From Bordetella genomosp. 10 (GTDB lineage Bacteria; Pseudomonadota; Gammaproteobacteria; Burkholderiales; Burkholderiaceae_B), in the NCBI RefSeq assembly GCF_002261225.1, contig NZ_NEVM01000005.1, positions 1,798,001-1,862,000 of the forward strand: 64,000 bases of DNA, read 5' to 3'. Position numbers and translations under genes: made by a program. The notes beneath the pieces were generated by a model, which ran no database searches, was not told the DNA's origin, and worked only from the letters and a program-made list of their open reading frames with translations. Of the stretch, positions 1 to 64,000 are shown one piece after another (the stretch's first letter is position 1; the number at the start of each line of letters is the position of its first letter).

Positions 1-1002
1 GCCGGACCGTCCGACCTGTCCTATCCCGCGCCCGGCGGGCTCGCCAGCCTGCGCCAGGCCATCGCCGCCTACCTGCACATGGCGCGCGGCATCGCCTGCG
101 GACCGGCGCAGGTCTTCGTCACCTCCGGCTATGCCGCCAGCATGCAACTGGCCGTGCATGCCCTGTTGCGGCCCGGCGACCGCGCCTGGGTGGAAGACCC
201 GGGCTATCCGCCCACCCGCTCGCTGCTGGCGCAATTGAACATAGCGGCCGTGCCGGTCCCGGTCGACAAGGAAGGCCTGGCGGTGACACGCGGCGTCGCG
301 CTGGCGGACGACGCGCGCCTGGCGGTGGTGACGCCGGCGCACCAGAGCCCCCTGGGCGTATCGCTGTCCCTGCCGCGGCGGCAGGCCCTGCTCGACTGGG
401 CGGAACGGCGGTCCGCGTGGATATTCGAAGACGACTACGACGGCGAGTATCGCTACGCCAGCCGCCCGCTGCCGGCGCTCAAGAGCCTGGATCGCGGAGG
501 CCGCGTGCTGTATGCCGGCACCTTCAGCAAGGTGATGTTTCCCGGCATCCGCCTGGCCTACCTGGTCGTCCCGGAAGATTTATGCCGACGCGTCGAAGCC
601 GTGGCGCGCGTCATCGGCGGCGGCACGCCCTGGCTGACGCAGGCGGTGACGCAGGCCTTCATGGCCGAAGGCCACTTCGTGCGGCATATCCAGCGCATGC
701 GGCGGCTCTATGCCCAGCGGCGCGCGGCCTGCGCGCGCGGCCTGGCGCAGGTCCTCGGCGACCGCATGCACGTGGAGCCGCAACCCGGCGGCATGCATCT
801 GGTATTGCGGCTGCACGCCGGCCAGCGGGACCGGGACCTGGCGGCGCGCATGCACGCCGAGGGCATGTACGCGGGAACGCTTTCGAGCTGGTACGGCAGC
901 CCGCCGCCCGACGGACAGGCGCTGCTGCTGAGCTTCACGAACGTGGAAAGCGAGGAGCAGGCGGCGGCGCTGGGGCGGCGGATACGGGCGTTGATGGATT
1001 GA
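1..1002 (+). CDS. MocR-type PLP-dependent aminotransferase/regulator, C-terminal part
   Basis: The frame is open from the first base of the window, so the start lies upstream and only about 333 residues are visible. They form a fold-type I aminotransferase domain: EDDYDGEY supplies the Asp that contacts the pyridoxal nitrogen, and YAGTFSKVMFPGIRLAY contains the Schiff-base lysine in the SK pair. This arrangement is typical of MocR/PdxR-like regulators, which carry a GntR winged helix in front of an aminotransferase-like domain. That N-terminal part is outside the window, so a plain aminotransferase is still possible. It converges on the 984-residue gene that follows. Confidence 0.8.
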   Translation, partial: AGPSDLSYPAPGGLASLRQAIAAYLHMARGIACGPAQVFVTSGYAASMQLAVHALLRPGDRAWVEDPGYPPTRSLLAQLNIAAVPVPVDKEGLAVTRGVALADDARLAVVTPAHQSPLGVSLSLPRRQALLDWAERRSAWIFEDDYDGEYRYASRPLPALKSLDRGGRVLYAGTFSKVMFPGIRLAYLVVPEDLCRRVEAVARVIGGGTPWLTQAVTQAFMAEGHFVRHIQRMRRLYAQRRAACARGLAQVLGDRMHVEPQPGGMHLVLRLHAGQRDRDLAARMHAEGMYAGTLSSWYGSPPPDGQALLLSFTNVESEEQAAALGRRIRALMD

Positions 1003-1020
1003 TGGCTTGATGACGTGACC

Positions 1021-1077
1021 AAGCGCCTTGGCGTCCTCATTCGTCTTGGCGCTTTTCCGCGGGCACGGCCCCGTGCC
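1021..1077. terminator. Possible bidirectional terminator hairpins between convergent genes
   Basis: Two inverted repeats fill the convergent gap. The first is AAGCGCC (1021-1027) with GGCGCTT (1048-1054), followed by four T. The second is GGCACGG-CC-CCGTGCC (1062-1077). The position fits termination of both converging transcripts, but the T run is short, so this is a weak call. Confidence 0.35.
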
Positions 1078-1098
1078 ATGCCCGCCACCGCGTCCTGC

Positions 1099-4053
1099 TT
1101 AACGAATGACGCTCCATCGCAAGGCCGACCTGGCCAGGTACGGACCCGCATTGCGCCGGGAAGAAGAAACCGCGAAAGCGGCATTCCCACCCGCCCCGCC
1201 GTCATCGCCATGCCGTCTTTCCGCATCGGCCGCCGTGTCCGCATCGTGCATGAGCAGCATCCCGGCCAGCCCCTCCTCCGAATGGCGCACGCTCCTTACC
1301 TCGCGGCGGACGGCCTTCAGGACGAAGCCCAGCATCTCGCTCTCGTAGCCATTGGTCTTGCCGGCGCCGCACATGGCCTCGACCATCTTGTGCGGCGTGA
1401 TCGCGTACTTGGTCAGCTTGCGGTCGATTTCCTTGAGGTCGGCCGCATCCCATTTAAGCGCCGTCTCCAGGAAGGTCAGCACCGGCACGGGATTGTCGAG
1501 CACCTTGACGATGCGGCCCTCGCGGACGTCCAGGTCGTACACGCCGATCAAGCGCCGGCCCAGCGCCAGCCGCTTCTCCTTGTCGTTTGCGAGCAGGGCC
1601 GCGAAGAATTCGTGGACCAGCGTCGTATTCTCGCGGAGGAAGCGGTCGAACTCGATCAACTGCTGCATGTAGTTCGAGGACATGATGGGAGAGAACAGCC
1701 GGGCGTCCAGCTTGCCGGACATCCTCGCCAAATCGTCGGCGCTGACGAAGGGATTGCGCCACCATTCACGCAGCCTGAAGGCCGCGCGCCGCAGGGCGTT
1801 CGCGGGCAAGGCGATGCGCGCGGGCCGCAAGTCCGGCGTTGCCGCGCCATGCCCGGCCCACTTTTCGTGCGCCTCGTAGACCGCCGCCGCGCCCGGTCCG
1901 CTCAATTGCGCGACCGCCATCTTCATCTCGAAGCAAAGCTTGACCTCGGGATCGGATCCCTTGCCATGCCTGCGTTCGTCCTCGATGCACCACCAGAGGA
2001 AGGCGCGCAGACTATCGTTCCTGGCCGCTTCGATTTGCCGCTCCGTCGACCGCGGATCGAGGCGCATGTAGGCCGCGATGGACTGCTGGAGCCGCCACTC
2101 GCAGTGTGCGTGGCGCCATGCGGCCTTGGCGCGCGCGTTCCGGAACGGGTAGGCAAGGAAGGCAAGGCGGTGCATGAGCCGCTTCTTCCAACCGACGCGA
2201 TCGAACACGGCCGGACCGCGCATTTCCCTGATTGCCTGGACGACCGGAGCCCCGCCGATATCCGGGTCCGGCGCCTGGGCAACGGCGGCGGGCGGCGTCG
2301 TGCCCGCGCGTCGGCACAGCGCCTCGACTTTTTCATGCCCCAGCTTGCCGATCAGCCATTCGCGCCAGACCGTCAGAAGCCGGGCAAGCGCCTGCTGTAC
2401 GGCGACGCCCTCGACCTTCCTGTGCGGCTCGCCGTCGACGTCGATGTTCACCTGTTTTTTTCCTTCCTCCAGGAAAACGAATAGCGCTTCGTTGAAAGCC
2501 GGGTCGTGCTGCCCGATTTTCTCGAAAACCTCGCTGTACGAGTTGTTCCCGCGCAGATCGTGAAGCACGTAGATGCCGCGCAGCACCCGCAGGAACACGT
2601 CGTTGATGTGCGCGTGGGTCAGGGCGCGCACCGTCTGGCGCGGCCCTTCGTCGGATCCCAGCCCGATATGCCTGCGTGCCTCGTTGAAGGAGCTCCGAAG
2701 ACTCGCCGCGCCCGACCTGCCCGTCTGCGCATCCAGGCTTTGCTTCAGCGTATCGAAGACGGGTTTCAGGAAAGGCTCGGCCCTGTCGAGCCTTTTTTCC
2801 AAGGCGTCGGCATCCCCTTTCCGGGCGAGATCCAGCACTTCGAACAATGCGCTCAACTCGCGCGCGGGCGTTCCGCTGTAGCGGGCGTTGTATTCGTCCC
2901 AGACCACCTTTTTCAGCAATCCGAGCATTTCCTGCCACTTGCCTATATCGAAAGCGGGGTCCGTCCCGCCCGACTTCGACGCCAGCCGCGTCCCCGCATC
3001 GGCATCATGCTCCGCATGGGCAACCTTGTCCTCCAGCGCGGCAAGGTTACGGCGCTCGATCTGCGACATCAAATAATGCAGTTCAATGTGGTCAAGGGCT
3101 TTGACGGCTTTCAGGAGTATGGGCAGCAAAGGCGGCGCCGCCAGGCGGCGCTCCCGGACCGGCGCCTGATGGGACGGCCCGCAGCCACGATGCAACCTGG
3201 CTTGGGCATCGAGTTGGGGCGCGATGTCGGCGTTCGCCGTGGCGATCCGGTGCATTTCAAGCGCCATTTGCTCATGGGCGCGGCACAAGGCCCGGACCGC
3301 CCTGTTCGTCGCCTTATAGGGATCGGGCGCGATGAGCGTCCTGAAATAGCGCAGCCCGGCGGCGCCGTGGGCCCGCCACTGGGACACGAAGCCGCGGCCC
3401 TTGGGAAGCTCGCCCTGCATCTGCGCGGCATGCGCGTCGCACTCGATGCTCACCAGGCAGCGCAACAGCGCTTCCGCGTAGGCCTCTACCTCGTGCTCCA
3501 GGGCCACCAAGGACTGCCCGTCGACCTGGAACGACGCGGCCTCGGCACGCGCCGCCGTGCGCGCGGCCGCGACAGGCTCAGGAACCGGCGTAGCGGGAGG
3601 CGACGGCGGCAGGCGGCGGGTCTCGGCGTCGCCGCCCAACACGCTTCCTTCTACATAGTCCTCGAACTTGAAATGCCCGTCCGGCGCATGCATTTTCCCG
3701 GGCGCCGCCGCGAGACTTTCAGGAGGGGTATCCGCCAGGAGGGGAAACGCCGCGCGCAGGTCGGCGGCATTGCGGTATGGCCGCAGCGAAATAACCTTCC
3801 CCTCGGCGGCCGATCTCGGGGCATGGGCCGACACAGCGCCGGTCATCGCGATCATTTTGCCTTTCACCCACGTCAGGCCGCTCTCCAGGTTCCTGGCCAG
3901 TTGGGCGCGGCGGACATTGGGAGGAGGCGTGACGACGATGGGGCGGTAAATCGGGCCGTCGCCGAAAAGCGCCATGTCTTCGTCGAACGCAGCCGGGTCC
4001 ATGTGAGCGGAAATGGGCGGCGCGGCGCTCGGACCTTGATTCTCGCGTGTCAT
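1099..4053 (-). CDS. Large protein of unknown function (984 aa)
   Basis: I do not recognise a family. The start is well supported by AAGGAG seven bases before the ATG. There is no signal peptide and no clear membrane segment. Residues 1-185 are rich in Pro and Ala and probably disordered. Most of the rest (about 190-930) looks alpha-helical, with many charged amphipathic stretches and scattered Trp. The C-terminal 50 residues are Gly/Ala/Ser/Arg-rich. No nucleotide-binding, protease or transferase motif is visible. A large, helical, soluble orphan protein with a disordered N-terminus is compatible with a secreted effector, but no type III chaperone, promoter element or apparatus gene is nearby, so this is speculation. 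It lies on the same strand as the LysR gene upstream, 128 bases away. Confidence 0.75.
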   Translation of the reverse strand: MTRENQGPSAAPPISAHMDPAAFDEDMALFGDGPIYRPIVVTPPPNVRRAQLARNLESGLTWVKGKMIAMTGAVSAHAPRSAAEGKVISLRPYRNAADLRAAFPLLADTPPESLAAAPGKMHAPDGHFKFEDYVEGSVLGGDAETRRLPPSPPATPVPEPVAAARTAARAEAASFQVDGQSLVALEHEVEAYAEALLRCLVSIECDAHAAQMQGELPKGRGFVSQWRAHGAAGLRYFRTLIAPDPYKATNRAVRALCRAHEQMALEMHRIATANADIAPQLDAQARLHRGCGPSHQAPVRERRLAAPPLLPILLKAVKALDHIELHYLMSQIERRNLAALEDKVAHAEHDADAGTRLASKSGGTDPAFDIGKWQEMLGLLKKVVWDEYNARYSGTPARELSALFEVLDLARKGDADALEKRLDRAEPFLKPVFDTLKQSLDAQTGRSGAASLRSSFNEARRHIGLGSDEGPRQTVRALTHAHINDVFLRVLRGIYVLHDLRGNNSYSEVFEKIGQHDPAFNEALFVFLEEGKKQVNIDVDGEPHRKVEGVAVQQALARLLTVWREWLIGKLGHEKVEALCRRAGTTPPAAVAQAPDPDIGGAPVVQAIREMRGPAVFDRVGWKKRLMHRLAFLAYPFRNARAKAAWRHAHCEWRLQQSIAAYMRLDPRSTERQIEAARNDSLRAFLWWCIEDERRHGKGSDPEVKLCFEMKMAVAQLSGPGAAAVYEAHEKWAGHGAATPDLRPARIALPANALRRAAFRLREWWRNPFVSADDLARMSGKLDARLFSPIMSSNYMQQLIEFDRFLRENTTLVHEFFAALLANDKEKRLALGRRLIGVYDLDVREGRIVKVLDNPVPVLTFLETALKWDAADLKEIDRKLTKYAITPHKMVEAMCGAGKTNGYESEMLGFVLKAVRREVRSVRHSEEGLAGMLLMHDADTAADAERRHGDDGGAGGNAAFAVSSSRRNAGPYLARSALRWSVIR

Positions 4054-4181
4054 GTCGTACTCCTTGAAAAGCCCAACGAATGACAGCTTGGTTGCGCGTA
4101 CCGCGAAGAGTGGTTCCCGGCCTTTCGGCGAGCGGCGCCGGCCGTGGTGAAGCCGTTATTTGCCTCCGCGCGATTCGCTTT

Positions 4182-5135
4182 TCAGCGTGATTCGGCTTCC
4201 TGCAACAGGAAGTCCACCAACGCCGGCAGCGCCGCGTCGATAGGCCGATTCGGCCGGACACGCATCACGTATCCCCATGATCCGCTCAAGCGCAAACCTG
4301 GCGTCAAAGCGACCAGGCGGCCGCTATCGAGGGCCTCGTCGACCAGGGGCGCGCGGCCCAGCGCGATGCCGACGCCGGCGCTGGCCGCCGAGACGATGGT
4401 GGCCATGCCGCTCAACACCAGCGGCGGCTGGGCCCGCGCGTCGCTCAGTCCCAGGCGCTCGCGCCAGGTCTCCCAGCCGGTCTCGGGGCTGTCGACGTGA
4501 CGCTCCTCCAGCCAGCGGTGCTCCAGGAATACGCTGGGATCGTCGCGGCGCGCGGGTGGCACCAGGTCCGGATGGCAGACCGGCACCACGGTCTCGGTCA
4601 TCAGCAGGATGTCGCCCGGCTGGGACTCGCGCGGCCCGCGCGGCTGCACGTGCAGCAAGGCCATGTCGATGTCCTGGGCGTGCCAGGCGGGATCCTGGCT
4701 GGCGTGCAGGTGCACCTGGATGTCGATGTCCGGATGCAGTTCGGCGAAGCGGCCGATGCGCGGCGCCAGCCACAAGGCGGCGAGCGAGGGGTTGGCGGAC
4801 AGGTTCAGGCGATGCAGGCGGCGACCGCGCGAACGCATGCGCACGTCGCGGCACGCCGTCTGCAAAAGGGTCAAGGCTTGTTGCACGGATGCCAGCAGCG
4901 CGGCGCCCGCCTCGGTCGGCTCGGCGCGCCGGACCGTGCCGCCCCGGTGCAACAAGGGCGTGCCCAGCTCCGCCTCCAGGCCGCGCAGTTGGTGGCTGAC
5001 GGCGCTCTTGGTGACGTTCAACTCCACCGCCGCGCGGCTGAGGCTGCCGAGGCGCGCGACGGCCTCGAAGGCGCGCAAGGCGGCCAGCGGCGGCGTACGG
5101 GCGACGGGATCGTCGGCGGCGGGCATTCTGGGCAC
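4182..5135 (-). CDS. LysR-family transcriptional regulator (GcvA-like)
   Basis: A 317-residue LysR protein. The N-terminal winged helix-turn-helix is at about residues 16-75 (PLAALRAFEAVARLGSLSRA, then SAVSHQLRGLEAELGTPLLHR), and the periplasmic-binding-type effector domain starts near residue 105. The PPLAALRAFEA opening is characteristic of the GcvA subgroup. It is divergent from the CydDC-like exporter gene, and a perfect AGGGTT-N11-AACCCT dyad sits 11 bases upstream of its start. It therefore probably represses itself and controls the exporter. Effector unknown. Confidence 0.88.
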   Translation of the reverse strand: MPRMPAADDPVARTPPLAALRAFEAVARLGSLSRAAVELNVTKSAVSHQLRGLEAELGTPLLHRGGTVRRAEPTEAGAALLASVQQALTLLQTACRDVRMRSRGRRLHRLNLSANPSLAALWLAPRIGRFAELHPDIDIQVHLHASQDPAWHAQDIDMALLHVQPRGPRESQPGDILLMTETVVPVCHPDLVPPARRDDPSVFLEHRWLEERHVDSPETGWETWRERLGLSDARAQPPLVLSGMATIVSAASAGVGIALGRAPLVDEALDSGRLVALTPGLRLSGSWGYVMRVRPNRPIDAALPALVDFLLQEAESR

Positions 5136-5146
5136 TCAAGGGAGGA

Positions 5147-5169
5147 AGGGTTTAGTTTATCTCAACCCT
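5147..5169. promoter_or_regulatory. LysR-type operator in the divergent promoter
   Basis: Perfect inverted repeat AGGGTT (5147-5152), 11-base spacer, AACCCT (5164-5169). It contains the T-N11-A core of LysR-type binding sites. It lies just upstream of the LysR gene and about 70 bases before the ABC exporter start, which is the usual place for a site that autoregulates and controls the divergent gene. Confidence 0.65.
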
Positions 5170-5239
5170 CGATTGAAAAACTATCGCTTTCTGCTTGGCG
5201 ATTGTTAAGCGAAGATGCCAGGCATAGAGGGAGCAAACC

Positions 5240-8200
5240 ATGTATTTCGACTCGAGACTGTGGCGCCTGACCGCCGGCCTGCGCGCCGGCATGGCCGGCG
5301 GCATCCTGCTGGGCCTGCTGGCCCTGGCGGCGGGCATTGCCCGGTACATCTTCCTGGGCCAGATCCTGGCCCGCGTGTTCGCCGGCGCGCCGGCCGCGGA
5401 GTGGGCCACGCCGGCCATCGCCGCGGTGGCCATGATCGTCCTGCGTGCCCTGCTCGACCACCTGCGCACGCTGCAAGCCAACCGCAGCGCGGCGCAGGTG
5501 CAGCAGGTCCTGCGCGCGCGCCTGTTCGACCGCATCGCCGACCTGGGCCCCGCCTGGCTGGGCAGCCAGCGCACCGGCGGCGTCATGCTGACGGTGATCG
5601 ACGGCGTGGAGCAGTTGCAGACCTTCTTCGGCCAATACCTGCCCCAGTTGGCGATCTCCATCGCCGCGCCCTTCGCCATCTTCGCCGCCATCGCCTGGTG
5701 GGACGCGCCGACCGCGGCGGTGCTGCTGCTGGCGGCCCTGCTGTCGCTGTTCGGCCCGATGGCCGTGCACATGCTGGACCGCCGCGCCAGCCTGGCGCGC
5801 ACCCGCGCCCTCAATGCCTTCGGCGAGGATTTCCTCGACGCCGTCCAGGGCCTGCCCACCTTGAAGGCCTTCGGCCAGGGCAAGACCTGGGGCAAGCGGC
5901 TGGCCGACAAGGCGCGCGAACTGTCCAACCATACCTTCTGGGTGTTGTCCGTCAGCCTGCTGACGCGCGGCATCAGCGACCTGGGCGTGACGCTGGGCGC
6001 GGCGCTGGCGCTCACCCTGGGCGCCTGGCGCGTCGGCCACGGCGCCATGAGCGTGGAAGCGCTGCTGATCGTCCTGATGGCCGGCACCGAAATCTTCCGT
6101 CCCTTGCGCGACCTGCGCAGCGTCCTGCATCGCGGCATGCTGGGGCAATCAGCCGCGGCCGGCATCCATGCGCTGATGGACGCCCGGCCGGCCGATTCGG
6201 CCGCGCCCGTCCAGGGCGGCCAGAAGCCCGCCACGATCTCGCCGACCATCGAATTCGACGCGGTCGAGTTTTCCTATACCCCGCAGCGGCGCGCCCACCA
6301 CGGCCTGAGCTTCCGCATCGAGGCCGGCGAGCGCGTCGGCGTGGTCGGGCCCAGCGGCGTGGGCAAGTCCACTATCGTGCGCCTGCTGCTGCGCGAGCAT
6401 CTGCCGCAGGCCGGCGCCATCCGCATCGGGGGCTACGACATCGCCACGCTGGACGGCGAAACGCTGCGCTCGCAGATCGCTCTGGTCAGCCAGGACATCA
6501 CGCTGTTCCATGGCACCATCGCCGAGAACCTGCGCCTGGGCCGGCCCGACGCCAGCGACGAACAACTGCGCGCCGCCGCGCGCGCGGCCAACATCGACGA
6601 CTTCATCCTGTCGATGCCCGACGGCTACGCCACGCGCCTCGGCGAGCGCGGCCTGCAACTGTCGGGCGGACAGCGCCAACGCATCGCCATCGCCCGCGCC
6701 TTGCTGCGCGACGCGCCCATCCTCATCCTCGACGAAGCCCTCTCCGCCGTCGACGTCGAGAACGAGGCCATCATCCAGGAAGCGCTGGACAGGCTGATGG
6801 CGGGCCGCACCACGATCATCCTGGCGCACCGTCTGGCCAGCGTCATCGGCGCGGACCGCTGCCTGGTGCTGGACGCCGGACGCGTCGTCGAGGAAGGCAA
6901 GCACGATGCGCTGATGCGTAACGGCGGCCTCTACCATGCGCTGATGCATGAACAGGCGGCCGCGCATGGGGCCGGCAACGCAGGCGTGCAGGCATCGGAT
7001 GGCGGCGCACGCCAAGGCGGGACGGGTCTTGCCGGCGCTGCGGGCCAGGCTGCCGCTGTCGACGATGCCGCGGCCGGCGGCCGGCGCGCTACGGCCGTCA
7101 CCCTGAACAACACCGATGCGGACGCCGGCAGCCTCGCCGTGGCCGACGACGACGCGGACAAGGCCAACGGCGACACGCCCTCAGCGCCGCGCCTGCGCGC
7201 CTTGAGCGACGATGCCTCGCAGGTCGGCTGGCGCGCCGTCATCGCCACCCTCATGTCCGTGGTGCGTCCCTGGCGCGGCACCCTGATCGCCACCATCCTG
7301 CTGGGCGTGGCGCGGGTGGCGGCCTATATCGGCGTGGGCGTGGCCAGCGCGCTGGTGGTCTCGGCGGTCCGCGACGGCCGCCCCACCGGCACGCTCGTCA
7401 CCGCCCTGCTGGTGGTCGCGCCGCTGGCCGCCCTGTTCCACTGGCTGGAGTCCTGGCTGGCACACGCCATGGCCTATCAGTTGCTGGCCGACATGCGCGT
7501 GAAGCTCTACGACAAGCTGGAACGCCTGGCGCCGGCCTATCTGCTGCGCCGGCGCTCCGGCGACCTGGTGGCCCTGGCCACGCAGGACGTCGAAATGATC
7601 GAGTATTTCTACGCCCACACCATCGCGCCGGCCATCGTTTCCGTGCTGGTGCCCTTGAGCGTGCTGGGTTTCCTCGCGGTGTATAGCTGGCCGGTGGCCC
7701 TGGCGCTGCTGCCCTTCCTGGGCTACGCCCTGCTGTCGCCGGTGCGCGGCCGGCGCCGCGTCGATGCGTTGGGCGCCAGCGCGCGCCAGGCGCTGGGCGA
7801 GATGAGCGCCCACGTCACGGACACCATCCAGGGCCTGGGCGAGCTCCAGGCCTTCCAGGCCACGGGCCGGCGCCGCGCGTCTTTCCTGGAAGTGGCGCAG
7901 GCCTATGGCCAGCGCAGGCTGGCCATCCTGGCGGACCTGTCGGCGCAGACCGCGTGGTTCGAACTGGCGATGGGCCTGGGCGGCGTGGCCGTGGCGGTGG
8001 TCGGCGCCTTGCAGGTGGCGGCCGGCAGCCTGCCGGCCGGGATGCTGCCGCTGCTGGTGCTGATCGCGGTCGCGACCTTCCTGCCGGTCTCCGAGATCTC
8101 GCAGGTGTCGCGGCAACTGGCGGACACGATCGCCGCGGCGCGGCGCCTGCACGTCGTGCACGGCGAGCCGGAGCCGGTGACCGACGGTCCGCTGCCGGCG

Positions 8201-8935
8201 CCGGCCTCACCCCAGGGCTTGCCCATCGCCTTCGACCACGTCACCTTCACCTATCCCGAGGCCGCCGCGCCGACCCTGCGCGACCTGAGTTTCGCGGTGC
8301 CCGCGGGCGCGACGGTGGCGCTGGTCGGCGCGTCGGGCGCCGGCAAGAGCACGGTGGCGAACCTGATGCTGCGTTTCTGGGACCCGCAGGCGGGCAGCGT
8401 CAAGCTGGGTGGCGTGGACCTGCGCCAGCTCAACCTGGACGCGCTGCGCGAACGGGTGGCGCTGGTGTCGCAGGACACCTATCTGTTCAACGACACCCTG
8501 GCCGCCAACATCCGCCTGGCCCATCCCGGCGCCACCGATGCGGAACTGGCCGAGGCGCTGCACCAAGCCGCGCTGAGCGACTTCGTGCGCCGGCTGCCCG
8601 AAGGGCTGGACACGCGCGTCGGCGAGCGCGGCATGCAGTTGTCGGGCGGACAACGCCAGCGCATCGCCATCGCGCGCGCCTTCCTGAAGAACGCGCCGGT
8701 GCTGATCCTGGACGAAGCCACCTCGCACCTGGATACGCTGAGCGAAACGCACGTGCGGCAGGCGCTGGACGCGCTGATGCGGCATCGCACGACGCTGGTC
8801 ATCGCGCACCGCCTGTCGACGGTAAGGGGCGCGGACCTGGTGTTCGTGCTGGGACGCGGCGGACTGCTGGCGAGCGGGCGGCCGGAAGATGTGCTGAAAC
8901 GGGAGAATCTGTACGCGGGGTCCGGGATAAGCTGA
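5240..8935 (+). CDS. Fused CydD-CydC-like ABC exporter (1231 aa)
   Basis: One polypeptide carries two complete half-transporters. Half 1 has a six-helix domain (about residues 15-310) and an ATPase domain with Walker A GPSGVGKS (370-377), LSGGQ (474-478) and Walker B ILILDEAL. Half 2 has a membrane domain (about 665-960) and a second ATPase with GASGAGKS (1030-1037), LSGGQ (1134-1138) and ILILDEATS. A low-complexity Ala/Gly/Asp linker (about 575-650) joins them. The first membrane domain contains FLDAVQGLPTLKAFG, typical of CydD; the second has the RRRSGDLVALATQDVE pattern of CydC. CydDC exports glutathione/cysteine and supports cytochrome bd assembly. Here no cydAB genes are adjacent, so the substrate may differ. 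The first NBD has DEALS where the second has the canonical DEATS, which hints at asymmetry. Confidence 0.85.
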   Translation: MYFDSRLWRLTAGLRAGMAGGILLGLLALAAGIARYIFLGQILARVFAGAPAAEWATPAIAAVAMIVLRALLDHLRTLQANRSAAQVQQVLRARLFDRIADLGPAWLGSQRTGGVMLTVIDGVEQLQTFFGQYLPQLAISIAAPFAIFAAIAWWDAPTAAVLLLAALLSLFGPMAVHMLDRRASLARTRALNAFGEDFLDAVQGLPTLKAFGQGKTWGKRLADKARELSNHTFWVLSVSLLTRGISDLGVTLGAALALTLGAWRVGHGAMSVEALLIVLMAGTEIFRPLRDLRSVLHRGMLGQSAAAGIHALMDARPADSAAPVQGGQKPATISPTIEFDAVEFSYTPQRRAHHGLSFRIEAGERVGVVGPSGVGKSTIVRLLLREHLPQAGAIRIGGYDIATLDGETLRSQIALVSQDITLFHGTIAENLRLGRPDASDEQLRAAARAANIDDFILSMPDGYATRLGERGLQLSGGQRQRIAIARALLRDAPILILDEALSAVDVENEAIIQEALDRLMAGRTTIILAHRLASVIGADRCLVLDAGRVVEEGKHDALMRNGGLYHALMHEQAAAHGAGNAGVQASDGGARQGGTGLAGAAGQAAAVDDAAAGGRRATAVTLNNTDADAGSLAVADDDADKANGDTPSAPRLRALSDDASQVGWRAVIATLMSVVRPWRGTLIATILLGVARVAAYIGVGVASALVVSAVRDGRPTGTLVTALLVVAPLAALFHWLESWLAHAMAYQLLADMRVKLYDKLERLAPAYLLRRRSGDLVALATQDVEMIEYFYAHTIAPAIVSVLVPLSVLGFLAVYSWPVALALLPFLGYALLSPVRGRRRVDALGASARQALGEMSAHVTDTIQGLGELQAFQATGRRRASFLEVAQAYGQRRLAILADLSAQTAWFELAMGLGGVAVAVVGALQVAAGSLPAGMLPLLVLIAVATFLPVSEISQVSRQLADTIAAARRLHVVHGEPEPVTDGPLPAPASPQGLPIAFDHVTFTYPEAAAPTLRDLSFAVPAGATVALVGASGAGKSTVANLMLRFWDPQAGSVKLGGVDLRQLNLDALRERVALVSQDTYLFNDTLAANIRLAHPGATDAELAEALHQAALSDFVRRLPEGLDTRVGERGMQLSGGQRQRIAIARAFLKNAPVLILDEATSHLDTLSETHVRQALDALMRHRTTLVIAHRLSTVRGADLVFVLGRGGLLASGRPEDVLKRENLYAGSGIS

Positions 8936-9144
8936 TGCATGGCCATGCCGGGATCGATGCATGGCGTCGCCGCGCAAAAGCCGGATCGAGGCTCACGACC
9001 CGCTCTTTCCCTATTTGTATCGGCATAAAGCCATTCGCTGGTTCCTGACGAAAGGGATTCATTACAATTCCCTTCTCTCCGCGGGGCGCCTTCCCTTTGC
9101 GCCCCGCCGGAAAACGGGTTCATGACCCATTTCAGGAGCAAGGC

Positions 9145-12100
9145 GTGGCGCAGTGGGCAATCGGCATCGACATCGGCGGAACATTCACGGACCTGGTCGC
9201 CCAGGATCATGACAGCGGCGGGCAGCACAGCCTGAAGGTATTGACCACCCACGCCGACCCCACGCGCGCCGTCATCGACGGCGTGGGCCGCCTGATGCAA
9301 AGCGCGGCCATCGCGCCGGCCGACGTCAAGCGCGTGGTGCACGCCACCACCCTGTTCACCAACGCCCTGATCGAACGGCGCGGCGCGCGCACCGGCATGC
9401 TGCTCACGCGCGGCTTCATGGACATCATCGAGATGGGCAACGAGCGCAAGTACGATCTGTACGACTTGCAGCTCGACCGCGCCGCGCCGCTGGCGCCGCG
9501 CGACCTGCGCGGCGAGGTGGGCGGCCGCCTGGACGCCGCCGGCGCCGAACTCGAAGCGCTGGACATCGACGATGCGCTGCGCACGGTGGACCGCCTGGTC
9601 GCCGCCGGCGTCGAATCGCTGGCCATCTGCCTGCTGCATGCCTACGTGAACGACAGCCACGAACGCCGCCTGGCCGAGGCCATCGCGCAAAGGCATCCGG
9701 GCCTGGCGCTGACGCTGTCCTCCGAAACCGCGCCGGTGATCCGCGAATACGAACGCATGTCGACCACCCTCGCCAATGCCTATATCAAGCCGATGGCGCA
9801 GCAATACCTGCGCACGCTCGCGACCGGACTGGGCGGCCTGGGCCTGGACACCGACGTGCTGATGATGCTGTCCAACGGCGGCCTGGCGCACCTGGACGAG
9901 GCCCGCGCCCACCCCATCGCCCTGCTGGAATCGGGCCCGGCGGCCGGCGCGATTTCCGCCGCCCACTATTGCCTGCGCGAGGGCCAGCGCGACCTGCTGG
10001 CCTTCGACATGGGCGGCACCACGGCCAAGCTGTGCCTGGTGGAAGACGCCCGCCCCTCCATCGCCTTCGGTTTCGAGGCGGCGCGCCGCAAGCGTTTCGC
10101 GGAAGGCAGCGGCATGCCGATCAACATCACCACGGTGGACCTGATCGAGATCGGCGCCGGCGGCGGCAGCATCGCGCATCGCGACGAACTGGGCCTGCTC
10201 AAGGCGGGCCCGCGCAGCGCGGGTTCGGAGCCCGGTCCCATGTGCTACGGCCGCGGCGGCGACGCGCCCACCGTGACGGACGCCAACTTGACGCTGGGCT
10301 ATCTGAACGCGGGATATTTCGCCGGCGGCACGCTGGCCATCGACGCGGCGCTGGCCGCGCAAGGCTATGACGCGCTGGCGCGCGAACTGGAACGCGACCG
10401 CACCGCCGTGGCCTGGGGCGTGCACGACATCGTGGCCGAGAACATGGCCGCGGCCGCGCGCGTCCACGTGGCCGAACGGGGCCGCGACCCGCGCCATTTC
10501 ATCCTGGTGGCGACGGGCGGCGGCGGTCCGCTGCATGCCTATTACGTGGCGCGCAAGATCGGCGTGCGCACCATCATCTGCCCGCCCGAGGCGGGCGTGG
10601 CGTCGGCCTTCGGCCTGCTGGTGGCGCCCGCGCGCGCCGACCGTTCGCGCACGGTCAGCTTCAAGCCCGCCAGCGATCCCATCGAAAAAATCGAGCAGGC
10701 CTACGCGGCGCTGGAAGACAGCGCCCGCGCATCGCTGCAATCGCTGGCGGACACCTTCGGCCCCATCGCGCTGAAGCGCCGCGCCGATGGCCGCTTCATC
10801 GGCCAGGGCTTCAACCTGACGGTGGACCTGCCCGCCGGCCCTTATCGCCATGACGACGCCACCGGCGAGGACGCCTGGCGCGCCGCGCTGGACCAGGCCT
10901 TCCGCAGCGAATACCAACGCAAGTTCGGCCGCACGCCGCCGGACGTGCCGATCGAACTGGTCAACCTGCGCGCCACCGCCGAAGCGCCGCCCCGCCAGCC
11001 TTTCGAACCCGCGCCGCTGCCGGCGGGCGCCGCGCCGGCGCCGCATGCGCGCCGCCAGGTGTATTTCCATGAAGAGCGCCGCTACTTCGACACGCCGGTC
11101 TACCGGCGCGAACAGCTCTCGCCCGGCTTCACCGCACAGGGCCCGCTACTGATCGAAGAGCCCAGCACCACGCTGGTGGTGGGACCACTGGCGCGGGTCG
11201 CGATGAGCGTCAACGGCAACCTGGTCGTCACCATCGAGGAGACGCCCGCGGGCGGCCATCGGAAGACGGCGGACCAGGGCGCCGCGCCGGTGGCTGGTTC
11301 ATCGGCCGCGGGCGAACCGGCCAAGGTCGACCCGGCCTCCGATCCTATCTTCCTGGAAGTCTTCTGGACCCGCATGCGCTCCGTGGTCAGCGAGGCCGCC
11401 AAGCTGATCGTGCGCACCTCGTTCTCGACGCTGTCCTCCGAGGCCAACGACTTCGCCGTGGTGATGACCGACTCGCGCGGCCAGACGCTGGCGGAGAATG
11501 CCGGCGCCATCCCGTCCTTCATCGGCACCCTGGGCAAGACGGTGCGCGCCACGATCGCGCGCTTCCCGCTGGCCGGCATGCGCGACGGCGACGTCTACGT
11601 CACCAACAATCCCTGGATCGGCACCGGCCACCTGAACGACGTCTGCCTGGTCAAGCCCATCTTCCATGACGGGCGGGTCATCGGCTTCGCGGCCACGGCG
11701 GGCCACGTGCCCGATATCGGCGGCAAGATCCGCTCGGTCGACGCGCGCGAGCTGTACGAGGAAGGCTTTCACATGCCGCTGATGCACTTCCTGCGCGCCG
11801 GCGAGCCCGACGAGACCTTGTTGACCCTGCTGCGCACCAACGTGCGCACGCCGGAGCAGACCACCGGCGACATCTGGTGCCACGTGGGGGCCACCGAACT
11901 GATCGCCGGCCGCGTCGCCACGCTGCTGGCCGAATACGGCCTGGAAGGCGTCGACGACCTCGCCGATGCGCTGTTCGACCGCAGCGAGCAGGCCATGGGC
12001 AAGGCGATCGCGGCGGTGCCCGACGGCGTCTATGAATACGGCATGAAGACCGACGGCTTCGCCGAGCCCTTCCACTTCCAGGTGGCGGTGCGCGTGGCCG

Positions 12101-12930
12101 GCGGCGAGATCGAATGCGACTTCGCCGGTTCCTCGCCGCAGCAGCCGCGCGCCATCAACTGCGTGCTGGCGTACACGGAGGCCATGACCCAGTACGCCAT
12201 CAAGAGCCTGCTGGTGCCGGACCTGCCCAACAACCACGGCCTGTTCCGTCCCGTCCGCATCACGGCGCCGGCCGGCTCCATCCTCAACCCGGTCGCGCCG
12301 GCGCCGGTGGGCGGCCGCTCCTGCACCGGCCACTATGTGCCCACCGCGATCTTCGGCGCGCTCTACGCGGCCTTGCCCGGCCGCGTCATGGCCGGCGTCG
12401 GTTCGCCGGTGTGGATCACCAACATGAGCGGCGTGCGCGCCAATGGCAAGCCCTTCGCCACCGTGCTGTTCTACAACGGCGGCATGGGCGCCACGGCCGG
12501 CAAGGACGGCGCCAACGTGATGTCCTGGCCCAGCAATATCTCGCCCACGCCCATCGAGGTGGCCGAACGCGATTCGCCCCTGTTGTTCCGCTACAAGAAG
12601 CTGGTTCCGGGATCGGGCGGCGACGGCGCCTGGCGCGGCGGCCTGGGCGAGGAGGTCTGCTACGTCAACCGCCACCCGACGCCGCTGGGCGTGGTCTTCC
12701 TGACCGAACGCATCCGCATCGCCGCGCCCGGCTTGGCCGGCGGCGGCGACGGCGCGCCGGGCGCGGTGCTGATCAACGGGGTGGCCATCGACTCGCGCAC
12801 GCCGCAGGTCCTGCAACCGGGGGACGAGGTGACGCTGCGCACGCCGGGGGGCGGCGGTTACGGCGCGCCCGTCGAGCGCGACGGCGAGGCGCGGGCGAGG
12901 GATGCCCGGCTGGGTTATGTCGAGGGGTGA
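9145..12930 (+). CDS. Fused hydantoinase/oxoprolinase HyuA-HyuB (ATP-dependent amide ring opening)
   Basis: I chose GTG at 9145, preceded by GGAG with a six-base gap, which gives 1261 residues beginning right before the acetate-kinase-like phosphate motif IGIDIGGTFTDLV. Upstream in-frame TTG starts lack a ribosome site. The HyuA half (about 1-715) ends near IEEPSTTLVVGP. The HyuB half starts near DPIFLEVFWTRMRSVVSEAA and runs to the end. The family opens 5-oxoproline, hydantoin or lactam rings using ATP. A fused chain of about 1260 residues is the usual size of 5-oxoprolinase-type enzymes; the substrate cannot be read from sequence. A Bug solute-binding gene follows 224 bases downstream. Confidence 0.85.
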   Translation: MAQWAIGIDIGGTFTDLVAQDHDSGGQHSLKVLTTHADPTRAVIDGVGRLMQSAAIAPADVKRVVHATTLFTNALIERRGARTGMLLTRGFMDIIEMGNERKYDLYDLQLDRAAPLAPRDLRGEVGGRLDAAGAELEALDIDDALRTVDRLVAAGVESLAICLLHAYVNDSHERRLAEAIAQRHPGLALTLSSETAPVIREYERMSTTLANAYIKPMAQQYLRTLATGLGGLGLDTDVLMMLSNGGLAHLDEARAHPIALLESGPAAGAISAAHYCLREGQRDLLAFDMGGTTAKLCLVEDARPSIAFGFEAARRKRFAEGSGMPINITTVDLIEIGAGGGSIAHRDELGLLKAGPRSAGSEPGPMCYGRGGDAPTVTDANLTLGYLNAGYFAGGTLAIDAALAAQGYDALARELERDRTAVAWGVHDIVAENMAAAARVHVAERGRDPRHFILVATGGGGPLHAYYVARKIGVRTIICPPEAGVASAFGLLVAPARADRSRTVSFKPASDPIEKIEQAYAALEDSARASLQSLADTFGPIALKRRADGRFIGQGFNLTVDLPAGPYRHDDATGEDAWRAALDQAFRSEYQRKFGRTPPDVPIELVNLRATAEAPPRQPFEPAPLPAGAAPAPHARRQVYFHEERRYFDTPVYRREQLSPGFTAQGPLLIEEPSTTLVVGPLARVAMSVNGNLVVTIEETPAGGHRKTADQGAAPVAGSSAAGEPAKVDPASDPIFLEVFWTRMRSVVSEAAKLIVRTSFSTLSSEANDFAVVMTDSRGQTLAENAGAIPSFIGTLGKTVRATIARFPLAGMRDGDVYVTNNPWIGTGHLNDVCLVKPIFHDGRVIGFAATAGHVPDIGGKIRSVDARELYEEGFHMPLMHFLRAGEPDETLLTLLRTNVRTPEQTTGDIWCHVGATELIAGRVATLLAEYGLEGVDDLADALFDRSEQAMGKAIAAVPDGVYEYGMKTDGFAEPFHFQVAVRVAGGEIECDFAGSSPQQPRAINCVLAYTEAMTQYAIKSLLVPDLPNNHGLFRPVRITAPAGSILNPVAPAPVGGRSCTGHYVPTAIFGALYAALPGRVMAGVGSPVWITNMSGVRANGKPFATVLFYNGGMGATAGKDGANVMSWPSNISPTPIEVAERDSPLLFRYKKLVPGSGGDGAWRGGLGEEVCYVNRHPTPLGVVFLTERIRIAAPGLAGGGDGAPGAVLINGVAIDSRTPQVLQPGDEVTLRTPGGGGYGAPVERDGEARARDARLGYVEG

Positions 12931-12969
12931 TCGGGAGGCCCGGCGGGTTGTGGACGGCCCAAGCACGGC

Positions 12970-12991
12970 AGCCGGCGGGGGATAGCCGGCT
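12970..12991. terminator. Hairpin after the hydantoinase gene
   Basis: AGCCGGC (12970-12976) and GCCGGCT (12985-12991) form a seven-pair GC-only stem with an eight-base loop, 40 bases after the hyuAB stop. No T run follows, so it may only stabilise or weakly terminate the transcript. Confidence 0.3.
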
Positions 12992-13006
12992 ACCTGACCA
13001 CCAACC

Positions 13007-13080
13007 GCATATTTCATATGCTTATAACGGTTCGCAATGAAATAATTAATTACTATATGCGGCAGTGCATCAACGCATAT
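13007..13080. promoter_or_regulatory. Cluster of four GCATAT half-sites upstream of the Bug gene
   Basis: An AT-rich island in GC-rich DNA. GCATAT (13007-13012) and ATATGC (13016-13021) form a 6-3-6 dyad. ATATGCG (13055-13061) and CGCATAT (13074-13080) form a 7-12-7 dyad. The four copies of one hexamer in opposed pairs suggest binding of a dimeric regulator controlling the Bug gene at 13155. No regulator gene is adjacent. Confidence 0.45.
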
Positions 13081-13154
13081 GTTTATCGTCCCCGGCCTGA
13101 CCGGCGCGGGGGCGCAACTGCCATAACCGGATAAATCTCCGGGGGATCCCGACC

Positions 13155-14123
13155 ATGACGATCATCCGCAAACTCCTGGGCGCCGCTGCCGCCGCGGCCA
13201 CCCTCGCCTTCAGCGCCGCCGCCGGCGCCGCCTTTCCCGAGAAACCCCTGACCCTGGTGGTGGGCTTCTCCGCCGGCAGCAGCATCGACATGGTGGCGCG
13301 CACTGTCGCCAGCAAGCTCTCGCAGAAGATCGGCCAGTCCATCATCGTGGAAAACCGCGCCGGCGCGGGCGGCAACCTGGCCGCCGACTACGTGTCGCGC
13401 AGCAAGCCGGACGGCTACACCCTGCTGGTGGTGGCCAACAGCATCGCCATCGCCCCGGCCCTGTATCCCGACCTGAAATTCGACACGCAAAAGGACCTGC
13501 GCGCCGTGGCGTACGTCGGCATCGGGCCGGTCATTCTCAAGGTCAACAAGCAGCGCGGCTTCAAGACGCTGGCCGACCTGGTGAGCTACGCCAAGGCCCA
13601 TCCCGGCGTGCTGAACTACGGCTCGTCGGGCATCGGCGGCACGCCCCACATGGCGACCGTCCTGTTCGACGAAGTCACCGGCATCTCGATGACGCACATC
13701 CCCTACAAGGGCGGCGCCGACGCCTTGAGCGCCCTGCTCGGCGGCCAGGTCGACGTCCTGATCAACCCCCTGCTGGGCGACGCCGCGTCCGACCGCGTGG
13801 TGCCGCTGGCCATCTCCGGCGAAAAGCGTTCGCCGCTGTCGCCCGACGTGCCCACCTTCGGCGAGCTGGGCTATCCCAAATACAACCTGGGCGTGTACTA
13901 CGGCCTGATGGCGCCGTCCGACGTGCCGGCCGACGTCGTCGCCAAGATCAACGCCGCCGTCAATGAAACCCTGGCCGATCCCGGCATCGTCGAAACGCTG
14001 ACCGACCGCAGCGGCATCGTGCTCAAGCGCGAAACGCCGCAGGAATTCCAGCAGTTCATCGACAAGGACATCGCGCTGTGGAAGGACGTGGTCCAGCGCA
14101 ACCGCGCGGCCATCGAGAAGTAG
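13155..14123 (+). CDS. Bug/TctC-family periplasmic solute-binding protein
   Basis: 322 residues with a Sec signal peptide (about 1-27, ending AAAGA) and the family landmarks in order: FPEKPLTLVVGFSAGSSIDM, IIVENRAGAGGN, KPDGYTLLV, YGSSGIGGTPH, IPYKGGADAL. The family binds carboxylates or their amides in the periplasm, and most genomic copies lack TctAB membrane partners, as here. Its position after the oxoprolinase-type enzyme suggests a ligand such as a cyclic amide or its hydrolysis product; this is inference. Confidence 0.88.
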   Translation: MTIIRKLLGAAAAAATLAFSAAAGAAFPEKPLTLVVGFSAGSSIDMVARTVASKLSQKIGQSIIVENRAGAGGNLAADYVSRSKPDGYTLLVVANSIAIAPALYPDLKFDTQKDLRAVAYVGIGPVILKVNKQRGFKTLADLVSYAKAHPGVLNYGSSGIGGTPHMATVLFDEVTGISMTHIPYKGGADALSALLGGQVDVLINPLLGDAASDRVVPLAISGEKRSPLSPDVPTFGELGYPKYNLGVYYGLMAPSDVPADVVAKINAAVNETLADPGIVETLTDRSGIVLKRETPQEFQQFIDKDIALWKDVVQRNRAAIEK

Positions 14124-14169
14124 ACGTAGACGCAGTAGGCGCCATTTTCATGTTTTGATGGCCCGGCGC

Positions 14170-14197
14170 GCGACAAACCAAAAAATCTGTGTATAAT
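14170..14197 (+). promoter_or_regulatory. Sigma-70 promoter of the tRNA-Gly gene
   Basis: A consensus -10 box TATAAT (14192-14197) with GCGACA (14170-14175), a poor match to TTGACA, 16 bases upstream. It stands in an AT-richer stretch about 80 bases before the tRNA, matching a strong stable-RNA promoter with a short leader. Confidence 0.65.
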
Positions 14198-14276
14198 CTC
14201 TTTCTCGCCGCTTTTCGAAGCGGCGAACTTATCGAAGCGAGACATTGCTTATGCAGTCATCGCTGACGATAGAAAC

Positions 14277-14352
14277 GCGGGAATAGCTCAGTTGGTAGAG
14301 CGCAACCTTGCCAAGGTTGAGGTCGCGAGTTCGAGACTCGTTTCCCGCTCCA
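14277..14352 (+). tRNA. tRNA-Gly (anticodon GCC)
   Basis: 76 bases with encoded CCA. The acceptor stem GCGGGAA pairs with TTCCCGC, the discriminator is T, the D-arm AGCTCAGTTGGTAGAGC is canonical, the anticodon loop reads TTGCCAA, and the T-arm contains GAGTTCGAGACTC. The 3' end closely resembles, as I recall it, the 18-bp attachment site used by ICEclc-type elements in tRNA-Gly genes. It forms one edge of the accessory region. Confidence 0.96.
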
Positions 14353-14397
14353 GGATTTTTGTCCATGGACATCCAGCAACGTCCATGGGTGATTGAG

Positions 14398-14430
14398 AAA
14401 GGCCGAAAACTTTGTTTTCGGCCTTTTTTT
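14398..14430 (+). terminator. Rho-independent terminator after tRNA-Gly
   Basis: GGCCGAAAA (14401-14409) pairs perfectly with TTTTCGGCC (14415-14423) over a five-base loop, extended by AAA/TTT, and a T run continues to 14430. It sits about 50 bases after the tRNA. Confidence 0.88.
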
Positions 14431-14633
14431 CGTTCAGCGACGTTCATTGACGTCCGCGTACAGCCCACGCGATTCAAGGCCATTTTTTAGCCCATTTTCT
14501 GAGTCGCACTCGCGGCTGATGGACTGGCTCCCAAGCGCCCGATCCGCGCAAACGTTTCAATCCAGGCCTTTTGCTCTGGATGGCCGCATATCCAGGTCAA
14601 CTTCCTACGGAAAAACGATTTGATTGATTCGGC

Positions 14634-15605
14634 TTAGGGCTGGCTCACCGCTCGGTTGTGCACGAATGTTGAAATCGCTTCGACAACATGGTCTGCCAGA
14701 GGTAGGGCTGGGTCCGAGTAAGCGGCGAGATTTTCATTCCGGTCTGCTGTGTGAACGGACTTGAGAACGTGGTTTGCATTGGCGATCAGAACAAGTTCGG
14801 CTCGGGGATATGCCTGCTTGAGTCGTTGCGCATCGCGGGGGCTGACTTGCAGATCCCGCAGCCCCTGAATAATGAGCGCTGGTTTGGCGTAATCGGCCAG
14901 AAGGGTTGCTGGATCAAGTGTCAATTCACTCATGAGAAAGCGCTGCACCTGCGGCCGGAACAACGGCATAAGGCGCGGATCGATCTTTGTCGCGTCCACG
15001 GTTTTCCCGGCCTCGAGGGCGTCGAGTACCGACATGGCATTGTCCAGGATGGGGGCGTTCGCAGAATTAGAGCGCAGTTGTTCTCTCAATACTTCTCCGA
15101 GCGGGCGTCCTGCCGTGGATAACAAAATCAAGCCGCAAATGTCGGGCGTACGCTGTGCGGCTATCAGCGCCACCAATCCGCCTTCGCTATGGCCCAAGAG
15201 CCATACACAGGAAACGCCTGTGTGTTTTCGTATACTCGCCACCCACGAGTGAACATCCGCCGCGTAGTCGTCCAGCGTGACGTCATCCGCGTCAGGTATC
15301 GCCGACGCGCTACCGTACATGCCCCTCTTGTCGATTCGAACCGACGCGATGCCGTGACTTAGAAGCCCCTCGGCGAGCAGCCGGTACGTCGAAGCCCGAA
15401 GGCCGTCTGGGCTGTTGCCGTTCCGGTCGGTTGGGCCCGAACCCGGAATGATCAGGACCACCGGGACGCCTTGGTTGGCAGGCGAAGATAGCGTGCCTTG
15501 CAAGGGCCCCGCGGGACCGGGTGCGGCGATGTCCGCCTGCACTGTCTGCGATGGAGTTCCTGACTGGATAGCAGCAGTCATTGCGATAGCGGCGAGAATA
15601 GCCAT
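14634..15605 (-). CDS. Alpha/beta-fold serine hydrolase, exported or signal-anchored
   Basis: 323 residues. A short hydrophobic N-terminus (about 1-12) may be a signal or anchor. The nucleophile elbow is GHSEGG with Ser140. The acid is probably Asp251 (GLRDLQVSP), and the base is His279 (ANANHVLK). The oxyanion region IIPGSGPTDRNG is characteristic of the dienelactone-hydrolase/peptidase-like esterases. Substrate unknown. It is visibly less GC-rich than the genes before the tRNA and is the first gene of the accessory block. It has no operon partner. Confidence 0.8.
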   Translation of the reverse strand: MAILAAIAMTAAIQSGTPSQTVQADIAAPGPAGPLQGTLSSPANQGVPVVLIIPGSGPTDRNGNSPDGLRASTYRLLAEGLLSHGIASVRIDKRGMYGSASAIPDADDVTLDDYAADVHSWVASIRKHTGVSCVWLLGHSEGGLVALIAAQRTPDICGLILLSTAGRPLGEVLREQLRSNSANAPILDNAMSVLDALEAGKTVDATKIDPRLMPLFRPQVQRFLMSELTLDPATLLADYAKPALIIQGLRDLQVSPRDAQRLKQAYPRAELVLIANANHVLKSVHTADRNENLAAYSDPALPLADHVVEAISTFVHNRAVSQP

Positions 15606-15906
15606 TCGAGTCCCCGACGTCCGTGTAGAGCGTGCATAAAGCGGCGATCATTGTCGACGATGTAGATTGCCTCGTCGAGTGCCGAGTGACTCTGCCCGCG
15701 CCTCCCATACCAGCGTACAGTCGCGATTCTGCTGATGCCCCCTCGCGCGTCGTGATCATTTTTTTGCTCTCCCGGTTTCGGCCTTTAGTGTCGTCGCGGT
15801 AGATAAGTCGGCGGCGCCTCTAGATTTTCGATCGGATCCGAGCGACACCCCGCTGCACGTGGGTATAGAAGATCATTTGGGCTAGCCCTTACTAAACCCA
15901 GCGGTT
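15606..15906. other. Gap without a recognisable gene
   Basis: About 300 bases between two minus-strand genes. It should hold the promoter of the hydrolase gene. A GGGCTAGCCC palindrome lies near 15878. I see no coding remnant. Confidence 0.4.
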
Positions 15907-17037
15907 TCAATTCACCTTCAGCCTTGAGTAGTCAGGAAGCGTGATCGCTTTGTATGCGCTCATCTTTTCCTCCGGCGACGGATCGTATTTGTAGGCGAGC
16001 GCCTGATTGGCCTCGGCGAATGGCCGCATGATATTTTCGTAATTTGCGAACGCGGTGGCGCGGTCCTCGTTGGACGCGATCTCGCCGGCTAGGATGTACG
16101 CTCCGATCATCGCGAGGCTCGACCCTTGGCCGCTTCGGAATGTAGGCGCATGGGCCGCATCACCAGCCACCACCACCCGTCCGGTAGACCAACAAGGCAT
16201 GCGCACCTGACTCATCGTGTCGAGGAACAAGTCATCGGACTCCCTCATCATTTCAATCATGCGGGGCACCTCCCAGCCCCAACCCGCAAAACGTTCGGCG
16301 ACAATCTCTCGCCGATCTTTGGCCGTCAGCAGTTCCTGCACCTTGTGTTCGTCATATTTGAATGCCAGGAGCGCATGCAGAACGTCGCTCTGCCCAGCGG
16401 GGTAGAGCGCTGCCATCTTCTCTTCATTCATCGAAATGAGCCCCTCGTGGGAGAGATCGATGTAGTTGGGAATGGAGAACACGGCATAGCAGCGGCCGAT
16501 ATAACGCTCGAACGAATGCTCGGTGCCGAACGCCAAGCCTCGCGTATTGGAGTGCAGGCCGTCCGTGCCGATAACGATGTCGAACTTCCGTTGCTTTCCG
16601 CTCCGGAAGGCTACGTCCACGCCGCCCTCATGCGAGGATAGTGAGACGATTGACTCCCCGAAGAGATATTCGACATCGTTGCGTGTCTTGTCGAACAGCA
16701 ACGACGTAAGATCGGTACGACGAACCTCCAGGTCACGCGCCTGTTCATCGTTACGCCCCCCGGTTTCCACGACCCGCACCTTCTCGCCAGTCGGATCGAA
16801 GATGATGATGCGTCGTGTATCAACGTGCGCGGCCTTAAGTGCTTCAAGCAATTCCATACGTTCAACAACGTCGACTGCGGGGCCCCGCAGATCGATCGGA
16901 TATCCCCCGCTACGCACGGCAGGCGCAATTTCAATGAGGGTTACATCAAAGCCGTAACGAGCCAACCAGAACGCAACTGATGGGCCGGCAATACTCGCCC
17001 CAGAAACAAGGACGGTTTTGATTGATTTATTCCGCAA
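15907..17037 (-). CDS. FAD-dependent aromatic-hydroxylase-type monooxygenase
   Basis: 376 residues of the PHBH/TetX-like group. The N-terminal dinucleotide site is TVLVSGASIAGPSVAFWLARYG, in which the usual first Gly of GxGxxG is kept and the second is Ser. The DG motif GTDGLHSNTR lies near residue 165, and the GD motif VVVAGDAAHAPTFRSGQGSS near 290-310. The family adds one oxygen from O2 to small aromatics or antibiotics using NAD(P)H. The substrate cannot be told. It is divergent from an AraC-type regulator with a shared 156-base promoter region, so that protein probably controls it. Confidence 0.85.
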   Translation of the reverse strand: MRNKSIKTVLVSGASIAGPSVAFWLARYGFDVTLIEIAPAVRSGGYPIDLRGPAVDVVERMELLEALKAAHVDTRRIIIFDPTGEKVRVVETGGRNDEQARDLEVRRTDLTSLLFDKTRNDVEYLFGESIVSLSSHEGGVDVAFRSGKQRKFDIVIGTDGLHSNTRGLAFGTEHSFERYIGRCYAVFSIPNYIDLSHEGLISMNEEKMAALYPAGQSDVLHALLAFKYDEHKVQELLTAKDRREIVAERFAGWGWEVPRMIEMMRESDDLFLDTMSQVRMPCWSTGRVVVAGDAAHAPTFRSGQGSSLAMIGAYILAGEIASNEDRATAFANYENIMRPFAEANQALAYKYDPSPEEKMSAYKAITLPDYSRLKVN

Positions 17038-17120
17038 GTCAGGCTCCTCGAAGCAGTCGTACAGATCGTGGAGGCGCTAGGGGCTCCGCTCATAATGCCG
17101 ATAACGTAACCGGGACTTGT

Positions 17121-17148
17121 TTTGGCGTCATTCCGAAGTTTGGCCAAA
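17121..17148. promoter_or_regulatory. Possible AraC direct repeat and palindrome in divergent promoter
   Basis: TTTGGC occurs at 17121-17126 and again at 17139-17144, the second inside the palindrome TTTGGCCAAA (17139-17148). Same-direction repeats roughly two helical turns apart are usual for AraC-type activators. The call is weak but the position, between the AraC gene and the monooxygenase, fits. Confidence 0.35.
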
Positions 17149-17193
17149 ATGTTATGCTATCTCGCCATTGCAAGTTTGCTGTTATAGCGAGCC

Positions 17194-18006
17194 ATGCCCA
17201 TCCTGAGTGCCATCCCCGAAGAGTCCCAGTGGATCGATCCTGATGCGGTGCCTCGCCCCATCGTGGCCTTGGGTGTCGTAATGGCAGAAGTGGGAAGGCT
17301 CGAGATCGACCTTCACAGCCATAGGAAGGGGCAGATCCTGATCGTGCAGCGAGGTGCGCTCAGTTGCGAGGTGGAGGGCGGACTCTGGATCGTGCCGCCG
17401 CGCAGCGCCCTTTGGATACCCGGTGGGGCGCTGCATGCCGTCAAGGCAACGGGTGCGCTTGAGGGCTATAACGCGTTTGTCGATCCGTACGTCGACGCCC
17501 GCTTGCCCCAGGTATGCTGCGCCGTTTCGGTGACACCGTTGCTGCGTGAACTCGTCACCCGCGCCGCGCAGCTACCTTACCTTTATGAAGAGGAAGGCGC
17601 TAACTCGCGCTTGGTGAACGTACTTCTTGACGAATTGGCGGCGGCGCAGGTCGAAGACCTTCATCTGCCGATGCCGGTCGATATCCGCTTACGCAGGATC
17701 GTCGACGAGATGATGGCCTCGCCGGCGGATCGGGGAACGTTGGGCATCTGGGCGAAGCGAGCAGGTATCAGCGAGCGGACCCTGATCCGACTAATCAGCC
17801 GGGAGACCGGCATGAGCTTCGGCCGCTGGCGCCAGCAGCTCGGCGTTGTGCTGGCCGTGAAGTGGCTGGCCGGCGGCGCTTCGATCCAGAAGGTTGCTGC
17901 CGACCTCGGTTACGAGAACGTGCCTAGTTTCGTGACTATGTTTCGAAAGGCGCTAGGCACCTCGCCAGGCCGTTATATGGCGGAGCGGCATTCGGGACGA
18001 CACTGA
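17194..18006 (+). CDS. AraC-family transcriptional regulator
   Basis: 270 residues. The N-terminal half is a cupin-like sensor (about 20-105; HSHRKGQILIVQRGALSCE, then PPRSALWIPGGALHAV). The C-terminal half carries two helix-turn-helix units (about 165-265): LGIWAKRAGISERTLIRLISRETGMSFG, then ASIQKVAADLGYENVPSFVTMFRKALGTSPGRY. This is the one-component group seen in regulators of flavin monooxygenases and efflux genes. It is divergent from the monooxygenase gene and probably controls it. Confidence 0.88.
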   Translation: MPILSAIPEESQWIDPDAVPRPIVALGVVMAEVGRLEIDLHSHRKGQILIVQRGALSCEVEGGLWIVPPRSALWIPGGALHAVKATGALEGYNAFVDPYVDARLPQVCCAVSVTPLLRELVTRAAQLPYLYEEEGANSRLVNVLLDELAAAQVEDLHLPMPVDIRLRRIVDEMMASPADRGTLGIWAKRAGISERTLIRLISRETGMSFGRWRQQLGVVLAVKWLAGGASIQKVAADLGYENVPSFVTMFRKALGTSPGRYMAERHSGRH

Positions 18007-18083
18007 GATGTAAGGCGGAGGGGGGCTGCCGCAATTGGCAGAACACAGGCCCTTCAAGCCCGATATAGCTGGGCCGGCCGGCC

Positions 18084-18206
18084 TTACAAGATCCACTGGT
18101 GTGACGCCATCAAACCGGCTTGCGCAGCCTTGTTCATATTGTCGGCGACTACGATGGCGTCCGGGTTCAGTTTGGGGTAGAAGGCTTCCAGGCAGGGCAC
18201 GTAGAG
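18084..18206 (-). pseudogene. O-methyltransferase remnant (C-terminal scrap)
   Basis: Reading the minus strand gives about 40 residues, including LYVPCLEAFYPKLNPDAIVVADNM, ending in TAA at 18084. This resembles the substrate and metal region of class I SAM-dependent O-methyltransferases (typically a DxxK then YPKL.PGG..VADN pattern). No start or SAM motif remains, so it is a degraded fragment trapped between the AraC gene and the iron-uptake operon. Confidence 0.55.
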
Positions 18207-18257
18207 ATTAGTGGGCGCCTTCAGACTTTGGCATCCACAGCAATTCGTTTGCCGTGG

Positions 18258-19904
18258 CTAGGTTTTCCGCACCGCTGGGCGCGTAGCGGACGTCTGCCTC
18301 GCCCGTTGCTCCGACCACACGCTGTCCGCCGGGCCATGTTTCACGCGCCGTGCCGTGGCCCGCGCTATCCAGGCGAAGCACCAAGCGCCGATGAAGGCCA
18401 CCACGTCCACGCCTATGGTCGCGGCGCTTCCATGCGCCCATATACCCAGCGAAGGGAGCAGCAGCGCACCCAGCGTGGTCAGCGGGATCGCCACCGTCGC
18501 GGCCGCGCATAGCCACAGCAATTCCACCGACGCCTGAGCAGCACCGCGCGCGAACGCCCAGCCGATGCAGGCGAAGAACACCGCGTAGTAGACGACTTCG
18601 TGCCAGCGGTTGAGATCACCCACATGCCCGTGCAGCCACTTGGCCGCCACGATGGTGGCCGATAGCCCGGCTACGCAGCCCAGGCACACGCCTACGGTGC
18701 CGGCGGCAAGCCAGTAGGTGTCGCGGCGTTGCTGCGGCGTTTCACCATCCTTGCGCGCCCGCTTGCGGCGCGTTTCCACCCATAGCAGGTTGCCGCTATA
18801 GAACAGCCAAGCTCCCGCGAGGCCGAGGAAAAAATAGGCCCACTTGATCGTTGTGCCGCCATATTGGCCGAAGTGCAGGCCATCTATCACCATATCGATT
18901 CGCCACCACGGCTCCTGCCGTGAAGGACTGAAATCGCCGAGCATGTCGCCGCTCACGGCGCTGAGGGTGACGCTTGTGAGAAAAGTGTCCCCTACGTAGC
19001 CAGGCTCGGCGCCCGAAAATTTGACGGCCGCAGATATGTCGCCGGTATTGTAAAAGGTCATCGCATCGGGGGCGTATCCCGGCGCCTGCGCTTGCAGGCG
19101 CTTCAGCAATTGCGCGGGCGGCAGCATGGGGGCCATCTCACCCGTGGGCTTGGGCGGCCTCGTCGGCGCCCAGAATTTCTGGATCACGGACCACTGTTTG
19201 CCACCGTAGATCACGCTGTCCTGCGCCGACCAGAGCACTGCGCCGAATCCGAACGACGTGGCGGTGACGGCCATGACGATGTGGAATGGCAGGCTCGTGA
19301 TGCCGACGATGGTATGCGCATCCTGCCACATGCGCTTGAGGTTCTTGCCCACGCGCAGCGCGAAGAAATCCGCCACCAGCGTCGGCAACAGCATGATCAC
19401 GCCGGCGATCAGCGCCACCCCGTAGAGCAACGAGACCATGCCCATGAAATACGACCCCCATGGATCCGGAATCCCGACCTGCCTGTGAACCTCATCGACG
19501 AACTCGGCCAATTCGGACGGCTCCTCCTGCTTCGTCAGCAGCGTGCCGTCGGACTTGAGCGTCCCCCACCAGTGGACATGCCCATGCGGCTGGCCGGGCG
19601 CGTGCGGCGTATCTTCCACCCAGGTCACCCGTGCAGGCTCGTTCTCGTGACCGCGCAGATGCAGGGTGATGCCTTCCTCCCGTGCCTCGGGGTGCTCGGC
19701 CGCCACCCGCTCGATGAGTTCGGCTGAATCGTCCAGCGGCACGGCCGCCGCGCCCACGGCGGGCGGCGAGGCCCAGCGTGCGATCGGCTCCCGGAACATG
19801 GTCAGCGCGCCGGCATAGAAGGCAATGAACAGCGCAAAGCCACAGGTGATGCCCGTCCAGGTGTGGACGGTCTTGTAGATGCGGAGGATGTCAGAACGGA
19901 TCAT
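18258..19904 (-). CDS. PepSY-associated membrane protein of an iron/siderophore operon
   Basis: 548 residues from the ATG at 19904; a further upstream TTG is less likely. The architecture is PepSY_TM: helix 1 at about 13-35 (WTGITCGFALFIAFYAG), a large periplasmic PepSY region, then helices near 155-175, 200-225 and 340-360, and a C-terminal bundle of about four more helices. Conserved His residues (for example TVHTWTG and DAHTIVG) resemble heme or ferric-reductase ligands. These proteins commonly accompany TonB-dependent siderophore receptors and are thought to reduce ferric siderophore at the inner membrane. It is the last gene of the fecI-fecR-receptor series. Confidence 0.8.
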   Translation of the reverse strand: MIRSDILRIYKTVHTWTGITCGFALFIAFYAGALTMFREPIARWASPPAVGAAAVPLDDSAELIERVAAEHPEAREEGITLHLRGHENEPARVTWVEDTPHAPGQPHGHVHWWGTLKSDGTLLTKQEEPSELAEFVDEVHRQVGIPDPWGSYFMGMVSLLYGVALIAGVIMLLPTLVADFFALRVGKNLKRMWQDAHTIVGITSLPFHIVMAVTATSFGFGAVLWSAQDSVIYGGKQWSVIQKFWAPTRPPKPTGEMAPMLPPAQLLKRLQAQAPGYAPDAMTFYNTGDISAAVKFSGAEPGYVGDTFLTSVTLSAVSGDMLGDFSPSRQEPWWRIDMVIDGLHFGQYGGTTIKWAYFFLGLAGAWLFYSGNLLWVETRRKRARKDGETPQQRRDTYWLAAGTVGVCLGCVAGLSATIVAAKWLHGHVGDLNRWHEVVYYAVFFACIGWAFARGAAQASVELLWLCAAATVAIPLTTLGALLLPSLGIWAHGSAATIGVDVVAFIGAWCFAWIARATARRVKHGPADSVWSEQRARQTSATRPAVRKT

Positions 19905-19914
19905 GCGGCGCCCC

Positions 19915-20211
19915 TTATGCAAAGAACCAGAAGCGGCAGGCGAACAGCGCCGCGAAGCTGACCAGGTTCGCCACGCCTAACCAAAGCCAAGCCGTCGAGC
20001 CGCTGCGGAACAGGAAGCACAGGCCGAACACGAGAATCCAGATAAACGCCACCATATGCCGCAACAGGCCGTAATGGCCGGCCGGCGTGGCCGCGGGATT
20101 GCCTATCGCCAAATAGACGAACAGACCGGCCAACGAGAGCCCTAGGCCGAAACCCAGGATAGCGCCGGCGCTGGTCTTGGCCCACCAGTCGGGGCGGATC
20201 TTTGCAGCCAT
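19915..20211 (-). CDS. Small inner-membrane protein of the iron operon (DUF3649-like)
   Basis: 98 residues from the ATG at 20211, chosen because AAGGAGG stands seven bases before it. It starts one base after the stop of the preceding gene (TGACATG), so translation is coupled. Three hydrophobic helices are predicted (about 12-32, 46-66 and 74-97). The size and place between receptor and PepSY gene match the small membrane proteins (DUF3649/DUF3325) of betaproteobacterial siderophore operons. Family assignment is from memory and function is unknown. Confidence 0.65.
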   Translation of the reverse strand: MAAKIRPDWWAKTSAGAILGFGLGLSLAGLFVYLAIGNPAATPAGHYGLLRHMVAFIWILVFGLCFLFRSGSTAWLWLGVANLVSFAALFACRFWFFA

Positions 20212-20212
20212 G

Positions 20213-20506
20213 TCAGGACCTCCTTGCGCGGCGCAGCGCGACGGCATAGGGAAAGGCGAACAGGCAGACCATTGCTACATGCAGCATCACGAACAGGCCG
20301 GACAGCGGCCGCAAGGCCGCGACCCATGAAGCAAGTCCCGCCGCCAGCAGCAGACAGGCGGCCGCCAGCAAGAGACGATTGGACGATTCGCGTTCAAACC
20401 ATTTCTGATTCGGGCTGGCAAGGTAGAGGCAGGCGCAGCCCAGGATAGTGAACGCCAAGGCGGAAAGGACAAGCATGGTTCGGGTCGACTCCTTGCTCTC
20501 GGACAC
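20213..20506 (-). CDS. Small inner-membrane protein of the iron operon (DUF3325-like)
   Basis: 97 residues from a GTG at 20506. An ATG at 20476 is an alternative, since AAGGAG lies 12 bases before it and none precedes the GTG. Three hydrophobic helices are seen (about 12-30, 45-63 and 67-88), followed by an Arg-rich tail. The LALxLASPNQKW pattern after helix 1 resembles DUF3325. It lies 45 bases after the receptor gene and is coupled to the next small membrane gene, so it belongs to the siderophore-uptake operon. Confidence 0.65.
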   Translation of the reverse strand: MSESKESTRTMLVLSALAFTILGCACLYLASPNQKWFERESSNRLLLAAACLLLAAGLASWVAALRPLSGLFVMLHVAMVCLFAFPYAVALRRARRS

Positions 20507-20551
20507 AATGGCGGCCAGCGCTTGCCAGCCAAGCGCTGACGCACGATTCGA

Positions 20552-22960
20552 TCAAAAATCGATGGAGGCTGACAGCCAGAAGGTGCGTGGTGCGCCGACG
20601 ATGGCGCCGCCGTTGGCGTAGACGCCCCAGTAGTGCTTGTCGAAAACGTTGTTCACGTTGGCACGGAACACGACATCCTTGCCGCCCAGCTTGGTTGCAT
20701 AACGCGCACCCAAGTCCAGCACCGTCCACGGCGGCAGCTTGACCGAGTTGGCGTTGTCCAGATATTGCGCACTGGTGTAGATCACCCGGCTATTCAGCGC
20801 CAGGCCCGACACCCCGGGCACGTCCCAATCCAGGCCCAGGTTGGCGGACCAAGGCGGGGAGCCGGGCGCCTGGTTGCCGTCGTACAGGCCATCCTGCGTT
20901 TTGGTCAATCGACCTTGTAAATAGGTCACCCCACCCAGCACACGCAGGCCGGTCGTCAGCTCGCCGAAGATTGCCCATTCGATGCCGCGGTTGCGCTGCT
21001 CGCCGTCCAGGCGCAGCGTGGGCAGCGGCGAAGTGCTGTTGTCAGTTGTCGTGCTGGGCTGTTTGATCTGGAACACGCTCAGCGTGTTGGTGAAGCTTCC
21101 CGTTTGCAGCTTGGCTCCCACCTCGACCTGCTTGGTCTTGTAGGGTGGAAAGACCTCGCCGGCATTCTGGTAAGTACTGCCAACCGTCGTGCCTTGCGAC
21201 AAGCCCTGGATGACGTTGGCGTAGAGCGACAGATCGTCGGCCGGCTTGACCACCAGGCCGGCCATCGGTGTCCAGGCGCTGGCGTCGTAGCGCGATGTCA
21301 CTGCGCCGCTGTTGGCATCGAAATTGTCGACCTTCACGTGCTGTCGGCGCTCGCCCAGCGTCAGCAGCACGCGGTCGTCGATGAAGCCCAGCGTGTCGGC
21401 CAAGGCCACCCCACTGAGCGTGTTCTCCGACGCCTTCGGAATGTCGGTCGGCGAGACGGGCCAGGAGAGGATGGGCGCCGGCGCATAGATGTTGGTCGAT
21501 TGGGTGGCGCCGGTTGCTCTGGCCACCCAGCTATCCCGGTTCATATACGACGCGCTCAAAGACACTGAATGGCTGACCGGGCCGGTCTGGAATCGGCCGC
21601 GTAAACCCGTCTCGGCGCTTTGTGTCCTGGTCTTGGTAGGCCAGGCATAGGCATACACGTCGGCATCGCCATTGGCTTGCAGATTAGAAATCCATCCTGG
21701 CATGACTCCCTTCATCGTGCCATGCTGCATGCCAAACTTGGCGTAGCCGGTCCAGCGGTCGTTGAAGTCGTATTCGCCGCCAAGGATCGCCGCTTCCGTC
21801 GTCTCCGTGCTTCCGGGGCTACCCGGAAGGATGTCCGTCCGGCCGCTGGGCGCGGCGGGCATCGAAGTCATCCCGTTGCCGACCCAGACCAAGGGGGGCG
21901 AAGCACCGTGCATTCTCTGCTGCACGCGATAGGCGTCCAGCGTCAGGCGCAGTTGCTCACCCCGGTAGTCCAACGCCAGCGCGCCGGTGCTGCCCTCTTT
22001 CTTCTGATCGTGGATATAGCCCTCACCGTTGCTGTAGCTGCCGTTGAAGCGCAGGCCCCATTCGCCGTTGGCGCCGAAGCGGCGGCCCATGTCCACATGG
22101 CCTTTCCACAGCGAATCCGACCCGACACCCAGCGTGAGGCGCGTCAGCGGGTCATCGCCCGCTCGCTTGGGGACGATATTCACGGAACCGCCCACCACGC
22201 CATAGGGCGACATACCATACAGCAGTGCGCTCGGGCCTTTCAGCACTTCCACCCTTTCCGCGAAGTCCGTCGGAAGATCGCCCCAATATGGCGTCATTCC
22301 ATACAGCCCGTCGAACGTCGCATCCCGGGTGGCGACCGAGAAACCCCGAATCTTGATGGCCGATGAGCTGACAGCGCCGCCCGGCAACGATTCACGAATT
22401 GAGGGCTCGTTGCGCAACACATCGAGCACCGAACCAGCCTGCTGGTCCTCCATCAACTGCGAAGTGTAGTTTGTGATGTTGAAGGGCGCCTCCATCACGT
22501 CCACATTGCCCAGCATGCCCAGCCGCCCGCGGCGCGCGACCTGCCCGCCCGCGTAAGTCTCGGGCGGCGTGGTATTGCCGGTCACCGTCACGAGCGGCAG
22601 CGTCGCCATGTCGCCACCGGTAGACGGAGCAGCCTTGATGACGACGGCAGCCCCCTCCCGCGCGGCGATCAATCCACTGCCGGCCAGCAGCCGGTCCAGC
22701 GCTTGGCCCGGCGTCAATGTGCCCGACACGGCCGGGGCGGTTTTGCCGGCCACCAGGGCGGGCTGCACGATCAGTTGCACGCCAGTTTGCAGCGCCCAGT
22801 TGCTCAGCGCCTGGCTTAGCGGCTGCGCAGCAAGGTTGAAAACTGCCGGTTCGCCCGGCAGGCCGGCGGCCATGCCCTGGGCATGGGCAGAGACGGCGGC
22901 AATGCCCAAAGCGACGGCAAGCGCAAGCGGCACCGGGTGGCGCAGCGAGGAAAAGGGCAT
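20552..22960 (-). CDS. TonB-dependent siderophore receptor with signalling (STN) domain
   Basis: 802 residues from the ATG at 22960, preceded by TGGAGA. A signal peptide is followed by an STN domain (about 40-105; LAAQPLSQALSNWALQTGVQLIV), which contacts FecR, then a TonB-box-like LPLVTVTG, a plug (about 145-270) and a 22-strand barrel ending in WLSASIDF with the terminal Phe of outer-membrane barrels. The STN domain marks it as a transducer-type receptor that reports substrate binding to FecR/FecI. The ligand is likely a ferric siderophore; which one cannot be read. Confidence 0.92.
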   Translation of the reverse strand: MPFSSLRHPVPLALAVALGIAAVSAHAQGMAAGLPGEPAVFNLAAQPLSQALSNWALQTGVQLIVQPALVAGKTAPAVSGTLTPGQALDRLLAGSGLIAAREGAAVVIKAAPSTGGDMATLPLVTVTGNTTPPETYAGGQVARRGRLGMLGNVDVMEAPFNITNYTSQLMEDQQAGSVLDVLRNEPSIRESLPGGAVSSSAIKIRGFSVATRDATFDGLYGMTPYWGDLPTDFAERVEVLKGPSALLYGMSPYGVVGGSVNIVPKRAGDDPLTRLTLGVGSDSLWKGHVDMGRRFGANGEWGLRFNGSYSNGEGYIHDQKKEGSTGALALDYRGEQLRLTLDAYRVQQRMHGASPPLVWVGNGMTSMPAAPSGRTDILPGSPGSTETTEAAILGGEYDFNDRWTGYAKFGMQHGTMKGVMPGWISNLQANGDADVYAYAWPTKTRTQSAETGLRGRFQTGPVSHSVSLSASYMNRDSWVARATGATQSTNIYAPAPILSWPVSPTDIPKASENTLSGVALADTLGFIDDRVLLTLGERRQHVKVDNFDANSGAVTSRYDASAWTPMAGLVVKPADDLSLYANVIQGLSQGTTVGSTYQNAGEVFPPYKTKQVEVGAKLQTGSFTNTLSVFQIKQPSTTTDNSTSPLPTLRLDGEQRNRGIEWAIFGELTTGLRVLGGVTYLQGRLTKTQDGLYDGNQAPGSPPWSANLGLDWDVPGVSGLALNSRVIYTSAQYLDNANSVKLPPWTVLDLGARYATKLGGKDVVFRANVNNVFDKHYWGVYANGGAIVGAPRTFWLSASIDF

Positions 22961-22994
22961 GGGTTTCTCCAGATCCAGAAACAAAAACGAATGA

Positions 22995-23008
22995 TTCTTA
23001 TTTAAGAA
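22995..23008. promoter_or_regulatory. Palindrome upstream of the receptor gene
   Basis: TTCTTA-TT-TAAGAA, a perfect 14-base inverted repeat 35 bases before the receptor ATG. It overlaps a weak Fur-box-like stretch that I score at about 11 of 19 positions. It may be part of the FecI-dependent promoter region or a weak Fur site. Confidence 0.35.
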
Positions 23009-23143
23009 GACGAACCATCCGCTGGATACCCTAGCCCCTATATGTCACAATTTATTTCCGATCTTGATAGGTTGACGTTTCCCGGCAATTTCATAAAAAA
23101 GCGCCGTGCTGCGAGTGCCCTGCCTTGCCCGGCGCCGCGGACG

Positions 23144-24265
23144 CTATCGCGCCAGCACAACTTCTACCGCGCCGCCGCCAGCCACTTTCAACTGTACCGG
23201 CAGCGAGGCGGGCAGCACGCGCCGGAAGGTGGCCATGTCAAGCGGGTCGAAGACGCCGGTGATGGGCAGGGCGGCGACGGCGGGGTCGCGGATAAGCAGT
23301 TGCGGGTCGCCGTAGCGGGCGAGTTCGGCCAGCGCATAGTCCAGCCGCTGGTTGTCGAACCGCACGCGATGGTCGCGCCAGGGAGCGATGCCGCCCGCGT
23401 CGACGACAGACACGGCGGAGAGTACGCCCGCCTCGTCGCTCGACACTTGCTGCCCCGCCGACAGGATGATGGCTTGCCCTCCGCCACCGACCGGCGATGC
23501 ACCCGTGGGCGCGTCGATGCGCTCCACTCGCACGGCGCCTTTCTCCACGGCGACGTGGACGCCCCCGCCGCCGGGAATCTGCGGCGTGTGCCGGACGGAA
23601 AAGCGAGTGCCGACGACAGTGATACGCATGGGACCGGCCAGTACGTGGAAAGGCCGCCCGGCATCGCTCTGGACGGCGAACACCGCCTGGCCGTCGAGCA
23701 GCTCCACCTCACGGCGCTGGCGGTAGTAGGCAACCTCCAGCCGCGTGTCGGTGTCGAGCCGCAGGCGGGTGCCGTCGGACAGCGAGACTTCTGACTGCTG
23801 GCCGCGCCGAGTGTGGAAGGATTGGCTGTACAGGGGCCGGGCCTGCCAGTAGTTCCAAACGAGCAGACCCGAGCCGCCGGTAACGGTGGCCACGCCGGCA
23901 ACGGCCAGCCCTGACGCCAGGATGCGGCGGCGCAAAGGCATGGGCTGCTGCACGGGCCGCTGTCGGTCAGGGGCCACGGCCTGCGGATCGGCCTGCCCGG
24001 CGCCGGTATCGGCATCCAGGGCCTGGTCATGTGCCAGATTGCGCTGCAACAGGCTACGCATGTCCGGTGCAATGTCGTCGAACGCTTGCCATTCGCGCTG
24101 CCAGTGGTCGAAGGCTTGCCGATGCGCCGGATCGGCGAGGAGCCAGGTCTGGAAGGCGCGCTCCCCCTCCGCACCGAAGTTCTCGTTGCGGCGCCGGACG
24201 AACCAGTCCAGCGCTTCCTCGCGTGCGCGGGAATCGTCGGCTGGCAAGATGGGATGGGTGCTCAT
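23144..24265 (-). CDS. fecR: FecR-family anti-sigma regulator
   Basis: 373 residues. The cytoplasmic N-terminal domain (about 10-85) contains the family pattern EEALDWFVRRRNE and FQTWLLADPAHRQAFDHWQ, which binds the sigma factor. One membrane helix (about 105-128) follows. The periplasmic FecR domain contains GQQSEVSLSDGTRLRLDTDTRL and VELLDGQAVFAV. It relays the receptor signal to the FecI-type sigma factor encoded 57 bases upstream. The gene lies between sigma factor and receptor, the usual order. Confidence 0.9.
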   Translation of the reverse strand: MSTHPILPADDSRAREEALDWFVRRRNENFGAEGERAFQTWLLADPAHRQAFDHWQREWQAFDDIAPDMRSLLQRNLAHDQALDADTGAGQADPQAVAPDRQRPVQQPMPLRRRILASGLAVAGVATVTGGSGLLVWNYWQARPLYSQSFHTRRGQQSEVSLSDGTRLRLDTDTRLEVAYYRQRREVELLDGQAVFAVQSDAGRPFHVLAGPMRITVVGTRFSVRHTPQIPGGGGVHVAVEKGAVRVERIDAPTGASPVGGGGQAIILSAGQQVSSDEAGVLSAVSVVDAGGIAPWRDHRVRFDNQRLDYALAELARYGDPQLLIRDPAVAALPITGVFDPLDMATFRRVLPASLPVQLKVAGGGAVEVVLAR

Positions 24266-24322
24266 GGGATCGTGCTTTTTATCCAGGTAGACGTGCGAGC
24301 CGCCATATACCCTAGCCTGTTA

Positions 24323-24871
24323 TCAATCATGTCGGGATCGGCTCAGTTTTCTGCGCACGACGGCGGGCGCCTGTCTCGCGCCGGCCGCCTGCGCCCGGCG
24401 GCGTTCGCAGGCGTCCAGCGCGTGCTTGATGTGCTGCTCCACCGCCTTGACCGAGACGCCCATGTGTCGCGCGACCTGGGCATAGGTCATGCCGTCGAAG
24501 CGGTTGAGCATGAACGCCTCGCGGCAGCGCGGCGGCAAGCTGTCGATGGCGGCAGCCAGCGCCGCCACCCCTTGCTGCGCCGACACCGCAGTCTCGGGCT
24601 CCGAGTTGCGGCTGGCGTACGCCGCGTCGGCCTCGGCCTGCGCGTCGGGCACTTCCACGCTGGCGCGCACGTCGGCGTGCCGCTGGTGATCGATTACGAG
24701 GTTGCGGGCGATCTGATACAGCAGCGCGCGCGAGTTCTGCACGAGCTGGCCGCCCTGGCGCGCCGCCAGCACACGGGCGTAACTTTCCTGCGCCAGATCA
24801 GCCGCGGTGTCGCGGTCTTTCACGGCGCGGGCAAGAAAACCCAACAATTCTCGATAGTAGCGCTCAAGCAC
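24323..24871 (-). CDS. fecI: FecI-type ECF sigma factor
   Basis: 182 residues from a GTG. Region 2 is at about 3-65 (YRELLGFLARAVKDRDTAAD, then LLYQIARNLVIDHQR) and region 4 at about 105-160 (LPPRCREAFMLNRFDGMTYA, then QVARHMGVSVKAVEQHI). An in-frame TGA six bases upstream limits the start. It should direct RNA polymerase to the receptor promoter. A good Fur box lies about 90 bases upstream, so expression is expected to rise when iron is scarce. Confidence 0.92.
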   Translation of the reverse strand: MLERYYRELLGFLARAVKDRDTAADLAQESYARVLAARQGGQLVQNSRALLYQIARNLVIDHQRHADVRASVEVPDAQAEADAAYASRNSEPETAVSAQQGVAALAAAIDSLPPRCREAFMLNRFDGMTYAQVARHMGVSVKAVEQHIKHALDACERRRAQAAGARQAPAVVRRKLSRSRHD

Positions 24872-24960
24872 GGATCAGCGATTGCCAAAGGAAAATAAGG
24901 CATTCCCTTCAGCAGACGAGTATCGAGCCAAGGACTAGCCCGGTGCAGGCAGAAAATGGG

Positions 24961-24979
24961 AATTATTATTATTATTATC
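24961..24979 (-). promoter_or_regulatory. Fur box upstream of fecI
   Basis: Read on the minus strand the 19-mer is GATAATAATAATAATAATT, which matches 15 of 19 positions of the Fur consensus GATAATGATAATCATTATC. It stands in a perfect ATT trinucleotide run about 90 bases before the sigma-factor start, an appropriate place for iron-dependent repression of the whole signalling/uptake operon. Confidence 0.75.
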
Positions 24980-25147
24980 ACAGAGGTTGCGGAAATCAGA
25001 CAGCACGGCTGCTGTTGCTGCGCCCTCCCCGAACGATGTCGTGACCTTCAAGCTCATCGTCCATTGTGCATAGGCGCCTTTAACGGGCAGGGATCATGCT
25101 TATGACTAGCAGGCATATATACCTATTGGGCCGCGGCGTCCCCCTCC

Positions 25148-25705
25148 TCAATTGACGGTTATCCCGCGCGCCTTTACCAGTGCCTGCCATTGTTCGCTTT
25201 CATGGCGCGCGAAAACGGCGAACTCAGCGGGTGAATTGCCGACCGGGTCCATGCCGGTACCACGCAGACGTTGCGCCACCGCCGCATCGGCGACGGCATT
25301 GCGCACAGCCTCGGACAGCTTGCCGACAATATCGGGCGGGGTCTTGGCCGGTACGAAGACGCCGTTCCACTCCAGGATCCCCAGGCCAGGGAATCCGCTT
25401 TCGGCAAGGGTCGGGACATCCGCAACTCGGCCATGCGCGCCCTGGCGGCGGCGACGAGATCCGCCAGGGTGCGGATCGGCGAGCCTTCCTTCACCACCAG
25501 CAGCATGGGCGTGGTCACGCCGAATGCCGACGCACCGCGCATAATGGTGTAGCCGTCCGGCGCCGCCTTGGCCACGTAGTCGGCGCCGATGACGCCGCCC
25601 TTTCTCGACGATGACCGACTGGCCCAGCGTGAGGGTCAATTTCTGGGCGAGGACGCGACCGGTGTTGTCCCCGGCGCGGCGGTAATCGTCGAGTTCGAAA
25701 CCAGA
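25148..25705 (-). pseudogene. Broken Bug solute-binding protein gene
   Basis: Pieces of a Bug protein occur in different frames. LAQKLTLTLGQSVIVEK is in one frame; VAKAAPDGYTIMRG through LLVVKEGSPIRTLADLVAAA is in another; VADVPTLAESGFPGLGILEWNGVFVPAKTP to the C-terminal KARGITVN returns to the first. The signal peptide is missing, and about 100 residues between the LADL and VPTLAES motifs are absent, so there is at least one internal deletion plus frameshifts. It directly follows an intact Bug gene on the same strand, so it could be the relic of a tandem duplicate. Confidence 0.75.
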
Positions 25706-25798
25706 TGACGCGGCATGGCCGTCAAATCACTCCCGGTTGGATATCCGGCGCTGCGATGCAGCCGGACGTTCGGGGCCGCGTCACGACGGGCGGGTGGA

Positions 25799-26767
25799 TT
25801 ATTGCTCGACGATATGCTGTTGCGCCGCCAGCTCGCGCAGGCGCTTGATTTCACTGGCGATCAACGCGGCGAATCGCGCCGGCGTACCGCCCATGGGTTC
25901 GGCGCCCTGCTTCAGCAACTGCGTCTTGATTTCCGGATCAGCCACGACCTCGTTCAATGCAGCATTCACTCTCTCGACGATGGGAGCGGGCGTCCCGGCG
26001 GGAGCGAGCACGCCCCACCACGTCTCGTATTCGTAACCGGGCAGCGCCGACGCAATCGTGGGCAAACCGGGCGCGACCGGGCTGGGCGCCAGGCTGGTAA
26101 TGCCTATGCCCTTGATCTTCCCATCATTCACCATGGGCAGCACCACAGGCGCGCTAGCGATATAAACCTGCACCCGATCGCCGATGAGATCGCTGACCAG
26201 CGACCCGACGCCCTTGTAGGGGACATGTGCGATCTGCAAGTCGCCGCCCCGCACTTTCAGCAACTCCGCGCTGAATTGGTTGAGGCTGCCTATCCCGCTC
26301 GAGGCGTAGTTGTACTTACCAGGATGCTCGCGGATGCGTGCGATCAGCTCCTGCGGCGAGGACGCCGGGAATTCGTTGTTCACCGCCACGATCAACGGAC
26401 TGTGCGCGAGCGAGCCTATGGGCGCGAAGCTCTTGATCGGATCGAACGGCAGGTTGTGGCGGATGGCCGCATTCGATGCGAAGGTCGAAGAGGTGATCAG
26501 AAGCGTGTAGCCGTCGGGCTTCTGCCGCGCTACATAGGCAGCGCCCAGGTCACCGCCGGCGCCGCCGCGATTGTCGATGATGATGGGCTGGCCCAGCGCC
26601 TTGGCCAGATCGCGCGAGATGATGCGGGCGACGATGTCATTGGAGCCGCCCGGCGGAAAAGGCACCACTAAGGTAACGGGTTTGTCGGGCCAGCCGGCCC
26701 GGGCCGGCAAGGCCGCGGCCGCGAGCGGAACAGCCAGCGCCAGGCCTCGAATGAGCGATCGAATCAC
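25799..26767 (-). CDS. Bug/TctC-family periplasmic solute-binding protein
   Basis: 322 residues. The signal peptide (about 1-24) ends at PARAG. Landmarks are WPDKPVTLVVPFPPGGSNDIVAR, IIIDNRGGAGGDLGA, KPDGYTLLI, YASSGIGSLNQF and HVPYKGVGSLVSDL. It lies 91 bases behind the enolase-superfamily gene on the same strand, so the pair probably handles uptake and first conversion of one acid substrate. No TctAB membrane genes are close. Confidence 0.88.
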   Translation of the reverse strand: MIRSLIRGLALAVPLAAAALPARAGWPDKPVTLVVPFPPGGSNDIVARIISRDLAKALGQPIIIDNRGGAGGDLGAAYVARQKPDGYTLLITSSTFASNAAIRHNLPFDPIKSFAPIGSLAHSPLIVAVNNEFPASSPQELIARIREHPGKYNYASSGIGSLNQFSAELLKVRGGDLQIAHVPYKGVGSLVSDLIGDRVQVYIASAPVVLPMVNDGKIKGIGITSLAPSPVAPGLPTIASALPGYEYETWWGVLAPAGTPAPIVERVNAALNEVVADPEIKTQLLKQGAEPMGGTPARFAALIASEIKRLRELAAQQHIVEQ

Positions 26768-26858
26768 TGGGGTCTCCTACCTAATTTTTATCATCGTTGA
26801 GGCCTGGGGCGCCGGCCGGCCCGCTCCTCATCAGGCGGACGCGGCGCACGGCTGGCCT

Positions 26859-28001
26859 TCAGATCGCGCCGGGCTGCGTATGCAGCACCGATACGCGGTC
26901 TACCACCTTGTATTCCTGGATCAGCCCTGGCTTGGGATTCAGCCCCAGCCCGGGTTCCTGCGATACGGTGAGCCAGCCGTCCTCCGGCTGCGGGACGTGC
27001 TCGAAGATGGCGTTGTAGGCCATCCACTTGTGGAAGTGGTATTCGACCAGCGCACCGTTGGCCAAGCCCGCCTGCAAGGCAATGTTGTGCGGGCCGCTGC
27101 CGTTGCCGTGGCTCAGGGGCCGGCTGAACGCCTGCGCCAGCATGCCGATGCGCAGGCCCGCCGTATAGCCGCCGTCATTGGTGACGTTGGGTTGCAGGAT
27201 ATCCACGGCCTCGTTGACGAGCAGGTCGCGCGCGGAATACTTGTGGTTCTCCGCGGCTGCGATGGGGATGGTCGTTCTTCCCCGCAACTCCCGCAGTTGG
27301 ATTGGATCGTTTTCCAAGATGGGCTCTTCCAGGAAGCTGATATCCAGTTCCTTGGTCATTTCGCACAGGCGCGAGGCCTGCGCCAGCGTCATGCGCGCAT
27401 TGCCGTCCATGCCGAGCTTGATGTCCGGCCCCACGGCCTCGCGCATGGCTTTCATGCGGATATAGTCGTCGGCGGGGTCGGGAACGCCCTGGCGGCCCAC
27501 GGTGTTTTTGAGATGGCGATTGCCCAGCTTGACCAGGTGGGCGGCCTCGGCCGCGAGCTCCTCGGCGCTATACGGTTCAGAACTTCCGTAGGCCGCGCCA
27601 TGCGTGACATAGACCTCGACCTTGTCGCGGGCGCCGCCCAGGAGCTGGTGCACCGGGACGCCCAGCGCCTTGCCCTTGATGTCCCACAGCGCGATATCCA
27701 CCAGCGCCAGGGCGGAAAGATAGGCGCGCCCCATGAAGCGTATGACGGAGTGGCGGTGAAAGCGCGCAGTTACGCGCTCGATATTGCGCGGGTCCTCTCC
27801 GACCAGCAGAGGCGCGGCATGGCGATTGATGAAGTCGACGATGACCGGATGCGTATAGCCTCCCATCGAATAGCCAACCAGGCCGTTGTCGGTTTCGATT
27901 TCGACGATCAGCGCGTGCTCCACGTCGGGCTGCTTGCGGAATGGGGGAGGCTGTATGGGTATATTGGCCAGGTGATGCGCCTCGATGCGTGCGATCTTCA
28001 T
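26859..28001 (-). CDS. Enolase-superfamily (mandelate racemase/muconate lactonizing type) enzyme
   Basis: 380 residues from the ATG at 28001, preceded by GGACGGAG. The N-terminal capping domain is about 1-125. The barrel carries the metal ligands in order: Asp in LGMDGNARM, Glu in FLEEPILEND and Glu in IAAAENHKYS. A His appears in LSHGNGSGPHN. At the second barrel strand the motif is LKNTVG, that is K-x-T, rather than the KxK or KxH that define the standard subgroups. That makes the reaction (acid-sugar dehydration or epimerisation) uncertain. Its partner is the Bug gene behind it; the LysR gene upstream is a likely regulator. Confidence 0.82.
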   Translation of the reverse strand: MKIARIEAHHLANIPIQPPPFRKQPDVEHALIVEIETDNGLVGYSMGGYTHPVIVDFINRHAAPLLVGEDPRNIERVTARFHRHSVIRFMGRAYLSALALVDIALWDIKGKALGVPVHQLLGGARDKVEVYVTHGAAYGSSEPYSAEELAAEAAHLVKLGNRHLKNTVGRQGVPDPADDYIRMKAMREAVGPDIKLGMDGNARMTLAQASRLCEMTKELDISFLEEPILENDPIQLRELRGRTTIPIAAAENHKYSARDLLVNEAVDILQPNVTNDGGYTAGLRIGMLAQAFSRPLSHGNGSGPHNIALQAGLANGALVEYHFHKWMAYNAIFEHVPQPEDGWLTVSQEPGLGLNPKPGLIQEYKVVDRVSVLHTQPGAI

Positions 28002-28065
28002 ATTGCTCCGTCCTGTTTGGTCGCGGTCTTGACCGGACGAAGAATGAAGCAAGACCGGGGTAAAG

Positions 28066-28091
28066 AGAATCGCGATTTCCGCGACGATTCT
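28066..28091. promoter_or_regulatory. Inverted repeat in the enolase-type gene promoter
   Basis: AGAATCG (28066-28072) and CGATTCT (28085-28091) form a perfect seven-base dyad with a 12-base spacer, about 65 bases before the enzyme start and just after the LysR gene. It could be that regulator's site or a small hairpin after its stop. Confidence 0.4.
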
Positions 28092-28131
28092 TTAGGTTTT
28101 TGAATGAATGAGGCGCCGGCCGCCCGGGTCT

Positions 28132-29052
28132 TCAATCGTGTATGCGTTCCCGGATCAATTGCGCCAGGCGCGCGGCAGCCGGCAGCAATCGCCGGCCATG
28201 CGCGGTGACGATGGCGATCTGCCGGAATATCTCGGGCTCGACGATGCGTACGGCGCGCGTGGCGGGTGTGCGATTCCCCTTGATGACCGAGCGCGGCAGT
28301 ATCGCCGTGCCCAGCCCCGCCTCGGCCATCGCGACAAGCGTCTGGCCCTGCGTGCATTCGTATTTGCTGTTCAGCCGCGCGTTGCTCCCCTGCAGCGCCT
28401 CCTCCAGCAAAAAGCGCGATGTCGTTCCCGATTTGTGCAGCAGCAAAGGCATCCCGGCAAGCTCCCGCATCGAAATGCCGCCGCGGCGGCGTGTGGCGGC
28501 ATCGCGGTGCATCAAGGCCATGAGCGGGTCGTTGAGGATGACTTCGAACAACACGCCCGCTTGGGCATTGCCGACCTTGGGGCCGATGCCGAAGTCGACG
28601 TCGCCCTGCCGCACGGCCTCGCACAGCTCGTCGGAATGCAACTCGGTCAGATGGACCCGCACGGCCGGGTAGTCCTGCTCGAAAGACGCCAGGATGCGCG
28701 GCAACTGCGCTGCGGCGACGGTGGGCGAGCAGGCCAACCGGACGCGCCCCTGCTTCGGATCGGTGCATTCCTGGATATTGCGCAGGCCTTCGCCGATCTC
28801 AAGCATGGCGCTGCGGATGCCTGTGTACAGCTCCGCGCCCGCTGCAGTCAGATTCACGGACCGCGTCGTGCGGTGCAACAAGGGGGTGCCGAGTTGGGCT
28901 TCCAGTTGCTTGATCTGCGTGCTCACCGCTGACTGGGACCGATGCGTCTGCTCCGCAGCCTCGCGAAAGCTCAGGTTTTCCGCGACGAGCATGAAGGTTT
29001 GCAACAAGCGCAGGTTCAGATTCAGTACAGGAACGGAGGCTTCAGCGCGCAT
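28132..29052 (-). CDS. LysR-family transcriptional regulator
   Basis: 306 residues from the ATG at 29052, chosen for its AAAGG; an ATG at 29067 lacks a ribosome site. The helix-turn-helix spans about 12-70 (LRLLQTFMLVAENLSFREAA, then SQSAVSTQIKQLEAQLGTPLLHRTTRSV) and the effector domain follows. It is encoded in line with the enolase-type enzyme and Bug protein downstream, which it probably regulates. The upstream side is a broken flavoprotein gene, so any former divergent target there is lost. Confidence 0.85.
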   Translation of the reverse strand: MRAEASVPVLNLNLRLLQTFMLVAENLSFREAAEQTHRSQSAVSTQIKQLEAQLGTPLLHRTTRSVNLTAAGAELYTGIRSAMLEIGEGLRNIQECTDPKQGRVRLACSPTVAAAQLPRILASFEQDYPAVRVHLTELHSDELCEAVRQGDVDFGIGPKVGNAQAGVLFEVILNDPLMALMHRDAATRRRGGISMRELAGMPLLLHKSGTTSRFLLEEALQGSNARLNSKYECTQGQTLVAMAEAGLGTAILPRSVIKGNRTPATRAVRIVEPEIFRQIAIVTAHGRRLLPAAARLAQLIRERIHD

Positions 29053-29093
29053 GGGTATACCTTTCATGGGGCGGCGGAGTGCGCGCGAAATAC

Positions 29094-29402
29094 CTACGGC
29101 ATCCGGCTCGCCGCGCACCTCGCGTCAGGGGACGTTATAGGCGGCATTGTGCCAGGAAGGGCCCAGGCTTTCGGCGCACGGCTGCCGACCCTCCGGTCCC
29201 AGCCGTCGAACAGGTCGGCCGCCACGATCTCGAAATCGTTGTACGCCGTGTGGGTGAAAGCGCCTCGCCCATTGCAGTCGCCCAGCGCCCAAATGCCCGG
29301 GACGTTTATCGCCACGCGCATCCCGGCGGCGTCCAGCCTGGCCGCGAGCGACGGTCCGGCCAGGCCGGCGCCGATGATGATAGCGTCGAACTTGCCAGGC
29401 AT
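29094..29402 (-). pseudogene. FAD-dependent disulfide-oxidoreductase-like gene with the middle deleted
   Basis: About 102 codons remain of a protein normally near 450 residues. The first 31 (MPGKFDAIIIGAGLAGPSLA and onward) are the N-terminal FAD site. They are joined directly to a C-terminal FAD motif, VPGIWALGDCNGRGAFTHTA, as found in mercuric-reductase/dihydrolipoyl-dehydrogenase-like proteins. The redox-active Cys pair, the NAD domain and the dimer domain are missing. The reading frame is kept across the join, so a short product could be made but cannot be a working oxidoreductase. Confidence 0.75.
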
Positions 29403-29439
29403 CCTGGATCGGGGCTAGGGACAAGGAATCGTTCGGCAT

Positions 29440-29775
29440 TTAGGTTTCTCCTTGGGCCGTCTCGCCGCGGCGAGGCCTATGGATGAGGCATCGGGTACGG
29501 GCTCGCGCGCAATCAAGGGGCCTGTGAGTTCCCGTCTGAACTCGAAACTCGGATAGTCTTCTCCTTCGCGGTGCTACCAGCAGTACCCGGCGAATTGGGG
29601 GGGGTTCGGTGTCGAGGAACACTACGCATTGACTTGGGGCGCGGAGCCTGATTCCGCTGAACTAACCCCGGACAATCTTCCCGATGCAGTATTCACAACG
29701 TGACAGCTTTCCCATGTACATTCAACCGGTCGTTGCAACACACTAGAGGCTGCGCAAGCAGAAGGGGTGTTGAAA
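29440..29775. other. Degraded stretch without an intact gene
   Basis: About 335 bases. On the plus strand an open stretch near 29574-29703 encodes a peptide containing FGVEEHYALTWGAEPDSAEL and stops at TGA; it looks like a coding scrap, but I do not recognise it. From about 29720 the sequence resembles the left end of the IS30-type element that follows. Confidence 0.35.
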
Positions 29776-29817
29776 ATGAAGCAGAGACCTCGAATCTACT
29801 ACACGGAAAGTCAGAAG
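29776..29817 (+). pseudogene. IS30-family transposase, first 14 codons only
   Basis: The ATG at 29776 opens MKQRPRIYYTESQK, which is the start of a common IS30-type transposase as I recall the family. The frame is interrupted right there by the left end of the IS3-type element. The rest of the IS30 gene is not seen on the other side, so it was lost before or during the IS3 insertion. Confidence 0.6.
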
Positions 29818-29867
29818 TGTATTGACCCAATGAAAACCTGCTCACGTCATAATCGAGGAAATTGACG

Positions 29868-30011
29868 ATGAGCATGAAGATGGAAGACGACATCAAACGC
29901 TGGACAGCCAAGCGCAAGAGCGCGCTGGTGGTGGACATCATCCAGGGCAAGACCACGGTGGCCGAGGCGAGCCGTCAGTACGACCTGTCGCCGTCTGAGG
30001 ACGAGAAGTGA
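29868..30011 (+). pseudogene. IS3 orfA with internal deletion
   Basis: 47 codons instead of the usual 90-100. The N-terminal helix-turn-helix is present (ALVVDIIQGKTTVAEASRQY), but QYDLSPSE runs straight into DEK and the stop, so the leucine-zipper half is missing. The reading frame is kept across the join. Confidence 0.75.
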
Positions 30012-30829
30012 TCGAGATGATCCGCCAGGGACTGCAAGCCGACGGCATTACCGTCTCGATTGCCAAGCTGTGCCGCTGATTCGGAGTGCCGCGCCGCACG
30101 GTGTACTACAAGCCAGTGAAGTCAGCGCGGAAGATCGATCCGAAGTTCGTCGTGCCGATCAAGGCGATGATCGAGGAGTCGCCGTCGTTTGGGTACCGGA
30201 CGGTTGCATACCTATTGGGATTCAATAAGAACACGGTGCAGCGCGTGTTCCAGTTGATGGGCTGGCAGGTTCGCAAGCGGCCGATTGGCTTGAGGCCTCG
30301 CATCCAAGCGTTGCCCTCGGTGGCAACGATGCACAATGAGCGCTGGTCCACGGATCTGTGCCGGGTGTGGGCGGGTCAGGACAGTTGGGCCACGCTGGCG
30401 TTGGTGATCGACTGCCACACGCACGAATTGCTAGGCTGGCACCTGTCGCGCAGCGGCAAGGCCCGCACTGTGGGCAGTGCCCTGGAGCATGCCCTGATAG
30501 CCCGCTTTGGAACATTGGGCCGCGTGCCGACGCCGTTCCTGCTGCGATCCGACAATGGCTTGGTTTTCACTTCGCGCAGCTATACAGCGCTCGTGCGTAG
30601 CTACGGTCTGCGACAGGAGTTCATCACACCGCATTGCCCCCAGCAGAACGGCATGGTCGAACAGGTGATCCGCACGCTCAAGGAGTAATGCGTGCATCGA
30701 CACCGCTTCGAGACCATCCAGCATGCCAGCCGTGTGATCGGCGACTGGATACGCTTTTACAACGATAGGCGCCTCCACCAGGCGCTGGGAATGAAGACCC
30801 CGGCTGAAGCATTCGTATTAGTCGCTTAA
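30008..30829 (+). pseudogene. IS3 orfB (DDE transposase) with two nonsense codons
   Basis: The frame opens at a GTG overlapping the orfA stop (GTGA). It shows IAKLCR, then TGA (30077-30079) where the family has Trp, then FGVPRRTVYYKPVK and the DDE core: Asp in RWSTDLCRVW, Asp in LLRSDNGLVF and Glu in GMVEQVIRTLKE. A TAA (30686-30688) follows, probably from CAA, and then the normal end (FYNDRRLHQALGMKTPAEAF). Both stops can be explained by single C-to-T or G-to-A changes. Confidence 0.85.
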
Positions 30830-30979
30830 CCTGAGCAGGTTCTGATGGGTCAATAGAGGAACTCGAAGTGGCGCTCTCTGATTTAGGCGGCGGCTAAACC
30901 CAAGCACCCCAGCCCCCAACTCTCACCTACATCTGCCCGAATTGCCTGAGTTCCGTCAGAGACTCCGGCTCTACCCTCC

Positions 30980-31180
30980 CCCGACTGGCAGACCCAGCTT
31001 GGCGTCCGGCTACCGTTCCTGAGCAGAGTGCATACCGGCAAGCCGCGGCTGGCTGAAACCGGATACTTCGACCTCGATCGGAGCCTGTGGATCATCCCGC
31101 CACAGGTCGTCAAGCGGCCTCAGAACGAGCGGCACAAGTCCCGCAAACCGCTTGGAAAATACGTGTTCACTGTGGCGTAA
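30980..31180 (+). pseudogene. Tyrosine-integrase remnant
   Basis: One frame gives VHTGKPRLAETGYFDLDRSL followed by WIIPPQVVKRPQ and stops at 31178. It resembles the region around the first catalytic Arg of P4-type integrases, whose usual form is LTG.RTGELRLA..DQFDLD..LWIIPPEVVK. Here the catalytic Arg-containing RTGE is replaced by HTGK, and both the upstream arm-binding domain and the downstream HxxR and Tyr box are gone. It marks the far edge of the accessory block that starts at tRNA-Gly. Confidence 0.7.
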
Positions 31181-31227
31181 CCAGAAGCCAATGCGCTGAA
31201 CCTCATCGGCGGCATGACGCCTTGATT

Positions 31228-31244
31228 ATTGCAAACTATGCAAT
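31228..31244. promoter_or_regulatory. LysR-type dyad upstream of the dioxygenase operon
   Basis: ATTGCA-AACTA-TGCAAT, a perfect 6-5-6 inverted repeat with a T-N11-A core, about 100 bases before the dioxygenase ATG. A LysR gene is encoded inside the operon (35491) and is the natural candidate to bind it. Confidence 0.55.
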
Positions 31245-31344
31245 GCCGCGACGCCCGGATGAATAGGTATCGACACATGACGCGATGCTAGATTCCCTCC
31301 CATGTCGGATGGATGTATTCCATCCTCTAACAAAGGAGAGACTG

Positions 31345-32229
31345 ATGGCATTTCAACTCCGTAAGATCGATAAACCTTTGGGCCACGAGATTCTTGGCGT
31401 GGACCTGCGCAATCTTAGTGACGAAGACTTTGAAAAAATCGACGCTGCATACCGCGAGTATGGGGTTGTCGTCATCCGCGACCAAAAGCTGACCCCTCAA
31501 GACCAGCTCAACTTCAGCCGCCGTTTCGGGGCCCTGGATCGTTTCGTCTTCGATCGATTCAACATGCCGGAAAACCCCGAGATATTCATCGTGTCGAACG
31601 TCATCGAAGAGGGACGCCCCATCGGCATGGAGGATGCCGGCCGGTACTGGCACAGCGACATGTGGTACGTCGCCAAGCCGCCGCGCGGGTCATTCCTCTA
31701 CGCCCTGGAGGTCCCGCACGACGGCAGCCGTCCGCTGGGCGACACCTGCTTCGCCAGCACGCGATACGCCTATGAAACGTTGCCGGAAGATCTTCGCCAG
31801 CAAGTGGATTCCCTGCAAGCCGTGTTCAGCTCCAAGAAATACGGTGAATACGTCGGCCATACCGAAGAGAAGGCCAAGGACAATATTTACCTGAAGGATG
31901 TCGTGAAGGCCCGGGAGAAAATAAAGGACAACACGATCACGCATCCTCTCGTGCGCATCCATCCGATCACCGGCAAGAAATGCCTGCACGTCGTGCAAGG
32001 CGTCATCAGCGAAATCGTCGGCCTGCCGCCCGCCGAATCCGAAGCGCTGGTCGAAAAACTGGTCAACCACGCGATACGTCCGGAAGCCATCTACCGGCAC
32101 CAGTGGCGTGTCGGCGACATCGTCATGTGGGACAACTATTCCGCCCTGCATCAGGCCAACGGCGACTTCAAGCTGCCGCAAAGGCGCCTGATGCATCGCA
32201 CGACGCTGAGCGCGCCGCTGGCCGCCTGA
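31345..32229 (+). CDS. TauD/TfdA-family Fe(II)/2-oxoglutarate dioxygenase
   Basis: 294 residues from the ATG at 31345, preceded by AAAGGAG. Iron ligands are His103 and Asp105 (YWHSDMWY) and distal His269 (SALHQANG). Arg285 (MHRTTL) should bind the 2-oxoglutarate carboxylate. The family hydroxylates small acids next to a leaving group such as sulfonate or aryl ether, producing succinate and CO2. It is the first gene of a run with a Bug binding protein, a FAH-type hydrolase and an enolase-superfamily enzyme, so it probably opens a degradation route; the substrate is unknown. It starts just outside the decayed accessory block. Confidence 0.88.
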   Translation: MAFQLRKIDKPLGHEILGVDLRNLSDEDFEKIDAAYREYGVVVIRDQKLTPQDQLNFSRRFGALDRFVFDRFNMPENPEIFIVSNVIEEGRPIGMEDAGRYWHSDMWYVAKPPRGSFLYALEVPHDGSRPLGDTCFASTRYAYETLPEDLRQQVDSLQAVFSSKKYGEYVGHTEEKAKDNIYLKDVVKAREKIKDNTITHPLVRIHPITGKKCLHVVQGVISEIVGLPPAESEALVEKLVNHAIRPEAIYRHQWRVGDIVMWDNYSALHQANGDFKLPQRRLMHRTTLSAPLAA

Positions 32230-32236
32230 TGCGAAA

Positions 32237-32260
32237 CCGCAGCCGTCGCCACGGCTGCGG
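32237..32260 (+). repeat. Perfect intercistronic hairpin
   Basis: CCGCAGCCGT-CGCC-ACGGCTGCGG forms a ten-pair stem with a four-base loop, seven bases after the dioxygenase stop. There is no T run, so it is more likely an mRNA-stabilising or attenuating element within the operon than a full terminator. Confidence 0.6.
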
Positions 32261-32295
32261 AGCACGCGATAACCAAGAACGACGGAGACACCCAA

Positions 32296-33294
32296 ATGAA
32301 GAGCTCGCTCGCGACCTTGAGCGGCTGGCTGCTCGGCATGGCATGCGCCTGTCTGATGCCAGCCGCGAATGCCGAAAATTCCACATTTCCCGATAAACCG
32401 GTCACGATGGTCGTGCCTTTTCCCGCCGGCGGTTCCGCGGACACAATCGCGCGCATGCTGGCGCGGCGCATGTCGCAGCGCTGGAACCAACCGGTCATTG
32501 TGATGAACCGGGCCGGCGCCGGCACCATTATCGGTCTGCAGACCATTGCCAAAGCGCCGCCGGATGGCTACACGATAGGCATGGACTCGATTTCGCACGT
32601 CGTGCAACCGGCCGTCCGGACGAACCTTCCCTACGATGCACTGAAGAGCTTTACGTTCATCTCGAAACTGGTCGACGCGCCGTTCGTCCTTACGATCAAC
32701 TCGAAACTACCGATCCATTCCCTGCCGGAACTGGTCGACTACCTGCATCAAAAACCGGGCAAGTTGAATTACGCGTCGTTCGGCGTCGGATCGGCTGGCC
32801 ATATCTTTTTTGAAATGTTGCTCCAGAGCGCGGGAGTCAAGGCGACTCATGTTCCCTACAAGGGAACCGGCGAAGCCACCATTGCACAGCTCAACGGCGA
32901 CGCGCCGCTGATGTTCGACATGATCGTCTCCTCCCTGCCACACATCCACAACGGCGAATTGCGGCCGCTGCTGGTCACAACACCCGAACGCTCGCCCATG
33001 TTGCCGGATACGCCGACCGGCAAAGAGCTGGGGCTGAAGAATATGGACATGCCGACCTGGTTCGGCCTGATCGGACCGCAAGGGCTGCCGGTGGACGTGG
33101 TGAAGGAACTCAATGCAGCCGCCGCGCAAGCGCTCCAGGACCCGGCCATCGTCAAGGCCATCGACGAGCAGGGTCTAACTCCGAGGCCGACGACGCCCGA
33201 AGCATTCCGGGCCTTCGCGAAAAGTTCCATCGAAACCCTCAGCCACGCCACCGAAGTCGCGCACATCCCGAAACTGGACGCGTCCGGGGAATAG
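32296..33294 (+). CDS. Bug/TctC-family periplasmic solute-binding protein
   Basis: 332 residues. The signal peptide (about 1-31) is followed by FPDKPVTMVVPFPAGGSADT, VIVMNRAGAGTIIGLQ, PPDGYTIGMDSISHV, YASFGVGSAGHIF and HVPYKGTGEATIAQL. It is encoded between the dioxygenase and the FAH-type hydrolase, so it probably captures the substrate of this pathway. Membrane partner genes are absent. Confidence 0.88.
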   Translation: MKSSLATLSGWLLGMACACLMPAANAENSTFPDKPVTMVVPFPAGGSADTIARMLARRMSQRWNQPVIVMNRAGAGTIIGLQTIAKAPPDGYTIGMDSISHVVQPAVRTNLPYDALKSFTFISKLVDAPFVLTINSKLPIHSLPELVDYLHQKPGKLNYASFGVGSAGHIFFEMLLQSAGVKATHVPYKGTGEATIAQLNGDAPLMFDMIVSSLPHIHNGELRPLLVTTPERSPMLPDTPTGKELGLKNMDMPTWFGLIGPQGLPVDVVKELNAAAAQALQDPAIVKAIDEQGLTPRPTTPEAFRAFAKSSIETLSHATEVAHIPKLDASGE

Positions 33295-33340
33295 CAGCTT
33301 CGCAACACGCTCCTTCAGACACTCAACCTCAGGACATACC

Positions 33341-34186
33341 ATGCGCCTAGTATCCTATCTCCACGTAGGCCGACCCGGTTTCGGCGTCGTTCAAGACGAC
33401 CGAATCAAAGTTCTCTCCGATGGAGACACCACGCTGATGGACTTTCTGCGCGAGCCGGCGCTCCTGCGAACACTGGAAAGCTGCAAGCGCGAATTGCCGT
33501 TGGCCGACGTTACGCTGCTTCCGCCGATTCCGAATCCGGGAAAAATAATCTGTATCGGCCTGAACTATCACGAGCATGTCGCCGAGTCCGGCCGCACGGT
33601 GACACGGCATCCCTCGCTGTTCGCGCGCTATCCAGAGAGCCAGGTCGGCCACCTGTCGCCCATGGTGTCTCCGTTGGAATCGGACAAGCTGGACTATGAA
33701 GGGGAATTGGCTGTCATCATCGGCAAGGGCGGACGCCGCATCAAGGCCGAGCAGGCCATGGCGCATATCGCAGGCTACGCCTGCTACAACGACGGCAGCG
33801 TACGGGATTGGCAACACCACACCAGCCAATTCCTGGCCGGCAAGAGTTTTGTCGGCACAGGCGCGTTCGGCCCCTGGATGGTCACCGCCGACGAAATCGA
33901 AGATCCACGCCCGCTGCGCCTGCAAACGCGGCTCAATGGCCAGATCATGCAGGACGCCACGATCGACATGATGATCACCCCGATCCCGGAACAGATCGCA
34001 TACATTTCGAGCATCATGCCGCTGGCGCCGGGAGATGTCATTGTGACGGGCACGCCAGGGGGCGTGGGCACCAAGCGCACCCCGCCCGTGTACCTGCGTG
34101 ATGGCGACGTGGTGGAAGTCGAGATCGACCGAGTCGGCGTTCTGCGCAATCCGGTGCGGGCCGAGCAACGGGATGCGTCGGTCTGA
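33341..34186 (+). CDS. Fumarylacetoacetate-hydrolase-family protein
   Basis: 281 residues with an N-terminal domain (about 1-70) and the FAH fold. Landmarks are GKIICIGLNYHEHVAES, the metal ligands in DYEGELAVIIGK (two Glu) and YNDGSVRDWQ (Asp), KSFVGTGAFGPWM, and MPLAPGDVIVTGTPGGVG near the end. Members hydrolyse C-C bonds of acylpyruvates or hydrate 2-keto-pentenoates in ring-cleavage pathways. In this operon it would act after oxidation of the substrate. The precise reaction cannot be assigned. Confidence 0.88.
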   Translation: MRLVSYLHVGRPGFGVVQDDRIKVLSDGDTTLMDFLREPALLRTLESCKRELPLADVTLLPPIPNPGKIICIGLNYHEHVAESGRTVTRHPSLFARYPESQVGHLSPMVSPLESDKLDYEGELAVIIGKGGRRIKAEQAMAHIAGYACYNDGSVRDWQHHTSQFLAGKSFVGTGAFGPWMVTADEIEDPRPLRLQTRLNGQIMQDATIDMMITPIPEQIAYISSIMPLAPGDVIVTGTPGGVGTKRTPPVYLRDGDVVEVEIDRVGVLRNPVRAEQRDASV

Positions 34187-34222
34187 TTCCATATACACCG
34201 CAAACGCGGAGACCGCGAAAAC

Positions 34223-35416
34223 ATGAAGATCACGGGCTTGGAGCAATGGCACTGCGACGGTGGCTGGCGCACATTGTCATTTCTGAAGGTGACCACCGAT
34301 GCCGGCCTGGTCGGCTGGTCCGAATTTCACGAAGGCACCGCGGCGCCCGGCCTGGGCGCCATCATCGCACGGCTCGGAGAGAAAATCCTCGGCCTGGATC
34401 CCCGCTGCGCCAATCGGATCGTGGCGGGATTGCAGGCAAGCGGCCGCGCCTTCACGGTGGGCCTGTTCGGCCAGGCGGTCGCCGCTATTGAAAATGCCTG
34501 CCTGGATATCCTGGCGCGCAGTCTCGACATACCCGTCCACGGCCTGTTCGGCGGCGCCCATCATCGGCAACTGCCCGTTTACTGGTCCCAGTGCGGCACC
34601 TTGCGCACGCGTCACGCACAGGTTCTCGGCGTTCCGCCGCTGGAAACGCTGGCCGACGTCGAGGCCCTGGGCCGCGAGGTCAAGCAACGCGGCTTCGGCG
34701 CCCTGAAGACGAATGTGCTGATACCGGATGCCTTCTCGACAACGGATTCGAAGCGGCTGACAAATTATCGACCCGGATTCGGGGATGGCCCGCAGCACCC
34801 CTCCCTGAATATGAGCCCTCGCCTGCTGGACGATCTCATTGCCCTGATGGAAGCTTTTCGGGCGGGCGCCGGACCGGACGTACGCCTGATGCTCGACTTG
34901 AATTTCAATTTCCGGCCCGAGGGTGTCAAGCGTATTGCGCGCGCACTGGAGCCCCTAGAGCTCGAATGGCTGGAGTGCGATCTGCGCAACGTGCAGGCGC
35001 TGACCGATTTGCGCAACAACACGTCGACCCCTATCGCATCCCTCGAGACGATGCTTGGGCGCCAGGCATTGCATCCGTACCTGAACGCTGTGGACGTGGC
35101 CATCATTGATCCGCAATGGAATGGCTATACCGAAGCAATGCAGATGGCGAGCCTGGCCGAGTTTCATGAGGTCAATGTCGCAAGCCACAACTACCACGGC
35201 CCGCTTTCGACCCTGATCGGCGTGCATTTCAGCGCGAGCATCCCGAACAGCCGATATGTCGAATGGGTTGTCGACCAGCCGGCCTGGTTGGCGGACCTGC
35301 TGGTGAATCCGCCCACCATCGTCAACGGCCTGGTGTCATTGCCGGACGGTGCCGGCTGGGGCTCCGACATCAATGAAGAGGTCCTGCGTGCCCATCCGCC
35401 GAAGAAGATCGGATAA
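34223..35416 (+). CDS. Enolase-superfamily (mandelate racemase type) enzyme
   Basis: 397 residues, with GGAGA before the ATG. The capping domain is at 1-120. The barrel shows ALKTNVLIPD (catalytic-strand lysine), then metal ligands Asp in LMLDLNFNF, Glu in EWLECDLRN and Glu in IASLETMLG, and VASHNYHGPL with the His region. The D-E-E metal triad is complete, so it should be active as a dehydratase or epimerase of a hydroxy acid. It is encoded 36 bases after the FAH-type gene. It is distant from the other enolase-type protein in the window (residues around the lysine differ), so their substrates need not be the same. Confidence 0.85.
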   Translation: MKITGLEQWHCDGGWRTLSFLKVTTDAGLVGWSEFHEGTAAPGLGAIIARLGEKILGLDPRCANRIVAGLQASGRAFTVGLFGQAVAAIENACLDILARSLDIPVHGLFGGAHHRQLPVYWSQCGTLRTRHAQVLGVPPLETLADVEALGREVKQRGFGALKTNVLIPDAFSTTDSKRLTNYRPGFGDGPQHPSLNMSPRLLDDLIALMEAFRAGAGPDVRLMLDLNFNFRPEGVKRIARALEPLELEWLECDLRNVQALTDLRNNTSTPIASLETMLGRQALHPYLNAVDVAIIDPQWNGYTEAMQMASLAEFHEVNVASHNYHGPLSTLIGVHFSASIPNSRYVEWVVDQPAWLADLLVNPPTIVNGLVSLPDGAGWGSDINEEVLRAHPPKKIG

Positions 35417-35490
35417 GCGTCTGCTGGACGCCGCCTTGTAGACATTGCTGCCTATAATCCGGGCCGGGGCCACCCCAGCGGGAGACAGGA

Positions 35491-36417
35491 ATGGTGCACG
35501 TCACGCGAGACAAATCAAAACTATCGTTCGAGCAGTTGGAACTGTTCGCGGCCGTCGTGCAATGCGGCAGCATATCAGCAGCAGCGCGCAATCTGCACAT
35601 GTCGCCATCGCTTGCCGCACGCAAGATCGCCATCCTGGAAGCCGAGCTCGGCACAAGGGTATTTGACCGCACGACCCGTCGCGTTCATCTCACGGAATCA
35701 GGTCAGCGCGCGCTGCAATGGGCGCAGGATGTTCTGACCGGCTATGTTTCATTGACCGACGACTTGAATATCATGCAGCAGAAGTTATCGGGAACCTTGC
35801 GCATCGTCTCTAACGAATATTTGCTTACGTCTATTCTGCCAAAATTTATCGCCAATTTCTCGCGTACCTTTCCGGACGTCCGGTATACCTTGCGCATGAC
35901 GGACACGCATGTCGCAAGCGAACAGCGAGACTTCGATCTTGCCATCTATTCTGGACATATCCGCGATTCCAGCCTGAAAGGAATCCGTATCCGCGACTAT
36001 CGGCGCGTGCTTTGCGCCGCCCCGAGTTACATGAAACGCAGAGGCCGGCCCACTACCCTTGAGGCGCTGACAGAGCACGACTGCCTGACCCACGAACAGA
36101 TCGAAGGCCAATGGACGTTTCGTAAGAATGGCCAGGTGCTGCAACAGCGCGTGAATTCGATCGCCACCAGCAGCAGCCATCTGCCACTGATCCAGCTTGC
36201 CGTAAACGGCATGGGCGTCGCGCAGATCAGCCGGGAGTCGATACGCCAGGAGCTCGCCGACGGAAAATTGGAGACCGTGCTGGACGATTATGAATGCCTG
36301 AACATCGATACGACGCAGCCCGCGACCTGGGTCGTGTATCCCGGCGAACGCAAGCTGGAACGAACGCGCGTATTCGTCTCCGAACTGACGCGATATCTTC
36401 GCAGCCTGCCCGCCTGA
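35491..36417 (+). CDS. LysR-family transcriptional regulator
   Basis: 308 residues. Helix-turn-helix at about 10-70 (LSFEQLELFAAVVQCGSISA, then SPSLAARKIAILEAELGTRVFDRTTRRVHL) and effector domain from about 95. It belongs to the CrgA-like group. It is transcribed with the catabolic genes rather than divergently. The ATTGCA-N5-TGCAAT dyad before the operon is a candidate target. Confidence 0.85.
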   Translation: MVHVTRDKSKLSFEQLELFAAVVQCGSISAAARNLHMSPSLAARKIAILEAELGTRVFDRTTRRVHLTESGQRALQWAQDVLTGYVSLTDDLNIMQQKLSGTLRIVSNEYLLTSILPKFIANFSRTFPDVRYTLRMTDTHVASEQRDFDLAIYSGHIRDSSLKGIRIRDYRRVLCAAPSYMKRRGRPTTLEALTEHDCLTHEQIEGQWTFRKNGQVLQQRVNSIATSSSHLPLIQLAVNGMGVAQISRESIRQELADGKLETVLDDYECLNIDTTQPATWVVYPGERKLERTRVFVSELTRYLRSLPA

Positions 36418-36430
36418 ACCGGACGACCTC

Positions 36431-36970
36431 ATGACTGATCTCAACGACCCGCGCCTTGTCGAATTGATGGACCGTTCCAGGATCGCGGATGTGATCCATT
36501 ACTGGTGCCGCGCCATCGACCGGCTCGACTTCGATGCTATTCCCCGCTGCTTTCATCGAGACGGCATAGACGACCATGTTTTCTACCGTGGCGACATACC
36601 CGGCCTGGTCGAATGCCTGCGAAACCGGCACCGCGACATTTCATTCTCGGCGCATGCGGTTTCGAACATCCTGATCGAGTTCGAAAGCCACACACGGGCA
36701 CGCGTGGAAAGCTACGTCAAAGTCACGCAACGGCGGCCGCAACCCGCCGTGGAGGGAGCGGAAGCCGATTCCCATGTATCCGAGGTCTATTGCCGCTATC
36801 TGGATATTTTTGAATGCCGCGAGGGTACTTGGGCGATCGCGCATCGCATGCTGGTCATAGACAGCGCGACGGAACATTTCGATCGGGAACCCGTTCACAG
36901 GCTTCCGCCCATGACGTCTCCCAACCGTGGGCGGCGCGACGGTGCCGATGCGGTGTATCGACGCACATAG
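36431..36970 (+). CDS. SnoaL-like (NTF2-fold) protein
   Basis: 179 residues, 13 bases after the LysR gene. The N-terminal half (DRSRIADVIHYWCRAIDRLDFDAIPRCFHRDG) is the standard opening of SnoaL-like polyketide-cyclase/dehydratase-type folds, followed by the SAHAVSNILIEFES and WAIAHRMLVID strands. Such proteins are dehydratases, isomerases or small-subunit companions of ring-hydroxylating dioxygenases. Its role in this operon is not evident. The last 25 residues are Arg-rich and probably disordered. Confidence 0.78.
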   Translation: MTDLNDPRLVELMDRSRIADVIHYWCRAIDRLDFDAIPRCFHRDGIDDHVFYRGDIPGLVECLRNRHRDISFSAHAVSNILIEFESHTRARVESYVKVTQRRPQPAVEGAEADSHVSEVYCRYLDIFECREGTWAIAHRMLVIDSATEHFDREPVHRLPPMTSPNRGRRDGADAVYRRT

Positions 36971-37027
36971 GAAGAAGTATCCTCACTGCCCCCTCGTGGC
37001 AAGCCCATGATTACGCTGATCTAATCT

Positions 37028-37555
37028 ATGCGTCTCGATGATCTTGGATCCCGCATCTGCATCATGGGGCCCTCCAATAGCGGCAAGTCCACCTTGGCAG
37101 CCGCGATCGGCCGGGCTCGGGGCTTGATGCCGATTCACCTGGACGTGCTCTACCATCTGCCGAACACGGACTGGCAACCCCGTCCGTACGAAGATTTCGT
37201 CGCCCTGCACGACGAAGCGATTGCTAAGACGGATTGGGTGATGGATGGCAACTATTCCCGCTGTCTACCCCAGCGGCTTGCACGTGCGACCGGATTCATA
37301 CTGCTGGATGTTTCCAGCGCAACGAGCTTGTTGCGCTACTTGCGCCGATCATGGTTCGAGCGCGATCGTCGCGGGAATCTCGAAGGCGGCAAGGACAGCG
37401 TCAAATGGGCAATGATCCGTCATATCGCGATCACCACCCGAGAAAACCGTAAGCGCTACGACGAGATGTTTGCCCATGTCGACTTGCCAAAAATCAAGCT
37501 GTCATCGACGCGCGATCTCGCACGGTTCTACCGCCTGGAGCAGCTTGAGCGCTAA
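37028..37555 (+). CDS. P-loop kinase-like protein (topology-modulation/FlaR-like)
   Basis: 175 residues. Walker A is ICIMGPSNSGKSTLA (residues about 10-24), followed by HLDVLYHLPNTDWQPRP, which is typical of small AAA/adenylate-kinase-like proteins annotated as DNA topology modulation or FlaR. A lid-like segment ERDRRGNLEGGKDSVKW follows. Substrate is unknown. It does not fit the surrounding catabolic genes and may be an unrelated gene caught in the cluster. Confidence 0.78.
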   Translation: MRLDDLGSRICIMGPSNSGKSTLAAAIGRARGLMPIHLDVLYHLPNTDWQPRPYEDFVALHDEAIAKTDWVMDGNYSRCLPQRLARATGFILLDVSSATSLLRYLRRSWFERDRRGNLEGGKDSVKWAMIRHIAITTRENRKRYDEMFAHVDLPKIKLSSTRDLARFYRLEQLER

Positions 37556-37610
37556 ACGCGCAAAGCTTGACCAACCCGTGCCGAGAGATGGGGCAAGACC
37601 ATCGTCCCGG

Positions 37611-37625
37611 TTTCGTTGCGTGAAA
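37611..37625. promoter_or_regulatory. Predicted IclR operator upstream of the crotonase/CoA-transferase genes
   Basis: TTTCGTTGCGTGAAA has TTTC/GAAA arms and matches 13 of 15 positions of the dyad TTTCATTTCGTGAAA at 41708, which stands in front of the IclR gene. It is about 100 bases before the crotonase start, in a 166-base gap after the kinase-like gene. Confidence 0.55.
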
Positions 37626-37721
37626 CAGCCCTTCTTCGGAACGCGATAGACGCCTACCTTGTCGGTGAAACAACGCCCAAGGCCGAGCGACTCGGCCGGC
37701 GTTCCGAACAAGGGGCTCCGT

Positions 37722-38498
37722 GTGAATTCATCCAAGACGTACGCCAACCTGGCAGTCACCTCGAACGGCAATATATTTACGGTCACGCTGCACAGGCCTC
37801 CGGAAAACTTTCTCGACGAGGAGATGTTGATCGAACTCGTCGATGCCCTGGAAGACCTCGACGGCAACGATTCTTGCCGCGTGACGATACTGGCCTCCGA
37901 GGGGAAGCACTTTTGTGCCGGCGCCAACATCGCCAAACGACTCGCTGACGGCCAGCGGCGCGCAACGCACATCTACGGCCACGTCCCTCGCCTGGCCCGC
38001 ATCCGCAAACCCATCGTCGCGTGCGTGCAGGGCGCCGCTGTCGGCGCCGGCCTGGGCCTCGCGTTAATGGCGGATTTCCGTGCCGCCACCGCCGGATCCC
38101 GATTCAGCGCGAACTTCAATCGGCAAGCCTATTCACCCGGCTTCGCCTTGACCTATACGTTGCCACGCGTGGTCGGCGTCCAGCGCGCATCCTGGCTGTT
38201 TTATTCAGGAGCGCGAATTGGCGGTGAAGAGGCGTTGCGAATCGGCCTGATCGACAGGCTGTCGACTTCGGCGCATCCCGGCGATGCGGCCGTCGAACTC
38301 GCGACGGAGCTTGCCCTCAGTGGCCCGCTGGCCGTCCAGGGAACAAGGGAGTTACTCCGCCAGCACTTCGCCGCGCGCGTCGAGGCTGCCATCGCGGAAG
38401 AAATGGCGCTGCAGGATCGACTTCGGGAAACCGACGATTATGTCGAAGGCGTTCAAGCGATGAAAGAACGCCGCTTGCCGAACTTTCAGGGGCGTTGA
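37722..38498 (+). CDS. Enoyl-CoA hydratase/isomerase-family (crotonase) protein
   Basis: 258 residues from the GTG at 37722, preceded by AGGGG; an upstream TTG is less likely. Oxyanion-hole segments are GKHFCAGAN and CVQGAAVGAGLGLALMADF. The first catalytic Glu of typical hydratases lies in a GxPE motif, and here that place reads FNRQAYSPGFALTYTLPRVVG. So it may be an isomerase or a C-C bond enzyme rather than a hydratase. It is overlapped or coupled with the CoA-transferase gene that follows. Confidence 0.83.
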   Translation: MNSSKTYANLAVTSNGNIFTVTLHRPPENFLDEEMLIELVDALEDLDGNDSCRVTILASEGKHFCAGANIAKRLADGQRRATHIYGHVPRLARIRKPIVACVQGAAVGAGLGLALMADFRAATAGSRFSANFNRQAYSPGFALTYTLPRVVGVQRASWLFYSGARIGGEEALRIGLIDRLSTSAHPGDAAVELATELALSGPLAVQGTRELLRQHFAARVEAAIAEEMALQDRLRETDDYVEGVQAMKERRLPNFQGR

Positions 38499-38503
38499 TC
38501 TTC

Positions 38504-39682
38504 ATGGGCATTCTATCCGGCATCACGATCCTGGACCTGTCGCGTATCTTCGCTGCCCCCTTCGCGACCCAGATGCTGTCCGATCTCGGCGCCAAGGTAT
38601 GGAAGATCGAGTCTTTCGCGGGCGACGATTCCCGGCGCTGGGGCTCGCACGTTTTCGACGCCTATAACCGGGGCAAGAAAAGCCTGTCGCTGAATCTGAA
38701 GGACGTGCGCGCACAGGAGATTCTGCAACGGCTCGCGGCGAAATCGGATGTTTTCGTCGAGAACTTCAAGACAGGCGACATGGAGCGCTACGGGCTTTCG
38801 TACCCGCTATTGAGCCGGACGAATCCACGCCTTATCTACCTTTCCCTGACCGGTTTCGGAAATACCGGACCGCGCAGCGGCGATCCGGGATACGACACCG
38901 TGATCCAGGCGATGAGCGGAATCATGAGCCTAACCGGCGATGCCGGGGGACCACCGACGCGTGTCGGCGTGGCCTGGATCGACGTAATGTCCGGCCTGGT
39001 TTCCGTGATCGCCATTCTGAGCGCACTCGTTGAACGAGGCACGAGCGGCCACGGACAACATATCGACCTTTCGCTGTTCGACGTAGGCATGATGGCCTTG
39101 GCCGACGCCGCGCAGGCTTATCTGAAGCATGGCCAGGTACAACAGCGGGTCGGCAACGTCACGCGCAATATTTCTCCGGCGCAGGTCTTCCGGACTGCTG
39201 ACGGGTGGATCGTCATCGCCATCGGAAACGACGCGCAGTTCGCCCGCCTTTGCCAGGTGCTGGGCTGTCCGGGGCTGACCGGGGATGCCAGATTCGCGTC
39301 GAACCCCGATCGCGTAAAACACCGGGATGAGCTGAACGAATACATCGTCCCTCTGTTCGCGCTCCATGATCGCGACCCGCTGCTCCAAAAGATGAAGGCA
39401 GCCAAAATCCCTGCCGGCCCGGTATTCAATATCGACGAGTCCGTAGGCGATCCCCAGTCCGTCGCTCGCGAGGCGATATGGTCCATCCCGGACGAAGCCG
39501 GGGCGATCGGCAAATATCTCGCCAACCCGCTGCGCCACCTGAGCCGTACACCCGCCAGCCCTTCAACCATCCCGCCGGATCTCGGCCAGCACACCTTCGA
39601 GGTCTTGAGCGAAGAACTCCAACTGGATGCCGCGGAGATTGACAAACTCGCGGAGGCAGGCGTGATTCAACTGCGCCGCTGA
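38504..39682 (+). CDS. CaiB/BaiF-type (family III) CoA-transferase
   Basis: 392 residues from the ATG at 38504, preceded by AGGGG; it starts five bases after the crotonase stop. The N-terminal landmark is GITILDLSRIFAAPFATQMLSDLGAKVWKIE, followed by NRGKKSLSLNLKD and YDTVIQAMSGIMSLTG with the catalytic Asp. The C-terminal part returns to the Rossmann domain (TFEVLSEELQLDAAEIDKL). It should activate an organic acid to its CoA thioester for the crotonase enzymes nearby. Confidence 0.9.
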   Translation: MGILSGITILDLSRIFAAPFATQMLSDLGAKVWKIESFAGDDSRRWGSHVFDAYNRGKKSLSLNLKDVRAQEILQRLAAKSDVFVENFKTGDMERYGLSYPLLSRTNPRLIYLSLTGFGNTGPRSGDPGYDTVIQAMSGIMSLTGDAGGPPTRVGVAWIDVMSGLVSVIAILSALVERGTSGHGQHIDLSLFDVGMMALADAAQAYLKHGQVQQRVGNVTRNISPAQVFRTADGWIVIAIGNDAQFARLCQVLGCPGLTGDARFASNPDRVKHRDELNEYIVPLFALHDRDPLLQKMKAAKIPAGPVFNIDESVGDPQSVAREAIWSIPDEAGAIGKYLANPLRHLSRTPASPSTIPPDLGQHTFEVLSEELQLDAAEIDKLAEAGVIQLRR

Positions 39683-39795
39683 ATCAAAACCTGCCAGCCG
39701 ACTACAGCGCCGCCAAGCCGACCTGTTCAAGTCGATTGCATCGAACAGGCTGCCCGCCGTGAAGACGGACACCTCTATGCCCACCGGAGCCGCAT

Positions 39796-40608
39796 TCATT
39801 TCCCGACCTTGGCGCGCTCCTGCTCGCGCTGCTTTTTACGCTCGATGAAATTCGATATGTACTGCTTCGGCTCGCCAGTGCGATAGGCATCGACGACGGC
39901 CTGGATCCCCGCCCGCGCGCCATCGGTCACCGACATGGTGGCCCAATCGAGAATCAACCTCTTCTGAAGCCGTACGGCCTGAGGGCCGCACGCGAGCAAC
40001 GATGTCACCCACGCCTCGACCACGGCATCCAGCTCGGCATAAGGAACAAGCCGTTGCAGATACTGGATGCGGTACGCCTCGTCCGCGTCGATGTGGTCTC
40101 CCGTCAGCACCAGCTCGCACGCCTTTCCCCAGCCGATAAGCCGGGGCAGCACGGACGCCTCCATCCCAGACGGAAGCCCCATGCGCGTCTCCGGCATGCC
40201 GAATCTGGAATGCGTGGCGCCCACCCGCATGTCGGCGCAGGCGGCCAGTTCCATGCCGGAGCCGAAGCAAAAGCCATTAATCCGCGCGATGACCGGAACC
40301 GGAAAGGTGCGCACGGCGTCGCACATTCGATGCGTCGTATTGGACGACGCCTGCGCTTCCTCCAGATTGAAGGACGCGAGCTGCGGGAGATCCGTCCCGC
40401 CGATGAAAGACTTGTCCCCGGCGCCCGTGATAATCAGTACGCGCAGGGATTCGTCATAGCGCAACTTCGCGAGCGTATCGATGAAGCGGTTCTTGCCCGC
40501 CAGGCTGAGGCTGTTGCGCTTCTCCGGATTATTGAACGTCACCGTGGTGACCCTGCCCTCTTCACGTTCATCATGGCGGACAAGAATAAGATCTTGCGGA
40601 TCCTGCAT
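39796..40608 (-). CDS. Enoyl-CoA hydratase/isomerase-family (crotonase) protein
   Basis: 270 residues from the ATG at 40608, preceded by GGAGAG. Oxyanion-hole segments are GDKSFIGGTD and RINGFCFGSGMELAACADMR; the catalytic Glu motif GMPETRMGLPSG is present, as expected for an active hydratase. It lies 25 bases after a Bug gene on the same strand. With the CoA-transferase and crotonase that converge on it, it suggests a CoA-dependent acid degradation pathway encoded by two opposite operons. Confidence 0.87.
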   Translation of the reverse strand: MQDPQDLILVRHDEREEGRVTTVTFNNPEKRNSLSLAGKNRFIDTLAKLRYDESLRVLIITGAGDKSFIGGTDLPQLASFNLEEAQASSNTTHRMCDAVRTFPVPVIARINGFCFGSGMELAACADMRVGATHSRFGMPETRMGLPSGMEASVLPRLIGWGKACELVLTGDHIDADEAYRIQYLQRLVPYAELDAVVEAWVTSLLACGPQAVRLQKRLILDWATMSVTDGARAGIQAVVDAYRTGEPKQYISNFIERKKQREQERAKVGK

Positions 40609-40633
40609 ATATCTCTCCTGGAGCCTGCTCGGC

Positions 40634-41602
40634 TCATTGTTTGGGAACCTTGGCGACTTCGATGACATCGCCCCAGCGCTTTTGCTCCGAAGCGAGGAAC
40701 TGCTTCAAGTGCCGCGGCGTGTGATCCACCGCCGTTACCGTCCCCAAGTCCTGGAGTTTGCGCGCCACATCCGGATCGGAAATCGCGGCAACCATCGCTT
40801 CGTTGAGCTTCGCGACGATATCGCCGGGCGTATGCTTGGGCGCGAACAGGGCGTACCAGACCGAAACGTCGAAATCCGGGAGTCCTGCCGCCGCCATGGT
40901 GGGCACACCCGGAAGCTGCGGAATGGGTTTCGGCGCCGCCACCGCAAGCGGAACGAGCGAGCCGTTCTTGATGAAGGGAAGCAGCGGAAACGACGTCGTC
41001 ACCATGAAGTTGGTGCGGCCCACGATCAGATCCTGAATGGCCGGCGCCGCGCCCTGGTACGGAACGTGGACGGCATCCAGGCTCAACCGGGAAGCGAACC
41101 AGGCGGCGCAGAGCTGGTCCACGGACCCGATCCCCGAGGATCCATACAGATATTTGCCCGGAGACGCCTTTATCAGGGTTACCAAGTCGGCGGCGGAGTG
41201 AACATTCAGTGTCTTGCTGACGACCAGGACGAGCGGCGCGGCCCCGATCAGCCCGACGGGCGTGAGATCGGTACCGGCGTCATACGGCAAGGACTTGTAG
41301 AGCCCCGCCGAAATGGGGAGCGCGGACGTGGCGAGAAGAACGGTGTAACCATCCGGCGTGGCTTTCGCGACATACTGGTTTCCCACCACGCTGCCGGCGC
41401 CCGGCTTATTCTCCACGATCACGGATTGGCCCAGGTTTCGGCTCATGCCGGAGGCAATCAATCTCGCCACCGTGTCGGAGGGCCCCCCGGCGGCGAAGGG
41501 TGCTACGATCCGTATCACCCTGTCCGGAAAGCCTTGTTGAGACGCCGCCATGCCGGAAACCGGCAGCAGGCACGTGACGCAAAGCATCGCGCGCAGAATC
41601 AT
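40634..41602 (-). CDS. Bug/TctC-family periplasmic solute-binding protein
   Basis: 322 residues. The signal peptide (about 1-22) is followed by FPDRVIRIVAPFAAGGPSDTVAR, SVIVENKPGAGSVVGNQYV, TPDGYTVLLA, YGSSGIGSVDQL and HVPYQGAAPAI. It is the first gene of the operon with the crotonase at 39796 and is divergent from the IclR gene, so it probably binds the acid that this cluster degrades. Confidence 0.88.
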   Translation of the reverse strand: MILRAMLCVTCLLPVSGMAASQQGFPDRVIRIVAPFAAGGPSDTVARLIASGMSRNLGQSVIVENKPGAGSVVGNQYVAKATPDGYTVLLATSALPISAGLYKSLPYDAGTDLTPVGLIGAAPLVLVVSKTLNVHSAADLVTLIKASPGKYLYGSSGIGSVDQLCAAWFASRLSLDAVHVPYQGAAPAIQDLIVGRTNFMVTTSFPLLPFIKNGSLVPLAVAAPKPIPQLPGVPTMAAAGLPDFDVSVWYALFAPKHTPGDIVAKLNEAMVAAISDPDVARKLQDLGTVTAVDHTPRHLKQFLASEQKRWGDVIEVAKVPKQ

Positions 41603-41707
41603 GATGTCTCCGTTTTCTCGTGTGTTTCAACCGATTCTAGGTGGGCGCAAGCAGGCGGGATTGGCGGTTTCACAGGGCGAGACGCTCCCGGCTGGCTGAC
41701 GATCGAG

Positions 41708-41722
41708 TTTCATTTCGTGAAA
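41708..41722. promoter_or_regulatory. IclR-type operator in the Bug/IclR divergent promoter
   Basis: TTTCA-TTTCG-TGAAA, a perfect 5-5-5 dyad in the 183-base divergent gap, 64 bases before the IclR start. It resembles the spacing of known IclR operators, and a near-copy lies at 37611. Confidence 0.6.
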
Positions 41723-41785
41723 CCGGCGGGCATGAACCCGACCTTGGCGGGACACTACGGTGGCAAAGCGAAAAAAGGGGGCATC

Positions 41786-42616
41786 ATGCGCACGATAGAA
41801 AGAGCGTTCGCGGTGATCAGCGCGTTCTCGCCCAGCACGCCGAGCCTTACCTTGCAGGAAATCGCGGACCATACCGATCTCCACAAGGCCACCGCGTTCC
41901 GCATCGTTCGTGCGCTGGAACGCCTGGGCTACCTCGTGCGCCTTCCGGACCTCCGGTACAGCCTCTCGCTGGGCTTCACGCGCCTTGCGGCCGTTGCGAC
42001 CGAATCGCTCGACGTGCGGCGCCTGTTGCGCCCGGTGCTCGAAGATCTTGCCCGGTCGGCGGGAGAGAACGTCTCCCTCCATCGGATGCGCGGCGAATTG
42101 CGGCAATGCGTCGATATCGCATGGTCGAAGACTCCGCTGATAGACCTGGACAAGCCGAATGCATTGAGGCCGCTGACGATGGGCGCGGCATCCATCGTCC
42201 TGATGGCCTATATGGACGAAGGCCTGCTTGCCGACGTTATCGACGATGCAGCCAAAGCCGGCGAGTGCAGCATCGACGATTTTCAGTCGATCCTGGACAC
42301 GACCCGAAAACAGGGATTCGCGGTCTCCCATGGCGCCGTCGTGAGATCCCTCACCGGCATTGCCGCGCCGATCTTCTGCGGCGATGGCATGGTCGATTAC
42401 GTAATCGCCATCCTGAGCCCTACCAGCCGTCTCGCCGGCCGCGTGACGGACCTGATCGCGATGACCAAGTTCGCGGCGGCCAATGCATCCCAACGCCTCG
42501 GCGGCACCGGCGGGCTCAAGTACGCGATGCGCGGCTTGAAAATCCACGAGGAAACCCCGGCCACGGTATCCGTCCGGCCCGGCGCGTCAAGCAGCCTGAT
42601 GGCGAATCGTCACTGA
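41786..42616 (+). CDS. IclR-family transcriptional regulator
   Basis: 276 residues from the ATG at 41786, preceded by AAGGGGG. An ATG at 41732 in the same frame lies too close to the operator. The winged helix is at about 1-65 (MRTIERAFAVISAF, then LTLQEIADHTDLHKATAFRIVRALERLGYL) and the IclR effector domain at about 80-250 (ENVSLHRMRGELRQCVDIA, then GAASIVLMAYM and FAVSHGAVVRSLTGIAAPIF). It should bind a small acid and control the Bug/crotonase operon and probably the CoA-transferase operon. Confidence 0.88.
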   Translation: MRTIERAFAVISAFSPSTPSLTLQEIADHTDLHKATAFRIVRALERLGYLVRLPDLRYSLSLGFTRLAAVATESLDVRRLLRPVLEDLARSAGENVSLHRMRGELRQCVDIAWSKTPLIDLDKPNALRPLTMGAASIVLMAYMDEGLLADVIDDAAKAGECSIDDFQSILDTTRKQGFAVSHGAVVRSLTGIAAPIFCGDGMVDYVIAILSPTSRLAGRVTDLIAMTKFAAANASQRLGGTGGLKYAMRGLKIHEETPATVSVRPGASSSLMANRH

Positions 42617-42701
42617 CAGCCACGCCTTGGCCCAGTGGGATTTGGACGAGATACAATCTTGCCAATCCCATGACTCGCCCGTCCCGTTCCTGCGCGGGGA
42701 C

Positions 42702-43365
42702 ATGACGCAGCTACAGCGACGCATGCTCGACCAAGAGATGCGTCGCTTGCAACATGCCATGCGCCAAGTGTTCCAACGACACGAATTAACGGCGCCGCCT
42801 CTCGCTTCTGTTGCAATCGCTTGACGGTATGGAGCTCACCTTCGGCCTCCGGGATGCGCCTTGCCATTCCGCCGACGTGGATCTCGAAGTATTGTGCCGT
42901 ACCGTCGATACGTACAGCCTGTTGGAGATACAGCCGGCGCTGTCGGAACTCGTCCGTCATGACGCGATGCGAGACCTGGTTGTCGTGGCACTCGGCCTTG
43001 CCAATGCCGGCAAATCTTCATTGATCAATCGGCTACTGCAAAACGATATATTGCCGGTGGAGGCGACGCCAACGACGGCTGTGGCGACGCACATTATCCA
43101 CGGCCATCAATCACGGGGAATCGCTCGCATCGTATTGCGCAAGTACCTGCAATGGTCATTGCGTCGAACCCGGCTGGAAGCTGGATTATTTCCGGTGTTC
43201 AAGACTTACCTGTCCCGCCTTCACGAATGGCGGCGCGCGGCCCTGGATGACCTCTTGAAGGCCTTTACGGAAGCATGCGATCGGCGTTCCGGCATCCCGG
43301 CTACGCTTGCCGCCGACCTTGCGTACTTGCAAAGGATATCCTGCGCTACTTCATTTCGGGCCTGA
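42702..43365 (+). pseudogene. Dynamin-like GTPase, truncated and frameshifted
   Basis: A 40-residue reading frame (MTQLQRRMLDQEMRRLQ and on) ends at 42824. It is continued in another frame from about 42829 by a GTPase N-terminus with Walker A LGLANAGKSSLINRLLQ and switch motif PVEATPTTAVATHI. This jumps directly into a helical C-terminal-looking part (LRKYLQWSLRRTRLEAGLFP and on). The DxxG and NKxD motifs and the dynamin stalk, several hundred residues, are absent. The end overlaps the cfa gene by 20 bases on the other strand. I read it as the remains of a bacterial dynamin-like gene. Confidence 0.65.
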
Positions 43366-44512
43366 AGTAGCCACCGGGAACACCGTTCTTGCTGAAGACC
43401 CATTGCCAAAGCTGGATATCCCGTGCCCGGAAGGCGCCCGCGCAGGACAGCAGATAGTATCGCCACATCCGATAGAAGCGCCGCCCTAGTTTCTCCTCGA
43501 ATCTCGGCCACGCCGATTCGAAGTTCGCATGCCAGGCCATCAGCGTGGTGTCGTAGTCCGCGCCGAAGTTATGCAAATCTTCCGTGACGAACAAGCCACC
43601 CGCGGCGTCGCCGACCTGGCCGATGGAAGGCAGGTCGCCGTTGGGGAAAATGTATTTATCTATCCAGGCGTCGGGGACGCTTTGACGGAGATTCTTGCCT
43701 ATGGTGTGCAACAGGAACAAGCCGTCGTCGGACAGGCAACGATGGGCGACCTCCATGTACGTCCGATGATTTTTCCGGCCGACATGCTCGAACATGCCGA
43801 CGCTGACGATACGATCGAAGCGTTCGTTCAGCATCCGATAATCCTGCAGGCGAAACTCGATGGGCAATCCCGGATAACGTCGTGCCCCCCACTCTGCCTG
43901 TTCCTTGGAAATGGTCACACCCACGCATTGCACCCCATAGCGTTCCGCGGCGAACCCCATGAAGCTGCCCCAACCGCAGCCGATATCCAGCACCCGCATC
44001 CCCGGACGAAGATCGAGCTTGCGGCAGATCATGTCGAGCTTGGCCTCCTGTGCCTGCGCCAGCGTCTCGGCCCCGCCCGACCAGTAACCGCAGGTATAGG
44101 TCATTCGAGGGTCCAGCATGGCCTCGTAGAACTCGTTGCCCAGATCGTAATGGGCCTCTCCGACTTGCCACGCGCGCCGAATACTCTGCAGATTCAGAAA
44201 ACGCGCCCGGAGCGCATGCAGCATCAGCCGCGCGGGCTTGACTTGCTTCTCGAGATGCGCCCTGATCACGCGGTCAAAGAATTGATCGAGATGATCGCAC
44301 TCCCACAGCCCGTCCATGTAGGCCTCGCCGAGCCCGAGATTACCGCGCGAAAGGATGCGCTCCGGCACACCGGGACCGAGGTGGCGGATATCCCAGGGAC
44401 GGGTGCCGCCGATCCGTATGTCCGCTCGACCAAGCAACTCGACGATCAGCCGGTATGCGCCAGACTCGGCATTTCCCTTGTCCGGGCTTACTTCAAGATC
44501 CGTCGTGGCCAT
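43346..44512 (-). CDS. cfa: Cyclopropane-fatty-acyl-phospholipid synthase
   Basis: 388 residues, the usual length. The lipid-binding N-terminal domain is about 1-115. The family motif HYDLGNEFYEAML (121-133) is followed by SAM motif VLDIGCGWGS (174-183), GVTISKEQ, and FDRIVSVGMFEHVGRKNH, which carries the conserved Glu and His of the active site. It transfers a methylene from SAM to double bonds of membrane lipids, typically in stationary phase or acid stress. The 3' end overlaps the broken dynamin-like gene. Confidence 0.93.
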   Translation of the reverse strand: MATTDLEVSPDKGNAESGAYRLIVELLGRADIRIGGTRPWDIRHLGPGVPERILSRGNLGLGEAYMDGLWECDHLDQFFDRVIRAHLEKQVKPARLMLHALRARFLNLQSIRRAWQVGEAHYDLGNEFYEAMLDPRMTYTCGYWSGGAETLAQAQEAKLDMICRKLDLRPGMRVLDIGCGWGSFMGFAAERYGVQCVGVTISKEQAEWGARRYPGLPIEFRLQDYRMLNERFDRIVSVGMFEHVGRKNHRTYMEVAHRCLSDDGLFLLHTIGKNLRQSVPDAWIDKYIFPNGDLPSIGQVGDAAGGLFVTEDLHNFGADYDTTLMAWHANFESAWPRFEEKLGRRFYRMWRYYLLSCAGAFRARDIQLWQWVFSKNGVPGGYFRPEMK

Positions 44513-45132
44513 TCTTACCTACTCCCTATTCGTGACCCACGGTCCTGGCCTCGCCTATTGCCGCCATCCATTATCTTGCCGCGCCGGATCGCGCAAATGA
44601 CGAAGCTGGCGCCGCGGCGCAGCAACGGCCGCGATTGTATTCCCCCATTTCGCTGCGATGCAACGCCCCTGCCATTTCGTATTCGTGCGTGTTCATATTC
44701 CTTACCGCGAGCTTTCTATTGAAGAGGCGCGTTGATTTCCAGGAGGACGCTACGCTGCTACTTGCATGCGCGAATCGCTTCATGTAGCATTTTTTCCAGA
44801 GATGGCATCCTCTTTAATCGCTGGGCCCCTCCCCGCTAATGATGTCTACCGTCTACGCATCGGATGCGTATAACCTCTACAAGGACGGTAGATCATATGT
44901 GGTCCATCTGCGAATATCCCATTCAACTGGCCGGCCCCTTCCCCGCATTTTCCTCGCGTGCCTTTCCTCGTCACGCGAGCGCCTCGCCGGCGCCAACCGA
45001 TATTGGCGCCAGGTGCGGCTGGCCTATCGGATATACGCCTGACGCGCCTCTCGCTCCGATGCCTCCTCCGCGCCATCGCCGCAAGCCAGATCAGCAATAG
45101 CCAGAGGCACTATCGCGAGCGCCGAGCGGCTC
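44513..45132. other. 620-base gap with nested hairpins but no gene
   Basis: No convincing reading frame. The notable structure is at 44845-44892. The remainder should hold the promoters of cfa (leftward) and of the former chaA gene (rightward). Confidence 0.45.
44845..44892. repeat. Nested inverted repeats in the cfa-chaA gap
   Basis: The outer arms TCTACCGTC (44845-44853) and GACGGTAGA (44884-44892) enclose the inner dyad TACGCATC-G-GATGCGTA (44854-44870), which is directly stacked on the outer 5' arm. A 13-base strand is left unpaired on the 3' side. It could be a protein-binding site or a structured leader. Confidence 0.55.
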
Positions 45133-45956
45133 ATGAACATGCACAGCGCGACGACCGCCTATCGCTTACCCCGATGGCCCGCCATCGCCACCGCCATTGC
45201 AGTGGCGGTGATCTCCGTCGCACGGCATGCCCGAATTCCTTCCATGGCGTTTCCGCTGGTGTTGGCGACCATCGTCGTCGCGGTCGTTGCAGCCGTCCAT
45301 CATGCGCAGTTGGTCGCGCAGCGGGTCGGGCCGATCCTCGGCACGTTGGTCCTGGCCTTGAGCGTGACCGTCGTCGAAGCAGGTTTTATCGTCTCGGTCT
45401 CCTGCATGCGATTAAATCGACGGCATGGCTGCACGAGTATGTCAACGCCGCCCGGGATGCCGCCGCGCTTACGGTCACTTCTGATAACGACAAGCCCACC
45501 CGAGTCATGGCGGTGCTCAGCCTGACATTGCTGGTGATAACCTTGTTGACCATCTTCTATGGCGGCGAAACCCTGGCGCCGATGATTGAGACGATAATGC
45601 GCGACGCCGAGCTGCCTTACTCGGGCGTAGGCGTAATCATCGCGATGATCGTTGCCCTGCCCGAGACGCTGACGACGGCACGAGCGGCGCATGCGGGCCA
45701 GGTTCAGGTCAGTTTCAATGTCGCCTTGGGCTCTGCCATGGCCAGCATCGGCCTGACGATTCCCGTGGTGGCGCTGGCCTCGACGATCCTCCACATCCCG
45801 CTCGCCCTTGGCCTGGGCCCGAAGGAAATGGTGCTGCTCGTGCTCACGACGGTGGTCGGGATCCTGACCGTGGTTTCCGGGCGCGCGTCCGTCTTGCGCG
45901 GATCACTCCACCTGACGATTTGCGCGGCCTATTTATTCCTCGCATTTGTCCCATAG
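45133..45956 (+). pseudogene. ChaA/CAX-type cation-proton antiporter with internal deletion and frameshift
   Basis: The N-terminal helices are in one frame (MNMHSATTAYRLPRW to LGTLVLALSVTVVEAGFIVSVS, up to about 45410). The C-terminal half is in another (from about 45400: STAWLHEYVNAARDAAALT, then LSLTLLVITLLTIFYGGETL, IIAMIVALPETLTTARAAHA, LGSAMASIGLTIPVVALAST). The full antiporter has about 360 residues and two EGxA-like cation motifs. Here the segment after TVVEAGFIVS, about 100 residues, is missing. So both ends are well preserved but the protein is broken. Confidence 0.75.
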
Positions 45957-46016
45957 CATGGCGCGGCGCTCTCCGGACCGTGGGCCAGCGGCGGGATTGA
46001 CGTAACTGGATGAACC

Positions 46017-46838
46017 ATGACTACAAGACTGCTTGCCATCACTGCCGAGGCATTGACCACGACGGCCTGTCTGGACGCTGCCTATGCGGCGGCATCGGTG
46101 CTCGATGATGCCGAGATCGAGGCGCTGCACGTGGTTGTCGACCCACTGCAACTGATCGGCACCGCCGATGAAATCGCCCTGCAACAGGCCAGGATTCCCA
46201 ATGAGGGTTCGGCACAGGAACGAGAGACCGCGGTATGGAACGCGTATGACCGCTGGCGGTCCAGGCACCCGGATATCACGATGCCGGTGTCGTGGAAAAC
46301 GCTCGTGGGCGCCGAGGAGGATGGCGTCCAGTGGGAGGGAGCATCCTTCGACCTGCTGGTGATCGCGCGCCCACGCAATCTGGATGGACAAAATGCCTTG
46401 CATGCCGCCATTTACCATACCAGGCGCCCGCTGCTATTCGTCCCCGGGACTTGGCGCGCGAACGACGCACCGCCCTTTGGCCGCCATATCTGCATCGCCT
46501 GGCGCAATACCGCATCATGCGAACGCGCCGTCGCGGGCGCCATGCCCTGGCTGCGGCGCGCCGGCCAGATCACGTTGTTGACGATCGGCGTTGGAACCCA
46601 TGGCGTCGGCGGACTCAAGGAACGTCTATCCGGCGAAGGCCTGCCGGCCCAGGTCTTCCAGGTCGAGTCCGAGGCGGCGCATCCTGGCGAGCAAATCCTC
46701 AACGAAGCCTACGGCTTGGGCGCGGACCTGCTCGTCATGGGAGCCTATCGGCATAACTGGCTGTTCGAGCTGCTCGTGCACAGCACAACGCGGCAAGTGC
46801 TCGCCAAGGCCGACCTGCCGCTACTGATGTCGCATTAG
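46017..46838 (+). CDS. UspA-family universal stress protein
   Basis: 273 residues, so a tandem type with a degenerate N-terminal Usp-like half and a better C-terminal half. The C-terminal signature LLVMGAYRHNWLFELLVHSTTRQVLAKADLPLL follows the typical GADLLVMGAY strand. The G-2x-G-9x-G(S/T) ATP motif is altered (GAYRHNW in place of GxxGxS), so nucleotide binding is doubtful. Its last 18 bases overlap the end of the convergent amidohydrolase gene. Confidence 0.85.
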   Translation: MTTRLLAITAEALTTTACLDAAYAAASVLDDAEIEALHVVVDPLQLIGTADEIALQQARIPNEGSAQERETAVWNAYDRWRSRHPDITMPVSWKTLVGAEEDGVQWEGASFDLLVIARPRNLDGQNALHAAIYHTRRPLLFVPGTWRANDAPPFGRHICIAWRNTASCERAVAGAMPWLRRAGQITLLTIGVGTHGVGGLKERLSGEGLPAQVFQVESEAAHPGEQILNEAYGLGADLLVMGAYRHNWLFELLVHSTTRQVLAKADLPLLMSH

Positions 46839-48029
46839 GCCATCGCGCGCCACGACTTGCCCGCCCGCCACCACCAGCCGCCGCACCGGACGCGCGACCA
46901 CGGCTTCGGCTACGCCGTGGGCGTCGACCAGCACCAGGTCGGCACGGCAGCCGGGCTGCAGGCCGTAGTCGGCGAAGCCGCAGCCGCGGGCGCCGGATTC
47001 GGTCACGCAGTCCAGCGCGACGGCGAGTTCATCGTCGCGGCGCAGGTTGTAGCGCAGGCCGATGAGCATGGCGCGCTCGAGCATGTCCGGCACGCCATAG
47101 GGCGTCCAGGTGTCGCGAATACCGTCGTTGCCGCCCACGACGACGACGCCGGCGTCCCGGCAGGCCATGAGCGGCGGCACCGGGCGCGAAGCCGGCGCGC
47201 TGGTGATCAGCACCACGCCCAGCCTGGCCATGCGCGCCAGCAACGCGTCGCGTTCGGGCTGCGTCACCTCTCCCAGGCAGAAACCGTGGCTGATCGCCAC
47301 GCGGCCTTGCAGGCCGTGCGCTTCGGCGCGATCCAGGATCAAACCCAGCGAAAAGGCGCCCATGGCGCCGGGCTCGTGCAAGTGAATGTCGATGGGCGAC
47401 GCGTGGCGCTCGGCGATGCCGAACAATACGTCGAGCGAGCGCACCGGATCGCCGTCGATCGCACAGGGGTCCAGGCCGCCGAGCACGTCGGCCCCGGCGG
47501 CCATGGACCGGTCCAGCAACTCGGCCGTCCCGGGACGCCCCAGCAGGCCGGATTGCGGAAAGGCCACGACCTGGATCTGCTGCACGTCCTGCAAGGCGGA
47601 GCGGGTGCGCAGCACGCCTTCCAGGTGCCGCAGGCCGGCCTGGGTATCCACGTCCACATGCGTGCGCAGCCGCGTCGTGCCGTTCGCCAGGAACGCGCGG
47701 GCCAGCGCCAGCGACTGCGCGCCCGCGTCATGCCCACTTGCTTCGCGGAAAGCGCGCTCGTTGTCGATCTTGTCGATCAGTTGGGGGCCCACGTCGTTGC
47801 GGTACCAATCCAGGCCCCACATCGTCTTGTCCAGATGCGTGTGGCCTTCGACCAGGCCCGGCAGCAGCAGTGCGCCGTCCCCCTCTTCCACCCGGGCCGA
47901 CGGTGAAGCGCCGAGATTCGCGCCCACGGCCGCGATGCGGCCTTCGCGCACCAGCACGTCCACGGGATCCCCTCCTAGCGGACGGACGTTGCGGACCAGC
48001 AGTTCGGGACCAGACGATACGGAAACCAT
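46821..48029 (-). CDS. Amidohydrolase, cytosine-deaminase-like
   Basis: 402 residues with GGAG before the ATG. Metal ligands follow the CodA pattern: EGHTHLDKTMW near residue 62, DIHLHEPG near 214, AISHGFCLG near 245, and Asp in VVVGGNDGIRD near 310. The C-terminal part (GCRADLVLVDAHGVAEAV) belongs to the small composite beta domain. Likely a deaminase or amidase for a nucleobase-like or cyclic ureide compound. It is the last gene of the operon with the symporter, which presumably imports its substrate. Confidence 0.85.
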   Translation of the reverse strand: MVSVSSGPELLVRNVRPLGGDPVDVLVREGRIAAVGANLGASPSARVEEGDGALLLPGLVEGHTHLDKTMWGLDWYRNDVGPQLIDKIDNERAFREASGHDAGAQSLALARAFLANGTTRLRTHVDVDTQAGLRHLEGVLRTRSALQDVQQIQVVAFPQSGLLGRPGTAELLDRSMAAGADVLGGLDPCAIDGDPVRSLDVLFGIAERHASPIDIHLHEPGAMGAFSLGLILDRAEAHGLQGRVAISHGFCLGEVTQPERDALLARMARLGVVLITSAPASRPVPPLMACRDAGVVVVGGNDGIRDTWTPYGVPDMLERAMLIGLRYNLRRDDELAVALDCVTESGARGCGFADYGLQPGCRADLVLVDAHGVAEAVVARPVRRLVVAGGQVVARDGLMRHQ

Positions 48030-48056
48030 GATGAAACTCCAGAAACCTTGCGTGGC

Positions 48057-49535
48057 TCAGGCTGCGGCGGGGACCCGCTCCGAGCGGGTCCAGGAACGCG
48101 GACCCGCCAGCGCCACCAGCGTGAAGACGACCGCATTGGCGGCCAGGGCCACCAAACCGACGTTGATGGATTTGACCATGATCGAGGCGTGCGGAAAAAG
48201 TTGCGCAAGGCTGACGCCGCCCAAGGTGTTGAGGCCGACGATCAGGCCGCCCACCACGATGCCCGCGATCGCGGCCTGCTTGCTGCCGAAGGGGTTCGGC
48301 CGCAAGCTGAACAGCAGCGAAGGCAGAAGCTGCGTCAGCAGGCTGGAAGCAAAGATGGCGACCGACACGATGGTGCTGCCGCCGCGCAGCACGAAGTACA
48401 CGGCCACCAATGCGAACAGCGGCAAGGCGATGCGCGCGGCGCCCGCCACCTGGCGATCCGTCGCCTGCGGCGCGAAACCTTCCTTGTAGACGTTCCTGCC
48501 GATGATGGTGGAAGCGGTGAGAAGAATCATCGAGCCCGGCACCAGCGCCGTCAGCACGCCGGCGCCGCCTATGACGCCGACGAACCAGGGATCGAAAGTG
48601 ATCTTGACCAGATGGAAAAGCGCCAGGTCGACGTCGGCGCCCTTGAGCCCCGGCACCTTGAGGATGGCCACGAAGCCCGCCAGGAACAGGAGCGCGATGA
48701 CGATGGTGTAAAGCGGCATCAGGATGGTGTTGCGCCGCACGGCCTGCGCGCTTTTGGCCGTGAATACCGAGGTCAGGTTGAATGGATACAGGTAATAGCC
48801 CAGCGCCGTCAGCAGGATGGTGCTGTTGTACCAGGTAAGGTTCAAGCCTTCCTTCGGAAAGCTGAAGTAATCCGGATACTGGGCGTGGATGGCCTGGAAC
48901 ATCGGCGCGATGCCGCCGTAGTAATGCCAGGGCAGGTAGAAACCCAGGAAAACGGCCAGCCCCAGGACCAGGATGTCCTTGACCACCGCGATGTTGGCCG
49001 AACCGTGAATGCCGGAGAACAGCAGGTAGCCGACCATGACGGCCACGCCGATCCAGATGGAAACGCTGGGCGCGATGCCGCCGTAGGACGCCTCGGAAAC
49101 GATGATGCCCAGCCCGCGCAACTGAATGGTCAGCAACGCCACCATGCCCGCCAGCGCCACCACGGACACCACGACGCTCAGCGCCCGGCTCTGGTATTTG
49201 TGGGCATAGAAGTCGGAGAACGAAACCAGCTTGTGCGCCGAGGCGTAGCGCCACACGGCCGGCAGCATCCAGAACGCGATGACGAAACCCACGCAGCCGT
49301 AGGCCAGGATGTAGAAGGTCGGCGCGCCCTTGCTGTAGGCCCAGCCGCTGGCGCCCAGGAAGGTGAAGGTGGAGAAGGCCTCGCCGGCCATCAGCAGGAA
49401 CACCATGATCGTGCCCAGGCCGCGGCCGCCCAGCGCCCACTGCTCCAGGCTCATCTTGCGCCCGCGCCGGGCAAGAATCGCGAGAATCACCGCGAGGACC
49501 AGGAACGCGGCAATGACCGGCAGCGCGGCGTTCAT
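48057..49535 (-). CDS. Sodium:solute symporter (SSS family)
   Basis: 492 residues from the ATG at 49535, which overlaps the stop of the small upstream gene (ATGA) and has GGGAGG in front. About 13 hydrophobic helices. Family landmarks are GGRGLGTIMVFLLMAGEAFSTFTFLGASGWAYSKG and LVPGSMILLTASTIIGRNVYK. With the DUF3311 protein before it and the amidohydrolase after it, it should import a nucleobase-like or organic-acid substrate with sodium. Confidence 0.9.
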   Translation of the reverse strand: MNAALPVIAAFLVLAVILAILARRGRKMSLEQWALGGRGLGTIMVFLLMAGEAFSTFTFLGASGWAYSKGAPTFYILAYGCVGFVIAFWMLPAVWRYASAHKLVSFSDFYAHKYQSRALSVVVSVVALAGMVALLTIQLRGLGIIVSEASYGGIAPSVSIWIGVAVMVGYLLFSGIHGSANIAVVKDILVLGLAVFLGFYLPWHYYGGIAPMFQAIHAQYPDYFSFPKEGLNLTWYNSTILLTALGYYLYPFNLTSVFTAKSAQAVRRNTILMPLYTIVIALLFLAGFVAILKVPGLKGADVDLALFHLVKITFDPWFVGVIGGAGVLTALVPGSMILLTASTIIGRNVYKEGFAPQATDRQVAGAARIALPLFALVAVYFVLRGGSTIVSVAIFASSLLTQLLPSLLFSLRPNPFGSKQAAIAGIVVGGLIVGLNTLGGVSLAQLFPHASIMVKSINVGLVALAANAVVFTLVALAGPRSWTRSERVPAAA

Positions 49536-49741
49536 CGTCCACCTCCCTGCTCGCCGCCCGCCGCCAGCGGATGCCGGCGGTCGATGAAGGCCAGGATCAG
49601 CGCGGTCAACACCATCCACACGACGTTCCAGAAGAGCAGGAAGGGAACGCCAAGCACGAAGGTCGGCGCCACGCCCGTGAGCCATCCCCCGCCAAAGAAA
49701 GCAAGGACCGGCAGCGCGGCCAGCCAGTAAACGGGTTTCAT
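49532..49741 (-). CDS. DUF3311-type small membrane protein
   Basis: 69 residues with two hydrophobic helices (about 5-22 and 25-52; FVLGVPFLLFWNVVWMVLTALIL) and an FIDRR end. DUF3311 proteins are regularly encoded in front of SSS symporters and are thought to assist them. The stop overlaps the symporter start by four bases, so the two are made together. Confidence 0.82.
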   Translation of the reverse strand: MKPVYWLAALPVLAFFGGGWLTGVAPTFVLGVPFLLFWNVVWMVLTALILAFIDRRHPLAAGGEQGGGR

Positions 49742-49767
49742 GCAAGGCCCCTTGAGATGAAATATAG

Positions 49768-49793
49768 TTGACCAAAAATAGGTATTTGGTTAA
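49768..49793. promoter_or_regulatory. GntR-type operator between symporter operon and gntR
   Basis: TTGACCAAAAATA and GGTATTTGGTTAA face each other as an imperfect inverted repeat (outer arms TTGACCAAA against TTTGGTTAA, one mismatch). It lies 27 bases before the DUF3311 gene in the divergent gap, where a FadR-type GntR protein would block transcription. Confidence 0.65.
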
Positions 49794-49923
49794 CCATTTT
49801 AGATAAGCATGGTTCCCGGGACTGCCCGTGTAAACCCGAATGAAGACGGCATCCGTCCCAGTCCGGTCCCCTCGCAAGGTATCCCGCGGTAACATCAACG
49901 GCCGTTGAACCGATCCTCCTTTC

Positions 49924-50661
49924 ATGCAGGCTTCCCCTCCCCGCCGTAACGCCGCCCGCCGCGCCGCGCCGCAAGACCCGCCTTCGAGCAACGAGGCGGA
50001 GGAGCGCGTCTATGCCGCCATTTCCAGCGCGCTGCTGAGCGGACGGCTGCGCCCCGGCACACCGCTGCGCGAGCGCGCGCTGGCCGAGGCGCTGGGCTGC
50101 ACGCGCGGCGCCTTGCGCAAGGTGCTGGCCCGCCTGGGAGCGGAAAAAAGGCTGGTGCTGGAACACAACCGGGGCGCCTTCGTGCCCAGCCCCACCGCCG
50201 ACGACATGCGCGACGTCTACCGCGCCCGGCGCATCATCGAGGCCGGGCTCGTCGCCACGCTGTTCGGCCGGCTCACGGACGAACAGACGGCCGCCTTGCG
50301 CCGCCACGTGCAGGCCGAACATAAGGCGTCCAGGGAAGGCCGCCGCGAGGATTCGGTGCGGCTGGCCGGCGAATTCCATCTGCTGCTGGCGCAGATGGCG
50401 GGCAGCGAGGAGCTGCTGGAATACACCCGCCAGCTCGTCGCCAACACCGAGTTGTACAAGGCCCTGTTCGACAGCGCGGCCGCCTCCCTCTGCGCGCCCA
50501 CCGAACACGAGCAGATCATCGATGCGCTCACCGGCGGCACCTTGCGCCGGGCCTTGGACAAGTCCCTGGCGCACCTGGATCACCTGGAACAGCGCGTCAT
50601 CGCCGGCGCCCGCGCGGAGCAGCCCGTGGAATTGGCGGATATTTTCCAGCGGATCTCGTAG
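49924..50661 (+). CDS. GntR-family (FadR/FCD type) transcriptional regulator
   Basis: 245 residues. The winged helix spans about 25-90 (ERVYAAISSALLSGRLRPGTPLRERALAEALG, then TRGALRKVLARLGAEKRL). The FCD ligand domain spans about 100-225, with AGEFHLLLAQMAGSEELLEY carrying the metal His pattern. The first 20 residues are Ala/Arg-rich. It is divergent from the symporter/amidohydrolase operon and probably represses it until the substrate arrives. Confidence 0.9.
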   Translation: MQASPPRRNAARRAAPQDPPSSNEAEERVYAAISSALLSGRLRPGTPLRERALAEALGCTRGALRKVLARLGAEKRLVLEHNRGAFVPSPTADDMRDVYRARRIIEAGLVATLFGRLTDEQTAALRRHVQAEHKASREGRREDSVRLAGEFHLLLAQMAGSEELLEYTRQLVANTELYKALFDSAAASLCAPTEHEQIIDALTGGTLRRALDKSLAHLDHLEQRVIAGARAEQPVELADIFQRIS

Positions 50662-50897
50662 CCCGTTTTTGTCGCCTGTTTTTGTCGCCTATAAGCATCG
50701 AATCCGCCCCCACGGACAGAATCCGATGCGCCACCCGGCCGACCGCCCACCGGCGGCAGGCCTCCCCGATAAGGCCCTTATTGCCACGCCCGGCGGAACG
50801 GTTCATGATGCTGCGACGCATTACCACATCTCGTTACCGAGAGTGCAGTTTCCGCATTGCCAGCCGAACCCGGGTTCGGCACTCGCCGGAGATACGC

Positions 50898-52010
50898 ATG
50901 CCCCAGCCCGCACCTGCCACCCCCGCTTCCATTGCAGGCAACGCGCTCGATCTGGCGCTCGATGCGACCTACTGGAATCCGCTGCTGGAGAATCTCGCCG
51001 ACTCCCTGCGGGGCGAGCACACCATCCTGATGCTGCGTGACGACCGCCCCGAAAACGGCGGCCTGACCGCCAGCGCCCGCCTGGCCTCCGACCATTTCCA
51101 GGCCTTCCTCGATCCCTCCCGGGCGCAGGAAATGGCGTCGATCAGCAGCCGGCTGGAAACGGACCGGGCAGTCAACTGGTCGCAGTTGATTTCGGAAAAC
51201 GAATTCGAGCGCACCCCTTTCTACAACGAAGTGGTGCGGCCGGCCAACGGCTTCCACGCGGCGGTGATCCGGCATCGCCGGCCGGGATGGTCGAGCTTTC
51301 TCGCGGTCTGCCGTCCCCGCGGGCGCGGCGCGTTCGATTCGGCAAGCATCGCGCGCATGCAGGCCATGTCGGACGCCGTCACCATGAGCCTGGACCTGTA
51401 CTGGCGTTTCTCCGCCGCGCGCACCAAGTCCGCCATGCTGGAGCGCATACTGGACCAGCTCGAAGATGGGGTCCTGCTCACCGACGCAAACGGAGCGCCG
51501 CTCCATGCCAACACCAGCGCGCTGCGCATTCTCGCGCAGCGAGACGGGCTTGCGCTGGGACGGTCGGGTCTGGTCGCGACCGCGGCGCCGTCCGCGCAGG
51601 CACTGAGCGACGCCATCGCGGCGGCGAGCCGGCCGGACACGCACGCCGAGCAGCGCCTGCGGATTTCCCGGCCATCGCGCCTGCCCATGCTGCTCACGCT
51701 TTATCCCATTCAGCATGCAGGCATGGAAATCGCCGGCGTGGGCAAGCCGGCCATCGCGATCTTCATCCACAATCCCGAAGCGCCCCGCGTCATCGACCAG
51801 AAGGCCGTCGCCGGCGCATTCTCCCTGACGGCGAGGGAGAGCGAGATAGCCTGCCACGTCGGCAGCGGCTGCTCCATCGACGCCATCGCCGCGATGCTGG
51901 GCCTGCAACGCAGCACGGTTCGTTCGCACCTGATCCAGATCTTCGGCAAGACGCAGACCCACAGCCAGGCGCAATTGGCGGCGTTGATGAACAGCTTCAT
52001 CAGGCCGTAG
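50898..52010 (+). CDS. LuxR-type transcriptional regulator
   Basis: 370 residues from the ATG at 50898, preceded by GGAG; the frame is open further upstream but without support. The N-terminal half is an unrecognised sensor with PAS-like spacing (about 180-290, including LEDGVLLTDANGAPLHANTSAL). The C-terminal LuxR helix-turn-helix is at about 310-365 (FSLTARESEIACHVGSGCSI, then DAIAAMLGLQRSTVRSHLIQIFGKT). No autoinducer domain is evident. The target is unknown; the membrane and secreted-protein genes downstream on the same strand are candidates. Confidence 0.82.
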   Translation: MPQPAPATPASIAGNALDLALDATYWNPLLENLADSLRGEHTILMLRDDRPENGGLTASARLASDHFQAFLDPSRAQEMASISSRLETDRAVNWSQLISENEFERTPFYNEVVRPANGFHAAVIRHRRPGWSSFLAVCRPRGRGAFDSASIARMQAMSDAVTMSLDLYWRFSAARTKSAMLERILDQLEDGVLLTDANGAPLHANTSALRILAQRDGLALGRSGLVATAAPSAQALSDAIAAASRPDTHAEQRLRISRPSRLPMLLTLYPIQHAGMEIAGVGKPAIAIFIHNPEAPRVIDQKAVAGAFSLTARESEIACHVGSGCSIDAIAAMLGLQRSTVRSHLIQIFGKTQTHSQAQLAALMNSFIRP

Positions 52011-52247
52011 CCGTCCGGGATTTCGGCAAGGCCGCGCAATGTGCGCCTTCCCACCATTTGGTGGATGCCGACCCAACGAAGTTTGGAAAGAATAATCCGG
52101 ACGACGCCGAAGCACGCGACATTCCTGCCTCATGAGACGCCTGGCCTGACCCGGTCGCGGAGGACTGCCGGGCGCCGTCACCCTCTGCCTCGCCAGGACA
52201 CGTCTTGCCGGGCGCAATGATTTCGACGGAACAGAGGCACCTACTCC

Positions 52248-52685
52248 ATGATGAACGATCGATTTTTTGCCGCCGGGCCGCTCCCAAGGCAAGAAGCCCC
52301 CTTGGGGGGCAGCAAGCCGCGCGGCGTGGGGGCATTTTCCGAGCACCAGGCGGAGACCGTCGCCGCCGTTCCCATGACGCCGGCGACAGCCACGCGCGGC
52401 ATCTATAGGAGATGCCTGTCCAGGCTGACCAATTTCTTCGGCGCCATCAGGGTCGTCACTTACGTTCCGACGATACTTGCCCTCTGCGAAAGCGGGAATT
52501 CCAGTCAATACAGCATCGCCACATGGCTGCTATGGATCGCGGCCAATGTCACGATGACCGTCAGCTTGTGGGAGCAGAACGACCGCAAGCCGAACAACCT
52601 GATCGTGATCAATCTATTCAACACCATGATGTGCCTGATAACGATCGGGTTCATTGCGTATTTCAGGCTCCCTGGCAAGGTCTGA
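52248..52685 (+). CDS. Small three-helix membrane protein (PQ-loop/SemiSWEET-like)
   Basis: 145 residues from the ATG at 52248, or 103 from an ATG at 52374. The first 40 residues (PLPRQEAPLGGSKPRGVG and around) are translated from an extragenic repeat, so the later start may be correct, although it lacks a ribosome site. Three helices follow: about 64-84 (FFGAIRVVTYVPTILALC), 90-110 (SIATWLLWIAANVTMTVSLW) and 117-138. Three helices with Pro in the first resemble half-transporters of the PQ-loop group. The assignment is tentative. Confidence 0.6.
   Translation: MMNDRFFAAGPLPRQEAPLGGSKPRGVGAFSEHQAETVAAVPMTPATATRGIYRRCLSRLTNFFGAIRVVTYVPTILALCESGNSSQYSIATWLLWIAANVTMTVSLWEQNDRKPNNLIVINLFNTMMCLITIGFIAYFRLPGKV
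52274..52336. repeat. Bordetella-type extragenic repeat
   Basis: The segment has the form CCCAAGGCAAGAAGCCCCCT followed by TGGGGGGCAGCAAGCCGCGC, a CAAGG/CCTTG-type hairpin core and CGCGCGGCGTGGGGGC tail. I recall similar intergenic elements in Bordetella and Achromobacter genomes. No second copy was noticed in this window. It lies inside the 5' end of the small membrane-protein frame. Confidence 0.45.
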
Positions 52686-52724
52686 ATGAACGTCATCGCC
52701 GCTCCTACCCAACGAGGTGTCGCC

Positions 52725-53429
52725 ATGCCAAGAAAGTTCCGCGGTTACGAACGTCTGGTGATATTTGTCCTGGCCTTGCTGTGCCTGATAGCCACGCCGG
52801 CGATCGGCCAGGTGTTCACGCAACCCATCCATGGCCTCACCGGTCACGGCAAGCAGTTCCGCATACAGTGCCAGGGCGGCGCCTGGGTCAATGGCATCAC
52901 GATCCACAGCGGCGGCTGGGTCGACCAGCTCACGGCCCACTGCGCCGCCTTTCCCACCGGCAATCTCGACGAGGCGTCGTTCCGGCTGTCACGGAAGGTG
53001 CCCGATACGGCCAAGGCGGGAGGCAACGGCGGTTCCGAGGAAAAGACCTTCACCTGCCCCAACGACGGCTATGTCTCGGGCATCAAATACGGCTTCACCC
53101 GCAACGGCAACCAGCCGCAGTACCTGGACTATGTCGAGGTCAAATGCAGCACGCTGGACGACCATCCCGCCATCACGACAAGCTGCCTGTCGGCCGGAGA
53201 CGGATGCTGGGACAAACATCCCACGCCGGGATCGTATAACGGCTACGGCCTGTCGTTTACCTCCAATTGCTCGGATCGCCCGCCCAATTCGCCCCCGAGT
53301 TTTGTCGTAGCAAGCGGCGTGGTCGGCTTTATCGGATGGGAAGGATCCTATGTCGACTCCCTGGGCATCGTTTGCGGGAGGCTGCCGGACAAACCGGTGA
53401 AGGCGGGGGCTGGGCACAATATCAAATAA
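52725..53429 (+). CDS. Secreted, Cys-rich lectin-like protein (jacalin/beta-prism resemblance)
   Basis: 234 residues from the ATG at 52725, preceded by GAGG. A signal peptide is clear (about 1-28; LVIFVLALLCLIATPAIGQ). The mature part contains repeated Gly-rich strands: GGAWVNGITIHSGGWVDQL, DGYVSGIKYGFTRNG and GFIGWEGSYVDSLGIVCG. The last is much like the closing strands of jacalin-type lectins (G.SG.YID.LG). About eight Cys suggest disulfides after export. It probably binds carbohydrate on the outside of the cell; no experimental relative is known to me. Confidence 0.65.
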   Translation: MPRKFRGYERLVIFVLALLCLIATPAIGQVFTQPIHGLTGHGKQFRIQCQGGAWVNGITIHSGGWVDQLTAHCAAFPTGNLDEASFRLSRKVPDTAKAGGNGGSEEKTFTCPNDGYVSGIKYGFTRNGNQPQYLDYVEVKCSTLDDHPAITTSCLSAGDGCWDKHPTPGSYNGYGLSFTSNCSDRPPNSPPSFVVASGVVGFIGWEGSYVDSLGIVCGRLPDKPVKAGAGHNIK

Positions 53430-53448
53430 GGTCGTGCCGGCGCTGCCG

Positions 53449-53471
53449 CCGGCCCCACTGGCGGGCCGGCT
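53449..53471. terminator. GC-rich hairpin between convergent genes
   Basis: GCCGGCCC (53449-53456) and GGGCCGGC (53464-53471) form an eight-pair stem with a seven-base loop, between the lectin-like gene and the converging IclR gene. No T run, so termination is only suggested by position. Confidence 0.4.
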
Positions 53472-53494
53472 TGCCACTTACGGCGGGCGGACGA

Positions 53495-54268
53495 TCAGGT
53501 ACGCGCAACCCAGGCGCCATCGACCTCAGCCAACTTCCGACTGATTTGTTGGGCGGCATCGATCACTGCCGCACGAAACGGCTCGAGCCTGCACTGGTCT
53601 GCCCGGACGATCAGACTCAGTCCCGCCACAACGCGCTTTTCCAGAAGAATAGGCGCGGCGATGCCTATCGTGCCCGGGGTAATTTCCGAATCGCTGACGG
53701 CCACGCCGGCCTCGCGGATGGCATCGAGTTCCCGGCACAAATCCTTCAGGCTTTGCCAGTGCGAAACGGCACGAACCTGTTCTTCATTCGCGAGATACAT
53801 GCGTTCGAGCGTGCGGCGGCTCTGATGCGCCAGGATGACCTTGGAGGTGGCGCCGCGGAACATCGGCATCGTGGCGCCCCGCTCGTAACGGCCGATCCGC
53901 GCTGCCGGATCGCCGATCTCCTGGTGAACGCACATGACTTTGTCCTGGTAGCTTCGCGTCAGGACGGTAGCCGATGAGGGCGTGGTAGCCGCCACCAGCC
54001 GGCGCATATGCGGCTCCGCCACTTTCAGCAAGGGATCGCCTTGGCGCATCAAGAGATCAAAGTGCGCGAACGTCGGTCCCAGCACATATCTGGCGCCTAC
54101 CACCGGCGTCAAGAAATCGGCGTGAACGAGCTCCTGCACATCGCGATAAGCCGAGCTCACAGAAACGTCCATCTCCCCGGCGATCTCTTCGACCGACCAT
54201 GCGCCCCGCCCGTCGAACAACTGCAGGATATGCAGTATCCGATTGCGCGTCCTGATTTCACCTGCCAC
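53495..54268 (-). CDS. IclR-family transcriptional regulator
   Basis: 257 residues from a GTG at 54268, preceded by GAGGGG. The winged helix is at about 5-65 (ILHILQLFDGRGAWSVEEIAGEMDVSVSSAYRDVQELV) and the effector domain at about 80-250 (ATVLTRSYQDKVMCVHQE, then RGATSKVILAHQSRRTLERMY). It is divergent from the CobW/hydrolase/Bug operon. Two identical-spacing dyads lie in the shared gap, so both its own promoter and the operon promoter are probably under its control. Confidence 0.88.
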   Translation of the reverse strand: MAGEIRTRNRILHILQLFDGRGAWSVEEIAGEMDVSVSSAYRDVQELVHADFLTPVVGARYVLGPTFAHFDLLMRQGDPLLKVAEPHMRRLVAATTPSSATVLTRSYQDKVMCVHQEIGDPAARIGRYERGATMPMFRGATSKVILAHQSRRTLERMYLANEEQVRAVSHWQSLKDLCRELDAIREAGVAVSDSEITPGTIGIAAPILLEKRVVAGLSLIVRADQCRLEPFRAAVIDAAQQISRKLAEVDGAWVART

Positions 54269-54308
54269 GTAGACCCCTCGAGTTAGCGCGCCAGCGGGCG
54301 CACTCCAA

Positions 54309-54325
54309 TTCGCAACAGTTGCGAA
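54309..54325. promoter_or_regulatory. IclR operator 1 (TTCGCA-N5-TGCGAA)
   Basis: TTCGCAACAGTTGCGAA is a perfect 17-base palindrome 41 bases before the IclR start. The core TTCGCA-N5-TGCGAA recurs at 54437. Confidence 0.75.
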
Positions 54326-54436
54326 AAAACGTCATATCCAATTCTAGCAGTGTGCTCGGCAGGTCCTGGCGTCCTTGGCAGCCTCGGTGGAATCCCTTAC
54401 TTGCCAAGCAACAGGCACAATGCAAAACTTTATTTA

Positions 54437-54453
54437 TTCGCATTGATTGCGAA
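54437..54453. promoter_or_regulatory. IclR operator 2 (TTCGCA-N5-TGCGAA)
   Basis: TTCGCATTGATTGCGAA has the same half-sites and the same spacing as operator 1, and its arms extend two further pairs (TA/TA). It ends 27 bases before the CobW start, placing it in the promoter/leader of the operon. Confidence 0.75.
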
Positions 54454-54480
54454 TATCGTATTTTTTGCAGGAAATTGGCC

Positions 54481-55575
54481 GTGGACACCGCATCGTCTTC
54501 CGAACCTCGAATTCCAGTAACGCTTCTGACCGGCTTCTTGGGCAGCGGCAAGACCACTTTGCTCAATCATTGGCTGCGGGATCCCGCCCTGGCAGATGCC
54601 GCCGTCATCGTCAACGAGTTCGGTGAGATCGGCATCGACCACGCGCTGATTGCGAGCAGCAACGACCATACGATCGAATTGAGCACGGGCTGCCTGTGCT
54701 GCACCGTGCAGGGCGATTTGGTGGAGACGCTGCGCGAACTGCGTAGCAAGCGCAGCAATGGCAGCATTCCCGCGTTCAACCGGATCTTGATCGAGACCAC
54801 GGGCATGGCCGACGTTGTTCCGGTAATCCAGGCCCTGATGACGTTTCCGGTTGCCTGTTCGTTTCGCCTCAATCGCGTCCTGACCGTGGTGGATGCGGTC
54901 AACGGACTTGCCACCTTGGCAGCGCATCCGGAAGCCGTGAAACAGGTAGCCGTCGCCGACGCATTGCTCGTCACCAAGACCGACCTGCCCGGCGCACAGG
55001 GCGCGATCCTGGAAGACACGCTCGCGCGCATCAATCCAGCCGCGGCGCGCATTGCCAGCGGATCGCCTGCTCGCCCGGATGCCGCCGTGCTGGACGGACC
55101 GGACGTCTACGACGCAGCCGCAAGACCGGAACTGGCCCGGCAATGGCTCAATGCCGCGATGTACGCAACCTCGCATGACGAAGAAGGGACGGGTGATGCC
55201 GAGCATGGCTATGGCTTCGGCCATCGTCCCGCGTATTCCCATGGCCATGCCCGTATCGAAAGCTTCTGCTTGAGCTTCGACCAGCCATTCGAATGGCTGC
55301 AGGTCAGCGCCTGGCTGGATGCCCTGGTCATGGCGCATCCGGATGAGCTGCTTCGCGTCAAGGGGATTCTCCATGTCGCCGGCCATCAACGGCCAATCGT
55401 CGTGCAAGCAGTCCAGCGTCTGTTCCATCCGCCAGCGGAACTACCCGCAGGAACTGACGTGGACCGGAGATCCCAGATTGTCTTCATCACAAATGGCTTG
55501 AGCAGGGACTACGTCCTGCAGGTGTGGAACACGGTGCGCGAGCGCGCCAGCCTGCCTGCCGCGCGAACCGCTTGA
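54481..55575 (+). CDS. CobW/COG0523-type G3E GTPase (metal chaperone family)
   Basis: 364 residues from the GTG at 54481, preceded by AGGAAA; this gives the family's usual short lead into Walker A GFLGSGKTTLL (18-28). The metal-binding CxCC motif GCLCCTV is at 70-76, Glu/Asp switch regions LIETTGMAD and LTVVDAVNG follow, and the specificity motif VTKTDL (NKxD-like) lies further on. A His-rich linker (HGYGFGHRPAYSHGH, about 240-255) precedes the CobW C-terminal domain. The family delivers Zn, Co or Fe to enzymes. Co-transcription with a metal-dependent hydrolase, 35 bases downstream, suggests it loads that enzyme. Confidence 0.88.
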   Translation: MDTASSSEPRIPVTLLTGFLGSGKTTLLNHWLRDPALADAAVIVNEFGEIGIDHALIASSNDHTIELSTGCLCCTVQGDLVETLRELRSKRSNGSIPAFNRILIETTGMADVVPVIQALMTFPVACSFRLNRVLTVVDAVNGLATLAAHPEAVKQVAVADALLVTKTDLPGAQGAILEDTLARINPAAARIASGSPARPDAAVLDGPDVYDAAARPELARQWLNAAMYATSHDEEGTGDAEHGYGFGHRPAYSHGHARIESFCLSFDQPFEWLQVSAWLDALVMAHPDELLRVKGILHVAGHQRPIVVQAVQRLFHPPAELPAGTDVDRRSQIVFITNGLSRDYVLQVWNTVRERASLPAARTA

Positions 55576-55610
55576 TTATTTCGTCAACGCCCAAAAAAGG
55601 GAACAACAGC

Positions 55611-56990
55611 ATGGATACGCTAATCAAGAACGGGCTTGTCATCACGCCGAAAGGCCGCCAGCGCGTCGCGATCGGAATTCAGGACGGCAAGATCGCCGGC
55701 CTGTACGAAGAAGGCACGGAACCGGAAGCGAAACAGATCATCGATGCGGCGGGTCTTTTGGTGCTGCCTGGCGCCATCGACATGCACTCGCACCACCGCC
55801 AGGGTTCGCAGAAGGGCTTCGAGTACAAGGACACTATTTATACGGCTACGCAACAATGCGCGGCGGGCGGCGTCACTACCAGCGTGGGCATGCCGAATGT
55901 CAATCCGCCGCCGAACTCGCTCGACCTGCTCGAAAAGCAGTTTGACATCTATCGCAGCGACGCCGTCGTGGATTGGAACTTCAACCCGGCGCCGACGATC
56001 GACTCGGAAATGCAGGCCATGAGCGCCACGGGCATCGCCGCGTTCAAGATATTCATGGTGGTGGATACCGGGCGCGATTACCCGCACATGCCCGGGATCG
56101 GCGTGCACGACCACGGCAAGCTTCTGCGCATCATGCAACGCTGCGCAGAACTGGATGTTCCGCTAATGGTGCATCCTCACGACCAGGCCCTGATGGACGT
56201 TATCGAACAAACCTTCTGGGATCGCGGTGAACGGGATGCGCTTGCCTATGCGCGCGCATACGCCGCACATGATGGCGTCATTTGGGAAACGGCCATCGCG
56301 ACCTTGCTGCGCCTACAGAAAGCCGCCGGCTGCCACCTGCATATCCTGCACACCCAGACCGCTGGAAGCGTGCAGTTGATTCGAGAGGCCAAGGCAGCAG
56401 GACAAAAGGTCACCTGCGAAATCAATCCGTGGGCCTTGTTCCTTGGCTGCGAATGGTCGGCGATCCAGCGCCTGGGCTCGTATGCGCTGTCGTACTGGGT
56501 ACCGGAGAAGAACGTACCCGGATTATGGGAAGGGCTTAACGACGGCACGATCGATATCGTTGCCACCGATCATGCGCCCCACACGCGCGAGGAGAAGGAA
56601 GTCGGCTGGACCGATGGCTGGAAAGCGCATACCGGCACGCCGTCGACGCAGTTCTACCTGAGCATGTTCCTGACGGCGGCGCAAGAAGGCAAGATCAGTC
56701 TGGAGCGGGTAGCGCAGGCTTGCTCGGCCAAGCCGGCCGAACTTTTCCGGCTCCGCGACAAGGGGGAGATCCGTGCCGGATATGACGCCGACCTGGTGCT
56801 GGTCGATCTGGAAACCGAATACGAAGTGCGCGACGAAGACGTGCTCAGCCTGGTGGGTTGGAGTCCCTACGCCGGCCGACGCCTCAAAGGAAAGCCGGTG
56901 CGCACCCTCGTGCGCGGCGCGACCGTATACGCAGACGGCAAGGTAACCGGCGCCAAGGGCGGCGGCCGGATGGCAAGCGCCGTCCGGTGA
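55611..56990 (+). CDS. Dihydropyrimidinase/allantoinase-like cyclic amidohydrolase
   Basis: 459 residues from the ATG at 55611. The beta-domain start MDTLIKNGLVITPKGRQRV and barrel motifs are typical of D-hydantoinase, dihydroorotase and allantoinase. The first metal motif is DMHSHHRQGSQ (His59 and His61), Lys146 in AAFKIFMVVD is placed for carbamylation, and VHPHDQAL, HILHTQTA and ATDHAPHTREEK provide the remaining ligands. It should open a cyclic amide such as a hydantoin, allantoin or dihydropyrimidine. The metal may be supplied by the CobW-type protein encoded just upstream; a Bug binding protein follows. Confidence 0.88.
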   Translation: MDTLIKNGLVITPKGRQRVAIGIQDGKIAGLYEEGTEPEAKQIIDAAGLLVLPGAIDMHSHHRQGSQKGFEYKDTIYTATQQCAAGGVTTSVGMPNVNPPPNSLDLLEKQFDIYRSDAVVDWNFNPAPTIDSEMQAMSATGIAAFKIFMVVDTGRDYPHMPGIGVHDHGKLLRIMQRCAELDVPLMVHPHDQALMDVIEQTFWDRGERDALAYARAYAAHDGVIWETAIATLLRLQKAAGCHLHILHTQTAGSVQLIREAKAAGQKVTCEINPWALFLGCEWSAIQRLGSYALSYWVPEKNVPGLWEGLNDGTIDIVATDHAPHTREEKEVGWTDGWKAHTGTPSTQFYLSMFLTAAQEGKISLERVAQACSAKPAELFRLRDKGEIRAGYDADLVLVDLETEYEVRDEDVLSLVGWSPYAGRRLKGKPVRTLVRGATVYADGKVTGAKGGGRMASAVR

Positions 56991-57030
56991 CGCACAAATA
57001 GCGAAATATCAACAATACAAGGGGAATACC

Positions 57031-57996
57031 ATGAACCGTCGTCATTTCTCGCGGCTACTCGCCGCATCGCCGCTCTTGATGTGTCCCATCGCGCGCAGCC
57101 AGGAAGGGAGTGTCACCACGCTCATCGTGCCTTACCCTCCCGGAGGCAATACCGATTATGTCGCACGCATCGCCTCGGATTCCTTACGCCGCACACTGGG
57201 TTTATCGGTAGTGGTCAAGAACCAGGCCGGCGCCGGCGGCACGATTGCCACCGAGTCGCTGATCCGCTCGCGTAACGATGGCAGCACGCTGATGATCGCT
57301 TCAATAGGCCAGGTCTCGCTGGTGCGGTTCCTGTTCAACGTGCGTTACGATCCCTTGAAAGACCTGGTGCCCGTGGCCAATATCGCAGGCAACCCGCTGG
57401 TCCTCACGGTGCCTTCACGCTCGCGCTTTCAAAATCTCGCGCAACTCATCGAATATGGCCGGGCAAATCCCGGCGCGTTGACGGTCGCGCACGGCGGCGA
57501 GGGCTCCATGTCCCATATGTCGGTGTCGGTATTTCTCAAACGCGCCGGCATAGAGGCCGCCCTGATTGGTTATCGAGGCGGCGCGCCTGCCCTGCTCGAC
57601 ACCATGGGTGGGACCGCCGATCTCTATTCAGCCAACATCTCTGAAATCCTGCCATACAAGGAGAGTGGCCGTATCCGATTTCTCGGGGTATCGAGCGCGA
57701 AACCGGTCCCTCAGCTACCCGGCATACCCGTCATCGCCGACACGATCACCGGCTACCAAATCGAAACATGGAACGGCTTGTTTGCGCCGGCTGGCACGCC
57801 AACGGAGGTAATCGACCGCCTCGCCGACGCGGTACAAGCGATGCTGCGCGACCCTGGCGTACTCAGTAAATTCGAAGCCTCCGGCAGCGATCCCCGTGTC
57901 GGCGAAGTCAAGGAGAAGTTCGCGCATCGTATCCGTGAAGACATTGCACTATGGACGCCGTTGGTCCAACTGATCGGTGTCAAACCGGCGAACTGA
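57031..57996 (+). CDS. Bug/TctC-family periplasmic solute-binding protein
   Basis: 321 residues. A Tat-like or Sec signal (MNRRHFSRLLAASPLLMCPIARSQ) is followed by LIVPYPPGGNTDYVAR, VVVKNQAGAGGTIATES, GSTLMIASIG, VAHGGEGSMSHM and LIGYRGGAPALLD. The twin Arg in MNRRHF is of interest, as most family members use plain Sec signals. Third gene of the operon with the CobW-type GTPase and the cyclic amidohydrolase, so it probably binds a cyclic amide or its product. Confidence 0.88.
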   Translation: MNRRHFSRLLAASPLLMCPIARSQEGSVTTLIVPYPPGGNTDYVARIASDSLRRTLGLSVVVKNQAGAGGTIATESLIRSRNDGSTLMIASIGQVSLVRFLFNVRYDPLKDLVPVANIAGNPLVLTVPSRSRFQNLAQLIEYGRANPGALTVAHGGEGSMSHMSVSVFLKRAGIEAALIGYRGGAPALLDTMGGTADLYSANISEILPYKESGRIRFLGVSSAKPVPQLPGIPVIADTITGYQIETWNGLFAPAGTPTEVIDRLADAVQAMLRDPGVLSKFEASGSDPRVGEVKEKFAHRIREDIALWTPLVQLIGVKPAN

Positions 57997-58022
57997 CACG
58001 CAAGATCGGCGAAACCGGATCC

Positions 58023-58934
58023 TCATTTAACCGAATACCGGGCCGGCAAGGCCCGCACGAACCGATCGCATTCCTGGCACGCAAGCTCCGCGATGGCACG
58101 GATCTTCCCCACTTCGTTCGCGGCGCTGTAGCTGACCATCAGGGGTTGGGACGGCAAGGCGATGCCGCAATCGATCACTTGCACCTGGCCGCTTTCTATG
58201 GCCGGCCGCACGGCGGCCAGGGGCAGCAATGCGCATCCGAAGCCCGCGGCGACCAGTTGGAGAATCGCGGCGATGGAGCTGACGCGGTGTATCTTGACGG
58301 GCGCGAGGCCGACGCGGCGGTAGAGTTCGCCGAGGACGTGATCGGGATGCGAACCGCGCCCCATGGTAATGACGGGGGCGCTCAAAATGCGCTCGAGCGC
58401 ATTTTTCGGATCGGCCGATGTCCCCGGCTGGCAGATCCAGCCCAGCGCGATCGGCAGGCAGGCGATGCTGGTCGAGCCCTCGCCATCGACGGTATGGGCA
58501 TGCAGCGCGATGTCCAGGCAGCCTTCCTTGACCATTCTTTGTACGCTTGCCGTGCTCTCCGAGGTCAACTGGATCGTTATCCCGGGATAGGTCGTCTGCA
58601 GGCTTTTCAGGAAATCGATCAGCCAGGTGTGGATGACGCTGTCGACGGCGCCGATGCGCACGAGTCCGGTGACATCATCGCTCACGCTGCCCAGCCGCTG
58701 GATCTTCTTCTCCAGCGCGAGCATCTGCTCCCCATATTCGAGCAGACGGATGCCGGCGGCCGTCAGGCGGAGATCCCGCGCGTCCCGTTCGATGAGTTTG
58801 GCGCCGACCTCTTCCTCGAGCGAGGCGATCCGGCTGGAAATCGCCGCCTGCGTCAGATGCAGGGAATCGGCGGCCGCCCGGAAGCTCTTCAAGCGGGCGA
58901 TCTGCAGGAAGGCCTCGATAAAACGCGTATTCAT
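58023..58934 (-). CDS. LysR-family transcriptional regulator
   Basis: 303 residues. Helix-turn-helix at about 3-60 (FIEAFLQIARLKSFRAAADSLHLTQAAISSRIASLEEEVGAKLIERDARDLRLT) and effector domain from about 90. It lies behind the pxp/acc operon on the same strand with a 109-base gap, and converges on the Bug gene at 57031. It may regulate the operon in front of it. Confidence 0.87.
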   Translation of the reverse strand: MNTRFIEAFLQIARLKSFRAAADSLHLTQAAISSRIASLEEEVGAKLIERDARDLRLTAAGIRLLEYGEQMLALEKKIQRLGSVSDDVTGLVRIGAVDSVIHTWLIDFLKSLQTTYPGITIQLTSESTASVQRMVKEGCLDIALHAHTVDGEGSTSIACLPIALGWICQPGTSADPKNALERILSAPVITMGRGSHPDHVLGELYRRVGLAPVKIHRVSSIAAILQLVAAGFGCALLPLAAVRPAIESGQVQVIDCGIALPSQPLMVSYSAANEVGKIRAIAELACQECDRFVRALPARYSVK

Positions 58935-58956
58935 CCTTCTACTCCAAGCGGGCTGT

Positions 58957-58978
58957 TCGAAGGCACGCCAGCCTTCGA
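58957..58978. promoter_or_regulatory. Inverted repeat between the acc operon and the LysR gene
   Basis: TCGAAGG (58957-58963) and CCTTCGA (58972-58978) with an eight-base spacer, 23 bases before the LysR start. It could be an operator for self-control or a hairpin ending the operon. Confidence 0.4.
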
Positions 58979-59043
58979 CGCGCGCACCTGCACTGTTTCT
59001 GCTTCAGTGCTCCTGGATGCCTGCGCCTGGACGCGACGCGGCG

Positions 59044-59457
59044 CTACGAAGGACCCGCCGGATCGAACGCGAAGAGCTTTTCGCCGTACCCCACCAATGT
59101 TCCGGGCTCGACGAGCACTGGGCCCAATACGCCGTCTTCGGGCGAATAGACCGCATGTAGTTTATCGTCCACGGCGACGAACGCAACGAGCTGCCCCCGT
59201 TCTACCGCGCTCCCGGCGGAAACCAGTGGGTCCGCGTCGAGCGGATGCCGCGTCAGGAACAGGCCGACCCTGGTCGCCACGATGGCGGACGTCTTTGCCG
59301 GCGGGATCGCGGCCGGCGCCGATGCGTGCCCGCCGGCGCCGCTGGACGACGGCCCGAAACGCAGCAAGATGTGCGTGCCATGGCCCGTGTATTCGAAGGT
59401 GCCGACGCCCGCGCCTGCCAGACGCTGAACGATGGCCTCCAGCGCTCGATCCTTCAT
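59044..59457 (-). CDS. Degenerate biotinyl/lipoyl-domain protein (second BCCP-like)
   Basis: 137 residues. The C-terminal 75 residues align with a biotin carrier domain ([18 protein letters not shown], then [24 protein letters not shown]), but at the biotin site the EAMKM motif is replaced by VDDKLHA. A lysine (Lys99) is present without the flanking Met, so biotinylation is doubtful. Its start overlaps the accC stop by four bases (ATGA), so it is made with the carboxylase. It may be a scaffold or a regulator; this is inference. Confidence 0.75.
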
Positions 59458-60848
59458 GCCGCGCCCCGCTGGCCTGTCGTCGCGGGCCGCGCTTGCCCCG
59501 CGAGCGCGCCGGTGGCCAGGAGGTGTTCCAGATGATGAATGTTGCAGCCTCCCTTCATGAATGCCGGATCCCGGAGCAAGCTTTTATGGAGATCCACGGT
59601 CGAGTCGATGCCTTCGATGACGACCTCGTCCAATGCGCCCAGCATGCGCGCGATGGCCTCCTCCCGCGTCGCCGCATGGGTCATCAGTTTCGCCACCAGC
59701 GAGTCATAGTGCGGCGGCACTTTATAGCCGCCGAATAAATGGGAGTCGACACGAACGCCCGGGCCGCCCGGCGCGAGCCAGCTTGTCACCGTGCCCGAAC
59801 TTGGCGCGAACGTCCAGGGATGTTCGGCATTGATCCGGCATTCGATGGCGTGCCCCGCAAGGGTCACGTCGGACTGCCTGATCGAAAGGGGTTGCCCTTG
59901 CGCGATGCGGAGTTGTTCGACGACCAGATCGACATCGGCGTTGAGTTCGGATATTCCGTGCTCGACCTGGATGCGCGTATTCATTTCGATGAAGAAAAAC
60001 TCCCCCTCTTCGTAGAGGAATTCGAACGTCCCGGCGCCGCGATACCCGATATGCCGGCATGCCTCGACGCAACGCTCGCCGATTTTCGAGATCGCCGCGC
60101 GCGCGATCCCGGGCGCCGGGGACTCTTCGATCACCTTCTGGTGCCGGCGCTGCATGGAGCAATCCCGCTCCCCCAGCCAGATGGCCTCGCCTTGTCCGTC
60201 GGCGAGAATCTGTATTTCGATGTGGCGGGGATTTTCGAGGAAACGCTCGATGTACAGGGCAGGATTGCCGAAAGCGCGCTGCGCTTCCTCCCGGGTGGTC
60301 GCGACCGCCGCGTCCAGTTCGGCCGGCCGCCGCACGATGCGCATGCCGCGCCCGCCGCCGCCGCCGGCCGCCTTCACGATCAAGGGATAACCGACTTCCC
60401 CGGCGATTCGTCGTACTGCCTCGGGATCGGCGGGCAGCGCGCCCTCGGAACCGGGAACGCAAGGAACGCCGGCCTGGAGCATCGCCCTTTTCGCATTGAC
60501 CTTGTCCCCCATCAATTCGATGGTCTCGGCGCGGGGGCCGACAAACACCAGCCCCGCCCGCTCGACCGCCGCCGCGAAGCCGGCGTTTTCCGACAGGAAA
60601 CCATATCCGGGATGGATGGCGCCGGCGCCCGCCAACCTGGCAGCCGTCAGGATCTCGCCCTGGTTCAGATAACTCTGCGTCGCCGGTGCGGGGCCGATGC
60701 AAAGCGCTTCGTCGGCAAGCGCGACGTGCCGCGAGTCCTTATCGGCTTCGGAGTAGATCGCCAATGTCTTCAGCCCCAAGGCGCGGCATGCGCGCAGCAC
60801 GCGCAGCGCGATTTCGCCGCGATTGGCAATCAGCACCTTGTCAAACAT
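59454..60848 (-). CDS. accC: Biotin carboxylase (AccC-type)
   Basis: 464 residues, the usual length. ATP-grasp landmarks are [34 protein letters not shown], the Gly-rich loop [34 protein letters not shown] and [16 protein letters not shown]. It carboxylates biotin on a carrier using ATP and bicarbonate. Its start overlaps the accB stop. Since it belongs to the pxp operon and not to accA or accD, it is unlikely to be the housekeeping acetyl-CoA carboxylase subunit. Confidence 0.92.
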
Positions 60849-61302
60849 CGGACGCTCCGATGGTCTCGATCTCCAGCAGCACCGTGCCGCTGTCGACCGC
60901 TTGGCCGTTCTCCACCCGAATGGCCGCTACCCGGCCGGCCCGGTCGGCCTCCACGGCATTCAGCGTCTTCATCGCTTCAATAATGCCGACCTGCTGCCCT
61001 TCTTCGATGACATCGCCCACGTTCACGAACGGCGGCGCCCCCGGCGCCGGCGCGACATGGAAAATGCCCGCCATGCCCGAAACGATCGTTGCCAGGGCGT
61101 TTCCTGCGCGCGGAGAATTTGCCGCCGCCGGCAGCGCCCCGACAGCCTGGGCCGGCTGCGGAACGGACGCCGGCGTCTCGGCATGGCTCGACCCCGCCGA
61201 CTTCACCAAACGGAAAGATTCCCCGTTCGATGAATATTGGATCTCGACCAGCGACGTCGACTCCAATACCCGGACGAGCCGTTCAAGGGTTTCGGTATTC
61301 AT
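60841..61302 (-). CDS. accB: Biotin carboxyl carrier protein (AccB-type)
   Basis: 153 residues. An N-terminal helical region ([22 protein letters not shown]) is followed by an Ala/Pro-rich linker (about 36-70) and the biotinyl domain with the intact site EAMKTLNAV; the biotinylated residue is Lys112. The thumb-like insertion [13 protein letters not shown] is present, as in AccB proteins. It starts eight bases behind pxpA and overlaps accC by eight bases. Confidence 0.9.
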
Positions 61303-61310
61303 CGCGGCGT

Positions 61311-62084
61311 TCAGTGGGTAAAAGGCCGGATCGCGACGCCGTTCGATTCGAGCGCCTTCCTGACGAAACGGGCAAAATCGACCGCGCCCGGCGTATCGCT
61401 GTGCACGCAGATCGTATCGAACGATGCCGGCAGGAATTTCCCGGAAACCGTCTCGATCCCGCCTTGCTTCACCATCCTGAGCATCCGGTCGGCCGCCTGC
61501 TGCGCGTCGTGCAGGACGGCGCCGGGCTCCTTGCGATTCACGAGGTGGCCTTCCTCCGTATAAGCCCGGTCGACGAAAACCTCGGACTTCGTGGTCAGGC
61601 CAAGTTCCTGCGCGATGGGGATCATGATTCCATTCGCGAAGGTGACACAGACCAGGCTGGGGTCGACGGCCTTGATGGCCTTGGCAATGGCCGTCGCAAC
61701 GCCGTGGTCGGTTTGCGTCAGGTTCCCGAGCGCGCCGTGCGCCTTGACGTAGGTAATAGGATTGTTCGCGTAGGTCGAAAGCGCCATCGCCGCGCCGATC
61801 TGGTAGGCGACGAGACGTTCGATCTCGCCGTGGCTGAAGGGAATGATGCGGCGGCCGAATCCCCAAAGGTCCGGGAAACCCGGATGCGCGCCGACCGCCA
61901 CGCCCCGCTTGCCCGCCTCCGCGAAGATGTTCGCCATTATTTCGGGATCGCCGGCATGCATGCCGCATGCGACGTTGGCCGAACTGACGACGTCCAGGAT
62001 CGCGATATCGTCGCCGCGCGTCCAGGAGCCGTAGCCTTCGCCCATATCCGAATTCAGGTCTATGGTGTTTCCAGAGTTGCTCAT
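61311..62084 (-). CDS. pxpA: LamB/YcsF-family 5-oxoprolinase subunit A
   Basis: 257 residues from the ATG at 62084 (GGAG in front). Landmarks are IDLNSDMGEGYGSWTRGDD, SSANVACGMHAGDPEIM, VGAHPGFPDLWGFGRR, YVKAHGALGN, VFVDRAYTEEGHLVNRKEPGAVL and ICVHSDTPGA. PxpA joins PxpB and PxpC in the ATP-dependent opening of 5-oxoproline to glutamate in many bacteria. The gene sits between pxpC and accB in one operon. Confidence 0.9.
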   Translation of the reverse strand: MSNSGNTIDLNSDMGEGYGSWTRGDDIAILDVVSSANVACGMHAGDPEIMANIFAEAGKRGVAVGAHPGFPDLWGFGRRIIPFSHGEIERLVAYQIGAAMALSTYANNPITYVKAHGALGNLTQTDHGVATAIAKAIKAVDPSLVCVTFANGIMIPIAQELGLTTKSEVFVDRAYTEEGHLVNRKEPGAVLHDAQQAADRMLRMVKQGGIETVSGKFLPASFDTICVHSDTPGAVDFARFVRKALESNGVAIRPFTH

Positions 62085-62155
62085 GATCGAATGCTCCGAA
62101 GGTTGAGTCTGGGTCACGGCCGCAAAGCCGGCCGCGGGTCTTGCCGGTTTTCCTG

Positions 62156-63085
62156 CTAACGACGCAGCGCCTCCAGCGCCGCATCTATCGTGGTCAACGT
62201 GAAACGCACCGCGCAGCCGACCGGCGCCTGGGCGAGACGCCACAAGTCCGCCTGGATCACGGCCGCGATTTTCGGGTAGCCGCCGCAGGTATTCGCCTCC
62301 GCCATCTGTACGATCGGCTGCCCGTTCGGCGGCACCTGGACCGTTCCGGGAATGATGCCGTGCGAGAACAATTCCAGAGGATGCGCCAATTTCAGCGGTT
62401 CGCCCATCAGTCGATACCCGACACGATTCGCTTCGCTCGATATCCGGTACGAACCCTCGCGAAAATGGGCCAGGGACTCGCCGGTGAAGCAGTCGTATTC
62501 CGTTGCGGGGATGATCCTCACCCGCACGACGCCCTGCTTCAGGTCATCCAGGAAGGACACCCGTTCCGCGGGCGCGATGCCGGGATGTTCCGACAGCGCC
62601 AGCCCCGCCGATACACCCAGCGTCAGTACGTCGCCGCGCCGCAGCCCTCGCCCCTCGTAACCGCCGAAGCCCGCCTTGAGGTCGGTCGAGCGCGATCCCA
62701 ATATCTCCTGCACGTCTATCCCGCCCGAAAACGCGATATACGCACGGCAGCCCAGCCTGGGGGCCTCGATGACCAGAACCTGGCCCGGCGCGGCCCGCAC
62801 GCGGGTCCACGTCGGCACGGCCGCGCCATCGAGAGTCACGCGGCTTTGCGCGCCGGTGCAGGCGAACCAGATATCGTCTTGGACCCGCAGGCGTTGCGGA
62901 AAAACATTGATTTCGAGGGCAGCCGCGTTCGCTTCGTTGCCCACCAGTTCGTTTGCCATGACAAGCGCCGGTTCGTCCATGGCGCCGCCACGGCTCACGC
63001 CGGCACCGAGGAATCCGATGCGCCCCCGGTCCTGGACCAAATTCAACGCGCCGGACGAAAGCACTTCGATCGTTGCTTTGGCCAT
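62156..63085 (-). CDS. pxpC: Biotin-dependent carboxyltransferase-type 5-oxoprolinase subunit C (KipA-like)
   Basis: 309 residues. The N-terminal landmark is LNLVQDRGRIGFLGAGVSRGGAMDEPALVMANELVGN, then CRAYIAFSGGIDVQEILGSRST, and near the end a NGQPIVQMAEANTCGGYPKIA motif that belongs to the AHS2 domain also found in the carboxyltransferase of urea carboxylase. Starts three bases after pxpB. It forms the CT-like heterodimer with PxpB. Confidence 0.92.
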   Translation of the reverse strand: MAKATIEVLSSGALNLVQDRGRIGFLGAGVSRGGAMDEPALVMANELVGNEANAAALEINVFPQRLRVQDDIWFACTGAQSRVTLDGAAVPTWTRVRAAPGQVLVIEAPRLGCRAYIAFSGGIDVQEILGSRSTDLKAGFGGYEGRGLRRGDVLTLGVSAGLALSEHPGIAPAERVSFLDDLKQGVVRVRIIPATEYDCFTGESLAHFREGSYRISSEANRVGYRLMGEPLKLAHPLELFSHGIIPGTVQVPPNGQPIVQMAEANTCGGYPKIAAVIQADLWRLAQAPVGCAVRFTLTTIDAALEALRR

Positions 63086-63088
63086 GCC

Positions 63089-63796
63089 TCAGGAAGCCCT
63101 TACGAACCTGACGGTGTCGCCCGGCGCGAGCAGGCACGGCGGCCCGGCATGGGGATCGAAGAGTTCGGCTTCGGTCATTCCGACGAGGTGCCATCCGGAT
63201 GGCGCATCGCAAGGCTGTATGCCCGCCTGGACGCCCCCGACGATCACCGATCCCTTCGGAATCCTTACCCGCGGCTGCGTTCTCCGGGGTATTGCCAACG
63301 GCGCCGGCAATCCGCCGAGGTAAGCGAATCCCGGCATGGCGCCTATGCAGGCGACGGTATAGATGGCATTACTGTGCATCTCGACCCATTGGTCGACGCT
63401 CATACCCGCATGCGCCGCCAGGTCGGGCAGGTCTTCACCGGATTTCCCGCCATAGACGACCGGAAACACGTGCTCCCGTCCGCCTTCCCGCACACCTTGC
63501 GTTTCCGGCCAGGTTTTCAACACCAGATCCCGGACGGCTTCCGGATGCAGCGCCATGGGATCGAACAGGACGAGCAGGTTATTCACGCCCAGGACGAGTT
63601 CCGTTATTCCTTGGTCGCGGAAGGCCGATAGCGCCGCGCCCAGCGCCTGCAACCTGCGCTGGATCCGCATATCGAAGCACTCGCTACGCGGATCGAACAA
63701 CAGGCCGCCCAGCCCGAGATGGCTCAACACAGGTTCAGGCGACCGGGTGGACGACAATGCCGTCTCCAGGTCGTCGCGGATTGCGTCCAAGCTCAT
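63089..63796 (-). CDS. pxpB: 5-oxoprolinase subunit B (KipI-like, AHS1 domain)
   Basis: 235 residues. AHS1 landmarks are FPVVYGGKSGEDLPDLAAHAGMSVDQWVEMHSNAIYTVACIGAMPGFAYLGGL and AIPRRTQPRVRIPKGSVIVGGVQAGIQPCDAPSGWHLVG. This is the other half of the carboxyltransferase-type module. The first 50 residues are less typical. It follows the aminotransferase gene by 33 bases, so the operon probably starts beyond the window edge. Confidence 0.9.
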   Translation of the reverse strand: MSLDAIRDDLETALSSTRSPEPVLSHLGLGGLLFDPRSECFDMRIQRRLQALGAALSAFRDQGITELVLGVNNLLVLFDPMALHPEAVRDLVLKTWPETQGVREGGREHVFPVVYGGKSGEDLPDLAAHAGMSVDQWVEMHSNAIYTVACIGAMPGFAYLGGLPAPLAIPRRTQPRVRIPKGSVIVGGVQAGIQPCDAPSGWHLVGMTEAELFDPHAGPPCLLAPGDTVRFVRAS

Positions 63797-63829
63797 TTGC
63801 CCGAATCCCTCGTCCCATGCATTCGAGCG

Positions 63830-64000
63830 TTATTGCAAGGCGGCGCACGCCGCGCGAATGCGCAGGCAGCCCTCGGCGATGTCCTTGTCGGAGCTGGCGA
63901 AGGAAATCCGCAGGTAGGGCGACAGGCCATAAGCCGCGCCGCACACCGTCGCGACCCCGAAATCCTCGAGCAGGTACTCGGCCAGTTCGACGTCCGACTC
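63830..64000 (-). CDS. Aminotransferase, C-terminal fragment (cut by window end)
   Basis: The last 56 residues of a reading frame entering from the window edge. They contain FGVATVCGAAYGLSPYLRIS followed by FASSDKDIAEGCLRIRAA, the typical close of class I/II aspartate-aminotransferase-type enzymes (the Arg in the LRIS region binds the substrate carboxylate). It is upstream of pxpB on the same strand, so it may act on the amino acid released by ring opening. Confidence 0.75.
   Translation of the reverse strand, partial: ESDVELAEYLLEDFGVATVCGAAYGLSPYLRISFASSDKDIAEGCLRIRAACAALQ

Follow-up and report, generated by a model that had tools for sequence, protein, structure and literature searches.

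Why should genes for PxpA, PxpB and PxpC, the subunits of a 5-oxoprolinase, lie in one gene set with a biotin carboxylase (BC) and two carrier proteins? Such a six-gene set (pxpB, pxpC, pxpA, accB, accC and a gene for a second carrier) is found on the minus strand of the window, i.e. the whole 64-kb stretch of DNA analysed here. On balance, we favour the reading that its products make up a multi-subunit enzyme in which carboxybiotin assists the opening of a lactam. In this scheme, AccC would use ATP and bicarbonate to charge the biotin of AccB with a carboxyl group, which PxpB-PxpC would transfer from carboxybiotin to the lactam; hydrolysis of the activated ring by PxpA would follow, and the carboxyl group would leave again as CO2. 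By analogy with urea carboxylase, we infer that PxpB-PxpC form a carboxyltransferase served by the AccB and AccC of the cluster, and that the cluster makes use of carboxybiotin.

The gene content named by the first-pass annotation is present in full on the minus strand, as judged from the reading frames and, for the six cluster genes, from Pfam and NCBIfam matches. The C-terminal end of a PLP aminotransferase (63830..64000), an open frame that ends in a TAA stop and runs past the window edge, is followed by pxpB (63089..63796), pxpC (62156..63085), pxpA (61311..62084) and accB (60841..61302), with gaps of 33, 3, 71 and 8 nt. accB overlaps accC (59454..60848) by 8 nt, and accC overlaps the gene for the second carrier (59044..59457) by 4 nt. 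Directly downstream of the cluster, and on the same strand, lies a LysR-type regulator gene (58023..58934; Pfam LysR_substrate 8.3e-31, HTH_1 2.7e-19).

PxpB, which represents carboxyltransferase subdomains C/D, matches Pfam CT_C_D (2.1e-58), passes the 5-oxoprolinase PxpB model TIGR00370 (173.7 against a cut-off of 145.55) and has E. coli YbgJ as its best solved-structure relative (5dud_B, 7.6e-43). PxpC, with subdomains A/B, matches Pfam CT_A_B (4.2e-88) and clears the broad NCBIfam model TIGR00724; its best solved-structure relative is E. coli YbgK, and it remains below the PxpC_5OPro equivalog NF045499 (298.1 against 500 bits). PxpA, the LamB/YcsF-type ring-opening subunit, clears two PxpA subfamily models, including NF003814 (343.3 against 226 bits), and passes no PxpA equivalog model in NCBIfam. 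AccC contains the three BC domains of Pfam, passes TIGR00514 (675 against 626.5) and retains K116, K159, K238, E276, E288, N290, R292 and R338, whose roles are presumably those in E. coli AccC. It further matches 155 of the 173 positions that are invariant in accC rows taken as housekeeping.

The two carriers differ at the site of biotin attachment. AccB has the biotin site EAMKT (Lys112) and, with a query that included two extra upstream codons, matches Pfam Biotin_lipoyl (1.7e-16) and the E. coli AccB structure 4hr7_B (1.7e-18); it falls narrowly under the model for the biotin carboxyl carrier protein of acetyl-CoA carboxylase (112.3 against 115.2). The second carrier also matches Biotin_lipoyl (1.7e-6; 28.2 against a cut-off of 22.1) and has no biotinyl lysine in an AMK-type motif. 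Lys99 had been named as its biotin site, which is rejected by an alignment of 170 carriers: the residue in the column of AccB Lys112 is Asp98, not Lys99. In that alignment, the biotinyl lysine is missing in 85 of the 170 carriers; in 83 of the 85 loci, there is a single carrier with it and a single one without, the exceptions being a locus that is cut (L071) and one with an extra lysine carrier (L085). A lysine-bearing carrier is kept in 84 loci, the remaining one being cut. This pairing shows the degenerate carrier to be a regular second subunit, in support of the earlier interpretation. From its predicted AccB fold, we infer that this AccB-like pseudo-carrier serves as a non-biotinylated docking subunit, which probably joins AccC to PxpBC. 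It diverges fast (median identity to its counterparts 28%), and its poor search yield fits this divergence: a genome scan that used only this carrier as the query gave 468 pattern matches and no relative, and a protein search gave just two hits.

The six-gene arrangement is widespread, recurring in alpha-, beta- and gammaproteobacteria. Loci were scored as type I when accC and both carriers were found near PxpC, with neighbours counted within 9 kb and PxpA not required; under this rule contig ends can yield false BC-less rows, that is, rows scored as having no linked BC. A similarity-drawn sample of 81 PxpC entries from 80 loci included 63 scored as type I, to which L047, relabelled by hand from type III, adds one. 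Both carriers occurred without accC in ten entries and neither accC nor carriers in five, and two (L071 and L080) are type-I loci that escaped the scoring because a contig ends within them or the motif rule did not catch them. Seven of the ten loci that have the two carriers but lack accC belong to genomes in which the best AccC match is just 54–55% (six of eight plus one of two). When type-I entries from all sources are considered, 67 of 75 contain one copy of each of the six genes, with 11 arrangements among them. Chance adjacency is excluded, since the same genes come together again in different orders, and recurrence in other genomes rules out a one-off local oddity. Among 200 drawn Pseudomonadota genomes (fragment G019 dropped), 60 stand-alone PxpC genes were counted, of which 17 have a biotin carboxylase nearby; these linked loci fall into three architectures. 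The draw includes the centre genome, with one type-I and one BC-less locus, and without it the count is 16 of 58. The other 43 of the 60 loci are BC-less, so PxpBC usually occurs without a linked BC.

In the AccC tree, the type-I proteins (a random sample of 26, with some short or missing ones excluded) stand apart from the BC of urea carboxylase and lie next to the remaining accC rows from bacteria (group support 83, no bootstrap). Sixteen of the rows are second-best accC matches for which the label "housekeeping" is assumed, and one of these (L090) lands in the type-I group. This grouping with AccC of the acetyl-CoA carboxylase type, together with an AccC that passes and an AccB that nearly passes the acetyl-CoA carboxylase models, would suit spare acetyl-CoA carboxylase subunits that share the operon by accident. 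Such an accident is, however, very improbable, as the linkage persists across the 11 arrangements and no AccA/AccD-type or other carboxyltransferase besides PxpBC was recognised in the operon with Pfam and NCBIfam. A scan of 20 other frames, confined to the window, likewise showed no AccA/AccD partner. A second accC outside the type-I group occurs in 13 of the 13 genomes examined whose cluster has accC, which agrees with the proposal of a BC separate from the housekeeping one, the housekeeping role of the second copy being assumed.

The PxpC tree, in which 20 of the 33 fused urea carboxylases found were used, places urea carboxylase in one clade (100/100) with the window PxpC outside it. Type III likewise forms one clade (100/100) and type I falls within one clade of 42 rows (97/67), so that the linkage of BC and carrier genes to the Pxp genes, pointed out earlier for this locus, both recurs and tracks the PxpC tree. 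The window PxpC falls with the BC-less PxpC instead of urea carboxylase. This bears on the possibility that the substrate is an open-chain amide or ureide, carboxylated as in urea carboxylase, with PxpA hydrolysing the carboxylated product and not a lactam. PxpC is homologous to the urea carboxylase carboxyltransferase (CT), and two of the five annotated type-I loci include genes for amino-acid ABC transporters and one named NAC; the position of PxpC nevertheless speaks against this possibility, as does PxpA, which keeps 36 of the 37 residues that are at least 95% conserved in BC-less PxpA (the exception is G229, replaced by S). We therefore regard it as distinctly unlikely, and of the lactam or ureide substrate first suggested, nothing in these data favours the ureide. 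No type-I-specific residue was found in PxpA.

The same tree brings type I close to enzymes without a linked BC. The nearest group to type I consists of BC-less loci (L105-L109), and six rows scored as BC-less lie inside the type-I clade (L017, L024, L027, L054, L069 and L126), some of them near contig ends; L024 and L027 have pxpA beside pxpBC and neither accC nor carriers in the DNA stretch covered. Type-I PxpC, including that of the window, has Q260 and N265 where most BC-less PxpC have L and Q, and no PxpC residue was found that is common to all four BC-linked groups yet rare in BC-less PxpC. The absence of such a signature for biotin use weakens the carboxybiotin hypothesis. Canonical PxpBC are assumed to phosphorylate 5-oxoproline with ATP (PMC13274462), from which it follows that PxpBC need not use carboxybiotin. 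The cluster could accordingly encode a canonical ATP-dependent 5-oxoprolinase in which PxpBC phosphorylates directly and AccB, AccC and the pseudo-carrier just regulate or scaffold, and the matches of PxpB and PxpA to the 5-oxoprolinase PxpB and PxpA subfamily models would agree with this. We consider this unlikely in view of the almost invariable lysine carrier, the intact BC residues of the window AccC, the three architectures besides urea carboxylase that join BC to PxpBC, and a physical complex of PxpBC with a biotin carboxylase subunit (PDB 9yx5, going by its title and chain names). Our preferred reading of a carboxybiotin-dependent enzyme is thus supported by the recurrence, the carrier pairing, an architecture that follows the tree, the placement of AccC, 9yx5 and the lack of another recognised carboxyltransferase in the operon, and is opposed by the missing PxpC signature, the close BC-less relatives, the BC-less rows inside the type-I clade and the predominance of BC-less loci.

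Of 78 type-I entries, 38 have an aminotransferase no more than 7 kb away, compared with 2 of 44 BC-less ones, a comparison that ignores shared ancestry, also in its Fisher tests, and leaves out nine type-I and four BC-less entries as truncated, the window being kept despite its cut upstream side; the corresponding counts are 0 of 4 for type II and 1 of 7 for type III. The earlier suggestion that the aminotransferase would act on the product gains support from this linkage. Full-length aspartate-transaminase-like genes stand beside two type-I loci. An aminotransferase and RraA-like genes are frequent neighbours of the cluster, which makes plain 5-oxoproline an improbable substrate; a substituted oxoproline-like lactam is a tentative candidate. 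Its ring opening would yield an amino acid resembling glutamate, and from this the aminotransferase would make a 2-oxo acid for an aldolase of the RraA/4-carboxy-4-hydroxy-2-oxoadipate type. A broader proposal, which we put forward tentatively and hold to be doubtful as a whole, is a widespread and so far unrecognised lactam carboxylase-hydrolase that depends on biotin and needs both a live and a dead carrier. The dead one would dock a BC, either that of the cluster or the housekeeping enzyme, onto PxpBC, and hydroxylated oxoproline-type lactams would be fed into a transaminase-aldolase pathway.

Carboxybiotin-driven lactam activation would be a new mode of action for the 5-oxoprolinase-type family, and among the matches listed, no publication on a BC-linked Pxp enzyme was found in the open-access literature. 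If this is right, lactams can be activated by carboxylation too and not solely by phosphorylation, the CT modules common to urea carboxylase and 5-oxoprolinase have been joined to biotin carboxylases by several distinct routes, and a biotin enzyme can include, as a conserved component, a carrier that is itself dead. The labels 'acetyl-CoA carboxylase' and '5-oxoprolinase' on genes of such clusters would then probably hide another function, and the mechanism could be tested with six proteins.

Among known systems, 2-pyrrolidinone utilisation by Aspergillus nidulans LamA/LamB acts on a lactam and combines a urea-amidolyase-like protein with a PxpA-family protein; the fungal protein is fused, whereas the cluster proteins are separate, and we know of no pseudo-carrier in that system. 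In urea carboxylase, modules homologous to PxpBC carboxylate urea nitrogen. Its BC, CT and carrier modules (TIGR02712; K. lactis structures 3va7 and 5i8i) are also present in the cluster, but on separate chains and with PxpA and a lysine-less carrier in addition; the cluster AccC and PxpC lie outside its BC and CT clades, respectively, and do not reach TIGR02712 (477.2 and 162.9 against 1303.85 bits). By its title and chain names, 9yx5 shows MSMEG_0435-MSMEG_0436, the M. smegmatis homologues of PxpBC, in association with the long-chain acyl-CoA carboxylase complex, so that a PxpBC pair shares one structure with a BC/carrier subunit; that subunit, AccA3, belongs to an acyl-CoA carboxylase, and 9yx5 was absent from the structure matches of PxpA and the pseudo-carrier. 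The PxpABC 5-oxoprolinase (E. coli YbgJKL, B. subtilis, C. glutamicum pxpTABC) has homologous PxpA, PxpB and PxpC, which are encoded together here as well. Compared with it, the cluster has a PxpC that stays under the equivalog cut-off and differs at positions 260 and 265, often has aminotransferase and RraA-like genes nearby, and adds AccC, AccB and the pseudo-carrier.

At the right end of the window, on the minus strand, lies a cluster comprising the end of a PLP aminotransferase gene, pxpB, pxpC, pxpA, accB, accC and the gene of a second, AccB-like carrier, followed by a LysR regulator gene; the cluster genes are separated by short gaps or overlap. Family models concur with the gene names of the first-pass annotation, although PxpC scores under the 5-oxoprolinase equivalog cut-off (298 bits, cut-off 500) and AccB narrowly misses that of the ACC carrier model (112.3, cut-off 115.2). 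The biotin site of AccB is EAMKT, with Lys112, and the second carrier has VDDKLHA at this site. Judged by motif positions, AccC retains the catalytic residues expected from E. coli AccC, with matching numbering: K116, K159, K238, E276, E288, N290, R292 and R338. Elsewhere in the window, genes for a CobW-type GTPase, a dihydroorotase/allantoinase-like amidohydrolase and a TctC receptor follow in this order on the plus strand (54319-57996), and possibly represent another cyclic-amide pathway. An iron-uptake type set on the minus strand (18258-24265) encodes a PepSY membrane protein, a TonB-dependent receptor and a FecR-domain protein in tandem.

PxpBC loci with accC and two carriers, one with and one without the biotinyl lysine, are here called type I. 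Contigs of one genome per species were scanned by PxpC alignment and the best 80 loci retained, a similarity draw that is biased towards the window's own type. An entry was scored as type I if accC and the two carriers were encoded no more than 9 kb from PxpC. By this rule 63 of the 81 PxpC entries in these loci were type I, and locus L047 was added by hand correction. Of the remainder, 10 had both carriers but lacked accC, 5 had neither accC nor the carriers, and L071 and L080 were cut, or overlooked by the motif rule. Type-I families include Rhizobiaceae, Burkholderiaceae, Phyllobacteriaceae, Pseudomonadaceae, Comamonadaceae and Acetobacteraceae. The co-occurrence of accB/accC and the degenerate carrier with pxpBCA, for which a survey had been proposed, is recurrent: when the type-I entries are pooled across sources, 67 of 75 contain one copy of each of the six genes, arranged in 11 ways that differ in order or orientation. 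The linkage is probably under selection. Loci L068 and L081 each carry two PxpB-PxpC pairs, one of them on the same strand as accC and the carrier genes.

Among 200 drawn Pseudomonadota genomes, CT_A_B was detected in 66, with 94 matches: 33 lay in long frames that correspond in size to a fused urea carboxylase, one was a fragment, and 60 were stand-alone loci (59 newly extracted plus L006). A biotin carboxylase (BC) was encoded near 17 of these 60 and not near the other 43 (16 of 58 BC-linked when the centre genome is left out). The BC-linked loci were 4 type I, with two carriers, 5 type II, with one short carrier, and 8 type III, with AccC and BCCP in one frame; the type-II count includes L114, which is cut by a contig end so that accC is seen only in part. 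Type-II loci L111, L112, L116, L119 and L103 encode one short carrier, accC, pxpB, pxpC and pxpA, and their PxpC groups beside urea carboxylase. The type-III loci (L127, L133, L134, L136, L137, L138, L145 and L151) have PxpA alongside; PxpB and PxpC often share one frame too, and this PxpC forms its own clade.

The loci with PxpABC and both carriers but no local accC (L016, L019-L022, L026, L036, L066, L067 and L074) suggest that the biotin carboxylase can be shared. In 7 of the 10 genomes (6 of 8 in one set, plus G015, which also has a type-II accC), the best AccC match is just 54-55% identical to that of the window, and BC is therefore presumably shared with fatty acid synthesis. Genomes G215, G219 and G014 have a closer accC elsewhere; that of G014 is part of a second type-I cluster, L101.

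With related loci counted separately, 38 of 78 type-I entries have an aminotransferase gene no more than 7 kb away, versus 2 of 44 BC-less ones (type II, 0 of 4; type III, 1 of 7); counting either an aminotransferase or an RraA-like gene gives 43 of 78 versus 6 of 44. Type-I PxpC also differs from most PxpC in Q260 and N265. These neighbours and residues point weakly to a substituted oxoproline-like lactam as the predicted substrate, rather than 5-oxoproline itself, which is less favoured because its product, glutamate, needs no aminotransferase or RraA-type steps. When three RraA-like neighbours were compared with PRK09262, the model for 4-carboxy-4-hydroxy-2-oxoadipate aldolase, one scored above the cut-off (214.7 vs 179) and the other two failed. 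Three consecutive RraA-like genes precede the aminotransferase in L002 (1-3009), L006, L007 and L009; neither of the two tested from L002 attains an aldolase cut-off. Burkholderia-like loci and Pseudomonas loci have a DUF4286-annotated gene beside the cluster (L002, 3276-3917; L001, 3250-3897).

In a PxpC tree of 118 rows (a sample of the type-I entries, the 60-locus draw and 20 urea carboxylases), the urea carboxylases form one clade (100/100) adjoining type II (94/91), and type III forms another clade apart from these (100/100). Type I falls within one 42-row clade (97/67), which includes six rows scored BC-less and neighbours the BC-less group L105-L109. In the AccC tree, built without bootstrap, type-I AccC forms one group (support 83) next to the accC rows presumed to be housekeeping, one of which (L090) is placed inside it, and the urea carboxylase BC (100) stands apart. 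A second accC outside the type-I group is present in all 13 of the genomes examined for it whose cluster has accC. Judged from both trees, PxpBC and ACC-type subunits seem to have been brought together independently in type I.

Among the open-access literature matches listed, no description of a BC-linked Pxp enzyme was found. Lombard and Moreira (PMC3199775) point out neighbouring CT-like gene pairs, unstudied then. In two further papers, BC, BCCP, PxpB and PxpC of Lp. pentosus are given as separate items (PMC12427679), and urea carboxylase and PxpA of Clostridium ljungdahlii have locus numbers close together (PMC10458427).
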